Source: Candidatus Flavonifractor merdavium (GTDB taxonomy: Bacteria > Bacillota > Clostridia > Oscillospirales > Oscillospiraceae). Taken from it: a stretch of DNA of 64,000 nucleotides. Location of the stretch: assembly GCA_019119335.1 (NCBI GenBank), contig DWXF01000030.1, positions 16,148 to 80,147 of the forward strand, read 5' to 3'. The translations under genes were made by a program, and so were the position numbers. The notes beneath the pieces were generated by a model that saw only the letters and a program-made list of their open reading frames with translations, made no database searches and was not told the DNA's origin. Below are positions 1 to 64,000 of this stretch, one piece after another; position 1 is the first letter of the stretch; each line of letters starts with the position of its first letter.

Positions 1-861
1 CCCGCCACCTCCTACTTTGAAAGTCATCAGCTGCCCTACAACCTGAACGTCTACGCCTCCGCCGGGGACAGCGTCACCCTGGCCGACGGCACCACCTCCT
101 CCACCGTGGCGGCGGTGGTATCCACCCCGGAGGCCCGGCAGCGGGCCATCGACGCCCTGGTGACGGCCGCCGCCGATTACAGCGGCCTGACAATTGACTT
201 TGAGGCGTTGAAGGGAGATACCATAAAGCATGATTATGTCACCTTCATGACAGAGCTGCGGCAGGCGCTGCCCACGGACAAGACCCTGTACGTCTGCGTC
301 CAGCCGGACACCTGGTACACCGGCTTTGACTACCGGGGCCTGGGTGAGGTGTGCGACAAGGTGATCCTCATGGCCCACGACTACCAGTGGACCTCGGTAC
401 CCGAGTCCTACGTGGGCACCGCCAACACCAACTCCCCCGTCACCCCCTTCCCCAGCATCTATGAGGCCCTGCGGGACATCACCGATCCGGACACCGGCGT
501 ACAGGATGTGAGCAAGGTGGCCCTGGCCATTTCCTTCGGCACCGCCGGCTTCCACGTGGACGAGGAGGGCAGGCTGCTGGAGACCACCATCTACCACCCG
601 GCTATGACCACCCTCACCGCCCGGCTGAGCCAGCCGGACACAGTGGTGACCTATTCCGACAAATACCGCAACCCCTATGCCCTGTACACCACCGAGGACG
701 GCAGCCGGTATAAGGTGTGGTATGAAAATGAGCAGAGCGTGCTGGACAAGCTGCAGCTGGCCCGGATGTTCGGCGTTACCGGGGTGTCCCTGTGGCGTAT
801 CGGCAATATTCCCGCTTCGTCGGGCTATGACGTATGGAGCGCGGTGCTGAGCACCCGCTGA
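1..861 (+). CDS. Glycosyl hydrolase family 18 / YaaH-like protein, 5'-truncated by window edge
   Basis: Frame is open from base 1 (PATSYFESHQLPYNLNVYASAGD...); GH18-like segments LTIDFEAL, DKVILMAHDYQW, GVSLWRIGN. Confidence 0.75.
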   Translation, partial: PATSYFESHQLPYNLNVYASAGDSVTLADGTTSSTVAAVVSTPEARQRAIDALVTAAADYSGLTIDFEALKGDTIKHDYVTFMTELRQALPTDKTLYVCVQPDTWYTGFDYRGLGEVCDKVILMAHDYQWTSVPESYVGTANTNSPVTPFPSIYEALRDITDPDTGVQDVSKVALAISFGTAGFHVDEEGRLLETTIYHPAMTTLTARLSQPDTVVTYSDKYRNPYALYTTEDGSRYKVWYENEQSVLDKLQLARMFGVTGVSLWRIGNIPASSGYDVWSAVLSTR

Positions 862-875
862 GGAGGAGAGAGGAC

Positions 876-1733
876 ATGAAGCTGTCCCCCAAAGAGCTGT
901 TTCATGAGTTTTTGCTGATGAGTCTGGGCACCGGGCTGGTGTCGGTGGGCGTGTACTTTTTCAAATTCCCCAACAACTTTTCCATAGGCGGAGTGTCCGG
1001 TATGGCGGTGCTGCTGGGCAAGCTGATCCCCCAACTCTCTCCCTCCACCTTCAACTCCATCATCAACCTGCTGTTTCTGCTGCTGGGGTTTTTGCTGCTG
1101 GACAAGGGCTTCGGCTTTCGGACGGTGTACTGCTCCATCCTGTACGCCGGCCTGGTGCAGGTCTTTGAAATTCTCTGGCCCCTCAGCGCCCCGCTGACCG
1201 ACCAGCTGATGCTGGAGCTGCTCTTCGCGGTGATCCTCCCGGCCATCGGCTCGGCCATCCTGTTCAACATCGGCGCCTCCTCCGGCGGCACCGATATTGC
1301 CGCCATGATTCTGAAGAAGTACACCGGCTTGGATGTGGGCCGGGCCCTGCTGGTGTCCGACGTGGCCATCGCCGCCGCCGCCCTGGTGGTCTTTGACGTG
1401 CAGGCCGGCCTTTGCTCCCTGCTGGGCCTGGCCCTCAAGTCGGTGCTGGTGGACTCGGCCATTGAGTCCTTCAACCGCCGCAAGGCCTTTTTCATCATCA
1501 CCTCCAATCCGGAGACGGTGTGCGCCTATGTCACCGACACCCTGGGCCGGGGCGCCACCGTGTGGCAGGCTCAGGGGGCCTACACCCATGAGGTCCACCA
1601 CGTGGTGCTCACCGTCCTCTCCCGGGGTCAGGCGGTGGTCCTCCGGCGGCAGCTCAAGTCCATGGACCCCCACGCCTTCCTGATCGTAGCCAACTCCAGC
1701 GAGATTTTTGGAAAGGGCTTCCTGCGGGCCTGA
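876..1733 (+). CDS. YitT family (DUF2179) membrane protein
   Basis: RBS aggaggag upstream of ATG 876; multi-TM N-terminus with NFSIGGVSGMAVLLG and GGTDIAAMILKKYTGLDVGRAL, C-terminal DUF2179-like domain. Confidence 0.85.
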   Translation: MKLSPKELFHEFLLMSLGTGLVSVGVYFFKFPNNFSIGGVSGMAVLLGKLIPQLSPSTFNSIINLLFLLLGFLLLDKGFGFRTVYCSILYAGLVQVFEILWPLSAPLTDQLMLELLFAVILPAIGSAILFNIGASSGGTDIAAMILKKYTGLDVGRALLVSDVAIAAAALVVFDVQAGLCSLLGLALKSVLVDSAIESFNRRKAFFIITSNPETVCAYVTDTLGRGATVWQAQGAYTHEVHHVVLTVLSRGQAVVLRRQLKSMDPHAFLIVANSSEIFGKGFLRA

Positions 1734-1845
1734 GGCTTTTCCCTGGAAAATATTTCCCACTCGACGGCATTCCCCCTCCTTTGCGGCAAAATATGGTAAT
1801 ATATGGTTGTCCATATTCCCGTTTTGCCATGAAGGAGGGCTTTTT

Positions 1846-2646
1846 ATGCCGTTATTGCGCCGAAAAGGACTATATGAGAGCAACAAGGTGCTGTACTTAC
1901 CGGTGGCCGCCATCGCTCCCAATCCGGACCAGCCCCGCCGCCACTTTTCCCGGGAAGGGTTGGAGGAGTTGGCCGCCAGCATTGCCGAGCATGGGGTACT
2001 TCAGCCTCTGTCGGTGCGCCGGGGAAGCCAGGGCTATGAGCTGATCTCCGGCGAGCGGCGGCTGCGGGCCGCCAAGCTGGCGGGGCTTACCGAGGTGCCC
2101 TGTATTGTGGTCAATGTGGACAGTCAGGGCTCCTCCCTGCTGGCTCTGGTGGAAAACCTCCAGCGCCGGGACCTGGACTTTGTGGAGGAGGCCTCCGCCC
2201 TGGCCCGGCTCATTGAGACCTATCACCTGTCCCAGGAGGAGGCCGCCCGGCGCATTGGCAAATCCCAGTCGGCGGTAGCCAACAAGCTGCGGCTGCTGAA
2301 ACTGCCCCCGGAGGCTCTGGCTCTGCTGCGGGAGCACGGCTGCACCGAACGCCACGCCCGGGCGCTGCTGCGGCTGGAGGGCGCTCAGATCCAGCTGGAG
2401 GCCGCCCGCTACATTGCCCAGCAGGGCTTTACCGTGGCCCGCACCGAGCAGTATGTGGAAGAGCTGCTTCACAAGGCGGACAAGCCCCGGCAGAAACGGC
2501 TCTTTATTATTAAGGATGTGCGCCTGTTTCTCAATTCCATTAACCGGGGTCTGTCGCTGATGAAAACCGCCGGGGTCAACGCCGACTGTCAGCGTAAGGA
2601 GACCGACGACTCCATTCTGCTGACCATTACCATTCCTAAAGGGTAA
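1846..2646 (+). CDS. noc: ParB/Spo0J-family protein, likely Noc-like nucleoid occlusion protein
   Basis: PNPDQPRRHFSREGLEELAASI...HGVLQPLSVRR...ISGERRLRAAKLAG...ENLQRRDLDFVEEA; located directly upstream of parA-parB. Noc versus second Spo0J not resolvable by eye. Confidence 0.75.
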   Translation: MPLLRRKGLYESNKVLYLPVAAIAPNPDQPRRHFSREGLEELAASIAEHGVLQPLSVRRGSQGYELISGERRLRAAKLAGLTEVPCIVVNVDSQGSSLLALVENLQRRDLDFVEEASALARLIETYHLSQEEAARRIGKSQSAVANKLRLLKLPPEALALLREHGCTERHARALLRLEGAQIQLEAARYIAQQGFTVARTEQYVEELLHKADKPRQKRLFIIKDVRLFLNSINRGLSLMKTAGVNADCQRKETDDSILLTITIPKG

Positions 2647-2662
2647 TGTTTCACGTGAAACA
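2647..2662. promoter_or_regulatory. parS site 1
   Basis: Exact TGTTTCACGTGAAACA immediately after noc. Confidence 0.95.
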
Positions 2663-2736
2663 TCGTCGGCGCAAGCTGCGGATCTCTTGTTTTGCTGTAA
2701 ACGGCAAAGCGCGTTCCCTTCGCTGCGCCTCCTCTT

Positions 2737-2770
2737 CCCCACAAAACCCGCTGCGCTGGGTTTTGTGGGG
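2737..2770. repeat. Stem-loop of parS-linked module A
   Basis: CCCCACAAAACCC-gctgcgct-GGGTTTTGTGGGG, 13-bp perfect stem. Confidence 0.85.
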
Positions 2771-2788
2771 TTCCCCCTGAGCCAATTC

Positions 2789-2828
2789 CCACAAGAACCT
2801 TGTTTCACGTGAAACAAGGTTCTTGTGG
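2789..2828. promoter_or_regulatory. parS site 2 (core 2801-2816) embedded in a 40-bp perfect palindrome followed by T6
   Basis: CCACAAGAACCTTGTTTCACGTGAAACAAGGTTCTTGTGG followed by TTTTTT. Confidence 0.95.
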
Positions 2829-2906
2829 TTTTTTCGGTTGAATTACCGGGAAAGAGAAGATATAATAGGTGGGTACGCTGGTTACAGTAGAAAAGGCAGG
2901 TGTGCT

Positions 2907-3692
2907 ATGGCAAAGACCATCGCAATCGTGAATCAAAAGGGCGGTGTGGGAAAGACTACCACCTGTGTCAATCTGGCCGCCGCCCTGAAAAAATTGGAAC
3001 AGCGGGTGCTAGTGTGCGACTTTGACCCCCAGGCCAACACCACCTCGGGGCTGGGGGTGGACAAGACCATCGCCCCCAACGTGTACGATGTGCTGCTCAA
3101 TGGGTCGGAGACCGCCAAGGCCATCGTCTCCACCCCCTATGCCGATGTGATCCCCTCCAACAAGGCCCTCACCGGCGCCATTGTAGAGATGATCGGCCTG
3201 GATCACCGGGAGTACCGGCTGAAGGAGGCCCTGTCCCTGGTGCGGTCAGACTACGACTACATCCTCATTGACTGTCCTCCCTCCCTGGAACTGCTTACCC
3301 TCAACGCCCTGTGCGCCGCCGACACGGTGCTGGTGCCGGTACAGTGTGAGTACTACGCCTTGGAGGGCCTCAGCGATCTGCTGTCCACCATCCGCATCGT
3401 CAAGCGCTCCCTCAACCCGTCCATCGCCCTGGAAGGGGTGGTGCTCACCATGTACGACGGGCGCACCAATCTGTCCATTCAGGTGGCGGAGGAGGTCAAG
3501 CGCCACTTCCCCGGCCAGGTGTACGCCACGGTGATTCCCCGCAACGTCCGCCTGTCCGAGGCGCCCAGCTACGGCAAGCCGGTGTCCTCCTACGATCCTC
3601 TGTCCCGGGGCTCGGAGGCCTACGCCGCTCTGGCTGCCGAGGTGCTGGAGCATAATCAGTATGCCGTCACCCGTATGGAAAGGAGCGAATGA
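2907..3692 (+). CDS. parA: Chromosome partitioning ATPase ParA/Soj
   Basis: MAKTIAIVNQKGGVGKTTTCVNLAAAL deviant Walker A; next to parB. Confidence 0.97.
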   Translation: MAKTIAIVNQKGGVGKTTTCVNLAAALKKLEQRVLVCDFDPQANTTSGLGVDKTIAPNVYDVLLNGSETAKAIVSTPYADVIPSNKALTGAIVEMIGLDHREYRLKEALSLVRSDYDYILIDCPPSLELLTLNALCAADTVLVPVQCEYYALEGLSDLLSTIRIVKRSLNPSIALEGVVLTMYDGRTNLSIQVAEEVKRHFPGQVYATVIPRNVRLSEAPSYGKPVSSYDPLSRGSEAYAALAAEVLEHNQYAVTRMERSE

Positions 3693-3693
3693 T

Positions 3694-4590
3694 ATGGCAC
3701 TTGAACGGGGCCTGGGCCGGGGCCTGGGCGCTCTGCTGGGAGACGCCGCTCTCCAGTCCCAGGAGGGGGGCTCCCTCTCCCTGCCCATCTCCCAGGTGGA
3801 GCCGGGGCTGAAACAGCCTCGGAAGCGTTTTGAGGAGGGCGCCCTGCAGGACCTGGCGGACTCCATCCGCACCCATGGCATTATCCAGCCCCTGACCGTG
3901 CGGCGGCTGTCCTCCGGCTATTATCAGATCATCGCCGGAGAGCGGCGGTGGCGGGCAGCCAAGCTGGCGGGGCTCAGCGAGGTGCCCGCCGTGATCATCG
4001 AGGCCGACGACCGGAAGGTCATGGAGCTGGGCCTTATCGAAAACCTCCAGCGGGAGGATTTAAACCCCATTGAAGAAGCCAATGGCTATAAAGTCCTGGT
4101 GGAGGAATACGGCCTCACCCAGGAGGAAGTGGCCCAGCGGGTGGGCAAATCCCGGCCCACGGTGGCCAACGCCCTGCGGCTGCTCTCCCTCCCCGACCCG
4201 GTGTGCGCTCTGCTGGAGGAGGGCAAGCTGTCCGCCGGCCACGCCCGGGCCATTCTGTCCCTGGAGGACGGGGCTTTGCAGATGAAGCTGGCCAAAAAGG
4301 TGATGGAGGATGGCCTCAGCGTCCGCCAGACCGAGGCCCTGGCCAAGCGGCTGGCCGCCGGAGACAGGCTGCCCCCCTCTCTCCCGCCCACTGCCGGGCC
4401 CGACCTGTCCATCTATTTTCGGGAGGCGGAAAAGTCCCTGGCCAACCGCTTCGGCCGCAAGGTCCACATTGTCAACGGCAAGAAAAAGGGCAAGATCGAG
4501 CTGGAATACTATAACCCCGACGATCTGAACGCCCTTCTGGAGCTGCTGGAGCAGCTCCCCAGCCAGGGGAAGGGAGGTCAGACGCTTTGA
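3694..4590 (+). CDS. parB: Chromosome partitioning protein ParB/Spo0J
   Basis: MALERGLGRGLGALLGD...QPRKRFEEGALQDLADSI...IAGERRWRAAKLAG...ENLQREDLNPIEEA. Confidence 0.97.
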   Translation: MALERGLGRGLGALLGDAALQSQEGGSLSLPISQVEPGLKQPRKRFEEGALQDLADSIRTHGIIQPLTVRRLSSGYYQIIAGERRWRAAKLAGLSEVPAVIIEADDRKVMELGLIENLQREDLNPIEEANGYKVLVEEYGLTQEEVAQRVGKSRPTVANALRLLSLPDPVCALLEEGKLSAGHARAILSLEDGALQMKLAKKVMEDGLSVRQTEALAKRLAAGDRLPPSLPPTAGPDLSIYFREAEKSLANRFGRKVHIVNGKKKGKIELEYYNPDDLNALLELLEQLPSQGKGGQTL

Positions 4591-5159
4591 GCCAACCATC
4601 CCAGCACAAGCCGGAGGACAGCCTCCAGCACGCCGCGGAGCACGAAAAGCCCGCCAAACGCAACCCGGTGCTGTTTTACCTGATGATCCTCTTTGCAGTG
4701 GCCTTCCTGCTGCTGCTCATGTCCTTTATGATGCAGCGGCGGGCCAACCAGGAGGCCATGGACCACCTGGAGGAGACCTCCAATTCGGCAGTGGAGTCCC
4801 TGGAAAACAAGCTGAAGGAAAACGAGCAGCTGAAAGCCCAGGTAGCCCAACTGGAGGAGGAAAACCAACAGCTCACCAGCCAGCTGGAGGAGCAGTCCGG
4901 CCAGGTGGCGGAGCGCCAGGCGGAGCTGGAGCAGGTGCTCCAGGCCCTGGCCGATCTGAACACCCTGCGGGGTCTGTATAATCAGGGCCGGTACAGCGAC
5001 GCCCGGGACTTTTTGGCCCAGCAGGAGCTGAACGCCGACAACACCTACGTGATTGAGGATTATCTGGCTCTGTACAACGAAAAGTACGCCACGCCGGAGG
5101 AGCTGGAGATCTATAATCCCCTGGAGGCCTGGCAGCAGCTGGTCGCCTGGCTGGGGTAA
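4587..5159 (+). CDS. Single-TM coiled-coil protein of unknown function
   Basis: TTG start overlapping the parB stop by 4 bp; one TM segment (VLFYLMILFAVAFLLLLMSF) followed by an E/Q/L-rich coiled coil. Confidence 0.7.
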   Translation: MSQPSQHKPEDSLQHAAEHEKPAKRNPVLFYLMILFAVAFLLLLMSFMMQRRANQEAMDHLEETSNSAVESLENKLKENEQLKAQVAQLEEENQQLTSQLEEQSGQVAERQAELEQVLQALADLNTLRGLYNQGRYSDARDFLAQQELNADNTYVIEDYLALYNEKYATPEELEIYNPLEAWQQLVAWLG

Positions 5160-5183
5160 CAGCCTGTCCCCTTTGTTTTTATG

Positions 5184-5199
5184 TGTTTCACGTGAAACT
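5184..5199. promoter_or_regulatory. parS site 3
   Basis: TGTTTCACGTGAAACT, one mismatch to the parS palindrome. Confidence 0.9.
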
Positions 5200-5272
5200 C
5201 GTCGGGGCAAGTTTCAGATCCCTCGTTTCCCCGTATACGGGAAAACTTACTCCTTCCACTGCCCCTCCTCTC

Positions 5273-5307
5273 CCCCACGAAACCCGCTGCGCTGGGCTTT
5301 CGTGGGG
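5273..5307. repeat. Stem-loop of parS-linked module B
   Basis: CCCCACGAAACCC-gctgcgct-GGGcTTTCGTGGGG; same loop as module A, with a paired A-T to G-C change. Confidence 0.85.
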
Positions 5308-5351
5308 ACCCCGGGGCTACGCCCCCAATTTAATTTTGAGGTGAATGTACC

Positions 5352-6653
5352 ATGCTGGATATTCGATTTATCCGGGAAAATCCCGAGGCCGTCAAGGAAA
5401 ACATCAAGAAAAAATTCCAGGAGGAGAAGCTCCCCCTGGTGGACCAGGTCATCGCCCTGGACGCTGAGAACCGCAAGACCATTCAGGAGGCCCAGGACCT
5501 GCGCACCGCCCGCAACGCCAAGAGCAAGCAGGTGGGCATGCTGATGGGTCAGGCCAAGAAGGACCCCTCCAAGCTGGCCGAGGCCGAGGCCCTCAAGGCC
5601 GAGGTAAAGGCCGACGCCGACCGGCTGGCCTATCTGGAGGGCCGGGAGACCGAGCTGGCCGAGCAGCTCCGCCACATCATGCTCCAGATCCCCAACATCA
5701 TCGACCCCTCCGTGCCCATCGGCCCCGACGACTCCGCCAATGTGGAGGTGGAGCGGTTCGGCGAGCCGGTGACCCCCGACTTTGAGATCCCCTACCACAC
5801 CCAGATCATGGAGTCCTTTGACGGCATCGACATGGACTCCGCCGGCCGGGTGTCCGGCTCCGGCTTCTACTACCTGATGGGGGACATCGCCCGCCTCCAC
5901 GAGGCGGTGCTGGCCTATGCCCGGGACTTTATGATCGACAAGGGCTTCACCTTCTGCGTGCCTCCCTTCATGATCCACGGCAACGTGGTGGAGGGCGTCA
6001 TGAGCCAGACCGAGATGGACGCCATGATGTACAAGATCGAGGGCGAGGACCTGTATCTCATCGGCACCAGCGAGCACTCCATGATCGGCAAGTTCATCGA
6101 CCAGATTATCCCCGAGGAAAAGCTGCCCCAGACCCTCACCTCCTACTCCCCCTGCTTCCGCAAGGAGAAGGGCTCCCACGGCATCGAGGAGCGGGGCGTG
6201 TACCGCATCCACCAGTTTGAAAAGCAGGAGATGGTGGTGGTGTGCAAGCCGGAGGACTCCATGAAGTGGTACGAACAGATGTGGCGGTACTCCGTGGAGC
6301 TCTTCCGGTCCCTGGACATCCCCGTGCGCCAGCTGGAGTGCTGCTCCGGCGACCTGGCCGACCTGAAGGTGAAGAGCTGCGACATCGAGGCCTGGTCTCC
6401 CCGCCAGCAAAAGTACTTTGAGGTGTGCTCCTGCTCCAACCTGGGGGACGCCCAGGCCCGCCGCCTGAAAATGCGGGTGAAGGGCGAGAAGGGCACCTAC
6501 CTGCCCCACACCCTGAACAACACCGTGGTGGCTCCTCCCCGGATGCTCATTGCCTTCCTGGAAAACAACCTCCAGGCCGACGGCTCGGTGAAGATCCCCG
6601 CTCCCCTGCGGCCCTACATGGGCGGCAAGGAAGTGCTGACCCCCAAAGCATAA
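5352..6653 (+). CDS. serS: Seryl-tRNA synthetase
   Basis: MLDIRFIRENPEAVKENIKKK; IGTSEHSMIGKF; CFRKEKGSHG. Confidence 0.98.
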   Translation: MLDIRFIRENPEAVKENIKKKFQEEKLPLVDQVIALDAENRKTIQEAQDLRTARNAKSKQVGMLMGQAKKDPSKLAEAEALKAEVKADADRLAYLEGRETELAEQLRHIMLQIPNIIDPSVPIGPDDSANVEVERFGEPVTPDFEIPYHTQIMESFDGIDMDSAGRVSGSGFYYLMGDIARLHEAVLAYARDFMIDKGFTFCVPPFMIHGNVVEGVMSQTEMDAMMYKIEGEDLYLIGTSEHSMIGKFIDQIIPEEKLPQTLTSYSPCFRKEKGSHGIEERGVYRIHQFEKQEMVVVCKPEDSMKWYEQMWRYSVELFRSLDIPVRQLECCSGDLADLKVKSCDIEAWSPRQQKYFEVCSCSNLGDAQARRLKMRVKGEKGTYLPHTLNNTVVAPPRMLIAFLENNLQADGSVKIPAPLRPYMGGKEVLTPKA

Positions 6654-6663
6654 AGGAGAATCT

Positions 6664-7089
6664 ATGTCCGCGAAAGAGAAAACCAGAGGCTTTCTGGCTG
6701 AGTTCCGCAAATTTGTGGCCCGGGGCAATGTGATGGACCTGGCGGTAGGCGTAATCATCGGCGGCGCCTTCCAATCCATCGTCAACTCCCTGGTCAACGA
6801 CGTGATCAATCCCCTGCTGGGCATGCTGACGGGAGACAGCGCATCTCTGGCCGCCTCCCTCACCTTCCAGCTCCCCGGCGGCGGCCAGCTGATGCTGGGC
6901 AGCTTTATCAACGCCGTCATCAACTTCTTCATCATGGCCTTTGTGATCTTCCTGCTGGTAAAGGGCATCAACGCCTTCCACCGGAAAAAGGAGGAGGCTC
7001 CCAAGGCTCCGGAGCCCCCCAAGCCCTCGGCGGAGGAGATCCTGCTCACCGAGATCCGGGACCTGCTGAAGGAGGGCCGTAATGAGTGA
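6664..7089 (+). CDS. mscL: Large-conductance mechanosensitive channel
   Basis: FLAEFRKFVARGNVMDLAVGVIIGGAFQSIVNSLVNDVINPLLG. Confidence 0.97.
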   Translation: MSAKEKTRGFLAEFRKFVARGNVMDLAVGVIIGGAFQSIVNSLVNDVINPLLGMLTGDSASLAASLTFQLPGGGQLMLGSFINAVINFFIMAFVIFLLVKGINAFHRKKEEAPKAPEPPKPSAEEILLTEIRDLLKEGRNE

Positions 7090-7435
7090 GCGGCCGGAGG
7101 ATAAAAAGCCCCAGGAGGAGCGGGAGCCCTACACCCCCGCCTCCCCGGTCAAGCGGATTCTGGCCTGGGTGGGCGTGGTGTACATGGTGCTGCTGGTGGG
7201 GCTGAACCTGTACCCCTTCTTCCATGGCGGAGCCTACCTCACCGGGGTAGCTCCCCTGTTCGCCTGTCCGGGCATCGCCGGGCTGCTGATCATCGCCCTG
7301 TACACCCTGCGGCAGCCCGACGAGACCTATTCCAAAAAAGCCTCCATGGTGGTGCTGGCCCTGGTGTGCGCCGTGGGCCTGGGGGTCAGCCTGGTGCTGG
7401 GTATCCCGCCGCTGTTGGAGGGGTTGGGAGGATAA
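7082..7435 (+). CDS. Small membrane protein, unknown function
   Basis: Overlaps mscL stop; three predicted TM segments; in operon with rsmG. Confidence 0.65.
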   Translation: MSERPEDKKPQEEREPYTPASPVKRILAWVGVVYMVLLVGLNLYPFFHGGAYLTGVAPLFACPGIAGLLIIALYTLRQPDETYSKKASMVVLALVCAVGLGVSLVLGIPPLLEGLGG

Positions 7436-7436
7436 G

Positions 7437-8147
7437 ATGCAAGCGCGTATTTCCGCCGGTCTGGCCCAGCTGGGCCTCACTCCCCCGCCCCAGGCGGCGG
7501 CCCAGCTGGCCCAGTACGGCCAGCTGCTGCTGGAGCAGAACCAGGTGATGAACCTTACCGCCATCACCGACCCCGACCAGGTGGTGGACCTGCACTTTCT
7601 GGACTGCGCCGCCCTGCTTACCATCGGGGAGGATTTCCATGGGAAAACGCTCATCGACGTGGGCACGGGAGCGGGCTTTCCCGGCCTGCCCTTAAAGATC
7701 CTGGAGCCCTCTCTCTCCGTCACCCTGCTGGACAGCCTGGGCAAGCGGGTAAACTGGCTGGCCAGTGTCTGTGAAGCGCTTTCCCTTGACAAAGTGAGTT
7801 ATCTCCACGCCCGGGCGGAGGAGCAGGCCCTGGAGGCGGGCTTCCGGGACGGCTTTGACCTTGCCGTGTCCCGGGCGGTGGCCTCTCTGGAACTGCTCAG
7901 CGAGCTGTGCCTGCCCTATGTAAAGGTAGGTGGGAAATTCCTGGCCATGAAGAGCGTGGACAGCGGGGCGGAGACCGAGGGGGCCGCCCGGGCCATCGCC
8001 AAGCTGGGGGGCCGCCTGCTGCCCCGGGTGGACTACACCATTCCGGGCACGGAGATTGTCCACCGGGTGGTGGTGGTGGAGAAGGTCTCCCCCACCCCCA
8101 AGGGCTTTCCCCGCCGCTGGGCAAAAATGCAGAAAGCCCCATTGTGA
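7437..8147 (+). CDS. rsmG: 16S rRNA (guanine527-N7)-methyltransferase
   Basis: NQVMNLTAITDPDQVVDLHFLDCAAL; DVGTGAGFPGLPLKI; AVSRAVASLELLSELCLPYVKVGG. Confidence 0.96.
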   Translation: MQARISAGLAQLGLTPPPQAAAQLAQYGQLLLEQNQVMNLTAITDPDQVVDLHFLDCAALLTIGEDFHGKTLIDVGTGAGFPGLPLKILEPSLSVTLLDSLGKRVNWLASVCEALSLDKVSYLHARAEEQALEAGFRDGFDLAVSRAVASLELLSELCLPYVKVGGKFLAMKSVDSGAETEGAARAIAKLGGRLLPRVDYTIPGTEIVHRVVVVEKVSPTPKGFPRRWAKMQKAPL

Positions 8148-8235
8148 GGAAAAATATTCTCACATATTGCACAAAAATCATTGATTCCCGTCAAAAACCA
8201 TGCTATGGTATGTATAGTGGAAACGGAGAGTGCCT

Positions 8236-8976
8236 ATGTCCACTGTAATTGTGATCACCTCCGGCAAGGGCGGCACGGGCAAGACCTCCCTCACCGCCGG
8301 ACTGGGCTCCTGTCTGGCGGCGCTGGGCAAGCAGGTGCTGTGCATTGATATGGATATCGGCCTGCGCAACCTGGATCTGAGTCTGGGGCTCAGCGACCGG
8401 GCGCTGATGGACTTTACTGATGTGCTGTGCGGCCGCTGCTCCCTGGAGAAGGCGGCGGTCCCCCATCCGGTGATCCAGGGCCTGCACCTGATCACCGCGC
8501 CGGTGAATCTGCCGGAGCAGCCCCTGAGCCATTCCGCCATGCGGGATCTGCTGCGCCAGGCCAGAGAGCGGTATGACTTTATTCTGATGGACTCCCCCGC
8601 CGGTCTGGGCGAGGGGTTCCAGCTGGCCTGCTGCGGCGCGGACCGGGCCATTGTGGTATCCACCACCGACGCCTCCGCCCTGCGGGACGCCCAGCGGACC
8701 GTAACCCTGCTGCGGGGGCAGATTCCCAAGCTCCACCTGGTGGTCAACCGGGTGCAGCCCAAGCTGCTGCGCCGGCTCCACACCACCATTGACGACGCTA
8801 TGGACACCGCCGGCCTGCCGCTGCTGGGCATCGTGCCGGAGGACGCCCAGGTGATGCTGTGCGCCAACCGGGAGCAGCCGCTGATCCTGTACGCCAGCCG
8901 GGGGGCGGCGGTGGCCTACTTAAACATTGCCAAGCGGCTGCTGGGACAGAAAGCGCCCCTGATGCGTATTCACTGA
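8236..8976 (+). CDS. minD: MinD-like septum-site ATPase
   Basis: TVIVITSGKGGTGKTSLTAGLG; IDMDIGLRNLDL; DSPAGLGEGF. Confidence 0.85.
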   Translation: MSTVIVITSGKGGTGKTSLTAGLGSCLAALGKQVLCIDMDIGLRNLDLSLGLSDRALMDFTDVLCGRCSLEKAAVPHPVIQGLHLITAPVNLPEQPLSHSAMRDLLRQARERYDFILMDSPAGLGEGFQLACCGADRAIVVSTTDASALRDAQRTVTLLRGQIPKLHLVVNRVQPKLLRRLHTTIDDAMDTAGLPLLGIVPEDAQVMLCANREQPLILYASRGAAVAYLNIAKRLLGQKAPLMRIH

Positions 8977-9012
8977 TTTCATTGAATTGATAAGAAAAGA
9001 GAGGATTGATTT

Positions 9013-9429
9013 ATGAACATCGCGTTGATGAGCCACGATCGAAAAAAAGAACTGATGGTCCAGTTCTGCATCGCCTACTGCGGTATTTTATCCAAGCATA
9101 CGATCTGTGCCACCAACACGACGGGTCGTCTGGTAGCGGAGGCCACAGGCCTGCCGGTGCAGCTCTTCCTCTCCCATGAGCACGGGGGCAGCCAGCAGAT
9201 TGGCGCCCGCATCGCCTACAACGAGATTGACATGGTGCTCTTTTTCTCCGATCCCCAGTCCAACGATCTGGACGCGGATTTACAGTATATCACCCGCCTG
9301 TGCGACCAGAACAACGTGCCCTACGCCACCAACGTGGCCACGGCGGAGATCCTGATCCACGGCCTGGAGCGGGGCGATCTGGACTGGCGGGATATCGTCA
9401 ATCCCAAAACCAAGCCCTTTACCGCCTGA
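9013..9429 (+). CDS. mgsA: Methylglyoxal synthase
   Basis: MNIALMSHDRKKELM; EHGGSQQIGARIAYNEIDMVLFFSDP. Confidence 0.93.
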   Translation: MNIALMSHDRKKELMVQFCIAYCGILSKHTICATNTTGRLVAEATGLPVQLFLSHEHGGSQQIGARIAYNEIDMVLFFSDPQSNDLDADLQYITRLCDQNNVPYATNVATAEILIHGLERGDLDWRDIVNPKTKPFTA

Positions 9430-9506
9430 ATTTTCCGAAATTCATTGACATTTGGTGTGTTTTGGCATACGATTGCAAGCGGACTACCGCCCAACACAAC
9501 GAAAGC

Positions 9507-9546
9507 AGGCGCTTTCGTCCCGTGACAAGGGACGGGAGCGCCTTTT
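9507..9546 (+). terminator. Intrinsic terminator between mgsA and hisS
   Basis: aGGCGCTttcGTCCCgtgacaaGGGACgggAGCGCCtttttac. Confidence 0.7.
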
Positions 9547-9572
9547 TACTCTCAGAATAAAGGAGCGTTACT

Positions 9573-10925
9573 ATGGCTCAGGTAAAACCCCGCACCCTCT
9601 CCGGCTTTATGGAGCTGCTGCCCGCCCGGCAGGTGCAGTTCGACCGGATGGTGGACATTTTACGGAAAAACTACTCCCTCTACGGCTTCACCCCCCTGGA
9701 CACCCCGGCGGTGGAGGCGGCGGAGGTGCTGCTGGCCAAGGGCGGCGGCGAGACCGAAAAGCAGATCTACCGCTTTCAGAAGGGCGATACCGACCTGGCC
9801 CTGCGGTTTGACCTGACGGTGCCCCTGGCCAAGTACGTGGCCCTCCACCAGAACGAGCTCACCTTCCCCTTCCGCCGGTTCCAGATCGCCAAGGTCTACC
9901 GGGGGGAGCGGGCCCAGAAGGGCCGCTACCGGGAGTTCTATCAGGCGGATATCGACGTCATCGGCGACGGTTCCCTGGACATCATCAACGAGGCGGAGAT
10001 CCCCGCCATCATCTACAAGACCTTCACCGCCCTGGGTCTGAGCCGGTTCAAGATCCGGGTGAACAACCGGAAGGTGCTCAACGGCCTGTTCGCCATCCTG
10101 GGCCTGGAGGAGCAGGCCGGGGACGTGATGCGCACCATCGACAAGCTGGAGAAGATCGGCCCGGAGAAGGTGAAGGCCATTCTGACGGATGACTGCTCCG
10201 TTTCCGCCCAGGCCGCCGACTCCCTGCTGACCCTGCTGGCCGCCGACGACCCCATGGCCGCTCTGGAGCCCTTCAAGGGCAAGAACGAGCTGTTCGACCA
10301 GGGCGTGTCCGAGCTGTCCACCGTGGTGGGCTACCTGTCCGCCTTCGGCGTGCCGGAGGACCACTTTATGGTGGACCTCACCATCGCCCGGGGCCTGGAC
10401 TACTACACCGGCACCGTGTACGAGACCGTCATGCTGGACCACCCGGAGGTGGGTTCCATCTGCTCCGGCGGCCGCTATGACAACTTAGCGGAATATTATA
10501 CCGATAAACAACTCCCCGGAGTGGGCATTTCCATCGGTCTCACCCGTCTGTTCTCTGTGCTGGAGGCCCAGGGCTACCTGAACGACGGCCTGGTCACCGC
10601 TCCGGCGGACGTGCTGATCCTGCCCATGACCGAGGACCTCTCCCCCGCCATCTCCTTCGCCACCGCCCTGCGGGAGGCAGGGGTGCGGGCCCAGCTCCAC
10701 TGCGAGAAAAAGAAGTTCAAGCAAAAGCTGTCCTACGCGGACAAGCTGGCCATCCCCTACGCCGCCTTCCTGGGCGAGGACGAGATCGCCCAGGGCAAGG
10801 TGACGGTGAAGGATCTGACCTCCGGCGAACAGAACACCCTCACCCCCGCGGAGGCGGTGGCCCTGGTGCAGGCCGGGCTGGCCCGGCGCTCCGCCGGCGC
10901 CCCCATCACCGAGCCCCAGCTTTAA
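9573..10925 (+). CDS. hisS: Histidyl-tRNA synthetase
   Basis: LALRFDLTVPLAKYVA; RRFQIAKVYRGERAQKGRYREFYQADIDVIG; RGLDYYTGTVYE. Confidence 0.97.
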   Translation: MAQVKPRTLSGFMELLPARQVQFDRMVDILRKNYSLYGFTPLDTPAVEAAEVLLAKGGGETEKQIYRFQKGDTDLALRFDLTVPLAKYVALHQNELTFPFRRFQIAKVYRGERAQKGRYREFYQADIDVIGDGSLDIINEAEIPAIIYKTFTALGLSRFKIRVNNRKVLNGLFAILGLEEQAGDVMRTIDKLEKIGPEKVKAILTDDCSVSAQAADSLLTLLAADDPMAALEPFKGKNELFDQGVSELSTVVGYLSAFGVPEDHFMVDLTIARGLDYYTGTVYETVMLDHPEVGSICSGGRYDNLAEYYTDKQLPGVGISIGLTRLFSVLEAQGYLNDGLVTAPADVLILPMTEDLSPAISFATALREAGVRAQLHCEKKKFKQKLSYADKLAIPYAAFLGEDEIAQGKVTVKDLTSGEQNTLTPAEAVALVQAGLARRSAGAPITEPQL

Positions 10926-10987
10926 TGGAACTTTCCCCCCTGATTTCCGTCTAACCGGATAACATCCATATCGAGGAGGAATATTCT

Positions 10988-11923
10988 ATGAAGAAGCTGG
11001 CCGCTCTGATTCTGGCCGCCGCCCTGACGGTGGGCTCCGCCGCCGCCATCACCCCCGAGGAGGCCTTCCCCGCCAAAAACACCTACCCCGGCTATTCTGA
11101 CGTAGCCGATACCGCCTGGTACGCCGACGCCGCCCAGGTGTGCTATGAGGTGGGGCTGATCACCGGCACCGACACCGGATTCTCCCCCGACAAAATCCTC
11201 ACCGTAGGCGAGGTGGCCGCCATCGCCGCCCGGATGAACGAGGCCATTACCGGAGAACCCATCCCTATGGCCACCCCCGCCGCCGGAGAGACCCTGCCCT
11301 GGTACTTCTCCTATGTGACCTACCTGGAAAAGCTGGGCATCGACGTGCCCGACCCGGAGAAGGGAGCCACCCGGCTGGAGCTGCTCACCCTCATGGGCGG
11401 CGTGATCCCGGAGGACATGCTCTCCCCCATCAACACCATCACCGCTCTGCCTGACACCGATGACGCCACGGTGCTCCGCTTCTATAACGCGGGCATCCTC
11501 ACCGGCGTGGACGCCTGGGGCACCTTCGCCCCCGACAAGAGCCTGACCCGGGCGGAGACTGCCGCCCTGGTGGCCCGTGTGGCCCGGCCGGAGCTGCGGG
11601 AGAGCTTCACCCCCGCCGACTACACCCTGTTTACCGCCGCCTACCTGAAGCCCTCCGACGTGCTCTTTACCAACGGCACCACCGCCGGACAGTATCTGCC
11701 CTACGTGCAGGAGCTCATCGACGGTCTGGAGGCCGACTGCGCCGCCGCCGGTATGGAGTTCAACTGGTTCAACACCGTAGACGGCGTGGAGTTCCTGGAC
11801 TACGTGAAGAACACCGCCCTGACCCGCTTCGGGGTCACCGCCAAGGACGGTACCGACCTGTACAAGAACTTCGACATGCAGGTATATTACAGCCGGTACC
11901 TGGATCTGAAGGGCAATACCTGA
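10988..11923 (+). CDS. Secreted SLH-domain protein
   Basis: Signal peptide MKKLAALILAAALTVGSAAA; SLH-like repeats (YSDVADTAWYADAAQVCYEVGLITGTD; FAPDKSLTRAETAALVAR). Confidence 0.8.
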   Translation: MKKLAALILAAALTVGSAAAITPEEAFPAKNTYPGYSDVADTAWYADAAQVCYEVGLITGTDTGFSPDKILTVGEVAAIAARMNEAITGEPIPMATPAAGETLPWYFSYVTYLEKLGIDVPDPEKGATRLELLTLMGGVIPEDMLSPINTITALPDTDDATVLRFYNAGILTGVDAWGTFAPDKSLTRAETAALVARVARPELRESFTPADYTLFTAAYLKPSDVLFTNGTTAGQYLPYVQELIDGLEADCAAAGMEFNWFNTVDGVEFLDYVKNTALTRFGVTAKDGTDLYKNFDMQVYYSRYLDLKGNT

Positions 11924-11974
11924 TTCTGTTTTGTTATATAAAATCTTTTGATTACGATATGGAGTTGATTTTTC

Positions 11975-13774
11975 ATGGATAACGTGCGCACCCACTACCG
12001 CACCCACTCCTGTGGGGAGCTCCGGATGGAGCATGTGGGCCAGAGCGTCACCCTGGCGGGCTTTCTGGAAAACTTCCGTGAGGTAGGGGCCAACCTGGGC
12101 TTTCTGGTGCTGCGGGACTTCTACGGCACCACTCAGGTGGTGGCCGAGACCGAGGAGATGGTCAAGACCATCAAGGCCCTGAACAAGGAGTCCACCGTGG
12201 CCGTCACCGGCGTGGTGCGGGAGCGGGACAGCAAGAACCCCAAGCTGCCCACCGGCGACATTGAGGTGGTGCCGGAGCGCATCGAGGTGCTGGGCCGCTG
12301 CCGCCACAACGAGCTGCCCTTCCAGGTCAACCGCAGCCGGGAGGCCGACGAGACCCAGCGGCTGAAGTACCGCTACCTGGACCTGCGCAACCCGGAGGTG
12401 AAAAACAACATCATCCTCCGCTCCCAGGTGGTGGCGGCCCTGCGCGCGTCCATGATCGACCACGGCTTCATGGAGATCACCACCCCCATTCTTACCGCAT
12501 CTTCTCCCGAGGGCGCCCGGGACTACCTGGTGCCCAGCCGGAAGCATCCCGGCAAATTCTACGCCCTGCCCCAGGCCCCCCAGCAGTTCAAGCAGCTGCT
12601 GATGGCCTCTGGCTTTGACAAGTACTTCCAGATTGCCCCCTGCTTCCGGGACGAGGACGCCCGGGGCGACCGCTCCCCCGGCGAGTTCTACCAGCTGGAC
12701 ATGGAGATGGCCTTTGCCGGGCAGGAGGACGTGTTCGCCGTGCTGGAGGACGTGCTGCCCCCCATCTTCGCCAAGTTTGGCACCTACAACGTGGCCTCTG
12801 AGGCCCCCTTCCGCCGGATCTCCTATCTGGAGGCCATGGACAAGTACGGCTCGGACAAGCCCGACCTGCGTATTGACCTGACGGTGACCGACGCCACCGA
12901 GGCGCTGGCGGGCTGCGGCTTCGGCCCCTTCGAGGGCAACACCGTCAAGGCGGTGGTGGTGTCCGGCTTTGAGGGCACCCGCAAGCAGATCGACGGCATC
13001 TGCAACGAGGTGGAGGTCCAGTCCGGCAACAAGGCATACTGGTTCCGCTACGACGAGAACGGCGAGATCGTGGGCGGCATTTCCAAGTTCGTCCAGCCCA
13101 TCAAGGACGCGGTGGTGTCCGCCCTGGGGCTGGAGAAGGGCTGCTTCGTAGGCCTCACCGCCGGCAAGCTGCTCACCGCCCAGAAGACCGCCGGCGTGCT
13201 GCGCACCAAGCTGGGCAACTTCTGCCCCAACCACATGGACAAGGAGCGGTACGAGTTCTGCTGGATCGTGGACTTCCCCATGTACGAGATCGGCGAGGAG
13301 TCCGGCGAGCTGGAGTTCTGCCACAACCCCTTCTCCATGCCCAACGGCGGTTTGGAGATTCTGAAAAAGGCCGCTGCCGGTGAGGTGGACCCCCTGTCCA
13401 TCACCGCCTTCCAGTACGACCTGGTGTGCAACGGCGTGGAGCTGTCCTCCGGCGCGGTGCGGAACCACGACCCGGAGATTATGCTGGAGGCCTTCCAGCT
13501 GGTGCGGCTGGGAGAGGACGACGTGAAGAGCAAGTTCCCCGCCATGTACAACGCCTTCACCTACGGCGCGCCCCCGCACGCCGGTATCGCCCCCGGCGTG
13601 GACCGGATGGTGATGCTGCTGGCCGGAGAGGACTCCATCCGGGAGATCATCCCCTTCCCCATGAACAAGAACGCCCAGGATCTGATGATGGGCGCTCCCA
13701 GCTTCGTCACCCAGGCCCAGCTGGACGAGCTGAACATCGTGTGTACCAAGAAAGAGGAAGAGAGCGCCGAATAA
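11975..13774 (+). CDS. aspS: Aspartyl-tRNA synthetase
   Basis: THSCGELRMEHVGQSVTLAGFLENFREVGANLGFLVLRD; FRDEDARGDRSPGEFYQLDMEMAF; GIAPGVDRMVMLLAGEDSIREIIPFPMNK. Confidence 0.98.
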   Translation: MDNVRTHYRTHSCGELRMEHVGQSVTLAGFLENFREVGANLGFLVLRDFYGTTQVVAETEEMVKTIKALNKESTVAVTGVVRERDSKNPKLPTGDIEVVPERIEVLGRCRHNELPFQVNRSREADETQRLKYRYLDLRNPEVKNNIILRSQVVAALRASMIDHGFMEITTPILTASSPEGARDYLVPSRKHPGKFYALPQAPQQFKQLLMASGFDKYFQIAPCFRDEDARGDRSPGEFYQLDMEMAFAGQEDVFAVLEDVLPPIFAKFGTYNVASEAPFRRISYLEAMDKYGSDKPDLRIDLTVTDATEALAGCGFGPFEGNTVKAVVVSGFEGTRKQIDGICNEVEVQSGNKAYWFRYDENGEIVGGISKFVQPIKDAVVSALGLEKGCFVGLTAGKLLTAQKTAGVLRTKLGNFCPNHMDKERYEFCWIVDFPMYEIGEESGELEFCHNPFSMPNGGLEILKKAAAGEVDPLSITAFQYDLVCNGVELSSGAVRNHDPEIMLEAFQLVRLGEDDVKSKFPAMYNAFTYGAPPHAGIAPGVDRMVMLLAGEDSIREIIPFPMNKNAQDLMMGAPSFVTQAQLDELNIVCTKKEEESAE

Positions 13775-13787
13775 GCGCCCTTACGGA

Positions 13788-13824
13788 AAAACCCCGGCGG
13801 AGTCAATCCGACTCCGCCGGGGTT
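13788..13824. terminator. Bidirectional intrinsic terminator
   Basis: AAACCCCGGCGGAGTcaatccgACTCCGCCGGGGTTT. Confidence 0.85.
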
Positions 13825-14015
13825 TCTGTCTTTGGTGTGACGATCAGCTCAAACAGGCGCTCAGCTTTGGGCGGCGCGCCGCCCGCCGCCTTCCATCCCG
13901 CAGCAAAGGCCAGACGTACCATGGAAAACAGGTAGCTTTCCGCCTCGTCATACTCATGCCGCTCCAAGAAGTTGGAAAAGGCCTCTTCAAATTCGTTTGT
14001 GTACATATCCATCAC
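13803..14015 (-). CDS. Small hypothetical protein
   Basis: ORF MDMYTNEFEEAFSNFLERHEYDEAESYLFSMVRLAFAAGW..., divergent from an RHH gene; its C-terminus overlaps the terminator, so boundaries are uncertain. Confidence 0.5.
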   Translation of the reverse strand: MMDMYTNEFEEAFSNFLERHEYDEAESYLFSMVRLAFAAGWKAAGGAPPKAERLFELIVTPKTETPAESD

Positions 14016-14017
14016 CT

Positions 14018-14048
14018 GAGTAAGATTATAGGCGATAATATCTTACTC
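14018..14048. promoter_or_regulatory. Inverted repeat, putative operator between divergent small genes
   Basis: GAGTAAGAT (14018-14026) and ATCTTACTC (14040-14048), immediately upstream of the minus-strand start. Confidence 0.55.
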
Positions 14049-14095
14049 GTCAATATTCTATCGTATTTAGTGGTATATATTGTTCTGGTGATAAT

Positions 14096-14254
14096 ATGAA
14101 GCCACTAAAAAATAAAGTCAGTCTGACCTTGGATCAGCCCGTTCTCGAAAAAATACAAAAGCTGGCCGAACAGCAGGATCGCTCTCTGTCCAGCTATATC
14201 AATCTGGTGCTCCGCGCCCATCTGGAAGCATTGGAGCATAAAACGAATCCATGA
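14096..14254 (+). CDS. Ribbon-helix-helix (Arc/CopG-like) small protein, 52 aa
   Basis: ATG 14096 to TGA 14252-14254: MKPLKNKVSLTLDQPVLEKIQKLAEQQDRSLSSYINLVLRAHLEALEHKTNP. Too short for the supplied ORF track. Confidence 0.75.
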   Translation: MKPLKNKVSLTLDQPVLEKIQKLAEQQDRSLSSYINLVLRAHLEALEHKTNP

Positions 14255-14273
14255 GGGTTACGCCCTCCGGGGG

Positions 14274-14399
14274 GTCCGCTTTCCACTGGCGGAAAGCGGA
14301 CGGAAAGGCCAATTAAGGCGGGGGATTTCGATTTCCCCCGCCTTAATAATCCACCCCTTAAAACGACCAATCAGGGGGGCCTGCGGGCCCCCCTATTGG
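14274..14399. repeat. Array of three strong intergenic hairpins
   Basis: Stems: GTCCGCTTTCC/GGAAAGCGGAC (14274-14301), ATTAAGGCGGGGGA/TCCCCCGCCTTAAT (14312-14347), CCAAT..GGGGGGCC/GGCCCCCC.ATTGG (14367-14399). Confidence 0.85.
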
Positions 14400-14446
14400 A
14401 TGTACCCCCCGGGGAGAGCGCTTGCTCCACCTGACCCGTTGGAAAT

Positions 14447-14483
14447 AGAAAGACCTGCCGCATCACACAGCAGGTCTTTTTTT
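14447..14483 (+). terminator. Intrinsic terminator
   Basis: AAAGACCTGCcgcatcacacaGCAGGTCTTTTTTT. Confidence 0.75.
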
Positions 14484-14485
14484 CA

Positions 14486-14515
14486 TTATTCCTCGTCCAG
14501 CTTGAGGACGGCCAC
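14486..14515 (-). other. Second copy of LepA C-terminal codons (VAVLKLDEE*) downstream of lepA
   Basis: Minus strand GTGGCCGTCCTCAAGCTGGACGAGGAATAA; lepA itself ends ATGGCTGTGCTTAAATTGGACGAAGAGTAA. Confidence 0.8.
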
Positions 14516-14599
14516 CGCAGCGTTAAGCAAACGTGCCGGTGGCACGTTTGTAGCGTAGGCCGCAGCGGCTATGCCGCGAGGAGGGAACTTTGCGGATGC

Positions 14600-16408
14600 T
14601 TACTCTTCGTCCAATTTAAGCACAGCCATAAACGCCTCGGTGGGAATCTGCACCGTGCCCAGAGAGCGCATCTTCTTTTTGCCCTCTTTCTGCTTCTCCA
14701 GCAGCTTTTTCTTCCGGGTGATATCGCCGCCGTAGCACTTGGCCAGCACGTCCTTCCGCATGGCCTTGACGGTCTCCCGGGCGATGATTTTGCCGCCGAT
14801 GGCGGCCTGCACCGGTACCTCAAACAGCTGGCGGGGAATGTTTTCCTTCAGCTTCTCGCACAGCTTTCTGGCCCGGGGATAGGCCTTGTCCTTGTGGGCA
14901 ATGAAGGAGAGAGCGTCCACCTGGTCGCCGTTGAGGAGCATATCCACCTTCACCAGTTCGGAGGGCTCGTACCGGTCCATCTCGTAGTCCAGGGAGGCGT
15001 ACCCCTTGGTGCGGGCCTTCAGGGTGTCGAAGAAATCGTAAATGATCTCCCCAAGGGGCATGGAGTAATGCAGCTCCACCAGGTTGGTGTCCAGGTACTG
15101 CATATCCTTGTACTCCCCCCGCCGCTCCTGGCACATGGGCATGATGTTGCCCACATAGTCGGGGGGCGTGACGATGGACACCTTGGCGTAGGGCTCCTCC
15201 GCCATCTGGATCACCGCCGGGTCGGGGTAGTTGTGGGGGTTATCCACCATGACCACGCTGCCGTCGGTCTTGGTGATGCGGTAGATGACGGAGGGCAGGG
15301 TGGTAATGAGATCCAGGTCAAACTCCCGCTCCAGCCGCTCCTGGATGATTTCCATATGGAGCATGCCCAAAAAGCCGCACCGAAAGCCGAAGCCCAGGGC
15401 GGCGGAGGACTCCGGCTCAAAGGACAGGGAGGCGTCATTGAGCTGGAGCTTTTCCAGGGCGTCCCGCAGGTCGGGGTACTTGGAGCCGTCCTCGGTGTAG
15501 ATGCCGCAGTACACCATGGCCCGGGCGGGGCGGTAGCCGGGCAGAGGCTCGGCGGCAGGCTTTTCCGCCCCGGTAATGGTATCGCCCACCTGGGTGTCCT
15601 TTACGTTCTTGATGGAGGCGGTGAAATAGCCCACTTCTCCGGCGATGAGCTCCTTGCAGCTCTCCATGCCCAGGGGCAGCAGATGGCCGCACTCCAGCAC
15701 CTGATAGGTGGCGCCGGAGGCCATCAGCTTCACGCTCATGCCGGCCTTGATGGTGCCCTCCATCACCCGGAAGTAGACGATAACTCCCCGGTAGGCGTCG
15801 TACTGGCTGTCGAAGATCAGGGCCTTCAGGGGAGCCGCCGGGTCCCCCTTGGGGGCGGGGACATTCTTTACAATGTCCTCCAGCACGGCGGGGATGTTGA
15901 TGCCCACCTTGGCGGAGATCTCGGGAGCGTCCTGGGCGGGAATACCGATGATGTTCTCAATCTCGTCCTTTACCCGCTGGGGATCGGCGGCGGGCAGGTC
16001 GATCTTGTTCACTACCGGCAGGATCTCCAGGTCGTGCTCCATAGCCAAGAAGGTATTGGCCAAAGTCTGGGCCTCGATGCCCTGGGCCGCGTCCACCACC
16101 AGGATGGCCCCCTCGCAGGCGGCCAGGGACCGGGACACCTCGTAGTTGAAGTCCACGTGGCCCGGGGTGTCGATGAGATTGAGCTCATAGGTATTGCCGT
16201 CCTCAGCCTGGTAGTTCAGCCTCACCGCCCGGGCCTTGATGGTGATGCCACGCTCCCGCTCCAGGTCCATGTTGTCCAGCAGCTGGGACTCCATCTCCCG
16301 GGCGGTGACGGCGTTGCACAGCTCAATGAGCCGGTCGGACAGGGTGGATTTTCCGTGGTCAATGTGGGCAATAATGGAAAAATTGCGGATTTTGGATTGA
16401 TCGGTCAT
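14600..16408 (-). CDS. lepA: Elongation factor 4 (LepA)
   Basis: [60 protein letters not shown]. Confidence 0.98.
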
Positions 16409-16438
16409 AGACAAAAAACCTCCGTGGTGTAACTGGCG

Positions 16439-17137
16439 TCAGTTTTTCTCGGCGCGGGCCACCCTGCGGCAGTTCACCCGCTCCCCGGTGGTGTGGATGA
16501 TCTGCAGCAGAGACTGGTACAATCCGGGATAGCTCTCCCGCAGGGCATCGTTGTTCATGGGCGGGAAGCTCCCCTTCTCCTTCACGTGGCAGGCCAGGGC
16601 GTCCACATACTCCGCCTCGGTGCAGATCATGTCGGCGAAGGGGATGCCCGCCATGAACTGCCGGGCGGTCACGGAGAAAAAGTCCTCGTTCTGGGTGCCG
16701 TCCGCCCGGTACAGGTGGCGGAACAGCTTGTAGATGGCGGTGCCCAGGTAGTCGGCGGCGGCGTTGATGGCCTCCTTCTTCCCGGTCTTGCCCAGCAGGT
16801 CAAAGAGCACGCCGATGGAGTTCACCAGCAGCTTCTTGTTCAGGGTGGCCAGGATGGAGCCGTGGAGCACGTTGTCCTTCTCGGAGGAGTAATCGTACAG
16901 CTCCTCGGCGGCGATGGTGGTGCCGTCCCGGCTCAGGGTGCGGCCCAGCAGAAAGTCGGCCGACACGTTGTAGTAGTTGCAGGCCTTGACCACAAAGGCC
17001 AGGCCCGGCTCCCGGACGCCATTTTCATAGTGGGAGAGCAGCGCCTGACTGATGCCCAGCTCCTTGGCCGCCGCTCTCTGCGAGATGCCCTTCTCCTGCC
17101 GCAGCAGGGACAGGCAGCGAGGAAAATCAGAACTCAT
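16439..17137 (-). CDS. XRE-family transcriptional regulator
   Basis: N-terminal HTH: CLSLLRQEKGISQRAAAKELGISQALLSHYENGVREP. Start codon uncertain. Confidence 0.85.
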   Translation of the reverse strand: MSSDFPRCLSLLRQEKGISQRAAAKELGISQALLSHYENGVREPGLAFVVKACNYYNVSADFLLGRTLSRDGTTIAAEELYDYSSEKDNVLHGSILATLNKKLLVNSIGVLFDLLGKTGKKEAINAAADYLGTAIYKLFRHLYRADGTQNEDFFSVTARQFMAGIPFADMICTEAEYVDALACHVKEKGSFPPMNNDALRESYPGLYQSLLQIIHTTGERVNCRRVARAEKN

Positions 17138-17320
17138 AACACACCTCATACAAAAACAGTAGGTATAGTATATATGCTTAAATACAAAAAGTAAAGGTGA
17201 TTTTTTCACAATCTTCTGCCTTTTCATCATTGTAGTTTGTAGACTGGTAGGTGTATAATATTGTTATCGCCCCAAGAGGGCAAAAAATGACACGTGATTT
17301 TTATATGGAGGATGATACCA

Positions 17321-18304
17321 ATGGCTATTCACATGTTCCAGCAGCTCATTGACTCCCTGAAAAAGAGTCCCAAGAAGATTGTCTTTACCGAGGGCACCGA
17401 CCCCCGGATCCTGGAAGCCAGCGCCCGCCTGCTGGCCGGTACCTGGCTGGCCCCCATCCTGGTGGGCAAGGAGGATGAGGTGAAGGCCGCCGCGGAGGAG
17501 GCCGGCTTCAACATCCGGGGCGCCGAGATCATGGATCCCGAAACCTATCCCGATATGGACAACATGGTGCAGGCCATGGTGGAGCTGCGCCGCGGCAAGA
17601 TGACCGCCGACGAGTGCCGGGCTGCCCTGAAGCACGGCAACTACTTCGGCACCATGCTGGTGAAGATGGGCGTGGCCGACTGCCTGCTGGGCGGCGCCAC
17701 CTACTCCACCGCCGACACCGTCCGTCCCGCCCTGCAGCTCATCAAGACCAAGCCGGGCAACAAGATCGTGTCCTCCTGCTTCATTATGGTCCGTGAGGGC
17801 GTGGGCGACAACACCGTGCTGGCCATGGGCGACTGCGCCATCAACATCGACCCCACCGAGGACGAGCTGGTAGAGATCGGCCTGGAGTGCGCCAAGTGCG
17901 CCCGGACCTTCGGCATCGACCCCAAGGTGGCCTATCTGAGCTACTCCACCCACGGCTCCGGCAAGGGCGACACCGTGGACAAGATGCGCAACGCCTGCGC
18001 CAAGGCCAAGGCCGCCGCTCCCGAGCTGGCCATCGACGGCGAGATGCAGTTTGACGCCGCCGTCTCCCCCTCCGTGGGCCAGCTGAAGTTCCCCGGCTCC
18101 CCGGTGGCGGGCTACGCCAACACCTTTATTTTCCCCAACATCAACGCCGGCAACATCGGCTACAAGATTGCCCAGCGTCTGGGCAACTTCAGCGCCTACG
18201 GCCCCATCCTGCTGGGCCTGAACGCCCCCATCAACGACCTGTCCCGGGGCTGCAACGCCCAGGAGGTCTACTCCATGGCCATCATCACCGCGGCCCTGGC
18301 CTAA
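17321..18304 (+). CDS. pta: Phosphate acetyltransferase
   Basis: KIVFTEGTDPRILEASARLL; ADCLLGGATYSTADTVRPALQLI; FPNINAGNIGYKIAQRLG; YGPILLGLNAPINDLSRGC. Confidence 0.96.
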   Translation: MAIHMFQQLIDSLKKSPKKIVFTEGTDPRILEASARLLAGTWLAPILVGKEDEVKAAAEEAGFNIRGAEIMDPETYPDMDNMVQAMVELRRGKMTADECRAALKHGNYFGTMLVKMGVADCLLGGATYSTADTVRPALQLIKTKPGNKIVSSCFIMVREGVGDNTVLAMGDCAINIDPTEDELVEIGLECAKCARTFGIDPKVAYLSYSTHGSGKGDTVDKMRNACAKAKAAAPELAIDGEMQFDAAVSPSVGQLKFPGSPVAGYANTFIFPNINAGNIGYKIAQRLGNFSAYGPILLGLNAPINDLSRGCNAQEVYSMAIITAALA

Positions 18305-18319
18305 GCAATATCTCAGAAA

Positions 18320-18353
18320 CTGGAGCATCCTCCCCGGGTGCTCCAGTCTTTTT
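18320..18353 (+). terminator. Intrinsic terminator after pta
   Basis: CTGGAGCA..TGCTCCAG followed by tcttttt. Confidence 0.85.
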
Positions 18354-18517
18354 ATGGCCAGGGAGGAGACCTCCGCCCCCGCTCCAGCGGGGTCCGGCGC
18401 TATGCGCCGCCAAGCGTTTTGCGCCCTGAGGCGCAAAACCTTGATGCCGGGGCAATTCACTTGCTCCGGCAGAGTTTAATCTTTGGGGCCCCCGCAGACC
18501 GAAGGCCTGCGGGGAAC

Positions 18518-18553
18518 TGCTCCATGGCCATCATCACCGCGGCCCTGGCGTAA
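18518..18553 (+). other. Direct repeat of the pta 3' end (...SMAIITAALA*) downstream of pta
   Basis: ctccatggccatcatcaccgcggccctggcgtaa at 18520-18553 versus ctccatggccatcatcaccgcggccctggcctaa at 18271-18304: 33/34 identical. Confidence 0.95.
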
Positions 18554-18596
18554 AGCTTGGCGGTAAAAAATCACAGACTGACAACAAAACTGTTAC

Positions 18597-18631
18597 AAAA
18601 TCGGAGCGCCCCTGGCGGGCGCTCCGATTTT
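18597..18631 (+). terminator. Second intrinsic terminator after the pta tail copy
   Basis: AAAATCGGAGCGCCcctggcGGGCGCTCCGATTTT. Confidence 0.85.
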
Positions 18632-18855
18632 GTCCGCCGTCAATAAAAGAAGGACAAGATAGGGGATTTCCTCGGCGCTTTTCCCGTAAAAAAGCCAAAA
18701 TCCGTATTTTTTACATCTTACCCTTGACTTTTGCGGGGAAAGCGTGTATCATACGGTTTGTAACAATTTGTAACCATTCTTACCGAACTGTTACAAAGCA
18801 GCCTGCGGGCTGTCACCATATGATACAATTTACAGAATGGGAGGGTATCCCCCAC

Positions 18856-20355
18856 ATGGAATCAATCCTTCATCTGCCCCAATGGGACGGGGCGGGCGTT
18901 CGGGCCAAGCTGGAGCAGCTCCGGCAGCGGTACCGGCTCCAGGAGAAGATGGAGCTGGTGCAGCGGCGGATGGAGCGCATCCAGCACAAGCTGGACGCGG
19001 CCACCGCGGGAGAGCGGCGGCTCATCAGCCCGCTGAACTTCTTCGCCGTCGCCGCGGTGCTGGGCGTGGCCGCCATTGTGGCCACCGTCTACACCCCGGC
19101 CTACGTGGTGGAGCAGAACGGCGTGGTGCTGGGTACGGTGTCCAATCCCCAGGTATTTGAAGATGTGGTGAACCGGGTGGAGGCCCGGGCCAGCGAGATT
19201 CTGGGCTATGAATACACCCTGGAGGGAGAGGTCAACTACGATTTCGCCCTCACCGAGCCGGAGAATCTCACCTCTTCCGCCTATCTGGAGACCTACCTCT
19301 TCGATCAGATCGGCGCGGTGATGAAAAACTACGTGCTGACGGTGGACGGTCAGTTTATCGGCGCCGCTCAGGACCGGGCCGTGCTGGACAGCGTGCTGGA
19401 GCAGGTCAAGGCAGCCTACGTCACCGAGGACACGGTGTCCTCCGAGTTCACCGGCACGGTGTCCATCTCCCATGAGTACACTCCCTCCGACGTAAACCAG
19501 GATCCGGAGGCCATGCTGGCCGCCCTGACCGCCAACACCAACGGCCAGACGGTATACGAGGTGCAGAAGGGCGACACCTTCATGCAGATTGCCCTGGACA
19601 ACGGCATGACGGTGTCCGAGATGGAGGCCCTCAACCCCGATGTGGACATCAACCGCATCTACATCGGTCAGCTGCTCAACGTGAAAGAGGAGATCCCCTT
19701 CCTGTCGGTCAAGACGGTTGACAACGTGACCTACACCGAGTCCATCGCCTGCCCGGTGGTGGAGGTGGAGGACGACACCATGTTCCAGGGCGAGTCCAAG
19801 GTTCTGGACGAGGGCGTCCCCGGCGAGCAGGTGGTCAACGCCAACGTGGCCTATCTCAACGGCGTGGAGCAGGAGCGCACGGTGCTCTCCACCCAGGTGA
19901 CCCGTGAGGCCACCGAAAAGGTCATCGCCGTGGGCACCAAGGTGCGCCCCAGCTGGTATCCCACCGGCAGCTATATCTGGCCGGTGTACGGCACCATCAC
20001 CTCCTCCTTCGGCTACCGCTCCATCTTCGGCTCTTACAGCTACCATGAGGGTCTGGATATCGCCACCTCCTACGGCACCACCATCAAGGCCTCCGACGGC
20101 GGCACGGTGGTATTTGCCGGCGCCGGCACCGGCGGCTACTGGAGCTACGGCAACTACGTGATGATCGACCACGGCAACGGCGTGCGCACCATCTACGCCC
20201 ACTGCTCCAGCGTGCTGGTCTCCGCCGGCGAGCACGTCTATCAGGGGCAGCCCATTGCCCGGGTGGGTTCCACCGGACGCTCCAGCGGCAACCACTGCCA
20301 CTTTGAGATGCAGATCAACGGCACCCCGGTGAATCCCCGGTCCTACCTCAGCTGA
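18856..20355 (+). CDS. LysM / M23-family cell-wall peptidase
   Basis: LysM-like YEVQKGDTFMQIALDNGMTVSEMEALNPDVD; M23 HEGLDIATSYGTTIKASDGGTVVFAG, HCHFEMQINGTPVNPRSYL. Confidence 0.92.
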   Translation: MESILHLPQWDGAGVRAKLEQLRQRYRLQEKMELVQRRMERIQHKLDAATAGERRLISPLNFFAVAAVLGVAAIVATVYTPAYVVEQNGVVLGTVSNPQVFEDVVNRVEARASEILGYEYTLEGEVNYDFALTEPENLTSSAYLETYLFDQIGAVMKNYVLTVDGQFIGAAQDRAVLDSVLEQVKAAYVTEDTVSSEFTGTVSISHEYTPSDVNQDPEAMLAALTANTNGQTVYEVQKGDTFMQIALDNGMTVSEMEALNPDVDINRIYIGQLLNVKEEIPFLSVKTVDNVTYTESIACPVVEVEDDTMFQGESKVLDEGVPGEQVVNANVAYLNGVEQERTVLSTQVTREATEKVIAVGTKVRPSWYPTGSYIWPVYGTITSSFGYRSIFGSYSYHEGLDIATSYGTTIKASDGGTVVFAGAGTGGYWSYGNYVMIDHGNGVRTIYAHCSSVLVSAGEHVYQGQPIARVGSTGRSSGNHCHFEMQINGTPVNPRSYLS

Positions 20356-20360
20356 ATGAC

Positions 20361-20399
20361 AAAAACGCGGGAGCGACAATAGTCGCTCCCGCGTTTTTT
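20361..20399. terminator. Bidirectional terminator
   Basis: AAAAACGCGGGAGCGACaatAGTCGCTCCCGCGTTTTTT. Confidence 0.88.
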
Positions 20400-20407
20400 C
20401 TATGCGC

Positions 20408-21607
20408 TCAGCCCCGGCGGGCCAGGATCCGGTCCAGCAGGACATGGGCGGCCTCCTCCTTGCTCATGAGAGGCAGCTCCACCATGTCGTCCGGGCTGAT
20501 GAGGGTGAGCAGGTTGGTGGCCACTCCAAAGCCCGCCCCCGGCTCCTTCAGGTTGTTGGCGGCAATCAGGTCCAGGTGTTTCTTCTCCAGCTTCCTGCGG
20601 GAGTTTTCCACCATGTCCCGGGTCTCCATGGAAAAGCCGCACAGAAACTGTCCGGGGCGCTTGTGCTCCCCCAGCCAGGCCAGAATATCCCGGGTGCGGG
20701 CCAGAGGGAGGGACAGGTCGGCGTCGGAGCCGCTTTTCTTGATCTTGTCCTCCGCCTGGGCGGCGGGGCGGTAGTCGGCCACGGCGGCGGCCTTGATGAT
20801 GATATCCTGCTCCGCCGCCCGGCTGGTGACCGCCTCAAACATATCCTGAGCGGACAAAATATCCACCGTCTCCACACATACCGGCCGGCTCAGGCTGGTG
20901 GGCCCGGTCACCAGGGTGACTGCCGCCCCCCGGCTGGCGGCGGCCCTGGCGATGGCGTAGCCCATTTTGCCGGTGGAGTGGTTGGTCAGATAGCGCACCG
21001 GGTCCAGGGCCTCCTGGGTGGGTCCAGCGGTGACCAGCACCCGCAGCCCCGTCATGTCCTTCTCATGGCCCACGGCGTACTCCACATAGGCCAGCAGCTC
21101 CTCCGGCTCGGGCATCTTCCCCTTCCCCACCGCGCCGCAGGCCAGTCGGCCGCTGGCAGGCTCAATGATCTGCCAGCCGTATTTGCGCAGAATGTCCAGA
21201 TTGTCCTGGGTCACCGGGTTTTCGTACATTCTGGTGTTCATGGCGGGGGCAGCCAGCTTGGGGCAGTTGCAGGCCAGCACGGTGGTGGTCAGCATGTCGT
21301 CGGCCAGACCGTGGGCCAGCTTGGCCAGCACGTTGGCGGTGGCGGGGGCCACCAGCACCACGTCGGCCTGGTCAGCCAGAGCGATGTGCTCCACCTGGAA
21401 CTGATAGTTGCGATCAAAGGTGTCCACGCTCACCCGATTGCCCGTCAGGGACTCAAAGGTGTGGGGGCCGATAAACTCGGTGGCGTTGCGGGTCATGAGC
21501 ACCTGCACGTTGGCCCCCTGCTTCACCAGGGCGGAGGCCAGAGAGGCGGATTTATAACAGGCAATGCCGCCGGTGACGCACAGCAGCACGGTCTTTCCCT
21601 TCAGCAT
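20408..21607 (-). CDS. coaBC: Bifunctional phosphopantothenoylcysteine decarboxylase / phosphopantothenate-cysteine ligase
   Basis: KTVLLCVTGGIACYKSASLASAL; APAMNTRMYENPVTQDN; VTAGPTQEALDPVRYLTNHSTGKMGYAIARAAASRGA. Confidence 0.96.
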   Translation of the reverse strand: MLKGKTVLLCVTGGIACYKSASLASALVKQGANVQVLMTRNATEFIGPHTFESLTGNRVSVDTFDRNYQFQVEHIALADQADVVLVAPATANVLAKLAHGLADDMLTTTVLACNCPKLAAPAMNTRMYENPVTQDNLDILRKYGWQIIEPASGRLACGAVGKGKMPEPEELLAYVEYAVGHEKDMTGLRVLVTAGPTQEALDPVRYLTNHSTGKMGYAIARAAASRGAAVTLVTGPTSLSRPVCVETVDILSAQDMFEAVTSRAAEQDIIIKAAAVADYRPAAQAEDKIKKSGSDADLSLPLARTRDILAWLGEHKRPGQFLCGFSMETRDMVENSRRKLEKKHLDLIAANNLKEPGAGFGVATNLLTLISPDDMVELPLMSKEEAAHVLLDRILARRG

Positions 21608-21836
21608 AACGCACGCTCCTTTGTCTGTGGTGAGCCCAATTATAGCAGACCCCTCCCCCATTTTCCACATTGGGATTGCATTTTGTGGACAAATTGCGTA
21701 TAATGGCTTCGGCTGTCCGGGACGGCGGGCCGCTGTACTCCCAGCGAGACGGCAGGCCCATTCTCCGCTCCCAAAAGCCCATTTATTTTGCGCTGTATCC
21801 CGCAAGGACGGGAACGGCAGCAGGAGGTAATTGCAT

Positions 21837-22529
21837 ATGAAAACCGCCCAAACCCGCGCTCAGCGCACCAGGCAGGTGCAGAGCCTGGCCATTCTGGCCA
21901 TGTTCACCGCCATCATTTTCCTGCTCACCTTTACGCCGCTGGGCCTCATTGACCTGCCGGTCATCAAGGCCACCGTGCTTCACGTGCCGGTGATCATCGG
22001 CTCCATTCTGCTGGGTCCCAGGAAGGGCGCGTTTCTTGGAGGCATGTTCGGCCTGTCCAGCCTGATTAAAAATACGCTGGTGCCCGGTCTGTCCTCCTTT
22101 GTTTTTTCTCCCCTGATCCCCGTCCCCGGCCTGGACCGGGGCAGCCTCTGGGCCCTGTTTATCTGCTTCGTGCCCCGGATCCTGGTGGGCGTCTCCCCCT
22201 GGCTGGTGTACGCCCTGTTCAAGCATCTGCCCGGTAAGCGCAACGCCGGGGTGCAGACCGTCTCCCTGGTGATCGCCGCCATTGTGGGGGCCCTCACCAA
22301 CACCGCCCTGGTGATGGGCTCCATCGGCGTTATCTTCACCGAGGCCTATGCCGCCGCCCAGGGCATCCCCGCCGACGCCATCACCGGCTTTATTCTGGGC
22401 ATTGTGGCCGCCAACGGCATCCCCGAGGCCATTGTGGCCGCCGTGGTCACCCCCGCCGTGTGCGTGCCCCTGATCCACGCCCTGAAGCTGGAGAAAGCCC
22501 CCGCCGCCACGGCGGAGCAGCCCGCCTGA
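21837..22529 (+). CDS. ECF transporter S component, predicted pantothenate-type from context
   Basis: Multi-TM: VQSLAILAMFTAIIFLLTFTPLGLIDLPVIKATVLHVPVIIGSILLGPRKGAFLGGMFGLSSL; between coaBC and coaX. Confidence 0.85.
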   Translation: MKTAQTRAQRTRQVQSLAILAMFTAIIFLLTFTPLGLIDLPVIKATVLHVPVIIGSILLGPRKGAFLGGMFGLSSLIKNTLVPGLSSFVFSPLIPVPGLDRGSLWALFICFVPRILVGVSPWLVYALFKHLPGKRNAGVQTVSLVIAAIVGALTNTALVMGSIGVIFTEAYAAAQGIPADAITGFILGIVAANGIPEAIVAAVVTPAVCVPLIHALKLEKAPAATAEQPA

Positions 22530-22530
22530 C

Positions 22531-23283
22531 ATGCTGCTTACCGTTGACATCGGCAACACCACCGTGGCCGTGGCCGCCTTTGCGGGGGAGCGGCTGGCCT
22601 TTCTCCGCCGCCTGCCCTCCGACACCGCCCTGGACGGCCCCGGCTGGCAAACGGCTCTGAAGGAGCTGCTGGCGGGCACGGGGCCGGTCCGGGGGTGCGC
22701 GCTGGCCTCGGTGGTGCCCGATCTGACCCCAAGGGTGGCCCAGGCCATCACCGCCGTGACGGGCGTGCCGGTGCTGACGGTGGATCAGCACACCCCCACC
22801 GGTCTGCCTCTGGGGAACTACGACGCCAAAAACCTGGGCATGGACCGGGTGGTGGACTGCGTGGCCGCCCTGAGCCGGTATGCCCCGCCCCTGGCGGTAT
22901 TTGACATGGGCACTGCCACCACCCTGTCGGTGGTGGGGGCGGACGGAATCTTTCTGGGAGGCATGATCCTTCCCGGCCTGTCCCTGTCCCTCAACGCCCT
23001 CAGCGCCAGGGCCGCCCAGCTGCCCCCCATCACCCTCTCCCCGCCGGAGGGCCTCATCGGCACCAACACCGAGCGCTGCATGCGCTACGGGGCCCTGTAC
23101 GGGGCCGCCGGAGCCATCGAGGGCATTGTGACCCGGCTGGAGGATCAGCTGGGGCCGCTGACGGTGGTACTCACCGGGGGCAACAGCGCCTATGTGCGCC
23201 CCCTCCTCCGCTGCCCCACCGCCTGGGAGCCCAATCTCACCTTCCTGGGCCTGCGGGAGCTGTGGCTGCGGCAGTACGGATGA
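22531..23283 (+). CDS. coaX: Type III pantothenate kinase
   Basis: MLLTVDIGNTTVAVAAF; NYDAKNLGMDRVVDCVAA; VFDMGTATTLSVVGADG; GGMILPGLSLSLNALSARAAQLP. Confidence 0.95.
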   Translation: MLLTVDIGNTTVAVAAFAGERLAFLRRLPSDTALDGPGWQTALKELLAGTGPVRGCALASVVPDLTPRVAQAITAVTGVPVLTVDQHTPTGLPLGNYDAKNLGMDRVVDCVAALSRYAPPLAVFDMGTATTLSVVGADGIFLGGMILPGLSLSLNALSARAAQLPPITLSPPEGLIGTNTERCMRYGALYGAAGAIEGIVTRLEDQLGPLTVVLTGGNSAYVRPLLRCPTAWEPNLTFLGLRELWLRQYG

Positions 23284-23284
23284 T

Positions 23285-23320
23285 AAAAACCGCCTTTGGC
23301 ATTGCGCCAAAGGCGGTTTT
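23285..23320 (+). terminator. Terminator after coaX
   Basis: AAAACCGCCTTTGGCattgcGCCAAAGGCGGTTTT. Confidence 0.85.
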
Positions 23321-23390
23321 CTTTTCCTTGCCATACGAAGTAAAATATCCTATACTGTATGCTGAGAGAAAAGCTGCAAGGAGGAACAAT

Positions 23391-25163
23391 ATGAAACGAC
23401 ACTGGAGCAGCGCGCTGTTGGCGGGAGCCCTGGCCCTCACCCTGCTGGCCGCCCCGGCCCAGGCCATTCAGACGGCGGACTCCCACGGCGTCCAGACCGT
23501 GGACAGCGGCGCATGGTTTCACGAAGAGGATTTCCCCGCCGCCCTCTACCCCACCGCCATTCTGTACAGCTACGGCCTGGTAAACGGCGCCGGCACCGAC
23601 CAATATGGCAACATCAGCACCGGCGTGGACCAGCCCCTCACCCGGCAGGAGGCGGTGACTCTGCTGTTGCGCCTGCTTGGTCTGGAGGAGGCAGCCAAAT
23701 CCGGCCAGTGGGACACCCCCTTTACCGATCTGGCCGACTGGGCCGCCCCCTATGTGGGCTGCGCCTACGCCAAGGGCATGGCCGCCGGAACCTCCGCCAC
23801 CACCTTCTCCGGGGAGGCCCCCATTACCATGGAGCAGTTCCTCACCCTGATGCTGCGGGCCCTGGGCTATTCCGACGCCAACGGGGAGTTTTCCTGGCAG
23901 GACCCCTACGCCCTGGCGGAAGAGGTGGGACTGCTCTGCCCTCTTTTCTCCGGTAAGGGCTTTCTCCGGGGAGACGCCATGTTCATCTGCTACGAGGCTC
24001 TGGACGCCCGCCCCAAGGGGAGAGATACTACCCTGCTGGAGGAGCTCACCGCCAATGGGGCCATCCAGAAGCGGGGCGTGCCCATGCTGGACCCCTCCAC
24101 CCGCCTGAAAGCCGACTATGAGACCCTGCCCCAACAGCTGGACTATCTGAAAGAGGAGTTCGGCGTGAACCATGTGACCATCGACTTCTCCGATTATCCC
24201 TCCTTTACCGCCTTCACCGACCAGCTCTGGGACTACTGCCAGGAGCGGAACTACTGGGCCCCCTGGCCGGAAGATATCTACACCTTTTCGGAGAAGCCGG
24301 AGGAGCTGTACTGGGAGCTGGCGGCCAAAATGGAGGGGTTCTGGGCGCTGAATGAGCGCTTCGAGGAGGAGAATACCCAAAACTACCCCACCCTGGCCCC
24401 CACCGACGTAAAAAACCACGCCTGGTATCAGGCCCAGGCCGATTACCTGGCCGACAAGCTGCCCCGGGACCTCTGGGAACAGCGTATGGAGCTGAAAGAC
24501 GTCAGCGACACCCTGCTCCGGGCCTGGTCCGGGACGGATCTGAGGCTGTACGCCCGGTCGGGCGCCCTGAACAGCGACGACTGGCACATCCCCCTGGAGT
24601 ATTACACCTGCACCGCCCTCAGCGGGGAGGGCCGGGAAGGTTCCTACATGCTCCAGGCCATGGACGAGCTGACCGCCCTCTATGACCAGTTGGTGGACGA
24701 GGACATGACCGACTACCAGAAGGTAAAGGCCATCTACGAGGGCGTGATGGCCCGGACGGACTACAACAATACCGTCTTCAACAAGTATCAGGGCAACTCC
24801 GACTGGGACGCCATGCTCAGCGACCCGGAATTTGTCCTGTCCCAGACCTGGCTTGGCGTGGTCAAGGGGGCGGACGTGGTGTGCGGCGGATACAGCCAGG
24901 CCGTCAGCAGCCTGCTGGATCTGGCGGGCATCCCCAACTTTGTGGTGACCAGCTATTCCGGCGACATGGGCCACGCCTGGAACAAGGTGCTGCTGGACGG
25001 AAACTGGTACAACCTGGACGCCACCTGGGGCGACGGGGGGAATTCCTCCCAGTTCTTCCTGCGCAGCGACCAGGCCTTCCTCCGGGACGGCCATGAGGAC
25101 TACGTCTGGGACGGCACCTCCGAGGATGCGCTGCTCTTCCCCGCCCGGCAGGACTATCGCTGA
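23391..25163 (+). CDS. Secreted SLH-domain protein with C-terminal transglutaminase-like domain
   Basis: Signal peptide; SLH-like TRQEAVTLLLRLLG, ITMEQFLTLMLRALGYSD; VVCGGYSQAVSSLLDLAGIPNFVVTSYSGDMGHAWNKVLLDGNWYNLDATWGD. Confidence 0.88.
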   Translation: MKRHWSSALLAGALALTLLAAPAQAIQTADSHGVQTVDSGAWFHEEDFPAALYPTAILYSYGLVNGAGTDQYGNISTGVDQPLTRQEAVTLLLRLLGLEEAAKSGQWDTPFTDLADWAAPYVGCAYAKGMAAGTSATTFSGEAPITMEQFLTLMLRALGYSDANGEFSWQDPYALAEEVGLLCPLFSGKGFLRGDAMFICYEALDARPKGRDTTLLEELTANGAIQKRGVPMLDPSTRLKADYETLPQQLDYLKEEFGVNHVTIDFSDYPSFTAFTDQLWDYCQERNYWAPWPEDIYTFSEKPEELYWELAAKMEGFWALNERFEEENTQNYPTLAPTDVKNHAWYQAQADYLADKLPRDLWEQRMELKDVSDTLLRAWSGTDLRLYARSGALNSDDWHIPLEYYTCTALSGEGREGSYMLQAMDELTALYDQLVDEDMTDYQKVKAIYEGVMARTDYNNTVFNKYQGNSDWDAMLSDPEFVLSQTWLGVVKGADVVCGGYSQAVSSLLDLAGIPNFVVTSYSGDMGHAWNKVLLDGNWYNLDATWGDGGNSSQFFLRSDQAFLRDGHEDYVWDGTSEDALLFPARQDYR

Positions 25164-25166
25164 GAC

Positions 25167-25200
25167 AAAAAACGCGCTGGAGCAATCCAGCGCGTTTTTT
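25167..25200. terminator. Bidirectional terminator
   Basis: AAAAAACGCGCTGGAgcaaTCCAGCGCGTTTTTT. Confidence 0.85.
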
Positions 25201-26066
25201 CAGCTTCGCCGCTCCCGGCTCTGCCGGAGGGCCCTCACCTTTTTCTTCCGGTACCACACGCAGTTAAACACGTTGCCCAAAATGAGGATGTTGCCGCACA
25301 GGTAGAGCCACACCAGCAGGATGATCACCGAGGCCAGGGACCCGTACACCAGAGAGTACCGGGAGGACAGGCCGATGAACCAGGAGAACAGGGCGGAGGC
25401 CGCCACCAGGGCCGCCGCCGCCAGAAAGGCGCCGGTGAGGACGGGGGGCCGGGGCTTTCCTCTGGGGGCGGCCATGCGGTAGACCACCAGCACAAAGAAA
25501 AACATCATCAAAAACAGGAGCAAAAACCGGAACCACTGCCACTCCCAGGGGAGCACGGCCTGCTCCAGGTTAAAAAAGTCCTCCACCAGCCGGAACAGCC
25601 AGTCCCCGGTGAGGAGCACCACAAAGGACAGATAGACGGTGAAGAGAAAGAGTACCGAAAACACCAGGCTGGCGGCGATGCGCCACACCCCCCGGTAGCC
25701 CTTCCGGCCATACAGCTCCTCCATAATATTCATCAGCGCCCGGAAGGCGGCGGAGGCGGAAAATAGGGTCATGCCCGCCCCGGCGATGAGCAGGGCGGTG
25801 GACTGATTGTTGGTGATATAGCCCACGTAGTCCCCCAAAATTCCCAGGGTCTCCTTGGGAAAGAAGGGGGCGGCGGCATCCAGCACCTCCTGGATATTCA
25901 GATTCAGCAGGCCCACAAAGGCGTTGATGCAGATAAGCACCGGGAAAAAGGTGAGCACCAGGAAGTAGGCCAGCTCGGCCGCCGACCGGGACACCCGTTT
26001 GGCAAAGTAGATGCGCACCATCTCCCGCACGAAGCGCACCGCCTCGCTGTTCCATATCCGCTGCAT
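25200..26066 (-). CDS. YihY/virulence factor BrkB family membrane protein
   Basis: SRSAAELAYFLVLTFFPVLICINAFVGLL; LASVIILLVWLYLCGNILILGNVFN. Confidence 0.92.
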   Translation of the reverse strand: MQRIWNSEAVRFVREMVRIYFAKRVSRSAAELAYFLVLTFFPVLICINAFVGLLNLNIQEVLDAAAPFFPKETLGILGDYVGYITNNQSTALLIAGAGMTLFSASAAFRALMNIMEELYGRKGYRGVWRIAASLVFSVLFLFTVYLSFVVLLTGDWLFRLVEDFFNLEQAVLPWEWQWFRFLLLFLMMFFFVLVVYRMAAPRGKPRPPVLTGAFLAAAALVAASALFSWFIGLSSRYSLVYGSLASVIILLVWLYLCGNILILGNVFNCVWYRKKKVRALRQSRERRS

Positions 26067-26115
26067 AAACCGACCTCCTTCCGCTCTCCAGCATACCCCG
26101 TTTTCCCCGCGAAAA

Positions 26116-26150
26116 AACAAAAAGACCGTCTGCAAAACGCAGACGGTCTT
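26116..26150 (-). terminator. Terminator downstream of rpsT
   Basis: Minus strand AAGACCGTCTGCgttttGCAGACGGTCTTTTTG. Confidence 0.8.
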
Positions 26151-26163
26151 ACGTTGCCTTGAC

Positions 26164-26427
26164 TCAGGCCAGCTTGTTCAGCTTGATGGTCATGGCGCTC
26201 TTCTTATGCGCGGCGTTGTTCTTGTGCAGCAGGCCACGAACCACAGCCTTGTCAACCGCCTTGACGGCCACCTTGTAAGCGCCCTCGGCCTCGCTGCGGT
26301 TGCCTTCGACCACCGCGGCCTCGAACTTCTTGATGTCGGTCTTCAGCGCGGACTTAGCGGCCTTGTTCTGCATGGCCTTGGTCTTATTCACCAGGACACG
26401 CTTCTTGGCAGACTTAATATTCGGCAA
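26164..26427 (-). CDS. rpsT: 30S ribosomal protein S20, TTG start
   Basis: (M)PNIKSAKKRVLVNKTKAMQNKAAKSALKT; TTG start at 26427 behind ggaggtgtttgg. Confidence 0.95.
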   Translation of the reverse strand: MPNIKSAKKRVLVNKTKAMQNKAAKSALKTDIKKFEAAVVEGNRSEAEGAYKVAVKAVDKAVVRGLLHKNNAAHKKSAMTIKLNKLA

Positions 26428-26629
26428 ACCAAACACCTCCTCCGATGACGATATCATTATTTACACAGTTTGCCCGTGCAGATTCTTATTTTAACAGCCA
26501 ACGCCGAAAATTGCAACTGTTTTTTTCAACTTTTTTTGTTTTTTTTGCATAGGAGGGGCCCATCCGCAAAAAATAGTTTCGTCAACAAGAATGCGCACCA
26601 TATCTTGGGGTAGGAAAGGAGGAGGCGCT

Positions 26630-27532
26630 ATGGATCAGCGTCGCACGGACCTGGCGGTGGAGGCCGCCCAGCTCTGGCGGGAGCGGGGCGGCGTGGGAGC
26701 CCTGCCCGGAGTGGAGAGCCGGGAGAGCAAACGGGAGGGCTACCCGGTGACCACGGTAAAGATCCTGGACTGCCGGGGGGAGCAGGCCCTGGGCAAGCCG
26801 GCGGGCACTTATGTCACCCTCACTCTGGAGGGGCTGGCCCGGCGGGAGAACGACGCCTTCGGCCGGGCGGCCCGGGCGGTGGCGGCGGAGCTCACCCCTC
26901 TGCTCAAGCTGTCCAAGGGGTCCCCGGTGCTGGTGGTGGGCCTGGGCAACCGCTCCATCACCCCCGATGACATCGGCCCCAAGGCCGCCGACCACACCAT
27001 GGTGACCCGCCATCTGGTGGAGCAGGTGCCCGAGCACTTCGGCTCCTTCCGGCCGGTGGCCGCCCTGGCCGCCGGGGTGCTGGGCACCACCGGGGTGGAG
27101 AGCGGCGAGCTGGTGCGGGCGGTGGCGGAAAAGGTGCGTCCGGCCTGCGTCATCGTGGTGGACGCCCTGGCCTCCCGCAGCCTGAGCCGGGTGTGTACCA
27201 CCGTCCAGCTGGCCGACACCGGCATCGTCCCCGGCTCCGGGGTGGGCAACGCCCGCTTTGCCCTCAACGCCCAGACCCTGGGGGTGCCGGTGATCGCCGT
27301 GGGGGTGCCCACGGTGGTGGACGCCGCCACCCTGGCCGCCGACGTGCTGGCCCAGGCCGGCCGGGCAGATCTGGACCCCGACGCCCTCCGGGGGGCGGGG
27401 GACGGATTGCTGGTCACCCCCCGGGACATCGACGCCCGGGTGGCCGACCTGGCCAAGGTCATCGGCTACGGCATCAATCTGGCCCTCCAGCCCGGCCTGA
27501 GCATCGCCGATATCGACCTGTTTTTAAGCTGA
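26630..27532 (+). CDS. gpr: GPR endopeptidase (germination protease)
   Basis: RRTDLAVEAAQLW; VVGLGNRSITPDDIGPKAADHTMVTRHL; LAAGVLGTTGVES; DALASRSLSRVCTTVQLADTGIVPGSGVGN. Confidence 0.97.
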   Translation: MDQRRTDLAVEAAQLWRERGGVGALPGVESRESKREGYPVTTVKILDCRGEQALGKPAGTYVTLTLEGLARRENDAFGRAARAVAAELTPLLKLSKGSPVLVVGLGNRSITPDDIGPKAADHTMVTRHLVEQVPEHFGSFRPVAALAAGVLGTTGVESGELVRAVAEKVRPACVIVVDALASRSLSRVCTTVQLADTGIVPGSGVGNARFALNAQTLGVPVIAVGVPTVVDAATLAADVLAQAGRADLDPDALRGAGDGLLVTPRDIDARVADLAKVIGYGINLALQPGLSIADIDLFLS

Positions 27533-28777
27533 GGCCTCCAGCCCGGTGCAGTCCAAAAACACCGCCCCGCCGGAAGCGGTCCAGTCCACCCCGTTGACGG
27601 CGCCGAAGCCGCAGTTTTCCACCGCGCAGCCCACAAAGGATACCCGAAGGCTCTGGCTGAAGCTGGCCAGCGCCCCTGCCGTGCAGCCCCGGATGGCGGT
27701 ATCCTCAACCCGCACATCCTGGCACCCCACGCCCTCCACCAGGGTGAAAACATCCTGGCAGTCCCGGATCACGCCGTCCCGCAGGCGGACTGCCCGGCAA
27801 TCGGTGAGGCTCACCGCCCCGTAGGTACAGTGGGAGATCTCACTGTTTTCCAGGGTAATCCCGGCGCAGTCCAGGGCCTTCAGCCCGTAAGCCCCGCTGC
27901 CGTCCAGGGTGCAGCCGGTCACCCGTACGTCCCGGCAGGCCTCCAGCTGCAGGCAGTCCCCCACGCAGAAGCCGGGCTCCACGTTGTGGACGGCGGTAAG
28001 CCCCTCCAGGGTCAGCCGGCGGCAGTTTTCAAATTTCAGCACGTCGGCGTAGGCCCAGGGGGTGGAGAGGGTGACGCCGCCGGGGGCGGAGATGGTGAGA
28101 TCCTGCACGTCGTGGATCACCACGTCAAAGGCCTCCGGGTGGGGGCTCTCCCCGTAGCCCATGTCCCGGGTATCCACATCGGTCTCCAGGGCCACGTGGT
28201 CGTTTTCCACCAGGGACCAGTCCAATGTGGAAAAATCCAGGGTGGTGCCCGGTTCCACATCCAGGACAATGGCGATCTGGTCGGCCACGGCGTTGAACAG
28301 CTCCTCCAGGGTGGTCACCCGCACCGTGGCGGCGGGTACCGACAGCTCCACCCGGCCGTTCCAGTCCACGGAAAAGCCCAGGTCCCGGGCAAAGGGCCGC
28401 AACGGGGCCCACAGTACCCCGTCCTCCATCCGGGCGCCCCCCTCCCCCGCCGTCACCGACGCCACCGGCCCGCCGTTCCAGCTGGCGGAAAAGGTGTGGG
28501 AGCCGTCCTCCGCCCACCAGTAGCTCAGGCCCCCCTGGATGGGGGTCAGGTCCTCCCGGCCGCCGATCACCCAGCCGCTGGCCCCGATGGCGGCGCACAG
28601 CTCCTCCACCGGCACCAGGGTGGTTCCCTGCTCGCTCCGGGCGGGGCTGTCCAAAACAAAGCCGTTGAAGGTTATCTCTGTCTCACCGGAGGGGGGCGCG
28701 GCCACCACGGCGGCTGTGAGCAGCGCCAGGGTCAGGGCCAGGGCGGTCATGGCCAGTGCCGGACGGGGTATTTTCAT
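27524..28777 (-). CDS. Secreted right-handed parallel beta-helix protein with copper-amine-oxidase-N-like domain
   Basis: Signal peptide MKIPRPALAMTALALTLALLTAAVVA; repeats such as DVRVTGCTLDGSGAYGLKALDCAGITLENSEIS; N-terminal GTTLVPVEELCAAIGAS. Start may be off by 1 nt. Confidence 0.75.
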   Translation of the reverse strand: MKIPRPALAMTALALTLALLTAAVVAAPPSGETEITFNGFVLDSPARSEQGTTLVPVEELCAAIGASGWVIGGREDLTPIQGGLSYWWAEDGSHTFSASWNGGPVASVTAGEGGARMEDGVLWAPLRPFARDLGFSVDWNGRVELSVPAATVRVTTLEELFNAVADQIAIVLDVEPGTTLDFSTLDWSLVENDHVALETDVDTRDMGYGESPHPEAFDVVIHDVQDLTISAPGGVTLSTPWAYADVLKFENCRRLTLEGLTAVHNVEPGFCVGDCLQLEACRDVRVTGCTLDGSGAYGLKALDCAGITLENSEISHCTYGAVSLTDCRAVRLRDGVIRDCQDVFTLVEGVGCQDVRVEDTAIRGCTAGALASFSQSLRVSFVGCAVENCGFGAVNGVDWTASGGAVFLDCTGLEASA

Positions 28778-28909
28778 AAAAAATCTTCTCCTTCCGTGTC
28801 GGTTATTGAGACCAGTATACGGCCCTGGAGGGGGAAAATCCTCTCTCAAAAGTAACAGAAGAATAAAAATGGGTTACACTTGACGAGACCTGGAAAAGAT
28901 GATAAAATG

Positions 28910-29150
28910 GCCCACGATAAGGCTGTGAACGGGAGAAGTACCCCCTGTTTTCCGCATCAGAGAGGAGCCGGACGGTGCAAGGCTCCGGCGGAGCGGGAGG
29001 GAAGGCGCCTGTGAGCCGCGGGGAGGAAATGCCCCGCCGGTACCCGCCGTTACCGGGAAGGGAGTGCGTACCAGCCAGGTACGAATTCAGGTGGAACCAC
29101 GGACAATTTGTTCGCCCTGAGCCGAAAACCGGCTCAGGGCGTTTTTTTCG
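28910..29150 (+). promoter_or_regulatory. T-box leader upstream of glyS
   Basis: T-box motif AGGTGGAACCACGG at 29089-29102 followed by terminator CGCCCTGAGCCGaaaacCGGCTCAGGGCGTTTTTTT (29113-29148). 5' boundary approximate. Confidence 0.92.
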
Positions 29151-29179
29151 CCTTGGGCCAGACAAAAGGAGTATGCAGC

Positions 29180-30616
29180 ATGAAAAATACCGACAAGACC
29201 ATGGAGCAGATCGTCACCCTGTGCAAGGGCCGGGGCTTTATCTTCTCCGGCAGCGAGATCTACGGCGGCCTGGCCAACACCTGGGACTACGGCCCCCTGG
29301 GCGTGGAGCTGAAGAACAACGTGAAGAAGGCCTGGTGGAAGAAGTTCGTCCAGGAGAACCCCTACAACGTGGGCCTGGACGCCGCCATTCTGATGAATCC
29401 CCAGACCTGGGTGGCCTCCGGCCATCTGGGCGGCTTCTCCGACCCGCTGATGGACTGCAAGGAGTGCAAGGAGCGCTTCCGTGCCGACAAGCTCATTGAG
29501 GACTGGTGCGCTGAGAACGGCGTGGAGCTGTCCAAGCCCATCGACGCCTTCTCCCAGGAGGAGATGAAGGCCTTCATCGAGGAGAAGAACATCCCCTGCC
29601 CCACCTGCGGCAAGCACAACTTTACCGACATCCGGCAGTTCAACCTGATGTTCAAGACCTTCCAGGGGGTCACCGAGGACGCCAAGAACACCGTGTATCT
29701 GCGGCCCGAGACCGCCCAGGGCATCTTTGTCAACTTCCAGAACGTCCAGCGCACCACCCGCAAGAAGCTGCCCTTCGGCGTGTGCCAGATCGGCAAGAGC
29801 TTCCGCAACGAGATCACCCCCGGCAACTTCACCTTCCGTACCCGGGAGTTTGAGCAGATGGAGCTGGAGTTCTTCTGCAAGCCGGGCACCGACCTGGAGT
29901 GGTTCCAGTACTGGCGGGGCTTCTGCAAGCAGTGGCTGCTGGACCTGGGCATGAAGGAGGAGCACCTGCGGCTGCGTGACCACAGCCCCGAGGAGCTGTG
30001 CTTCTACTCCAAGGGCACCACCGACTTCGAGTTCCTCTTCCCCTTCGGCTGGGGCGAGCTGTGGGGCGTGGCCGACCGCACCGACTACGACCTGACCCAG
30101 CACCAGGAGACCTCCGGCAAGGACATGACCTACTTTGACCAGGAGACCGGCGAGCACTATATCCCCTATGTGGTGGAGCCCTCCCTGGGCGCCGACCGGG
30201 TCACTCTGGCCTTCCTGGTGGACGCCTTCGACCAGGAGGTGGTGGGCCAGGACAAGAAGGGCAACGACGACATCCGCACCGTCATGCGCTTCCACCCCGC
30301 TCTGGCCCCCCTCAAGTGCGCCGTGCTGCCCCTGAGCAAGAAGGAGGTCCTCTCCGGCCCCGCCCAGCAGCTGCGGGATGAGCTGGCCAAGGAGTTCATG
30401 GTGGACTACGACGACGCCGGGAGCATCGGCAAGCGCTACCGCCGCCAGGACGAGATCGGCACCCCCTTCTGCATCACCCTGGACTTCCAGACCGTGGGCG
30501 ACGAGAACACCCCCGCCGACAACTGCGTCACCATCCGGGAGCGGGACACCATGGAGCAGGTACGCATCCCCATGGACCAGGTAAAGGCCTATATCGCCGA
30601 GCGCATCAAGTTCTAA
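29180..30616 (+). CDS. glyS: Glycyl-tRNA synthetase (single-polypeptide type)
   Basis: [92 protein letters not shown]. Confidence 0.98.
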
Positions 30617-30623
30617 AACCAGA

Positions 30624-30652
30624 AAGAGCCCCGGCCGACGGCCGGGGCTCTT
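30624..30652. terminator. Terminator between convergent glyS and DUF4230 gene
   Basis: AAGAGCCCCGGCCgacGGCCGGGGCTCTT. Confidence 0.8.
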
Positions 30653-30661
30653 GTCACAGCG

Positions 30662-31291
30662 TTACTTCTGTTCGGTAAATTCGATGGTGTACTCCGACAG
30701 GTCGTACACATTGGCAAAGAAGCCCTGCAAAATGAGCTCCCCGTTTTTCCGGGCCTCCTCCAGCAGGCCGTTGGCCACCGCCTGCTCCTGGGCGTCGGCC
30801 ACCATGGCCTTGATGGCCTCGTTGTTGTCCTTCAGAGAGATCCGCATGAAAATGCTCTCGGCCTCGTGGTAGAGCTGGAAGGAGTCCAGTTCCAGCTGGC
30901 TGCTGAGGATCTTCACCTCGGGCAGAGTGACCGTGATGGTCTTGCCCTCCACCTTCCACTCCACCTCCCGAAAGTCAAAGCCCGCCTTGATCACCACGTC
31001 GTAGCTGTAAATATACTTGCTCTGGGTAAAGGGAATGGTAATGCCGTAAAACTCCCGGGCGGCCTCGGTAACGTTGACCTCGGTGCAGTAGGCCGCCTGG
31101 GTGGCCAGCTCCCCGATATTCTCAAAGCCCAGGTTGGTGATCTTGTTCCGGGAGCCCAGATACTGGCCCAGCCCCAGGCTGCCTCCGCACAGGACCGCCA
31201 CAATCAAAATGAAAATCAGGGTCCTGGGCCGCAGCAGCAGACCCGCCAGCTTCCAGCCAAATCCCCTCTGTCTTGTTCCTTCCTCACGCAT
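30662..31291 (-). CDS. DUF4230-like membrane-anchored protein
   Basis: N-terminal TM LIFILIVAVLCGGSLGLGQYLG; SKYIYSYDVVIKAGFDFREVEWKVEGKTITVTLPEVKILSSQLE. Confidence 0.75.
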   Translation of the reverse strand: MREEGTRQRGFGWKLAGLLLRPRTLIFILIVAVLCGGSLGLGQYLGSRNKITNLGFENIGELATQAAYCTEVNVTEAAREFYGITIPFTQSKYIYSYDVVIKAGFDFREVEWKVEGKTITVTLPEVKILSSQLELDSFQLYHEAESIFMRISLKDNNEAIKAMVADAQEQAVANGLLEEARKNGELILQGFFANVYDLSEYTIEFTEQK

Positions 31292-31393
31292 CAGCGGCTC
31301 CTCCGTTTTTTCCCCCATTATACCATATCCCCTGCAAATTCGACAATATCCCCTGCTGTGGGGAGCCACTTTTCAACATTGGAGGCGTATCCT

Positions 31394-32704
31394 GTGGAAA
31401 ACACCCCCCTCTACACCGCCCTGCGGCGGTTTTCCGCCCAAACCCCCCTGCGGATGCACATGCCCGGCCACAAGGGCAAGCCCCTCCCCGCCCCCGAGCT
31501 GGCGGGGCTGGCGTCCATCGACTTTACCGAGCTGCCCCCCACCGGCAACCTGTTTGACGGCGGCGGCGCCATCGGCGAAGCGGAGGAGCTGTGGGCCAAG
31601 GTCTTTCAGACGGACAGCTGCCTCTTTCTCACCGGCGGCTCCACCCAGGGGGTGCTGGCCGCCCTCACCCTGGCCTGCCCGCCGGGGTCAGGCCTGCTGC
31701 TGGACCGGGGGTGCCACCGCTCCGCCTTCCACGCCATGGCCCTGCTGGACCTGAGGCCGGTGTACCTCCCCCGGCCCTGGCTGGCGGAGGGGGCGGTTAC
31801 CGGCCCCATCTCTCCCGACGAGGTGGAAAAACAGCTGCTTGCCCACCCGGAAATCAAAGCGGTCTGTATTACCTCACCAACTTATTACGGCGTGTTGTCG
31901 GATATTCCCGCTCTGGCGGCGGTGATCCACCGCCACGGCGGAGTTCTGGTGGTGGACGGGGCCCACGGGACCCATCTGCCCTTTTTGGGGCTGGACCACT
32001 TCTCCGCCGCTGATTTAGTGGTGGTGTCCGCCCACAAGACCCTCCCCGCCCCGGGCCAGTCCGCCCTGCTGCTGGCGGGAGAGCGGTTCTCCCAGGCCGA
32101 TCTGCGGCGAGCGGGGGCCATTTACGGCTCCTCCAGCCCCTCCTACCCCATGATGGCGGCGCTGGACCTCTGCCGGGCGCATATGCTGGAGGAGGGGGCG
32201 GCGGCCTACCAAAGGACGGCGGAGGAGGTGGCCGCCCTGCGGCGAGACTTCCCCGCCCTGACGGCTCACCACGCTCCTCTGGACCCCACCCGGCTCACCC
32301 TCCTCTCCCCCCACGGCTTTGAGGCCCAGGAGGCTTTGGAGGGGCTGGGGGTGTGGCCGGAGATGGCCGACGGGGGCCATGTGGTGCTCATCCCCACCTG
32401 CGCCGACGGCGTGGAGGACTTTACCCGGCTGCGGCAGGCCCTGGAGCGGGTGGAGCTGGGCCCCTGCCCCGCCTTTCCGCCCCCGCCGCCCCTGCCGGAG
32501 GGGGTCCTCACCCCCCGGCAGGCCCTCTTTTCCCCCGGGGAGGACCGGCCCCTCTGCCAATCGGAGGGGGAGATTGCCGCCTCCCCCATCGCCCCCTATC
32601 CCCCCGGCGTACCGGTAGTGGCTCCGGGGGAGCGGATTGAGAAAAAAACTATCGCATATTTGGATCAAATAGGTTATAATAGTGACTGTCGAATTTGTGT
32701 GTGA
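31394..32704 (+). CDS. Orn/Lys/Arg decarboxylase-family PLP protein (YaaO-like), GTG start
   Basis: TPLRMHMPGHKGKPLP; TGGSTQGVLAALTLACPPGSGLLLDRGCHRSAFHA; VVDGAHGTHLPF...VVSAHKTLPAPGQSALLL. Confidence 0.9.
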   Translation: MENTPLYTALRRFSAQTPLRMHMPGHKGKPLPAPELAGLASIDFTELPPTGNLFDGGGAIGEAEELWAKVFQTDSCLFLTGGSTQGVLAALTLACPPGSGLLLDRGCHRSAFHAMALLDLRPVYLPRPWLAEGAVTGPISPDEVEKQLLAHPEIKAVCITSPTYYGVLSDIPALAAVIHRHGGVLVVDGAHGTHLPFLGLDHFSAADLVVVSAHKTLPAPGQSALLLAGERFSQADLRRAGAIYGSSSPSYPMMAALDLCRAHMLEEGAAAYQRTAEEVAALRRDFPALTAHHAPLDPTRLTLLSPHGFEAQEALEGLGVWPEMADGGHVVLIPTCADGVEDFTRLRQALERVELGPCPAFPPPPPLPEGVLTPRQALFSPGEDRPLCQSEGEIAASPIAPYPPGVPVVAPGERIEKKTIAYLDQIGYNSDCRICV

Positions 32705-32736
32705 CAACTGTGTGAACCAACGCAGGAGGGATAGGA

Positions 32737-33060
32737 ATGAAACTGGTCCTTGCTATTATCAATCATGACGACGCCAACACCGTCACCCAGGCCCTCACCA
32801 AGAGCGGCTTCTCCTCCACCAAGCTGGCCACCACCGGCGGCTTTCTGATGGCGGGGAATGTGACCATCCTCATCGGTGTGGACGAGGAGAAGGTGCAGAC
32901 CGTCATTGACATTATCAAGGAGCACTCCCACTCCCGCAAGCAGATGATCCCCACCACCACCGAGATGAGCTACGGGTACTACCCCTCCATGCCGGTGGAG
33001 GTTGTGGTGGGTGGCGCCACCATCTTCGTGGTGGACATCGAGCGGTTTGAGCGGGTATAA
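32737..33060 (+). CDS. darA: Cyclic-di-AMP receptor, PII-like (DarA/PstA)
   Basis: MKLVLAIINHDDANTVTQALTKSGFSSTKLATTGGFLMAGNVTILIGVDEEKV; upstream of holB-ricT. Confidence 0.9.
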   Translation: MKLVLAIINHDDANTVTQALTKSGFSSTKLATTGGFLMAGNVTILIGVDEEKVQTVIDIIKEHSHSRKQMIPTTTEMSYGYYPSMPVEVVVGGATIFVVDIERFERV

Positions 33061-33066
33061 GGCTCT

Positions 33067-34062
33067 ATGAATCTGACCCCACTGGCGGGCAACGGCCCGC
33101 TGAAACGGCAGCTGGAGGGAGAGACCGCCCGCCGCGGTCTCTCCCACGCCTATCTGCTCTGCGGCCCGGCGGGGTCCGGCAAGCGGACCCTGGCAGGCCT
33201 GCTGTCGGCCGCGCTGGTGTGCAGCGCCGGCGGAGAGGGCATCCCCTGCGGCCGGTGCTCCGGCTGCAAAAAGGCCCTGGCGGGGATCCATCCCGACATC
33301 AGCCCGGTGGGCGAGGACGGGAAGGACATCACGGTGGCCCAGGTGCGGGCCCTGCGCAGCGACGCCTACATCAAACCCAACGAGGCCGCCCGGAAGGTGT
33401 ACGTGCTCCACCGGGCCCAGAGCATGAACCAGAGCGCCCAGAACGCCATGCTCAAGCTGCTGGAGGAGGGCCCCCCCTACGCCGCCTTCCTGCTGCTGGC
33501 GGACAACCCCGCCGCTCTGCTGCCCACCGTCCGCTCCCGGTGCGAGACCCTCACCCTCACCCCGGTGACCCCCCAGGAGGCCCTCTCCTGGCTGACCGCC
33601 CGCTATCCCCAGCGCTCCCGGAAGGAGCTGGAGGGGGCGGCGGAGCGGTGCGAGGGACTGCTGGGCCGGGCGGTGCAGGAGCTGGAGGGCGAGGACGGCG
33701 CCATGCGCCGGGAGGTCCAGGCCGCCGGGGAGCTGCTGAACCGGCTGTGTACCGGCTCAGAGCTGGCGCTGGCCGAGTTCTGCGTGGAGCTGGAGCGGGA
33801 CAAGTGGGACCGGGACGGACTGGACGGACTGCTGGAGGAGTTCATCCTGCTGCTGCGGGACGCCCTGGCCGAACGCTATGGGGTGTGCCGGGAGGGCGAC
33901 CCCTGGCGCAGAGCTTTGGCCCGGCAGGCCGCCGCCCTTCCCCCCCGGCGGCTGATGGCCGCCGTCCGGCTGGCGGAGGAGCTGCGGCAGGCCCTGACCT
34001 GCAACCTGGGAGCCGGGCATCTGGCGGGCTGGCTGGCGGCCGGCCTGGCGGAGCCGGTCTGA
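33067..34062 (+). CDS. holB: DNA polymerase III delta' subunit
   Basis: HAYLLCGPAGSGKRTLAGLLSAAL; KVYVLHRAQSMNQSAQNAMLKLLEEGP; RSRCETLTLTPV. Confidence 0.93.
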   Translation: MNLTPLAGNGPLKRQLEGETARRGLSHAYLLCGPAGSGKRTLAGLLSAALVCSAGGEGIPCGRCSGCKKALAGIHPDISPVGEDGKDITVAQVRALRSDAYIKPNEAARKVYVLHRAQSMNQSAQNAMLKLLEEGPPYAAFLLLADNPAALLPTVRSRCETLTLTPVTPQEALSWLTARYPQRSRKELEGAAERCEGLLGRAVQELEGEDGAMRREVQAAGELLNRLCTGSELALAEFCVELERDKWDRDGLDGLLEEFILLLRDALAERYGVCREGDPWRRALARQAAALPPRRLMAAVRLAEELRQALTCNLGAGHLAGWLAAGLAEPV

Positions 34063-34090
34063 TTATTTTACGCACATTGTGGAGGAGACC

Positions 34091-35341
34091 ATGACCGAGA
34101 TCATCGGCGTCCGCTTCAAAAGCGGCGGCAAACAATATTACTTTGACCCCAAGGGCCAGCAGGTAGAGCCGGGCCAGGGGGTGATCATCGAGACCTCCCG
34201 GGGCCTGGAGTACGGCGAGTGCGCCCAGGGCAACACCATGGTGGAGGACGAGGCGGTGGTGCAGCCTCTGCGCTCGCTGGTGCGCATTGCCACCCAGAAG
34301 GACCTGGACACCGTGGCCAAGAACCGGGAGAAGGAGAAAAAGGCCTTTACCATCTGCCAGGACAAGATCGCCGCCCACGGCCTGGACATGAAGCTGGTAG
34401 AGGTGGAGTACAACCTCGAGGGGAGCAAGATCCTCTTCTTCTTCACCAGCGAGGGCCGGGTGGACTTCCGGGCCCTGGTGAAGGACCTGGCGGGGGTGTT
34501 CCACGCCCGTATCGAGCTGCGGCAGATCGGCGTGCGGGACGAGGCCAAGATGCTGGGAGGTCTGGGCATCTGCGGCCGGCCCTTCTGCTGCGCCGGTTTT
34601 CTGGACGAGTTCCAGCCGGTGTCCATCAAGATGGCCAAGACCCAGAACCTCTCCCTCAACCCCACCAAGATTTCGGGCACCTGCGGGCGGCTGATGTGCT
34701 GCCTGAAATACGAGCAGGAGGCCTATGAGGACGCGGTGCGGCGGATGCCCAAGAACGAGTCCTTTGTGGAGACCCCCGAGGGGGTAGGCACCATTTCCCA
34801 GGTAAACCTGCTGAAGGAGACGGTGCAGGTGCGCCTGGAGGACCAGCCCGAGACCCCCAAGTGCTTCCACAACTGTGAGATCTGCGTGGTGCGCAACGGC
34901 AAGGGCAAGCGGCCGGAGGGCTATGTGGCCCCGCCGCCGGAGGAGCTGGCCAAACTGCGGAAGGTGACTCCGGTGGAGGAGCCCAGGAGCCTGGTGGGCA
35001 GCCTGGACGCGGCCCTCACCGGCCTGGGCATGGCCGAGCCCGCCGCTGAGGAGAGCGGCGGCGAGACTGGCTCCGGCAGACGCCGCCGCAGCCGCTCCCG
35101 CCGGGGGAGCGGAAAGCCGTCCGGGGAGGCCCCGGCGGAGCAGCAGCAGCCCAAGCAGCCCGCCCCGCCCAAGCAGCGGCCCCCCAAGGGCGACAAGCAG
35201 CCCAAGCCCGCGCCCGAGCAGCAGGCCGCCGCTCCCCAGCAGGGGGAGCAGGGCGGCGGACCCGCCGGGGAGAAAAAGCGCCCCCGCCGTCGGTACCACC
35301 GCAAGCCCAAGGGGGACAAGCCCCAGAATCCCGAAGCCTGA
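34091..35341 (+). CDS. ricT: PSP1/YaaT (RicT) family protein with long basic C-terminal tail
   Basis: IIGVRFKSGGKQYYFDP; DFRALVKDLAGVFHARIELRQIGVRDEAKMLGGLGICGRPFCC; KISGTCGRLMCCLKYEQEAY. Confidence 0.92.
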   Translation: MTEIIGVRFKSGGKQYYFDPKGQQVEPGQGVIIETSRGLEYGECAQGNTMVEDEAVVQPLRSLVRIATQKDLDTVAKNREKEKKAFTICQDKIAAHGLDMKLVEVEYNLEGSKILFFFTSEGRVDFRALVKDLAGVFHARIELRQIGVRDEAKMLGGLGICGRPFCCAGFLDEFQPVSIKMAKTQNLSLNPTKISGTCGRLMCCLKYEQEAYEDAVRRMPKNESFVETPEGVGTISQVNLLKETVQVRLEDQPETPKCFHNCEICVVRNGKGKRPEGYVAPPPEELAKLRKVTPVEEPRSLVGSLDAALTGLGMAEPAAEESGGETGSGRRRRSRSRRGSGKPSGEAPAEQQQPKQPAPPKQRPPKGDKQPKPAPEQQAAAPQQGEQGGGPAGEKKRPRRRYHRKPKGDKPQNPEA

Positions 35342-35374
35342 AAAACGGGCGGCCTGACGGCCGCCCGTTTTTTA
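35342..35374. terminator. Bidirectional terminator
   Basis: AAAAACGGGCGGCCtgacGGCCGCCCGTTTTTT. Confidence 0.88.
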
Positions 35375-36670
35375 GTCCGTCATCTCCGCATAGGGGTAGA
35401 TGCGCTGCATGACGGCGTCGTTATAGTGCTGGTCCATGTAGACCTCCCAGGCCTGCTGGGCCGGCTTTCCGGCGGAGCGGTCGCTGTATCGGGCCAGAGC
35501 CATGGCGCTCACCCCCATGTTCACCGCCATGAAGATCAGCAGCGCCCACACCGCTATCTTGCCCGGCCTGGGCGGGATCCTGGCCATCCACCGGGCCAGC
35601 ACGGGATAGAGGCCCTTGAACCAGGCCACGGCGGCAAAGCCCCAGAAAAAGCAGTACAGCAGGTTGATCCGGCCCCCCAGGTTAAAGGGGATGGAGCTGT
35701 AATCCCAGAACACGGTGCCGAACACCAGCTCGGTAAACACGCTGCACAGATACTCGTACAGGCCCCCCAGCAGGGTGCCCGCCACAAAGAAGAAGCTGCC
35801 GGAGCGGTCCCGGTAGCGGTAGAGCAGCAGGGTGGCCGCCGCCAGCGCCAGGCCCCACACAATGCTGAAGGGTCCCCACACCACGCTGCTCCGGCTCATC
35901 CACCAGCCCAGCCGCACCCGGCAGAAAATGGTCTCCGCCAGGTCGCCGCACACGCCGCCGATGAGAAAGAGGAGCATGATGCTGTAAAAGCTGCTGCCCC
36001 GGGTGAAGGGATTGACCTTTTCGGCCTCCTCCCGCCGGGCAAACCGGGCTTTGGGGTAAGTACGCTGGATGCGGCCCTCGGTGCGGCGGAGGATCCACTC
36101 CCCCATGCGGATGGACAGGGCGGCCAGCCGGCTGTTGACCGCCTCCATCTGGGGCAGCGTCTCCCGGACCCCCGCCAGGGTGAGGATGGTGCCCAGCCCG
36201 TCCACCGCCAGCACGCCCACCAGCACCCACAGCAGGATATGGCCCGCCAGCGGGGGCAGCAGCCGGTACAGGGAGACCAGCAGGGGGCTGACCCACTGCA
36301 CGGCAGCCAGGCCCAGCAGGCCCCACACCGCCGAGGCCCCGGCGCAGATGTAGCCGTCCAGGTTAAACCGGCAGGCGCTGTAATCCCACCAGCGGGTGCG
36401 GGTGGCCCGCTCCAGCAGGTGGCCCGCCGCCCACTCCACCACAGTGGCTCCCACAGCGCAGCCCAGGAAGAGGAAAAAGTACCTGCCCCGCAGCTCCCAC
36501 AGGCCCCAGGTAAGCACGGCCCCCGTCAGACCGTAGGAGAGGCACAGGGGCCCGAAGAGCACGCTGCGGTCCACATACCGCCTCTGCCGCAGGGCGGCGT
36601 AGGCGGTCTCCAGCACCCAGCCCAGCAGTCCGTAGCAGAAAAACAGCCAAAGCATCGGATACAACGCCAA
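35372..36670 (-). CDS. Putative ABC transporter permease, duplicated multi-TM domain
   Basis: LGWVLETAYAALRQRRYVDRSVLFGPLCLSYGLTGAVL; VCGDLAETIFCRVRLGWWMSRSSVVWGPFSIVWGLALA. Confidence 0.75.
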   Translation of the reverse strand: MALYPMLWLFFCYGLLGWVLETAYAALRQRRYVDRSVLFGPLCLSYGLTGAVLTWGLWELRGRYFFLFLGCAVGATVVEWAAGHLLERATRTRWWDYSACRFNLDGYICAGASAVWGLLGLAAVQWVSPLLVSLYRLLPPLAGHILLWVLVGVLAVDGLGTILTLAGVRETLPQMEAVNSRLAALSIRMGEWILRRTEGRIQRTYPKARFARREEAEKVNPFTRGSSFYSIMLLFLIGGVCGDLAETIFCRVRLGWWMSRSSVVWGPFSIVWGLALAAATLLLYRYRDRSGSFFFVAGTLLGGLYEYLCSVFTELVFGTVFWDYSSIPFNLGGRINLLYCFFWGFAAVAWFKGLYPVLARWMARIPPRPGKIAVWALLIFMAVNMGVSAMALARYSDRSAGKPAQQAWEVYMDQHYNDAVMQRIYPYAEMTD

Positions 36671-36780
36671 AATCTATCTTCCTTTCTGTATGAAAAGATA
36701 TGGATTGTATCTTACCGCATTTTCCCGTAAAATACAATGAGAATCTGAAACGCCCCTCAGAGGGAAAGGAGTCTTTCAGC

Positions 36781-37335
36781 ATGACAGAATGGGAAAAGAT
36801 GATCTCCGGTCAACTCTACAATGCCGAGGTTCCCCAGCTCCAGGCCATGCGCCGCCGGGCGGCGGAGCTGTGCCACCGACTGGAGCTGCTCTCCCCTGAC
36901 CAGGCCGAGCAGCGGCAGGCCATCCTGCGGGAGCTGCTGGGGAGCGCAAAGGGGTCCTTCACCATCAACCCCGGCTTCCGCTGCGACTACGGCCGCAACA
37001 TCACCATCGGGGAGCGGTTTTACGCCAACTACAACTGCGTGATTCTGGACTGCGCCCCGGTGACCTTTGGGGACGACGTATTCATCGCCCCCAACTGCGG
37101 CTTCTACGCCGCCGGACACCCCCTGGACGCCCCCACCCGCAACAGCGGCCTGGAATTTGCCAGGCCCATCACCGTGGGGGACAACGTGTGGATCGGGGGC
37201 AACGTGGCGGTGATGCCGGGGGTAACCATCGGCAGCGGCGCGGTGATCGGCGCGGGCAGCGTGGTCACCCGCGATATCCCCGCCGGCATGGTGGCGGTGG
37301 GCAACCCCTGCCGTCCCCTTCATCCCGTTCCATAA
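36781..37335 (+). CDS. Sugar O-acetyltransferase (maltose/galactoside acetyltransferase family)
   Basis: Hexapeptide repeats: FRCDYGRNITIGERFYANYNCVILDCAPVTFGDDVFIAPN; DNVWIGGNVAVMPGVTIGSGAVIGAGSVVTRDIP. Confidence 0.93.
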   Translation: MTEWEKMISGQLYNAEVPQLQAMRRRAAELCHRLELLSPDQAEQRQAILRELLGSAKGSFTINPGFRCDYGRNITIGERFYANYNCVILDCAPVTFGDDVFIAPNCGFYAAGHPLDAPTRNSGLEFARPITVGDNVWIGGNVAVMPGVTIGSGAVIGAGSVVTRDIPAGMVAVGNPCRPLHPVP

Positions 37336-37336
37336 C

Positions 37337-37364
37337 AAAACGCCCAGCCGAAAGGCTGGGCGTT
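37337..37364. terminator. Terminator
   Basis: AAAACGCCCAGCCgaaaGGCTGGGCGTTT. Confidence 0.8.
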
Positions 37365-37376
37365 TGTCATATGCTG

Positions 37377-37883
37377 CTATACGCTCAGGGCCTCCCGGGC
37401 AAAGGCGGCCGCCTGGTCCAGGTCGGCCTGGTCGGGGTGGGTGAGGGCCAGGTCAAAGGCCCGGAGCATGGACACCAGCTTGCCGTCGCCGGGCTTCTCC
37501 TTCAGCTGGGCCTCGTACCGGTCCCGGACGGCCTGGGGCATCTTGCCGGTGCAGAAAAAGGTGCTCACCACCTGGTTGCCCTTGGGCACCTCCCCCTTGA
37601 ACCGCTCGGCCAGGGAGGTGAAATACATCTCCGAAATACCAAAGCCGGCGGTGCCAAACAGGGCCACCCGCTTGCCGTGGAGACTCTGCAAAAATTCCTT
37701 CATCTCCGCCGCGCAGCTGCCCTTGTCGGTCCAGGAGCCGGCAAACACCAGCTCCGCCCTGTCCACGTTCTGGGGAGGCGGTCCGAAGGCCACGATCTCA
37801 TGGCCCTGGCAGGCCTCTTGAATGGCCTGGGCCACCTGGGCGGTATTGCCGGTGGCGCTGGAAAACACAATGGCGATTCTCAT
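37377..37883 (-). CDS. Flavodoxin-family protein
   Basis: MRIAIVFSSATGNTAQVAQAIQEAC; AELVFAGSWTDKGSC; KRVALFGTAGFG. Confidence 0.85.
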   Translation of the reverse strand: MRIAIVFSSATGNTAQVAQAIQEACQGHEIVAFGPPPQNVDRAELVFAGSWTDKGSCAAEMKEFLQSLHGKRVALFGTAGFGISEMYFTSLAERFKGEVPKGNQVVSTFFCTGKMPQAVRDRYEAQLKEKPGDGKLVSMLRAFDLALTHPDQADLDQAAAFAREALSV

Positions 37884-37893
37884 ATCTTTCTCC

Positions 37894-38331
37894 TTACTTG
37901 TACTTCCGGCTCTCCGCCACCGCCAGCTCGTCGCAGCGGTTGTTGTACGGGTTGTCCGCGTGGCCCTTAACCCAGTGGAGGCGTACCGTGTGGTAGTCGC
38001 ACAGCGTCAGCAGCCTGTCCCACAAATCGGGATTGAGGGCGGGCTTTTTGTCCCCCTTCACCCAGCCCCGGGCCTTCCAGCCCCGGGCCCAGCCCTTCTC
38101 CAGGGCGTCGATGACGTACTTGGAGTCGGAGTACAGCTCCACGATGCAGGGCTCCTTCAGGGCCTCCAGGGCGGTGATCACGCCGGTGAGCTCCATGCGG
38201 TTGTTGGTGGTGTGTCCCTCTCCCCCGGAGAGCTCCTTTTTATGCTCCCCGTACTGGAGGATGGCCCCCCACCCTCCGGGGCCGGGGTTGCCGGAGCAGG
38301 CTCCGTCGGTATAGATGGTAACTGTTTTCAT
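37894..38331 (-). CDS. rnhA: Ribonuclease HI
   Basis: [79 protein letters not shown]. Confidence 0.97.
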
Positions 38332-40832
38332 GCTTCTCCTTCCGGCTGGAGGTCGGTGTTCTCCTCCTCGTTCTCCCGGTCGGTGAGGGCCATGGAAATC
38401 ACCTGGTCCCCCTCCTCCTTGAAGCGCATGACAATGACGCCCTGGGTGGAGCGGCCGGCCACGCGGATGTTATCCACATGGGTGCGGATAATGGTACCGC
38501 TCTGGGTGACCAGCAGCAGGTCCTCGTTGCCGTCCACCACCTTGATGCCCACCACCTTGCCGGTCTTTTCGGTGACCATATAGTTGCGGATACCCAGGCC
38601 GCCCCGGTTGGTGATGCGGTAGTCCTCCACCGGGGTGCGCTTGCCGTAGCCGTTTTCGGTGATGGAGAGGACGCAGCGGCCGGCGGTGGCCCGGGCGGCC
38701 CCCACCACGTAGTCCCCCTCCCGCAGGCGGATGCCCCGGACGCCCACGGCGGTACGGCCCATGGGCCGCACGTCGTTTTCGTCAAAGCACACGGCCTGAC
38801 CGTCATGGGTGGCGATGAGGATGTTCTTGGTGCCGTCGGTCTCCCGGACGGTGATCAGCTCGTCCCCCTCCTCCAGGGTGAGCACCCGCAGGCCGTTGTT
38901 GCGCAGGTTCTTGAGGGCGGCCACCGACAGCCGCTTCACCGTGCCGCTGCGGGTGATCATCACCAGGAACCGGTCCTCGCTCTCCACGTCCCGGGTGTGG
39001 ATCATGGCGGACACCTTCTCCCCCTGCTCCACCTGGAGGATGTTGATGAGGTTGGTGCCCCGGGCGGTGCGGCCCGACTCGGCAATCTGGTAGCCCTTTT
39101 TGCGGAACACCCTGCCCCGGTCGGTGAAGAAGAGAATATAGTCGTGGGTGGAGGCGGTAAACACGGTGTTCACCGAGTCCTCCTCCTTGGTGGACATGCC
39201 CTTGCGGCCCTGGCCGCCCTTGCCCTGGGCGGCGTACTCGCTGACGGCGGTGCGCTTGATGTAGCCGCCGTCGGTGAGGGTAAAGACGCACTCCTCCTCC
39301 TCGATGAGGTCCTCGATGTCGATTTCGTCCTCCACGTCCTGGATCTCGGTGACCCGCTCGTCGGCGTACTTGTCCCGGATGGCGGTGAGCTCGTCCTTGA
39401 GCACGCCCCGGATCTTCTCCTCACTGGCCAGCAGCTCATTAAAGTAGGCGATGCGCGCCTCCAGCTCCTTGTACTCGGCCTCCAGCTTCTCCTTTTCCAG
39501 ACCCTGGAGCCGCTTGAGCTGCATGTCCAGAATGGCCTGGGCCTGGATCTCGTCCAGCCCGAACCGGCTCATCAGATTTTCTCTGGCGTTGTCGTAGCTC
39601 TCCCGGATGGTGCGGATGACCTCGTCAATGTGGTCCTGGGCAATGAGCAGGCCCTCCAGCAGATGGGCCCGCTCCTGGGCCTTCTTCAGGTCATAGCGGG
39701 TGCGCCGGACGATGATCTCCTCCTGGAAGGCGATGTACTCGTCCAGAATGTGCCGCAGGGAGAGAATTTTCGGCTGGGACTGGTCGTCCACCAGGGCCAG
39801 CATGTTGATGGCGAAGGTGGTCTGGAGCTGGGTCTGGGCGAACAGGCGGTTGAGCACCACCTGGGGGTTGGCGTCCCGCTTGAGCTCAATGACCACCCGC
39901 ATGCCGTTGCGGTCGGACTCGTCCCGGATGTCGGAGATGCCCTCCAGCCGCTTGTCCTCCACCTGGTCGGCCATGCTCTTGATGAGCATGCGCTTGTTCA
40001 CCTGGTAGGGAATTTCGGTGACGATGATCCGGGTACGGTTCTGGCCGAACTCCTCAAACTCCGTGCGGGCCCGGACGCACACCCGGCCCCGGCCGGTGGC
40101 GTAAGCCGCCCGGATGCCGGAGCGGCCCATGATGATCCCCTTGGTGGGGAAATCCGGGCCCTTCACGTGCTCCATCAGGTCGCTGAGGGTGGCGTTGGGG
40201 TCGTCCAGCACGCAGATGGCGGCGTCGATGACCTCCCCCAGGTTGTGGGGGGGAATGTTGGTGGCCATACCCACAGCGATGCCCGCCGAGCCGTTGACCA
40301 GCAGGTTGGGGAACCGGCTGGGGAGCACCCGGGGCTCCTTCCGGCTCTCGTCAAAGTTGGGGTCCCAGTCCACCGTGTCCTTCTCGATGTCCCGCAGCAT
40401 CTCGTCGGAGATTTTGGACATGCGGGCCTCGGTGTAACGGTAGGCGGCCGGGGGATCGCCGTCGATGGAGCCGAAGTTGCCGTGGCCGTCCACCAGGGGG
40501 TAGCGCATGGAGAAGTCCTGGGCCAGGCGCACCAGGGCGTCGTACACCGACGCGTCGCCGTGGGGGTGGTAGCGGCCCAGCACGTCGCCCACGCAGGTGG
40601 CCGACTTCTTGAAGGGCTTGTCCGCCGTCAGGTTGTCCTCATACATGGCGTAGAGAATGCGCCGGTGGACCGGCTTCAGGCCGTCCCGCACGTCGGGCAG
40701 GGCACGGCCCTTGATGACGCTCATGGCGTACTCGATATAGGACTGCTCCATCTCCTTTACCAGGGGCGAGGTGACGATGGTCTGGTCCGGATACCGGATC
40801 TCCTCCGGGTCATATTGTGGCTTTTTGCTCAT
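38328..40832 (-). CDS. gyrA: DNA gyrase subunit A
   Basis: [86 protein letters not shown]. Confidence 0.99.
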
Positions 40833-40900
40833 GCTGTTGCCTCTCAATCTTTATGGTAAGGTCAAAGAGCGGCCCTCTGTCAGGCTCGCCCCGCCTCCTC

Positions 40901-41701
40901 CTACTGCTCCAGCATCCGCTGGATGTTCTCCTCTGTCAGAAACAGATACTCCGGCTGGATTTCCTGACTGTCTCTCACATAGACATAGCGCCACGCCTCG
41001 TAAACGGAGGCGTCCAGGGGTGACGAGTCGTCATTGATATAGTAGACGAAGCCGGTGTCGCTGGTGTCGGTTTCCTCCGGGTAGCCTTCCGGCAATGCCT
41101 CCCTGCCCCAGGCGCGTACCGAGCCTACATAATCGTAGCCTTCCCCACCGGGATCATAGCAATAAAGGGAATAGGGCCAGAAATCCCGCCCCGCAGCGCT
41201 CTGGTTATGAGACCAGCCCACCTGGACCGCGCCGCTCTCATAAAACGTAAATCTGGGATACTCCTCCAGCTGGATGCTCATTCTCCCGCTCTCTTCGTCC
41301 CAGCGGCAGACAAAGCCCCGGTGTCCTGCCATCATGTCCGTGGTATAGACCACAATCAGCTCCTCTTCCCCGTCCCCGTTTACATCGCAGACGGCAAACT
41401 GATTTTGCTCCATATCGGGATACTCCCAGGCCCGGTTGCTGGTATCCGTTTCATCAGGCAAAACCCGCTCCCGGAGCATCCGCTCCAGGGCGGCGGCATA
41501 GGCCTGCCGGGCTCCGGCATAGACTTCAGCGGGTGCTTCGGTATTCAACACTGCGGACGTCAGGCCGGGATCGGAGGAGGTGACCGATACGGATTCCGGG
41601 GAAGAAGCAAGGGTACGCTCCGCCTCGCCCTCCGCATTGCAGGCGGTGAGAGCCACAACTGTTGTCAAACCGAGAACAGCCAGTGAAACGTATCGCTTCA
41701 T
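40901..41701 (-). CDS. Putative lipoprotein, unknown function
   Basis: Lipobox-like AVLGLTTVVALTAC; FAVCDVNGDGEEELIVVY (VCBS/FG-GAP-like). Confidence 0.75.
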   Translation of the reverse strand: MKRYVSLAVLGLTTVVALTACNAEGEAERTLASSPESVSVTSSDPGLTSAVLNTEAPAEVYAGARQAYAAALERMLRERVLPDETDTSNRAWEYPDMEQNQFAVCDVNGDGEEELIVVYTTDMMAGHRGFVCRWDEESGRMSIQLEEYPRFTFYESGAVQVGWSHNQSAAGRDFWPYSLYCYDPGGEGYDYVGSVRAWGREALPEGYPEETDTSDTGFVYYINDDSSPLDASVYEAWRYVYVRDSQEIQPEYLFLTEENIQRMLEQ

Positions 41702-41714
41702 GTCGCTTCCTTTC

Positions 41715-43739
<2,025 letters not shown>

Positions 43740-44006
43740 CTATGATTCAAAACTGTTGCTCTCCGCCCGCCGCAGCAGGGTGGCGGCGGACAGCTGGGAC
43801 AGGTACACCGTGCCGCTCCCTTTTTCCGGGGCGCACAGCACAAAGGACCGGGGCAGATCGTCGGACACGTTGACCACCCGCCCCTCCTTCTCCGCCCGCT
43901 CCAGAAAGGCCCGGGTCAGGTGGGAGGAGCTGGCGTTGTCCAGGTCGAATACCCCCACCACGTCCCGGAAGGGGACCACCACGCTCTGGCCCAGATGCAG
44001 ATACAT
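43740..44006 (-). CDS. remB: RemB (DUF370) family regulator
   Basis: MYLHLGQSVVVPFRDVVGVFDLDNASSSHLTRAFLERAEKEGRVVNVSDDLPRSFVLCA; between recF and gyrB. Confidence 0.88.
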   Translation of the reverse strand: MYLHLGQSVVVPFRDVVGVFDLDNASSSHLTRAFLERAEKEGRVVNVSDDLPRSFVLCAPEKGSGTVYLSQLSAATLLRRAESNSFES

Positions 44007-44009
44007 CCC

Positions 44010-44321
44010 TCACTCCCCCCTTTTGTTCTCCCAAATCACCCGGGGACCCCACAGCCGCTTCCACAGCCGCCAGCCCAGAGCGGTACCGATGATAGCACAC
44101 AGGGCGGGCAGGCCGGGGACAAACAGAAGCTGGGTCACCGGAGACTGGCTGGATTCCCACACGTTGAGCCGTCCCGCCGCCACCAGGGCGGTGAGGGCCA
44201 GAACCACGGCGGGGGGCAGAATTCGCCACAGCTTCCGCTTCAAAAACCGGCAGACCAGATATTCCGCCGCCAGCCCCAGCAGCAGGGGCAAAAGACAAAA
44301 AACGCCGACAATGATGGGCAT
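44010..44321 (-). CDS. Small membrane protein
   Basis: MPIIVGVFCLLPLLLGLAAEYLVCRFLKRK...; in the recF-remB operon context. Confidence 0.6.
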   Translation of the reverse strand: MPIIVGVFCLLPLLLGLAAEYLVCRFLKRKLWRILPPAVVLALTALVAAGRLNVWESSQSPVTQLLFVPGLPALCAIIGTALGWRLWKRLWGPRVIWENKRGE

Positions 44322-44330
44322 ATGCTCTCC

Positions 44331-45437
44331 TTATTCCACCAACGCCCCGCCCCGGATGTGGAAGGTACGGGCGTCCCCCAGACGGCTGAGCTCCATTTCC
44401 TCACAGCAGGTAATGAAAACCTGGCCGTTTGTGATACGTTTGAGTACATATTCCTGCCGCTTTCCGTCCAGCTCGGAGAGCACGTCGTCCAGCAGTAGCA
44501 CCGGCCACTCCCCGGTCTCCTGGAAGAAGATCTCCCGGGAGGCCAGCTTCAGGGACAGGGCCGCCGTCCGGGTCTGGCCCTGGGAGGCAAACTGCCTGGC
44601 CCGCAGCCCATCCAGCAGCACCACCAGATCGTCTTTGTGGGGACCGGACAGACATTGCCGGGCCTCCAGCTCCGCCCGCCGGTGGGACTGCTGGTGCTCC
44701 AGCAGCTCCTCCAGAATGGCCCGGGGCTGGGCCAGGGGGTCGGCGACGGTGCTCACCGTCTCGTACCCCAGCTCCAGCTCCTCCCGGCCGCCGGAAAAGT
44801 CCCGGTGGATGGCGGGGGTGGCCTCCCCCAGCCGCCGGATGAAGTGGGCCCGGTAGTGGATGATGAGGGCCCCGGTCTGGGCCATGCGCAGGTTGAACTC
44901 GTCCAGGGTGTCCAGCAGAGAGGGGTGCTCCCCCCAGTCCCGCAAAATCCGGGTCTTGTGCTCGTACAGCCGCCGGTACTCCGCCAGGGCCTCGGCGTAC
45001 CGGGGCCGCAGCTGGCAGATACAGGTATCCAGAAACCGCCGGCGCACCGCCGCTCCCTCCCGGATGAGCCACAGATCCTCCGGGCAGAAGAGCACCGTGT
45101 TCAGCACCCCCGCCAGCTCCCCGGCGGTTTTCAGCCTGACGCCGTTGGACAGCAACTGCCGCCGGGCTCCCCGGCTCAGCCGGGCCTCCAGGGTGAAGGT
45201 GCGCTCCCGGGTATCCACCTCCCCCTTGACGAAGGCGTGGTCCACCCCGAACTGGATGAGCTCCTTATCATACCTGGCCCGGTGGGAGGAGGCGGTGGAC
45301 AGGTAGGCCATGGCCTCCAGCAGATTGGTCTTGCCCTGGGCGTTTTCCCCCCAGATGACGTTGACGCCTGGGGAGAATTTCCCCTCAAAGTGGGGGTAGT
45401 TGCGGAAAAAGTCCAGGGTGAGGGAGCGGAGGATCAT
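44331..45437 (-). CDS. recF: DNA replication and repair protein RecF
   Basis: [69 protein letters not shown]. Confidence 0.98.
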
Positions 45438-45646
45438 ACGACCTCCAGCTCCACCCCGTCCAGGGCGGCCCGGTCCCCGGGGCGCAGCTTTTTGCCCCGC
45501 ATGGTGCAGGTCTCCCCGTTTACCGTCACCTCTCCGGCCTGAATGCGCTCCTTGGCGTCTCCGCCGGTCTCGGCCAGCCCCTCATATTTCAGCAGGGCCT
45601 CCAGCTTGATATATTCCGTATTGATCTTGACCTGTCTTGTTTCCAT
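45434..45646 (-). CDS. rlbA: S4-domain RNA-binding protein RlbA/YaaA
   Basis: [46 protein letters not shown]; between recF and dnaN. Confidence 0.92.
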
Positions 45647-45658
45647 CCGGCTTTCTCC

Positions 45659-46081
45659 TCACGTTTCCACAAAGGCTTCCAGCAGGGTATAGACCTCCGG
45701 CAGGGCTTTTTTCAGGCTTACCGGCCTGCCCTTGGCCCGGTCGTAGAAGAAATGGACGCTGGTGCCCTCCGCCCGCAGCTGTCCGGTGACGGAATCCACC
45801 ATCCGGTAGCCCATCTCCAGCTTGGTCAGCTGGAGCTTGTTCACCTTTACGGTGATGGCCACCGTCTCCCCGTACCGGGTCATGGATTTGTAGGCGCAGG
45901 ACACTCTGTACACGGCAAAGTCGATGCCCGCCTCCACCGCTTTTTCATAGCCCCAGCCCAGCTGGTCCAGAAAGTCGGAGCGGGCCTCCTCCATCCAAAG
46001 GATATGATTTCCATGGTGGACGATGCTCATGCCGTCGGTCTCATAAAACTGCACTTTGTGCAGGTAGGGATGCAGTTCCAA
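45659..46081 (-). CDS. Acyl-CoA thioesterase (4HBT family)
   Basis: VQFYETDGMSIVHHGNHILWMEEARSDFLDQLGW. Confidence 0.92.
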   Translation of the reverse strand: MELHPYLHKVQFYETDGMSIVHHGNHILWMEEARSDFLDQLGWGYEKAVEAGIDFAVYRVSCAYKSMTRYGETVAITVKVNKLQLTKLEMGYRMVDSVTGQLRAEGTSVHFFYDRAKGRPVSLKKALPEVYTLLEAFVET

Positions 46082-46102
46082 GGCGTTTTTTCTTCCTTTC
46101 CG

Positions 46103-47215
46103 TCATTCTCCGGCCCGCAGGCGGACGGGGAGCACCATATACAGGAACTTCTCCTCCCCCTCGGTGGGCAGGATCACGCAGGGGGACACCCCGGTGGTGA
46201 GCTCCAGCCGCACCTTGTCTGCGGGGGCGGCCTTCAGCGCGTCCATCAGATACTTGTTGTTGAAGCCGATCTCCAGCCCCTCGCCATCGCCCTGGATGGG
46301 GCACTGGTCGTAGGCGTCGCCGATGGCGGTCTTGGTGGAAATTTTCAGCACCCCGTTGTCAAACACGCACCGCAGGGGAGATTTCAGCTTATCGCTGATG
46401 ATGAGGCTCACCCGGTCGATGGAGGACAGCAGGGTGCGGGTATCCCCCTCCACAATGATGGTGTTGTTCCGGGGGATGGCCTGGCGGTAGGCCAGAAATT
46501 CTCCCTCCAGCCGGCGGGAGACCAGCATGGTGTCCCCCACTTTGAACATCACATGCCGGGCGCCCTGAGTCACTGAGGCGGGCTCGTCCACATCGGAACA
46601 GATCTTTTCCACCTCGGACAGGGCGGCGCCGGGCACGACGAAGGAAAATTCTGGTGCTCCTTCCTTTTTCTCTATAGCCTCATGCCGCAGGGCCAGCCGG
46701 TAGCCGTCCACCGACACCACTGTCAGGCCGCTGTCGTCCACTTCAAACAGGGAGCCGGTGTGGATCGGGCGGCTTTCGTTGTCGCTGACGGCAAAAATGG
46801 TCTGGGAAATCATGGATTTCAGCTTGCTTTGCGGTAAAATCAGGGAATTCTGGTACTCTACGGTGGGCAGCTCGGGGAATTCCTCCGGGTCGGTGCCCAG
46901 GATATTGAATTCGCTCATGCCGCATTTGATTTTGACCATATAGTTTTCTGCCTGGAAGGATACCATGTCGTCCGGCAGCTTGCGGATAATTTCGCCAAAC
47001 AGCCTTGCCCCCAATACCAGGGTACCCTCCTCCTGGATGTCGGCGGGTACGGTGGTGCGGATGCCAGTCTCCAGATTGTAGCCGGTAAGCCGCAGTTCGC
47101 TGCCCGCTTCCACCAGGATCCCTTCCAGAGCGGGAATGGAGCTCTTTGGAGACACAGCTCTTGAGGTGGTGGAGATGGCTGCCTGCAATAGTGCCTTCTC
47201 ACAGGTGAATTTCAT
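46103..47215 (-). CDS. dnaN: DNA polymerase III sliding clamp
   Basis: MKFTCEKALLQAAISTTSRAVSPKSSIPALEGILVEAGS; C-terminal LPTEGEEKFLYMVLPVRL. Confidence 0.98.
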   Translation of the reverse strand: MKFTCEKALLQAAISTTSRAVSPKSSIPALEGILVEAGSELRLTGYNLETGIRTTVPADIQEEGTLVLGARLFGEIIRKLPDDMVSFQAENYMVKIKCGMSEFNILGTDPEEFPELPTVEYQNSLILPQSKLKSMISQTIFAVSDNESRPIHTGSLFEVDDSGLTVVSVDGYRLALRHEAIEKKEGAPEFSFVVPGAALSEVEKICSDVDEPASVTQGARHVMFKVGDTMLVSRRLEGEFLAYRQAIPRNNTIIVEGDTRTLLSSIDRVSLIISDKLKSPLRCVFDNGVLKISTKTAIGDAYDQCPIQGDGEGLEIGFNNKYLMDALKAAPADKVRLELTTGVSPCVILPTEGEEKFLYMVLPVRLRAGE

Positions 47216-47296
47216 AGCGCGTATCCTCCGTTTCCTGCGTTCCCCTCCGGAAGAGGAGAGGAAAATGTCGTAATAGTACGCCGTAGGGGAAAAAAA

Positions 47297-47454
47297 TGTG
47301 GAAAAGTGGCGTAACTGCCTGAGGCCCTAAGGAAAGCGTTTCCACAGGGGTTGTGGACGGATTTTTTTGGTTTCCACAGGGCGGGAAAGAAAGGGCGGTT
47401 TTTCCACATGTCCCTTTCCACATCTCCACAAAATCCTGTGGAAAGGTGGAAAAA
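47297..47454. promoter_or_regulatory. oriC: DnaA-box cluster, likely oriC (dnaA-dnaN intergenic)
   Basis: TGTGGAAAA 47297, GTTTCCACA 47338, TGTGGACGG 47352, GTTTCCACA 47370, TTTTCCACA 47400, CTTTCCACA 47414, ATCTCCACA 47422, TGTGGAAAG 47437, GGTGGAAAA 47446. Confidence 0.8.
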
Positions 47455-47459
47455 CTGGT

Positions 47460-48779
47460 TTATTCGTACCGGGCGTTGATATTGGCGTTGATGTCCTTGA
47501 TGACCTCGGCAATTTCGGGGGATTGCTTGGTCAGCTTTTCGATGCGGTCGATGGAGTGCATGACGGTGGCGTGGTCCCGGCCCTCGAACTCTTTGCCGAT
47601 CTCCTTCAGGGAGAGGTTGGTCATCCGGCGGATCTGGTACATGGCGATCTGCCGGGCCAGGGCGGTGTCCTTGGTGCGGCTCTGGCCCCGGAGGGCGCTG
47701 GCGTCGATGTTGTAGAACTTGCTCACCTCGTCGATGATCACGTCGGGGGAGGGGAGGAATTCCGCCTTGTCCTTGAACATGTCCCGCACCGCCCGGGTGA
47801 CGGTGTCCACGTCCACGCTCTCCCCCATCAGCTCCTGGAAGGCCAGAATCTTGTTGACGGTGCCCTCGATCTGGCGCACGTTGGAGGTGATGTTCTCGGC
47901 GATGTACTGGAGCACCGGGTCGGGCAGGTTCATGCCCCGGCGGATGGCCTTGTTCTTGATGATGGCCACCCGGGTCTCGTAGTCGGGGGGCTGGATGTCC
48001 ACCGGCAGACCCCACTCGAACCGGGTGCGCAGCCGGTCGTCCAGCCGCAGCATTTCCTTGGGGGGGCGGTCGGCGGTAAACACGATCTGCCGTCCGGCCT
48101 CATACAGGGAGTTGAAGGTGTGGAACATCTCCTCCTGGGAGCTCTCCTTGCCGGCGATGAACTGCACGTCGTCCATGAGAAACACGTCGGCGTAGCGGTA
48201 TTTCTCCCGGAACTCCTGGTTGCGGCCCTCCCGGATGGCCTGGATAAGCTCGTTGGTGAAGGAGTCCCCCTTGATGTACACAATGCGGAACTCCGGATGA
48301 TTTTTGTGGATTTTGTGGGCGATGGCGTAGAGCAGGTGGGTCTTGCCCAGGCCGGACTCCCCGTAGATGAACAGGGGGTTGTAGGTCTGGGCGGGCTGCT
48401 CGGCCACCGCCAGGGCGGCGGCGTGGGCAAATTTGTTGGAGGAGCCCACCACGAACCGCTCGAAGGTGTATTCCTCGGTGCCGGGGAAGAACACGTCCTC
48501 GGTGTCGGCGGGTTTTCCATAGCCCTCCAGCTCCCCTTCGCCCAGTACCACCACTTCGAACTCGGCGGAGAACAGCTCATAGAGCGCCTTCTGGATCACG
48601 GGCACATAGCGGGACTGGATGATGTCCCGCTTGAAGTTGGACGGTGTGTAAAGCACAAACCGGTTGGCGTCCAGGGAGACCGCCACGGCGTCGTCAAACC
48701 AGGTGTTGATGGTGGTGGCGGTCATCTCCCCCTCCATCAGGGAGAGCACCTTGGCCCAGAGATCGGCCGGTAAATTCAC
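47460..48779 (-). CDS. dnaA: Chromosomal replication initiator DnaA, GTG start
   Basis: NPLFIYGESGLGKTHLLYAIAHKI; LMDDVQFIAGKESSQEEMFHTFNSL; FEGRDHATVMHSIDRIEKL. Confidence 0.99.
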   Translation of the reverse strand: MNLPADLWAKVLSLMEGEMTATTINTWFDDAVAVSLDANRFVLYTPSNFKRDIIQSRYVPVIQKALYELFSAEFEVVVLGEGELEGYGKPADTEDVFFPGTEEYTFERFVVGSSNKFAHAAALAVAEQPAQTYNPLFIYGESGLGKTHLLYAIAHKIHKNHPEFRIVYIKGDSFTNELIQAIREGRNQEFREKYRYADVFLMDDVQFIAGKESSQEEMFHTFNSLYEAGRQIVFTADRPPKEMLRLDDRLRTRFEWGLPVDIQPPDYETRVAIIKNKAIRRGMNLPDPVLQYIAENITSNVRQIEGTVNKILAFQELMGESVDVDTVTRAVRDMFKDKAEFLPSPDVIIDEVSKFYNIDASALRGQSRTKDTALARQIAMYQIRRMTNLSLKEIGKEFEGRDHATVMHSIDRIEKLTKQSPEIAEVIKDINANINARYE

Positions 48780-48818
48780 GAAAAGACCACCTCTTTCAGA
48801 AAATATCGTATCCAACTA

Positions 48819-48847
48819 ATTATATCAAAAAAACGCCCCTCACGCAA
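48819..48847 (-). promoter_or_regulatory. Predicted dnaA promoter
   Basis: Minus strand TTGCGT - 17 nt - TATAAT (-35 at 48847-48842, -10 at 48824-48819). Confidence 0.65.
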
Positions 48848-48967
48848 CGGATACTATAATAAAAAAGAATTCCTTTTTCCGGGGGTTCTTGGGGCAAGGC
48901 GGACACAAGATGTTGTATCCGCCCCGAAAGGGGAAGAAAAAAACAAAAAAGATTGCAAAAAAACTAG

Positions 48968-48997
48968 TTGACAGGGGATTTTGGAATAGGCTATAAT
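48968..48997 (+). promoter_or_regulatory. Predicted rpmH promoter
   Basis: TTGACA - 18 nt - TATAAT. Confidence 0.8.
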
Positions 48998-49113
48998 ACC
49001 ATGTGCATCGTGAAATTAACATGGTGTAAAGCAATTTTCTTTGTCAACCGCAGCCGGAAGGCTGTTGTGGAGGCGGGGCGACCCGTCGATTTTTGTACAG
49101 GAGGTGTCCCCAC

Positions 49114-49248
49114 ATGGTCCGTACCTATCAGCCCAAGAAGCGCCAGCGCTCCAAGGAGCACGGGTTCCGCAAGCGTATGCGCACCGCCAACGGCCGCAAG
49201 GTTCTGGCGCGCCGCCGCGCGAAAGGCCGCGCCCGTCTGACCCACTGA
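49114..49248 (+). CDS. rpmH: 50S ribosomal protein L34, 44 aa
   Basis: [47 protein letters not shown] aggaggtg. Missing from the ORF track because of length. Confidence 0.97.
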
Positions 49249-49337
49249 TGCTTCCGCAAATGGAATAAGGGCTTTTTGAGGGGCGGGGGAGCTTTCCCAC
49301 CGCCCCTGCGCAGTATACGCAGAAACGGAGCGGGAAC

Positions 49338-49691
49338 GTGAAGCATACCATCTCCCTGAAACAGAATCATCTGTTCCGCCGGCTGTACAGCAAGGGCAAG
49401 AGCGCGGTGGACGGCCGTCTGGCGGTCTACTGCCGGAAAAATGGCGGCAGCCGCAGTCGGCTGGGCCTCACCGTTGGGGTCAAGCTGGGCAAGGCGGTGG
49501 CGCGCAACCGCACCCGCCGCCGTATCCGGGAGGCCTACCGGGTCAACGAGGCCCGCTTTGTCCCCGGCTACGACATTGTGGTGGTGGCCCGGGTGAAGGC
49601 GGGCCACAGCCGCTACCGGGAGCTGGAGCGCAGCCTGCTTGCCCTGTCGGACAAGCTGGGCCTGCTGAAAAAGGAGGCGGGCGGACGGTGA
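49338..49691 (+). CDS. rnpA: Ribonuclease P protein component
   Basis: [52 protein letters not shown]. Confidence 0.96.
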
Positions 49692-49906
49692 AAAAGCTGC
49701 TTCTGGCCGCCATCCGGTTTTACCGCAAGTATATCTCCCCCACCCGTCCCCCCTGCTGCCGGTTCATCCCCACCTGCTCGGCCTACGCCCTGGAGGCGGT
49801 GGAGAAATACGGGGCCCTCAGGGGGGGCTTTCTGGCCCTGCGCCGTCTGCTGAAGTGCCAGCCCTTCCATAGGCAGAAGACCATCGAGTACGACCCCGTC
49901 CCCTGA
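49688..49906 (+). CDS. yidD: Membrane protein insertion efficiency factor YidD
   Basis: [53 protein letters not shown]. Confidence 0.96.
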
Positions 49907-49938
49907 GGGGACAGAAAACCCGATTTGGAGGCGCGCAA

Positions 49939-51252
49939 ATGGATATTATCCTAACCCCTTTTTCATGGCTGCTGGAGGTTCTCTATAACTTCTGCGGCAG
50001 CTATGGCCTGGCGCTGATTTTGTTCGCGCTGGTGGTCAAGGTGGTGCTGTTTCCCCTGTCCCTGAAGGGCAAGCGCAGCATGATCCAGATGAACATGCTC
50101 CAGGGCCAGATGCAGAAGCTGCAAAAGCAGTACGGCAAGGACAGGGAGCGCTACAACCAGGAGGTTCAGAAGCTCTACGCCAAGGAAAACGTCAACCCCA
50201 TGGGGGGCTGCATGTGGTCCTTTATCCCCCTGATCATCCTGATGGTGCTCTATCCCATCATCCGGGAGCCCATTCACTACATGATGGGGATTAACGACGC
50301 CGGCGTGCTCAACACCATCGCCCAGACGGTGAACTGGAGCACTGTGGCGGTGGACCTGGGCTGGGTGAAGGAAGCGGGAGAGACCTTTTCCAACACCGCG
50401 TACAACCAGCTCTATCTGGCCTCCCTTATCACCCCGGAGAACCTGGAGGCCGTCAAGACCGCCGTGGGCGAGGCCGGCAGCCAGATTTTTGCCATCAATT
50501 TTGATTTTCTCGGCTTTGTGGACCTGTCCCAGATTCCCCAGCTCAAGTTCTGGGAGGTGGAAAAGGGCGGCTTTGCCCTGTTCCTGCTGCCGGTGATCTC
50601 CGCCGGCCTCAGCGTGCTGTTCTCCCTGGTGTCCATGCGCACCAACGCGGTGAACCAGCAGAGCAGCCAGACCAACTCCACCATGAAGTCCATGATGATC
50701 GTCTCCCCCCTCATCTCGCTGTGGATCGGCTTTTCCATGCCGGCGGCCCTGTGTATCTACTGGATTGCCAACAGCCTGTTCTCCATGCTGCAGGAGTTTA
50801 TCTGCGGAAAGCTGCTGAAGAAGGACTATGAGAAGGCGGCGGCCATGCAGGCTGAGCGGGAGCGGCTGGAGAAGGAAGAGGAGAAGGAGCAGCGCCGCCG
50901 GGCCGCAGAGGAGCGGGCCCGCCGTATTGAAGAGGAGAAGAAGAACAAGGGCAAGAAGAAAAAGGCCGAAAAGAAGGACGCGGACGAGGACAAGATCCCC
51001 GGCTCGGTGAAGGAAATGAGCCGGGTGGGGATGCGTCAGTACGCCCGCGGCCGGGCCTACGACCCTTACCGTTACAGCGAAAACGGCCCCACGCCCTACC
51101 CCGGGGAGGAGCCCATCTTCCCCCCAAAGACCGGGGACGAGGAGCCGGAGCTGACCCAGAATGCCGGGGAGGAGCCCGCCGTGGAGCACGAGCCGGTCTC
51201 CCTGGAGAAGCCCGCCCAGAGCCAACCCTCTGAGGAGGAGACAAAGGAATAA
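49939..51252 (+). CDS. yidC: Membrane protein insertase YidC/OxaA with long charged C-terminal tail
   Basis: YNFCGSYGLALILFALVVKVVLFPLSLKGKRSMIQMNMLQGQMQKLQKQYGKD; KENVNPMGGCMWSFIPLIILMVLYPIIREPIHYMMG. Confidence 0.96.
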   Translation: MDIILTPFSWLLEVLYNFCGSYGLALILFALVVKVVLFPLSLKGKRSMIQMNMLQGQMQKLQKQYGKDRERYNQEVQKLYAKENVNPMGGCMWSFIPLIILMVLYPIIREPIHYMMGINDAGVLNTIAQTVNWSTVAVDLGWVKEAGETFSNTAYNQLYLASLITPENLEAVKTAVGEAGSQIFAINFDFLGFVDLSQIPQLKFWEVEKGGFALFLLPVISAGLSVLFSLVSMRTNAVNQQSSQTNSTMKSMMIVSPLISLWIGFSMPAALCIYWIANSLFSMLQEFICGKLLKKDYEKAAAMQAERERLEKEEEKEQRRRAAEERARRIEEEKKNKGKKKKAEKKDADEDKIPGSVKEMSRVGMRQYARGRAYDPYRYSENGPTPYPGEEPIFPPKTGDEEPELTQNAGEEPAVEHEPVSLEKPAQSQPSEEETKE

Positions 51253-51288
51253 CGGCTTTGCCGTGACCCATAAGGAGAGATACCCATT

Positions 51289-52065
51289 ATGCTGAAATGG
51301 ATCGAGAGCACCGGCAAAAGCGAGGAGGCGGCCATTGAGGCCGCCCTGCGGCAGCTGGGCATGGATCGGGACGAGGTATCCGTGGAGATTCTGGAGCGGG
51401 CCAAGTCCGGATTTTTGGGCATCGGAAGCTGCCCGGCCAAGGTAAAGGTGAGCTACGAGGCACCCGACGAGGAGCCGGAGGAGGTTGTTTCCACCGTGGA
51501 GCAGCCCCCTGTGGAAAAGCCAGCCGAACCCGCGCCCGTCCGCCAGCCCACCCCCAAAAAGGCGGAGCCTGTTTCCACATCCGCCCCCGTCCCTGTGGAA
51601 GACCGGACGGCGGCCATTGAGGGCTTCCTCACCGGCCTGCTGGAGCACATGGGGGCTCAGGCCAGACCGGAGATCCGTGTGGACGAGAACGGCACCTACC
51701 AGGTGGAGCTGGTGGGCCAGGACCTGGGCGGGCTGATCGGCCGCCGGGGCGAGACCCTGGACGCCATCCAGCAGCTCACCGGCTACGCCGTCAACCACGG
51801 CCAGTCCAAGCGGGTGCGCATCCACGTGGACGCCGAGGGCTACCGGGCCAAGCGGGAGGAGTCCCTCATCCGGCTGGCCCACAAGGTGGCGGGCAAGGTG
51901 GTCCGCTACCGCCGCAACGTCACCCTGGAGCCCATGAACGCCTACGAGCGGCACGTGATCCACACCGCCCTCCAGGACACCGCCGACGTGACCACCTACT
52001 CCATCGGCACCGAGCCCAACCGCCGCACGGTGGTGGCTTACAGCCGGGGCGAGCACCGGTCATAA
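51289..52065 (+). CDS. jag: Jag/KhpB RNA-binding protein
   Basis: Jag-N (KSEEAAIEAALRQLGMDRDEVSVEILERAKSGFLGIG), KH segment LGGLIGRRGETLDAIQQLTGYAVNHG, R3H ERHVIHTALQDTADVTTYSIGTEPNRRTVVA. Confidence 0.95.
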   Translation: MLKWIESTGKSEEAAIEAALRQLGMDRDEVSVEILERAKSGFLGIGSCPAKVKVSYEAPDEEPEEVVSTVEQPPVEKPAEPAPVRQPTPKKAEPVSTSAPVPVEDRTAAIEGFLTGLLEHMGAQARPEIRVDENGTYQVELVGQDLGGLIGRRGETLDAIQQLTGYAVNHGQSKRVRIHVDAEGYRAKREESLIRLAHKVAGKVVRYRRNVTLEPMNAYERHVIHTALQDTADVTTYSIGTEPNRRTVVAYSRGEHRS

Positions 52066-52077
52066 GATAACCTGTGG

Positions 52078-52114
52078 AAAACGGTCCGTTCCCTTCGGGG
52101 AGCGGACCGTTTTT
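52078..52114 (+). terminator. Terminator after jag
   Basis: AAAACGGTCCGTTcccttcggggAGCGGACCGTTTTT. Confidence 0.82.
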
Positions 52115-52189
52115 GCTTGCCGGAGGGGCGGCGCTCTGGTATACTGGTGGTGAACGGAACACAGAGAAAGGCGGAGGGAGCGTGGTCAG

Positions 52190-52486
52190 ATGCGGAGCAT
52201 TCGCTGTGCCGACTGCGGCAAGAAGTACGACTATGATGTGGACGATTTCTGTCCCCGCTGCGGCAGCTTCAATCCCCCGCCGGGCAGCGGAGTCACCCGG
52301 TTGGAGGAGGAGATGCTCTCCCGGTTCCAGCGGCCGGGCTCCGGCGGCCAGACCGTCCGGAGGGCCGCCCCCCGCCCCGCCTCCGGCGGCAGGCCGGTGA
52401 AAAAGAAAGGGGACTTCCGGCGTGTGGAAACCGTGTTGGAAAAGGCCATCGAGGCCATCTGCGATCTGATACAGGCCTTCCGCTAG
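52190..52486 (+). CDS. Small zinc-ribbon protein
   Basis: IRCADCGKKYDYDVDDFCPRCGSFNPP, CxxC..CxxC. Confidence 0.7.
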   Translation: MRSIRCADCGKKYDYDVDDFCPRCGSFNPPPGSGVTRLEEEMLSRFQRPGSGGQTVRRAAPRPASGGRPVKKKGDFRRVETVLEKAIEAICDLIQAFR

Positions 52487-52509
52487 GGCAGAGAGAGGAG
52501 AAACGCGCT

Positions 52510-53013
52510 TTGGGAAATAATGTGACCCTGATCGGCATGCCCGGCTCGGGTAAGAGCACCGTAGGGGTGCTGCTGGCCAAGACCCTGGGCTATCAGTTTA
52601 TCGACACCGACCTGGTGCTCCAGCGGCGGGAGGGCGCCCTGCTGCAGGACATTCTGGACCAGCGGGGGGTGGAGGCCTTTCTGGACGCGGAGGAGGCGGC
52701 GGTCAAAGCTTTGGAGTGCACCCGGGCGGTGATCGCGCCCGGCGGCAGCGTGGTGTGCCGCCCCGGCGGCATGGCCCGTCTGCAGGAGCTGGGAGAGGTG
52801 GTCTACCTCCACGTGCCCCTGGCCGAGCTGGAGCGGCGGGTGAACAACATCACCACCCGGGGCATCGCCATGGCCCCCGGTCAGACTCTGGCCGACGTAT
52901 TTGCCCAGCGGGAGCCCCTGTACCGCCGGTATGCCGGTGTGACGGTGGAGGTCCGGCCCGGAGCTGGGCTGGAGGAGACGGTGGCGGCGGTGCTGGCCGC
53001 TTGTAATTTCTGA
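52510..53013 (+). CDS. Shikimate kinase-like protein, TTG start
   Basis: NVTLIGMPGSGKSTVGVLLAKTLGYQFIDTDLVLQ; FAQREPLYRRYA. Confidence 0.85.
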   Translation: MGNNVTLIGMPGSGKSTVGVLLAKTLGYQFIDTDLVLQRREGALLQDILDQRGVEAFLDAEEAAVKALECTRAVIAPGGSVVCRPGGMARLQELGEVVYLHVPLAELERRVNNITTRGIAMAPGQTLADVFAQREPLYRRYAGVTVEVRPGAGLEETVAAVLAACNF

Positions 53014-53174
53014 AATCTGTGGTATACTAGGCATTGATTGTATGAAACCGCGCACCCTGCCCGCCGGGTTTCCCGGCGGGCTTCGTCGCGTTTTTCCTCC
53101 TGCCACCGCGCGGCAGGTAATTTTTCTATTTGCCCCCGGCGCGGAAGGGGCAGAGCACGAAAGGAACGAACCGC

Positions 53175-54935
53175 ATGACATTCCAGGAACTGGGCCTGAG
53201 CGCCCCCATTCTCCGGGCGCTGGCCGAACAGGGGTATGAGCGCCCCTCCCCCATTCAGGAAAAGGCCATCCCCCCCGCTCTGGCAGGCCGGGACGTGCTG
53301 GGCTGCGCCCAGACCGGCACCGGCAAGACCTGCGCCTTTGCCGCTCCCATCCTCCAGCGGCTGGAGGCCGCCCCCCAGAAGGGCCGGCCCATCCGGGCCC
53401 TGATCCTCACCCCCACCCGGGAGCTGGCCCTCCAGATCCAGGAGAGCTTTGTGGCCTACGGCAGGCATCTCCCCCTCCGCTCCGCCGTGATCTTCGGCGG
53501 CGTGGGCCAGAATCCCCAGGTGGAGCAGCTGAAAAAGGGGGTGGACGTGCTGGTGGCCACCCCCGGCCGGCTGGGGGATCTGTACAACCAGAAGTTTGTG
53601 GACCTGTCCCGGCTGGAGATTTTCGTGCTGGACGAGGCTGACCGCATGCTGGACATGGGCTTCATCCACGACGTGCGCCGGATCCTGGGCTGGCTGCCCA
53701 GGAAAAAGCAGACCCTCTTCTTCTCCGCCACCATGCCCCCGGAGGTGCGCAGCCTGGTGGACTCCCTGCTGGTGGACCCGGTGAAGGTGGCGGTGGACCC
53801 GGTGTCCTCCCCGGTGGAGGTGATTGACCAGAAGCTCTACTACGTGGACCGGGGGAACAAGACCAAGCTGCTGGCCCAGCTGGTGGGGGAGGCCGGGGTG
53901 AAAAACGCCCTGGTGTTCACCCGCACCAAGCACGGGGCCAACAAGGTGGCCGGGGATCTGACCAAGGCGGGCATCTCCGCCGCCGCCATCCACGGCAACA
54001 AGAGCCAGACCGCCCGGCAGCAGGCTTTGGCCGACTTCAAGAGCGGGGCGGTGAAGGTGCTGGTGGCCACCGACATCGCCGCCCGGGGCCTGGATATCGA
54101 GGAGCTCTCCCACGTGTTCAACTACAATCTGCCCGATGTGCCCGAGACCTACGTCCACCGCATCGGCCGCACCGGCCGGGCGGGCCGGGGGGGCACCGCG
54201 GTGTCCTTCTGCGACATCAACGAGCAGGACGAGCTGAAGGCCATCCAGAAGCTGCTGGGGAAGTCCATTCCGGTGGTGGAGGACCACCCCTGGCCCATGC
54301 AGGTGCTGGAGCCCGCCCCCAAGGACAAGAAGGGCCGGACGGTGAATCCGGAGGACGCGGAGGCCCGTGCCGCCGCCAAGGAGCGCCGCCGCCAGCGGGA
54401 TGCGGCCAACAAGGCCGCCGCCGCGGAGAAAAAGGCCCAGGCCGCCCGGAAGGCGGAGGTTCCCGCCGCTCCCCCGGCGGAATCTCAACCTAAGGAGCGA
54501 AAGCCCCGCCGGGGAGTGCGCAACAGCAAGACCCTGGAGCAGGCCCTCACCGCCACCGCGCCCGCCCGTCCCGCCGCCCCTGAGCCGGCCTTTGCCGATT
54601 TTCGCAAGCCCGACCCGCTGGCCAGCGACGTGATCATGGACGCCACCGCCCGGCTGCTGGCTCCCCGGCGGCCGGCCCCCCGCCCGGCGGCAGAGCCCCC
54701 GGTCCAGGAGGAGCACAAGAAGCGGCAGCGGAAGAAGAAGAAACCCGCCGCCCAGCCCGCCCCCGCGCCCACGCCCGCTCCCGCTCCGGCGCCCAAGGCC
54801 GCCGGGCGGAAGAAAAACCGGCGGGGCGGCCGGGACCGGGGCCGTCCGGTGGAGCCCACCCTGCGCCGCAGCGGGCAGAAGGACTCCACCGAGCAGCCCA
54901 GCCTGATGAAGCCCTACTATCTCAGCGACGACTGA
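53175..54935 (+). CDS. DEAD/DEAH-box RNA helicase with low-complexity basic tail
   Basis: [75 protein letters not shown]. Confidence 0.97.
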
Positions 54936-54960
54936 GGCCTTTGAACGAAAGGGAGGATCC

Positions 54961-56229
54961 ATGCCGGATATACTCTCATTTGTTGTGCATTTCTGCTGTG
55001 ACCTGATGCTGCTCAACTCGGTCTACCGGATGCTGGGCCTGTTCTGCGACCGGAGCAAGGTGGACCGGCGGGTGGAATATCTGGTCTACGGCCTGATCTG
55101 GCTGCTCTCAAGCCTCAGCAATATCCTGCTGGGGATTCCCATGGTCAATATTCTGACCACCCTGGCCGCCCTGCTGGCCCTCTCCTTTTTCCTCTATCCG
55201 GGCTGGAGCTTCTATAAGCTGGCCTGCACCCTGGGGGTGAGCGCCCTGCTCATGCTCAGCGAGACCGCTGTCTACGGGCTGCTGCTTCTCTGCCGGATGC
55301 CGAAGGAGGAGATTATCCTTCTGGGCACCCCCATGTCCCGTCTGCTGATCTTTTTCCTGTCCCTGGCCGTGGAGCGCAAATGGAGGGCCAGGGGCATTCC
55401 CCAGGCCTCCCGTCTGTACTGGATCAGCGTTGTGGCCATTCCCGGCGGCACCATCGGGGTCATGCTGCTGCTGAGCAAATGGACGGCCGGCGTGGACGGC
55501 TCGGTATTCCTGTCGGTGGCCTCTATCCTGCTGCTGGTGGATCTGCTGGTCTTTTATGTGCTGGACCGGATGGAGGCGTACAGCGCCGCCTACTACCAGC
55601 AGGAGCTGCTGGCCGAGCAGAACCGGGCCTATCAGGCGGAATGGGCCCTGCTGGGCCAGCGGGAGCGCCGGATGGGGGAGCTGCGGCAGGATATGAAAGA
55701 CCGCCTGACCATGCTGCGCACCTGCGCCGCCCAGGGCCGGACGGCGGAGCTGGAGGGGTATCTGAACGCCTTTTCCCAGCAGCTGTCCAGTCCCGGCCTT
55801 GTCCACACCGGCAACCCGGACATTGACAGCATCCTCAACTACAAGCTGGACCAGGCCCGCCGGGCCGGAGCCCGGCTGGAGGTGGAGGTCAGACTGCCGG
55901 AGGGGCTGAAGGCGGAGCTGTTCGACCTGAACGTGATTTTGGGCAACCTGATGGACAACGCGGTGGAGGCCCTGGACCGGTGTGAGGACAAATTCCTCTC
56001 TCTTACCCTGCGGGCCGACCGGGGCCTGCTGTTTCTGCGGGTGGTCAACTCCTACGACGGCCTGGTCCTCACCGACGGGGCGGGCTACCGCTCCCGGAAG
56101 GAGAGCGGAGACCACGGCCTGGGGCTGGGCATTGTGCAGAGAATGGTGGATAAGTACCACGGTCAAATGCGCATTCACAGCGCCGGGGCGCTGTTTACCG
56201 TGGAAATACTCCTCTATCTGGAGGAATAA
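54961..56229 (+). CDS. Membrane sensor histidine kinase, GHKL ATPase domain (AgrC-like)
   Basis: N-terminal multi-TM; ILGNLMDNAVEALDRC; GDHGLGLGIVQRMVDKYHG. Confidence 0.88.
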   Translation: MPDILSFVVHFCCDLMLLNSVYRMLGLFCDRSKVDRRVEYLVYGLIWLLSSLSNILLGIPMVNILTTLAALLALSFFLYPGWSFYKLACTLGVSALLMLSETAVYGLLLLCRMPKEEIILLGTPMSRLLIFFLSLAVERKWRARGIPQASRLYWISVVAIPGGTIGVMLLLSKWTAGVDGSVFLSVASILLLVDLLVFYVLDRMEAYSAAYYQQELLAEQNRAYQAEWALLGQRERRMGELRQDMKDRLTMLRTCAAQGRTAELEGYLNAFSQQLSSPGLVHTGNPDIDSILNYKLDQARRAGARLEVEVRLPEGLKAELFDLNVILGNLMDNAVEALDRCEDKFLSLTLRADRGLLFLRVVNSYDGLVLTDGAGYRSRKESGDHGLGLGIVQRMVDKYHGQMRIHSAGALFTVEILLYLEE

Positions 56230-56235
56230 GTGGAA

Positions 56236-56271
56236 AAGTCCCGCTCCGTGTGCCGCGGAGCGGGACTTTTT
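56236..56271 (+). terminator. Terminator after histidine kinase gene
   Basis: AAGTCCCGCTCCGtgtgccgCGGAGCGGGACTTTTT. Confidence 0.82.
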
Positions 56272-56282
56272 GTGGAAACTTA

Positions 56283-56294
56283 GAACAAATGTTT
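56283..56294. promoter_or_regulatory. Putative LexA/SOS box upstream of lexA
   Basis: GAACAAATGTTT, fits the Gram-positive GAACRNRYGTTY core. Confidence 0.7.
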
Positions 56295-56355
56295 GCGCAT
56301 TGGGGCGGGATATGGTATACTCAGGCTGGATGATTACAACAAAGGAGGGTCTGCC

Positions 56356-56967
56356 ATGAAGGCGCTTACCCCCAAGCAACAGCAGATCTATGACTATATC
56401 GTCTCCTTCTCCCAGGAGCATGGGTATCCCCCCTCGGTCCGGGAGATCGGGGAGCACGTGGGGCTGAAGTCCCCCTCCACCGTCCACTTTCATCTGAAGG
56501 GGCTGGAGACCGCGGGGCTGATCACCAAGGCTGAGGGCAAGACCCGGGCCATTACGGTGAGCGCCGTTCACGGCGCCCCCGACCAGCCGGAGCCGCCCCG
56601 GGACAAGATCCCGGTGGTGGGCAAGGTGGCCGCCGGCGCTCCCATCCTGGCCCAGGAGTGCATTGAGGACTACCTGACCTTCGAAACCGGCGGCCGGGAG
56701 GGGGAGTACTTTGCCCTGGAGGTGCGGGGGGAATCCATGAAGTACGCCGGTATCCTGCCCGGGGACCTGGTGGTGGTCCACCAGCAGCCCGACGCCCACA
56801 GCGGGGAGATCGTGGTGGCTCTCTTTGAGGACGAGGCCACGGTAAAGACTCTCCGCCGGAAGGACGGCCACACCTGGCTCATGCCGGAAAACCCGGACTA
56901 TGAGCCCATCGACGGGGACGGCTGCACCATTCTGGGCAAGGTCACCGCCGTGGTGCGGAGGTACTGA
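56356..56967 (+). CDS. lexA: SOS repressor LexA
   Basis: LTPKQQQIYDYIVSFSQEHGYPPSVREIGEHVGLKSPSTVHFHLKGLE; VAAGAPILAQE; YFALEVRGESMKYAGILPGDLVVV. Confidence 0.97.
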   Translation: MKALTPKQQQIYDYIVSFSQEHGYPPSVREIGEHVGLKSPSTVHFHLKGLETAGLITKAEGKTRAITVSAVHGAPDQPEPPRDKIPVVGKVAAGAPILAQECIEDYLTFETGGREGEYFALEVRGESMKYAGILPGDLVVVHQQPDAHSGEIVVALFEDEATVKTLRRKDGHTWLMPENPDYEPIDGDGCTILGKVTAVVRRY

Positions 56968-56969
56968 CC

Positions 56970-57428
56970 ATGGACCGGCTCCTGTTTGACACGCCGGCGG
57001 GGCCCATGGCCCTGGAGTGTGCGGGGGAATGCCTCACCGCCCTGTACCTCCCCTGCCGGCCTGTGGAGGCGGCGGGGAGAGAGACGCCGCTGCTGGCCCG
57101 GGGCCGGGCCCAGCTGCTGGAGTATTTCCAGGGAAAGCGGCGGGTGTTTGACCTGCCCCTGGCCCCACAGGGCACCTCCTTCCAGCGGCGGGTGTGGAGC
57201 GCCCTGGCGGAGATCCCCTACGGGACGGTGATCAGCTACAAGGAACTGGCCCGGCGGGTGGATCGGCCCCGGGGCACTCAGGCGGTGGGTCAGGCCAACG
57301 CCAGGAACCCCCTGCCCATTTTCCTGCCCTGCCACCGGGTGGTGGGGGCGGACGGCTCTCTCACCGGCTACGCCGGGGGGCTGGAGCTGAAACAATTTTT
57401 ATTGGAACTGGAGAGAAACAACCCATGA
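56970..57428 (+). CDS. ogt: Methylated-DNA-[protein]-cysteine S-methyltransferase
   Basis: FQRRVWSALAEIPYGTVISYKELARRV; NPLPIFLPCHRVVGADGSLTGYAGGLELK. Confidence 0.95.
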   Translation: MDRLLFDTPAGPMALECAGECLTALYLPCRPVEAAGRETPLLARGRAQLLEYFQGKRRVFDLPLAPQGTSFQRRVWSALAEIPYGTVISYKELARRVDRPRGTQAVGQANARNPLPIFLPCHRVVGADGSLTGYAGGLELKQFLLELERNNP

Positions 57429-58177
57429 AACTGGTGACCTGGAACGTCAACGGCCTGCGGGCCTGTCTGAACAAGGGCTTTCTGGACTTTTTCCACAGTG
57501 TGGACGCCGATGTGGTGTGCCTGCAGGAGACCAAGCTCCAGCCCCACCAGATCGAGCTGGAGCTGCCCGGCTATGAGCTCTATTGGAACAGCGCCGAGAA
57601 GAAAGGCTATTCGGGCACGGCGGTGTTCACCCGCATCAAACCCCTGAGTGTGACCTGCGGCATCGGCATCCCGGAGCACGACACCGAGGGCCGGGTGATC
57701 ACCGTGGAGTATGAGGACTTTTACCTGGTGTGCTGCTATACCCCCAACGCCCAGAACGAGCTGGCCCGCATCGACTACCGGATGAAATGGGAGGACGATT
57801 TCCGCGCCTATCTCATGGCGCTGGATGGGAAAAAGCCGGTGGTGCTGTGCGGGGACCTGAACGTGGCCCATGAGGAGATCGACCTGAAAAACCCCAAGAG
57901 CAACCGGGGCAACGCCGGCTTCTCTGACCAGGAGCGGGGCAAGATGACCGAGCTGCTGTCCAGCGGCTTTGCCGACAGCTTCCGCTCCCTCTACCCCGAC
58001 AAGGAGGGGGCCTATACCTGGTGGAGCTACCGGTTCAACGCCCGGAAGAACAACGCCGGGTGGCGCATCGACTACTTTATTCTGTCCGACCGGCTGCTGC
58101 CCCGGGTGGAGGACCAGGTGATCCGGTCCGACGTCACCGGCAGCGACCACTGCCCGGTGGAGCTGATTCTGAAGTAA
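57425..58177 (+). CDS. xth: Exodeoxyribonuclease III
   Basis: MKLVTWNVNGLRACLNKGFLDFF; DVVCLQETKLQ; GYSGTAVFTRIKP; GDLNVAHEEIDLKNPKSN; SDHCPVELIL. Confidence 0.97.
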   Translation: MKLVTWNVNGLRACLNKGFLDFFHSVDADVVCLQETKLQPHQIELELPGYELYWNSAEKKGYSGTAVFTRIKPLSVTCGIGIPEHDTEGRVITVEYEDFYLVCCYTPNAQNELARIDYRMKWEDDFRAYLMALDGKKPVVLCGDLNVAHEEIDLKNPKSNRGNAGFSDQERGKMTELLSSGFADSFRSLYPDKEGAYTWWSYRFNARKNNAGWRIDYFILSDRLLPRVEDQVIRSDVTGSDHCPVELILK

Positions 58178-58179
58178 GG

Positions 58180-58220
58180 AAAAACGGGGCCCGCGGAACA
58201 CATCCGCGGGCCCCCGTTTT
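58180..58220. terminator. Bidirectional terminator between xth and spoIIP
   Basis: AAAACGGGGCCCGCGGaacacatCCGCGGGCCCCCGTTTT. Confidence 0.85.
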
Positions 58221-59380
58221 CATCCCTCCAGCCCCAGCAGCACCTGTCCGGCGGCCCGGGCGAAGAGCCGGGCTCCCGCCAGGGCCTCCTGGAGGGTGTT
58301 GCCGTGGGTGCCCACCTCCACCAGCAGGGAGCCGGAGCACAGCTGCTGGTTATACCGGGAAGAGCGCATGGTCATAGGCCGGGCCAGGGTAGGATACAGG
58401 GTGTTCATGCCGTTCTGGATCTTGCAGGCCAGAGTGAGATTCTCCATCCAGTTGGGGTGCTCGCCTCCCTCGCTGGACCCCAGCACCAGCATCACCTGGG
58501 CGGTGGAGGTGCCGTCCACGGTGGTCACCGCCTTGTACACCGTGCCGTCCTCCCCGATGAGGGCGTCCCGGTGAACGTCCAGCACGATGCGGATGGTGGG
58601 GTACTGCTCCAGATAGGCCTTGACCGCCTGGGCCGAGCGGTCATAGGCCCCGTTGTACTGGGGGTAGTCGTACAGCGTGGTGTCGTGGACCACCCCCAGG
58701 CCCATCTCGGTAAAGACCTTCTCCATCTCGGTCCCCACCCGCACCATGTTGTAGTTGGTGTCCAGGGTGCGGGTGTTGTTGTCCGAGGGGGTGTACACGT
58801 CGGCGCCGTCGGGGGTGTAGGCCTCCGAGCCGTGGGTGTGGACAATGAGGATCTGGGGTCCCTCCTCCGGCAGGGTGATGGGCACCGTGGCGGCGGCCGC
58901 CGCCGCCAGATCCACGTCCAGGCTGGTGCGGTTGTAGAGGTACAGGCCCCCCGCCACGTCGTACCCCTCCGGGCTGGTGGGGAGCAGGGTTTGGGCCACA
59001 ATGTCCGACGGGGCGGCGGTGGTCTCCGGCAGGGCGGCGATGTCGTCCAGGTCCCGGGCGGGCTGCCCGGCGGGCAGATCCAGGACCTCCTCCTCCTGGC
59101 CGGTCTCCCCCGCTCCCCCTCCGTTGGCCAGCAGCAGCGGGGACTGCCCCACCGCCAGCCGCCCCCAGCCGTCCAGAGCGGCCAGGGGCCCCTCCTCCGA
59201 CGGAAGGCCCAGCTCGGCCTGCAGGGCCGCCGTCACGAACCGGGGGTTCTCCCCCAGCTCCCGCAGGGCGGAGGCCGCCCCCGCCCCGGTACACAGCGGG
59301 AGCACCCACACCGCCAGAGTGGCCAGAAACAGAGCCGCCGCCCGGCGCAGCAGCCGTCCCCATTGAATCTTTTGCCGCAT
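58220..59380 (-). CDS. spoIIP: Stage II sporulation protein P
   Basis: PQILIVHTHGSEAYTPDGADVYTPSDNNTRTLDTNYNMVRVGTEMEKVFTEMGLGVVHDTTLYDYPQYNGAYDRSAQAVKAYL. Confidence 0.93.
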   Translation of the reverse strand: MRQKIQWGRLLRRAAALFLATLAVWVLPLCTGAGAASALRELGENPRFVTAALQAELGLPSEEGPLAALDGWGRLAVGQSPLLLANGGGAGETGQEEEVLDLPAGQPARDLDDIAALPETTAAPSDIVAQTLLPTSPEGYDVAGGLYLYNRTSLDVDLAAAAAATVPITLPEEGPQILIVHTHGSEAYTPDGADVYTPSDNNTRTLDTNYNMVRVGTEMEKVFTEMGLGVVHDTTLYDYPQYNGAYDRSAQAVKAYLEQYPTIRIVLDVHRDALIGEDGTVYKAVTTVDGTSTAQVMLVLGSSEGGEHPNWMENLTLACKIQNGMNTLYPTLARPMTMRSSRYNQQLCSGSLLVEVGTHGNTLQEALAGARLFARAAGQVLLGLEG

Positions 59381-59541
59381 AACACATCATCCTTTGTAGT
59401 TTGATAGTCATATGTATGCGGCGGGGGCGGCGGATATGAGCCTGTCCCCCGGTTGGAAGGAAAAACTTTGACCATCAAACTATCTTGACATTTTATGCGG
59501 CGGGAGTATAATGCTTAACAGCAATTCAAGGAGGGAGCGCC

Positions 59542-60018
59542 GTGGAACAGGGCAGAGAGACGCTGAACCTGTTTTTGACCGACTTGTTCGACCGCTTCCA
59601 GCGGGCGGAGGCGGCCTTTTTCCATGGGGCCGACCTGTCGCCCCAGGAGGCCCGGCTGCTGGAGACCGTCTGCCAGGCGGTGGACGGGGGGCTGGATAAC
59701 CGCTCCACCGCCATCGCGGCCGCCCGGCGGGTGACGGCGGGGACGCTGACCTCGGCGGCCAAGCTGCTGGAGAAAAAGGGATACCTGACCCGCCGCCGGG
59801 ACGAGCGGGACCGGCGGGTGGTGCGGCTGCAGCCCACCGAGCTGGGCCGGAAGGCCAGCGAGGGCTACGCCGCCTTTCGCAGAACTCTGATGGAAAACGC
59901 CCTGTCCTGCCTGACGGAGGACGAGGCGGCCGCCCTGACCCAGGCGGCGGATAAGCTGGCCCAGGTCATGGGCCGCGGCCCGGTCCGGGAGAAAAGTCAA
60001 ATGGAGGGATATGTATGA
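59542..60018 (+). CDS. MarR-family transcriptional regulator
   Basis: Winged-helix-like TAGTLTSAAKLLEKKGYLTRRRDERDRRVVRLQPTELGRKA. Confidence 0.88.
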   Translation: MEQGRETLNLFLTDLFDRFQRAEAAFFHGADLSPQEARLLETVCQAVDGGLDNRSTAIAAARRVTAGTLTSAAKLLEKKGYLTRRRDERDRRVVRLQPTELGRKASEGYAAFRRTLMENALSCLTEDEAAALTQAADKLAQVMGRGPVREKSQMEGYV

Positions 60019-60884
60019 GCGCCATTGCCATTGCCACCGACAGCAACAGCGGCATCACCCAGGCCCAGGCCAGGGAGCTGGGCATCTATGTGCTGCCCAT
60101 GCCGTTTTACATCAATGACGAGCTGTTTCTGGAGGATATCACCCTGAGCCAGGAGCAGTTTTATCAGCGTCTGGCGGAGGACGCCGACGTAAAGACCACC
60201 CAGCCCGCCCCCGGCGACGTCATCGAGCTGTGGGAGCAGATGCTAAAGGACCACGACCAGGTGGTGTACATCCCCATGTCCAGCGGCCTGAGTTCCTCCT
60301 GGGAGACGGCGGAGATGCTGTCCCAGGACTACGAGGGCAAGGTGTTCGTGGTGAACAACCAGCGCATCTCGGTGACCCAGCGGCAGTCGGTGCTGGACGC
60401 CAAGGCTCTGGCCCAGGCCGGGGTGGGGGCGGCGGAGATCAAGCGCCGCCTGGAGGAGACCAAGTTCGAGTCGGACATCTACATCACGGTGGACACCCTG
60501 AAATACCTGAAAAAGGGCGGCCGCTGCACCCCGGCGGCGGCGGCCATCGGCACGGTGCTGGGCCTGAAGCCGGTGCTGCGCATCCAGGGGGAGAAGCTGG
60601 ATTCCTTTGCTAAGGCCAGAGGCTGGAAGGCGGCCAAAAAGACCATGCTGGACGCCATCCACAAGACTATGGACACCCAGTTTGCCGGTCTGTCCGGCCC
60701 GGAGGAGCTCCACATCGCCGCCGCCTTCACCGGCAAGCGGGAGGACGCCCGGGAGTGGCTGGGGGAACTGGCAGAGGAATTCCCCGGCTACCCCATCCAT
60801 GCCGACCCCCTCTCCCTGTCGGTGGCCTGCCACATCGGCCCCGGCGCCCTGGCGGTGACCGTCACCAAGGCCCTGAAGCCCTGA
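60015..60884 (+). CDS. DegV-family fatty-acid-binding protein
   Basis: IATDSNSGITQAQARELGIYVLPMPFYINDELFLEDITLSQEQFYQRL; IYITVDTLKYLKKGGRC. Confidence 0.93.
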   Translation: MSAIAIATDSNSGITQAQARELGIYVLPMPFYINDELFLEDITLSQEQFYQRLAEDADVKTTQPAPGDVIELWEQMLKDHDQVVYIPMSSGLSSSWETAEMLSQDYEGKVFVVNNQRISVTQRQSVLDAKALAQAGVGAAEIKRRLEETKFESDIYITVDTLKYLKKGGRCTPAAAAIGTVLGLKPVLRIQGEKLDSFAKARGWKAAKKTMLDAIHKTMDTQFAGLSGPEELHIAAAFTGKREDAREWLGELAEEFPGYPIHADPLSLSVACHIGPGALAVTVTKALKP

Positions 60885-60890
60885 ACACAG

Positions 60891-60930
60891 AAAAAACCTG
60901 TCTGCCGTGTCAGCGGCAGACAGGTTTTTT
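60891..60930. terminator. Bidirectional terminator
   Basis: AAAAAACCTGTCTGCCGtgtcaGCGGCAGACAGGTTTTTT. Confidence 0.85.
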
Positions 60931-60931
60931 A

Positions 60932-61999
60932 TTACTCCTGCGGTCCGGCGGTGTGGTGCATGGACAGGGGTTTGACGTTGAAGTTGGAGCGGTACTCGGT
61001 CTCGTGCCAGAAGATATCCTCGGCCACCAGGCACTCGGGGTTGAGCTCCACCCCATCTAGGATGATCTCCTTGAACTTCTTGTACCCCGCCCGGTCGATG
61101 AGATGACCGCCGTGGAGGTACTCGGGCTTGTAGTTCATCACCCAGGCGGAGAACTTTTGCCAGTTCTTCAGCACGCCCAGGATCACGTCCTCGGTGGCCC
61201 AGTTGAGGAACATCTTTCCGGTGCGGGGGGTCTGACGGCCGGTGCGGCCGCCCAGGATCACCTGGTAGAACTTGGTCTCCTGCCGCGTCCAGGCGGAGGT
61301 GGGGCACACCCGCACGCACTCGCCGCAGCCCACGCAGCAGCAGGGGTCCTTCTCCACCTTGCCCACCGCCTTGTTGGCGGAGAGCACCCGGGTGGCTCCG
61401 TGCTCGCAGGCCCGGACGCAGGCGCCGCAGGCGATGCACCGCTCGGGATGGTAGGTCATCCGGGCCACGCCGATGATGCCGAAGTCGCACAGGTGGGCCT
61501 TGTTGCAGTCGTTGGGGCAGCCAGCAATGTTGATCTTGATGTGGTAATGGCTGGGGAAGATGATGGGCTCGATCTTCCGGGCCAGCTCAAAGGTGTTGCA
61601 GTTGCCGCAGATGCAGTGGTAGTTGCCCACGCAGGCGGTGATGTTCCGGGCGCCGATGGTGGGATAGCCCGCCTTGGGGTCCCAGGGCTGGGGCTCGTGG
61701 GCCACGGTGTCCATGTCCACGCCGCACAGCTCGGCGTCCACTTCCTTGATGTAGTTCTCCAGGTACTCGTTCACCGCCGGGATGTTCTCATACTTGATGC
61801 CGGTGATGTCGAAGGTCTGGCGGGTGCCGAAGTGGAAGTTGCCGTCCCCCCAGGTGTTGGCGATGTGCTCTACATAGGAGAGGTATTTGGCGTCCACCAT
61901 GCCGCCGGGCACCCGCATCTGGAGCATGAACTCCCCGGGCACCTTGGACTGCCGGAAGCAGTTCAGGCGCAGCTTTTTGACGTTGATATCGTGATTCAT
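60932..61999 (-). CDS. asrC: Anaerobic sulfite reductase subunit C
   Basis: Siroheme/Fe-S pattern NIAGCPNDCNKAHLCDFG; ferredoxin motifs CIACGACVRACEHGA, CCCVGCGECVRVCP; downstream of asrAB. Confidence 0.93.
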   Translation of the reverse strand: MNHDINVKKLRLNCFRQSKVPGEFMLQMRVPGGMVDAKYLSYVEHIANTWGDGNFHFGTRQTFDITGIKYENIPAVNEYLENYIKEVDAELCGVDMDTVAHEPQPWDPKAGYPTIGARNITACVGNYHCICGNCNTFELARKIEPIIFPSHYHIKINIAGCPNDCNKAHLCDFGIIGVARMTYHPERCIACGACVRACEHGATRVLSANKAVGKVEKDPCCCVGCGECVRVCPTSAWTRQETKFYQVILGGRTGRQTPRTGKMFLNWATEDVILGVLKNWQKFSAWVMNYKPEYLHGGHLIDRAGYKKFKEIILDGVELNPECLVAEDIFWHETEYRSNFNVKPLSMHHTAGPQE

Positions 62000-62017
62000 C
62001 CTTCACCCACTCCTCTC

Positions 62018-62809
62018 TCAGTCCACCAGGTCCCGGGCCACGGTGTAGGGGAACACGGGGCCGTCCAGGCATACGTACACCTCGTCAATGCGGCAGTGGC
62101 CGCACTTGCCCACGGCGCAGGACATCTTGCGCTCAAAGCTCATCCACACCTTTTCGGCGTCCACGCCGTTGTTCATCAGCTCCAGGCCGGTGAACTTCAT
62201 CATGGGGGGCGGACCCACCACTACCACGGCGTAATTTCCGTTAAAAGATGTAAAGGGGATTTCCTTGACGAAAGTGGTCACCAGACCGGTGCGCCAGCCC
62301 TCCTTGGCGTCGTTGTCCAGGGCGTAGATGGTGGAGAACTTGTCCTTCCAGGCCTCCAGCTCGCTGTGGAACACAATGCCCTCCTCGTTCTTGAAGCCGG
62401 AGATCAGGTGGACGGACTCCACATAGTCCGGGTTTTCCGAGAGCATGTTCAGGAGAGAGCGCACGGGAGCCAGGCCGGTGCCGCCGGTGATCACCACCAG
62501 GTGCTTGCCCTGAAACTGCTCCACCGGCCAGCCCTTGCCGTAGGGGCCCCGGAGGAAGAGGGTGTCCCCCGCCTGCTTCTGGAAGATCACGTTGGTGACC
62601 TTGCCCACCGAGCGGATGGTGAACTCCAGCCAGCCGTCCCCCTGGGCGGAGACCGAGATGGGGGCCTCGCCGATCATGGGGATGGACAGCTGCATAAACT
62701 GGCCGTGGGCGGGCTTGGCGTCGGTGGCCACCCGGAAGGTCCACTCGTGGACGCTCTCTTTTTTCACGCTCAGGATGGTACAGGCCTGAGGCTGCACGGG
62801 ATTCATCAT
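62018..62809 (-). CDS. asrB: Anaerobic sulfite reductase subunit B
   Basis: FAD/NAD reductase with FLRGPYGKGWP, VVITGGTGLAPVRSLLN, KMSCAVGKCGHCRIDEVYVCLDGPVF. Confidence 0.93.
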   Translation of the reverse strand: MMNPVQPQACTILSVKKESVHEWTFRVATDAKPAHGQFMQLSIPMIGEAPISVSAQGDGWLEFTIRSVGKVTNVIFQKQAGDTLFLRGPYGKGWPVEQFQGKHLVVITGGTGLAPVRSLLNMLSENPDYVESVHLISGFKNEEGIVFHSELEAWKDKFSTIYALDNDAKEGWRTGLVTTFVKEIPFTSFNGNYAVVVVGPPPMMKFTGLELMNNGVDAEKVWMSFERKMSCAVGKCGHCRIDEVYVCLDGPVFPYTVARDLVD

Positions 62810-62824
62810 AACGGCTGCCCTCCC

Positions 62825-63862
62825 TTACTGGTTGGCCATGGAGGCCTTGAGCTCCTCCACGGCGGCGCTTACTTTGTTGACGGTGGCGGAGATGGAGATA
62901 AGCTCCGGGCAGCGGTGGGTACACCGGCCGCAGCCCACGCACATGTGCCGGTCGCCGAAGCGGGCCTTGTAGTCGTGGAACTTGTGGAGCACCTTGTAGC
63001 GCATCCGGTCCCCGGCGGTGGAGCGGAACTCCTTCTGGCCGGCCATCTGGTCGAACCCGGCGATCTGGCAGGAGGCGGTGACCCGGCGGCGCTCCCCCAC
63101 TTCGGGGTTGTCGCCGTAGATCACGTCCCGGGTGGTGAAGCAGGTGCAGGTGGAGCAGGCCACGGTGCAGGCGCCGCAGGAGATGCAGCGGCTGTTGAAC
63201 TCCTTCCACATGGGATGGCTCTTCAGGGCCAGCCGCACCGCCTTGTCCTCCAGGTCGGGGACGGTGACCTTCAGCTGGTTCTCCTCCACAAAGGCGGGGG
63301 TGTAGTCGGCCTGGGGCATGTCCGCGAAATAGGGGGCGAGGGCGTCGTCGGTGACCTGCACCTGCACCCTGTCGGGGGAGAATTTCAGGGCCAGAGCATA
63401 GTCGTCGGTCTTGTTGGACCCCATGGACACGCAGAAGCAGGTGTCGTCCCCGCCGTTGCACTCCATGACGGCGAACTTCACCAGGTCCCGCACCCGCTTG
63501 TAGTACAGGTCCTCATACCCGCCGTTGCCGGCGTAGATCTTGGCCTGGATCTGCTGGGCGTTGATGTCGCAGGGCCGGGCCAGGATGAGGATGGGCTTCT
63601 CCTTGGCCTTGCTGGAGCGGTATTCATCCTCGGTGAAGTAGAAAATGGCCTGCTGGATGGGGGTGATGACCTCCTTGGCGGGATAATCCGACTTCACATC
63701 CCACACGATGTCGGCAAAGCGGTCCACCTCGGCGTACTTCACCACGTCGGTGTCGGAATAGCGGCCCTGCTTGGGGAACCGCTTGGGGGCGTACACCCGG
63801 TAGTCCTGTTTCAGAGCGCTCAGCACGGCGTCGGCCTGAGCGGCGGTGAGGGAGAAACCCAT
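62825..63862 (-). CDS. asrA: Anaerobic sulfite reductase subunit A
   Basis: CISCGACTVACSTCTCF; MCVGCGRCTHRCPE; operonic with asrB and asrC. Confidence 0.93.
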   Translation of the reverse strand: MGFSLTAAQADAVLSALKQDYRVYAPKRFPKQGRYSDTDVVKYAEVDRFADIVWDVKSDYPAKEVITPIQQAIFYFTEDEYRSSKAKEKPILILARPCDINAQQIQAKIYAGNGGYEDLYYKRVRDLVKFAVMECNGGDDTCFCVSMGSNKTDDYALALKFSPDRVQVQVTDDALAPYFADMPQADYTPAFVEENQLKVTVPDLEDKAVRLALKSHPMWKEFNSRCISCGACTVACSTCTCFTTRDVIYGDNPEVGERRRVTASCQIAGFDQMAGQKEFRSTAGDRMRYKVLHKFHDYKARFGDRHMCVGCGRCTHRCPELISISATVNKVSAAVEELKASMANQ

Positions 63863-64000
63863 GCTCCGTACCTCCTACAATAATAATTACGGTTTAAGGC
63901 GCGGCCGCCAGCCGCGTCTTTTTCCATCTCAAAGCCGAAGCTGTTAGAATGAGAGAGTAAATGGCCTGACAGTGTGTACCTTGGGCTAACACGCCCGCTA

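Follow-up and report, generated by a model that had tools for sequence, protein, structure and literature searches.

A family of non-coding hairpin repeats flanked by duplicated host gene ends in Flavonifractor

In the 64-kb stretch of DNA analyzed here (the window), the 3' end of the pta gene occurs twice, and the insert between the two copies belongs to a family of non-coding repeats (E) of about 120-150 bp, each with three or more hairpins. A sequence-only reading of the window, which saw the same succession of gene, hairpin insert and tail copy at a second, unrelated gene, took the arrangement to be recurrent, and it is: flanking direct repeats surround 119 of 131 E copies, and the copies occupy at least 47 sites. 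In our preferred explanation, to which we give an even chance, the insert is one copy of a family of small DNA-hairpin elements, mobile now or formerly, which would insert by a cut, fold-back copying and re-synthesis of the gene tail, all of them inferred, and whose flanking tails would later be kept alike by recombination. That the inserts form one structured family, that their left end adjoins an inverted copy of the target, and that a minority of them duplicate gene starts are aspects beyond the sequence-only reading.

The pta insert and its relatives

The two tail copies of pta (Table 1) are direct repeats, identical at 35 of 37 positions and offset by 249. As the sequence-only reading had claimed, the last 34 nt of the gene (18271-18304) recur at 18520-18553 with one wobble difference, a synonymous GCC/GCG change, and both the complete terminator and hairpins between the copies and the second terminator beyond them are present. 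With 30 nt of exact match, against 19 for the runner-up, the pta tail is the longest near-exact direct repeat of the window and is far above chance. Judged from its pta relatives, the window's genome belongs to the genus Flavonifractor. Elsewhere in the window, the palindrome TGTTTCACGTGAAACA, which we take to resemble the ParB site parS, has two exact copies (2647-2662 and 2801-2816).

Table 1. Coordinates of the features at the pta and lepA loci of the window
Feature	Position	Strand	Basis or remark
pta coding sequence, host gene of the insertion	17321..18304	+	open frame; Flavonifractor relatives up to 96% identical
left (in-frame) tail copy of pta, begins at target site S	18268..18304	+	
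left terminator hairpin and T-run downstream of pta	18319..18353	+	inverted repeat (arms 18319-18330 / 18336-18347); sequence
S', inverted copy of the target junction at pta	18354..18374	+	matches the complement of GGAGGTCTACTCCATGGCCAT with three mismatches
optional left hairpin of E at pta (CCCCGCTCCAGCGGGG)	18375..18393	+	sequence
E core at pta	18394..18514	+	matched by covariance model, 110 bits
conserved E hairpin CCAAG-CGTTTTG..CAAAAC-CTTG at pta	18410..18443	+	
E hairpin with conserved TTCAY loop at pta	18445..18471	+	
3'-terminal E hairpin at pta	18490..18514	+	pairing maintained while sequence varies; right end GGGG constant
right tail copy of pta	18517..18553	+	
right terminator hairpin downstream of pta	18595..18633	+	inverted repeat (arms 18595-18611 / 18617-18633)
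right tail copy of lepA (VAVLKLDEE-stop)	14486..14515	-	differences from lepA end all synonymous but first codon
decayed insert at lepA	14516..14599	-	degenerate S' (GCATCCGCAAAGTTCCCTC) vs lepA GAGGGCAAAAAGAAGATGC

Four further places in the genome match the pta insert, at alaS, glutamate dehydrogenase (gdh), groEL and an apparent pyruvate oxidoreductase gene (host genes named from short translations), and in all four the insert has a copy of the host gene's 3' end on either side. A covariance model of E, built on five copies that all come from the window's genome, detected 7-54 copies per genome in 20 Flavonifractor genomes and copies in just 3 of 41 genomes of other genera. Clustering by flanking genes assigned the copies to 47 sites, including pta, alaS, groEL and glutamate dehydrogenase; copies that share a site are not independent, and many of the genomes are incomplete. 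Across species, alaS was struck at two different positions (L092/L102 vs L106/L142/L163/L180/L188).

The sequence-only reading had likened the architecture at lepA to that at pta. The likeness stands for the tail, since the peptide AVLKLDEE-stop is kept in the downstream copy with 7/8 codons changed, all synonymously, and needs a qualification for the insert, to which the covariance model gave no match in the window and which, from its sequence, is best read as an old, decayed member of the family. Intact lepA insertions exist (L153 and L179), and the idea that the first lepA tail is foreign by codon use was dropped for decay of an old insertion of this type. A second E upstream of pta, found in F. 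plautii (L014:1780-1903) and at L023:1700-1822, duplicates the apparent start of lepA, on the opposite strand.

Misassembly, or tail repeats no more frequent than chance, would have refuted the sequence-only reading, and neither was found. An unbiased scan of 432 kb of the 2.76 Mb genome for close direct repeats (offset 90-600) returned six, five of them around E, and displaced controls returned none, which is far above chance. The window's genome is a draft (64 contigs, 82% complete), a point in favor of an artefact of assembly or contamination, but many assemblies made independently show the same structure, F. plautii ATCC 29863 (L014) and 99% complete genomes among them, and we regard the artefact as a negligible concern. 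In 400 kb of a relative (G017), 10 close direct repeats were found vs 0-3 in controls, with a recognized element in one of the 10. Long tandem repeats of ~210 and 242 bp without E lie in this genome at C1:190575 and 399444 (L303-L322).

An Rfam search of five loci returned nothing above the gathering score, only weak matches outside E or at chance level. No match to E was found in viral contigs (searched with the exact core pattern), phages or plasmids, and a phage or plasmid origin was rejected on this ground. Genomes of other genera carry E-like repeats, among them G042 (98% complete) with as many as 81 copies and G029 (96%) with 16; those of G042 stand in tandem arrays at ~118-bp spacing and also within larger hairpin clusters. 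The repeats of G042, and most of those of G029, have the architecture of E but neither the duplication nor S', and either the insertion process or the traces that it leaves must differ there. Individual cases of hairpin repeats outside the genus, mostly without gene-tail duplication, are L113, L276-L301 (G042) and L275-L302 (G029). Among E copies without flanking repeats, those inspected are mostly decayed insertions that lack the right tail, several of them still with S', and loss of the right tail was seen at eutC and dtd. Such copies were rejected as autonomous partners, being mostly decayed insertions with no recognized mobility gene beside those inspected.

Target site, inverted arm and hairpins

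The repeats that flank E are 26-271 nt long; they begin at S and extend beyond the end of the gene. They were accepted at a score of at least 45, where random pairings have a median of 20; the highest control score was 101, and same-gene pairs were not screened out of the controls. The right repeat begins 0-7 nt past the 3' end of E in 114/119 cases, and an open frame 240 nt or longer terminates between the left-repeat start and E in 102/119. With orientations read off by reference to pta as the known case, most sites are sense insertions at the 3' end of a gene, usually with S 35-103 nt ahead of the stop codon, whereas at a minority of sites it is the start of a gene on the opposite strand that is duplicated. 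The left boundary of E falls at several positions, while its right end is fixed. The target has a base preference, with G at -2 in 34/46 (p = 2e-9 vs phase-matched positions) and C rare at -4. Tandem units also exist. The terminator, which the sequence-only reading had included in the architecture, belongs to it at pta but is not a constant feature, being predicted in both tail copies at only 5/36 sites; the same count led us to reject the transcript 3' end as a general limit of the duplication.

Directly to the left of E, 82% of 113 loci carry S', with a complementarity to their own target scoring at least 20, vs 3% when the targets of other loci were used. S' includes ~5 nt upstream of S, and its upstream limit lies 4-7 nt before the right-repeat start in 26/31 scored sites. 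Each S' matches its own S better than the orthologous S. Selection to keep S and S' paired is not supported, as S' decays at eutC.

Pairing within E is well kept. In 93 distinct copies, 96.3% of stem cells are paired, and 433 cells are double-changed vs 116 in shuffles; double changes also occur among copies of a single site (17 pairs at pta and 6 at gdh). Of 3081 cells, a count that leaves out one position with common G-T, 31 are G-T/T-G and 22 A-C/C-A. Because selection on RNA should prefer G-U to A-C, these near-equal numbers point to DNA hairpins or to template-directed palindrome correction, and the substitution pattern would favor DNA over RNA hairpins; the G-T excess at the one position leaves an RNA role of E possible.

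The high frequency of S' suggests fold-back copying, and we propose a course of events whose order is inferred from the junctions only. A cut at S with a stagger of ~5 nt would come first. One broken end would then be extended by copying E, and fold-back copying of S would give the arrangement S'-E-S. The gene side would be rejoined by re-synthesis of the tail, through short complementarity between S' and sequence beyond the gene, which would leave the second tail. Because insertions whose duplication misses the gene boundary would break the gene and be lost, the survivors would be those at gene ends. Later, tandem expansion and contraction, together with recombination with empty alleles, would keep the tails alike and the downstream tail coding-like. 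For this explanation count the flanks of 119/131 copies, S' and its 4-7-nt offset, the base preference, the compensatory changes in the stems, and, from the section below, the empty and relic pta sites, the tandem units, the tail homogeneity and the G000/G014 pair. Against it stand the absence of an enzyme, the repeats of G042 and most of G029 without duplication or S', and the fact that E copies within one genome are not recently related. A mobilizing enzyme was not found, in that neither reverse transcriptase nor Y1 transposase genes track E among the carrier genomes, some of which are incomplete.

Two other routes to the same junctions were weighed. E could be the 3' end of an RNA element whose insertion relies on target-primed reverse transcription. 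Copying of E RNA would then be primed by a nick at S, the variable left ends would result from early stops, and the long duplication and S' from template switches. Although a constant 3' end, a variable left end, long variable duplications and inverted joins are typical of such a reaction, the stems have near equal G-T and A-C, and no reverse transcriptase match was obtained in G042, G029 or the window's genome, on which ground that enzyme was rejected as the partner of E. Loss or draft gaps remain conceivable, and we hold this route to be distinctly unlikely. Alternatively, no dedicated enzyme may be needed, if replication stalls at the hairpins of E and template switching, driven by microhomology, then places copies of E at gene ends and makes tandem duplications. 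Fold-back copies, tandem units and the lack of a partner gene beside the repeat-less copies inspected would fit, whereas the constant right end of E, the target base preference and the regular 5-nt offset suggest a specific reaction, and we consider an enzyme-free origin unlikely, though worth keeping in view.

Inheritance of the insertions and evolution of the tails

Comparison with relatives, which the sequence-only reading had proposed as a check, revealed empty pta sites in sister species. Two pta tails ~236-249 apart are present in 7/20 Flavonifractor genomes, while one tail without E is present in G002, G004, G006, G010, G011, G015, G016 and G018, most one-tail genomes sharing the window's promoter region downstream. 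At two relic sites, in G017 (L344) and G019 (L357), only S' and the first E hairpin are retained, with the right tail and the remainder of E gone; downstream of the G017 relic lies a long run of other hairpin repeats. In the pta tree, which has weak support at its inner nodes, the filled G007 stands in a clade that is empty apart from it. Mean identity of E is 0.82 at the same site in other genomes and 0.72 at other sites in the same genome. Because E resembles the same site elsewhere rather than other sites of its own genome, and in view of the empty, relic and filled states of pta, most of the insertions have been passed down by descent, alongside some gains, losses or transfers. Present activity of E is doubtful, since copies within one genome are not recently related.

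These distributions bear on the possibility that E is a module at the ends of highly expressed genes that is kept by selection for a benefit to the host, as proposed for REP/BIME (supercoiling, mRNA end, gyrase or polymerase binding). Direct repeats should readily delete E, yet different species have retained it at sites such as pta and gdh, and its stems are kept through double changes within one site. Presence is patchy, however, with losses at pta, S' decays, and palindrome correction could also keep the stems. A host benefit seems to us rather improbable as the explanation, and it is compatible with our preferred explanation of an inserting hairpin element, as the two do not exclude each other.

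The tails themselves are more alike within than between genomes at 15/16 sites (0.935 vs 0.832 at pta). Between left and right tails of 89 loci, 237 codon differences are synonymous and 48 nonsynonymous, with 3.2x as many nonsynonymous sites, and the in-frame stop is kept in 84/89 right tails; 9 loci that were <80% identical or gapped were omitted, which may favor constrained loci. When polarized, five nonsynonymous changes fall in the left and seven in the right tail. Spare right tails unexpectedly evolve like coding sequence. If a neutral right tail were simply overwritten by gene conversion, most differences should be nonsynonymous; this reading was rejected, and in-frame readthrough into the right tail was rejected because the two copies show no phase preference.

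An RNA-level step, by splicing-like removal or ribosome bypass from the left S to the right S, would express the right tail in place and account for the synonymous excess, the kept stops and the similar nonsynonymous counts on the two sides. The left tail, though, is intact and under constraint in its own right, the two copies have no frame relation, the stems are DNA-like, and right tails can be lost, as at eutC and dtd, all of which make such a step very improbable. Under the preferred explanation, right tails are coding-like because they descend from recently coding tails: we infer that exchange between filled and empty alleles, with expansion and contraction of units, keeps them so, at a rate that has to be large and is unmeasured. 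Evidence for exchange comes from the tandem units and from G000 and G014, which have E (88%) and the region past the right tail in common, yet whose pta genes are not sisters.

Relation to known repeats and mobile elements

REPs are palindromes of 20-40 bp with an unpaired GTAG or CGTC tag at one end, of which the CGTC type may lack a resident transposase; the word duplication is absent from the text of the survey concerned (PMC3733652). Like REP, BIME and REPIN sequences, E is short, non-coding and palindromic, with tens of copies per genome outside coding sequence and conserved pairing, but in place of single hairpins of 20-40 bp it has three or more over ~120 bp, without a conserved GTAG. 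Many E copies have a CGTC-like string after the left hairpin, with no tagged single hairpin or 8-9 bp stem starting A-T. RAYT (Y1 tyrosine transposase, PF01797) had no match in the window's genome, G029, G042 or several other carriers, some of them incomplete, and a Y1 transposase, the criterion for GTAG-type REPs, was rejected as a partner because genomes with many E-like repeats lack the gene. We know of no report of gene-end duplication or of a target-derived inverted arm for REPs.

In MITEs the terminal inverted repeats are fixed, and the target is duplicated over a short, constant length. E resembles them in being small, non-coding and dispersed, with direct repeats of the target on both sides, and departs from them in that its inverted arm S' is target-derived and site-specific and its duplication spans 26-271 nt. 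In LINE-like elements the 3' end is constant, the 5' end and the target duplication vary, and inverted joins occur. E shares the constant 3' end, variable left end, variable duplications and inverted joins with target-primed retroelements (LINE/SINE and group II introns); unlike in these, no reverse transcriptase tracks E and the stems are DNA-like.

Integrative islands restore the 3' end of the gene that they enter, as PAISt does at bacA (PMC4057263). Insertion of E at a gene 3' end likewise leaves the gene functional, but PAISt-type islands use an integrase and a fixed attachment sequence, whereas E occupies at least 47 sites with a duplicate taken from each host gene. Mobile genes of fungal mitochondria encode homing endonucleases and carry in a duplicate of the gene's C-terminus. 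As with these, E leaves a displaced second gene end downstream of the insert, but the tail copies at E match the host genome. To our knowledge, no bacterial mobile element has been described that leaves a spare end of the gene it enters and thereby keeps that gene whole. A search of the open-access literature gave no description of E or of such insertion, and absence there is no proof of novelty. We suggest only tentatively, and short of an even chance, that E represents a type of mobile DNA not described before in bacteria: a hairpin element without a protein of its own that, by fold-back template switching at a staggered cut, would copy the gene end and the inverted cut site, would never break its host gene, and would have both gene ends under coding selection through continuing exchange.

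The family shows a route by which repeats can harmlessly get into essential genes, in a common gut genus that has 7-54 of them per genome. The scar that it leaves, a long duplication of variable length with an inverted arm taken from the target, points to an insertion chemistry undescribed for bacterial repeats. Through the coding-like evolution of both tails, the turnover of gene ends and recombination between filled and empty sites become directly measurable.
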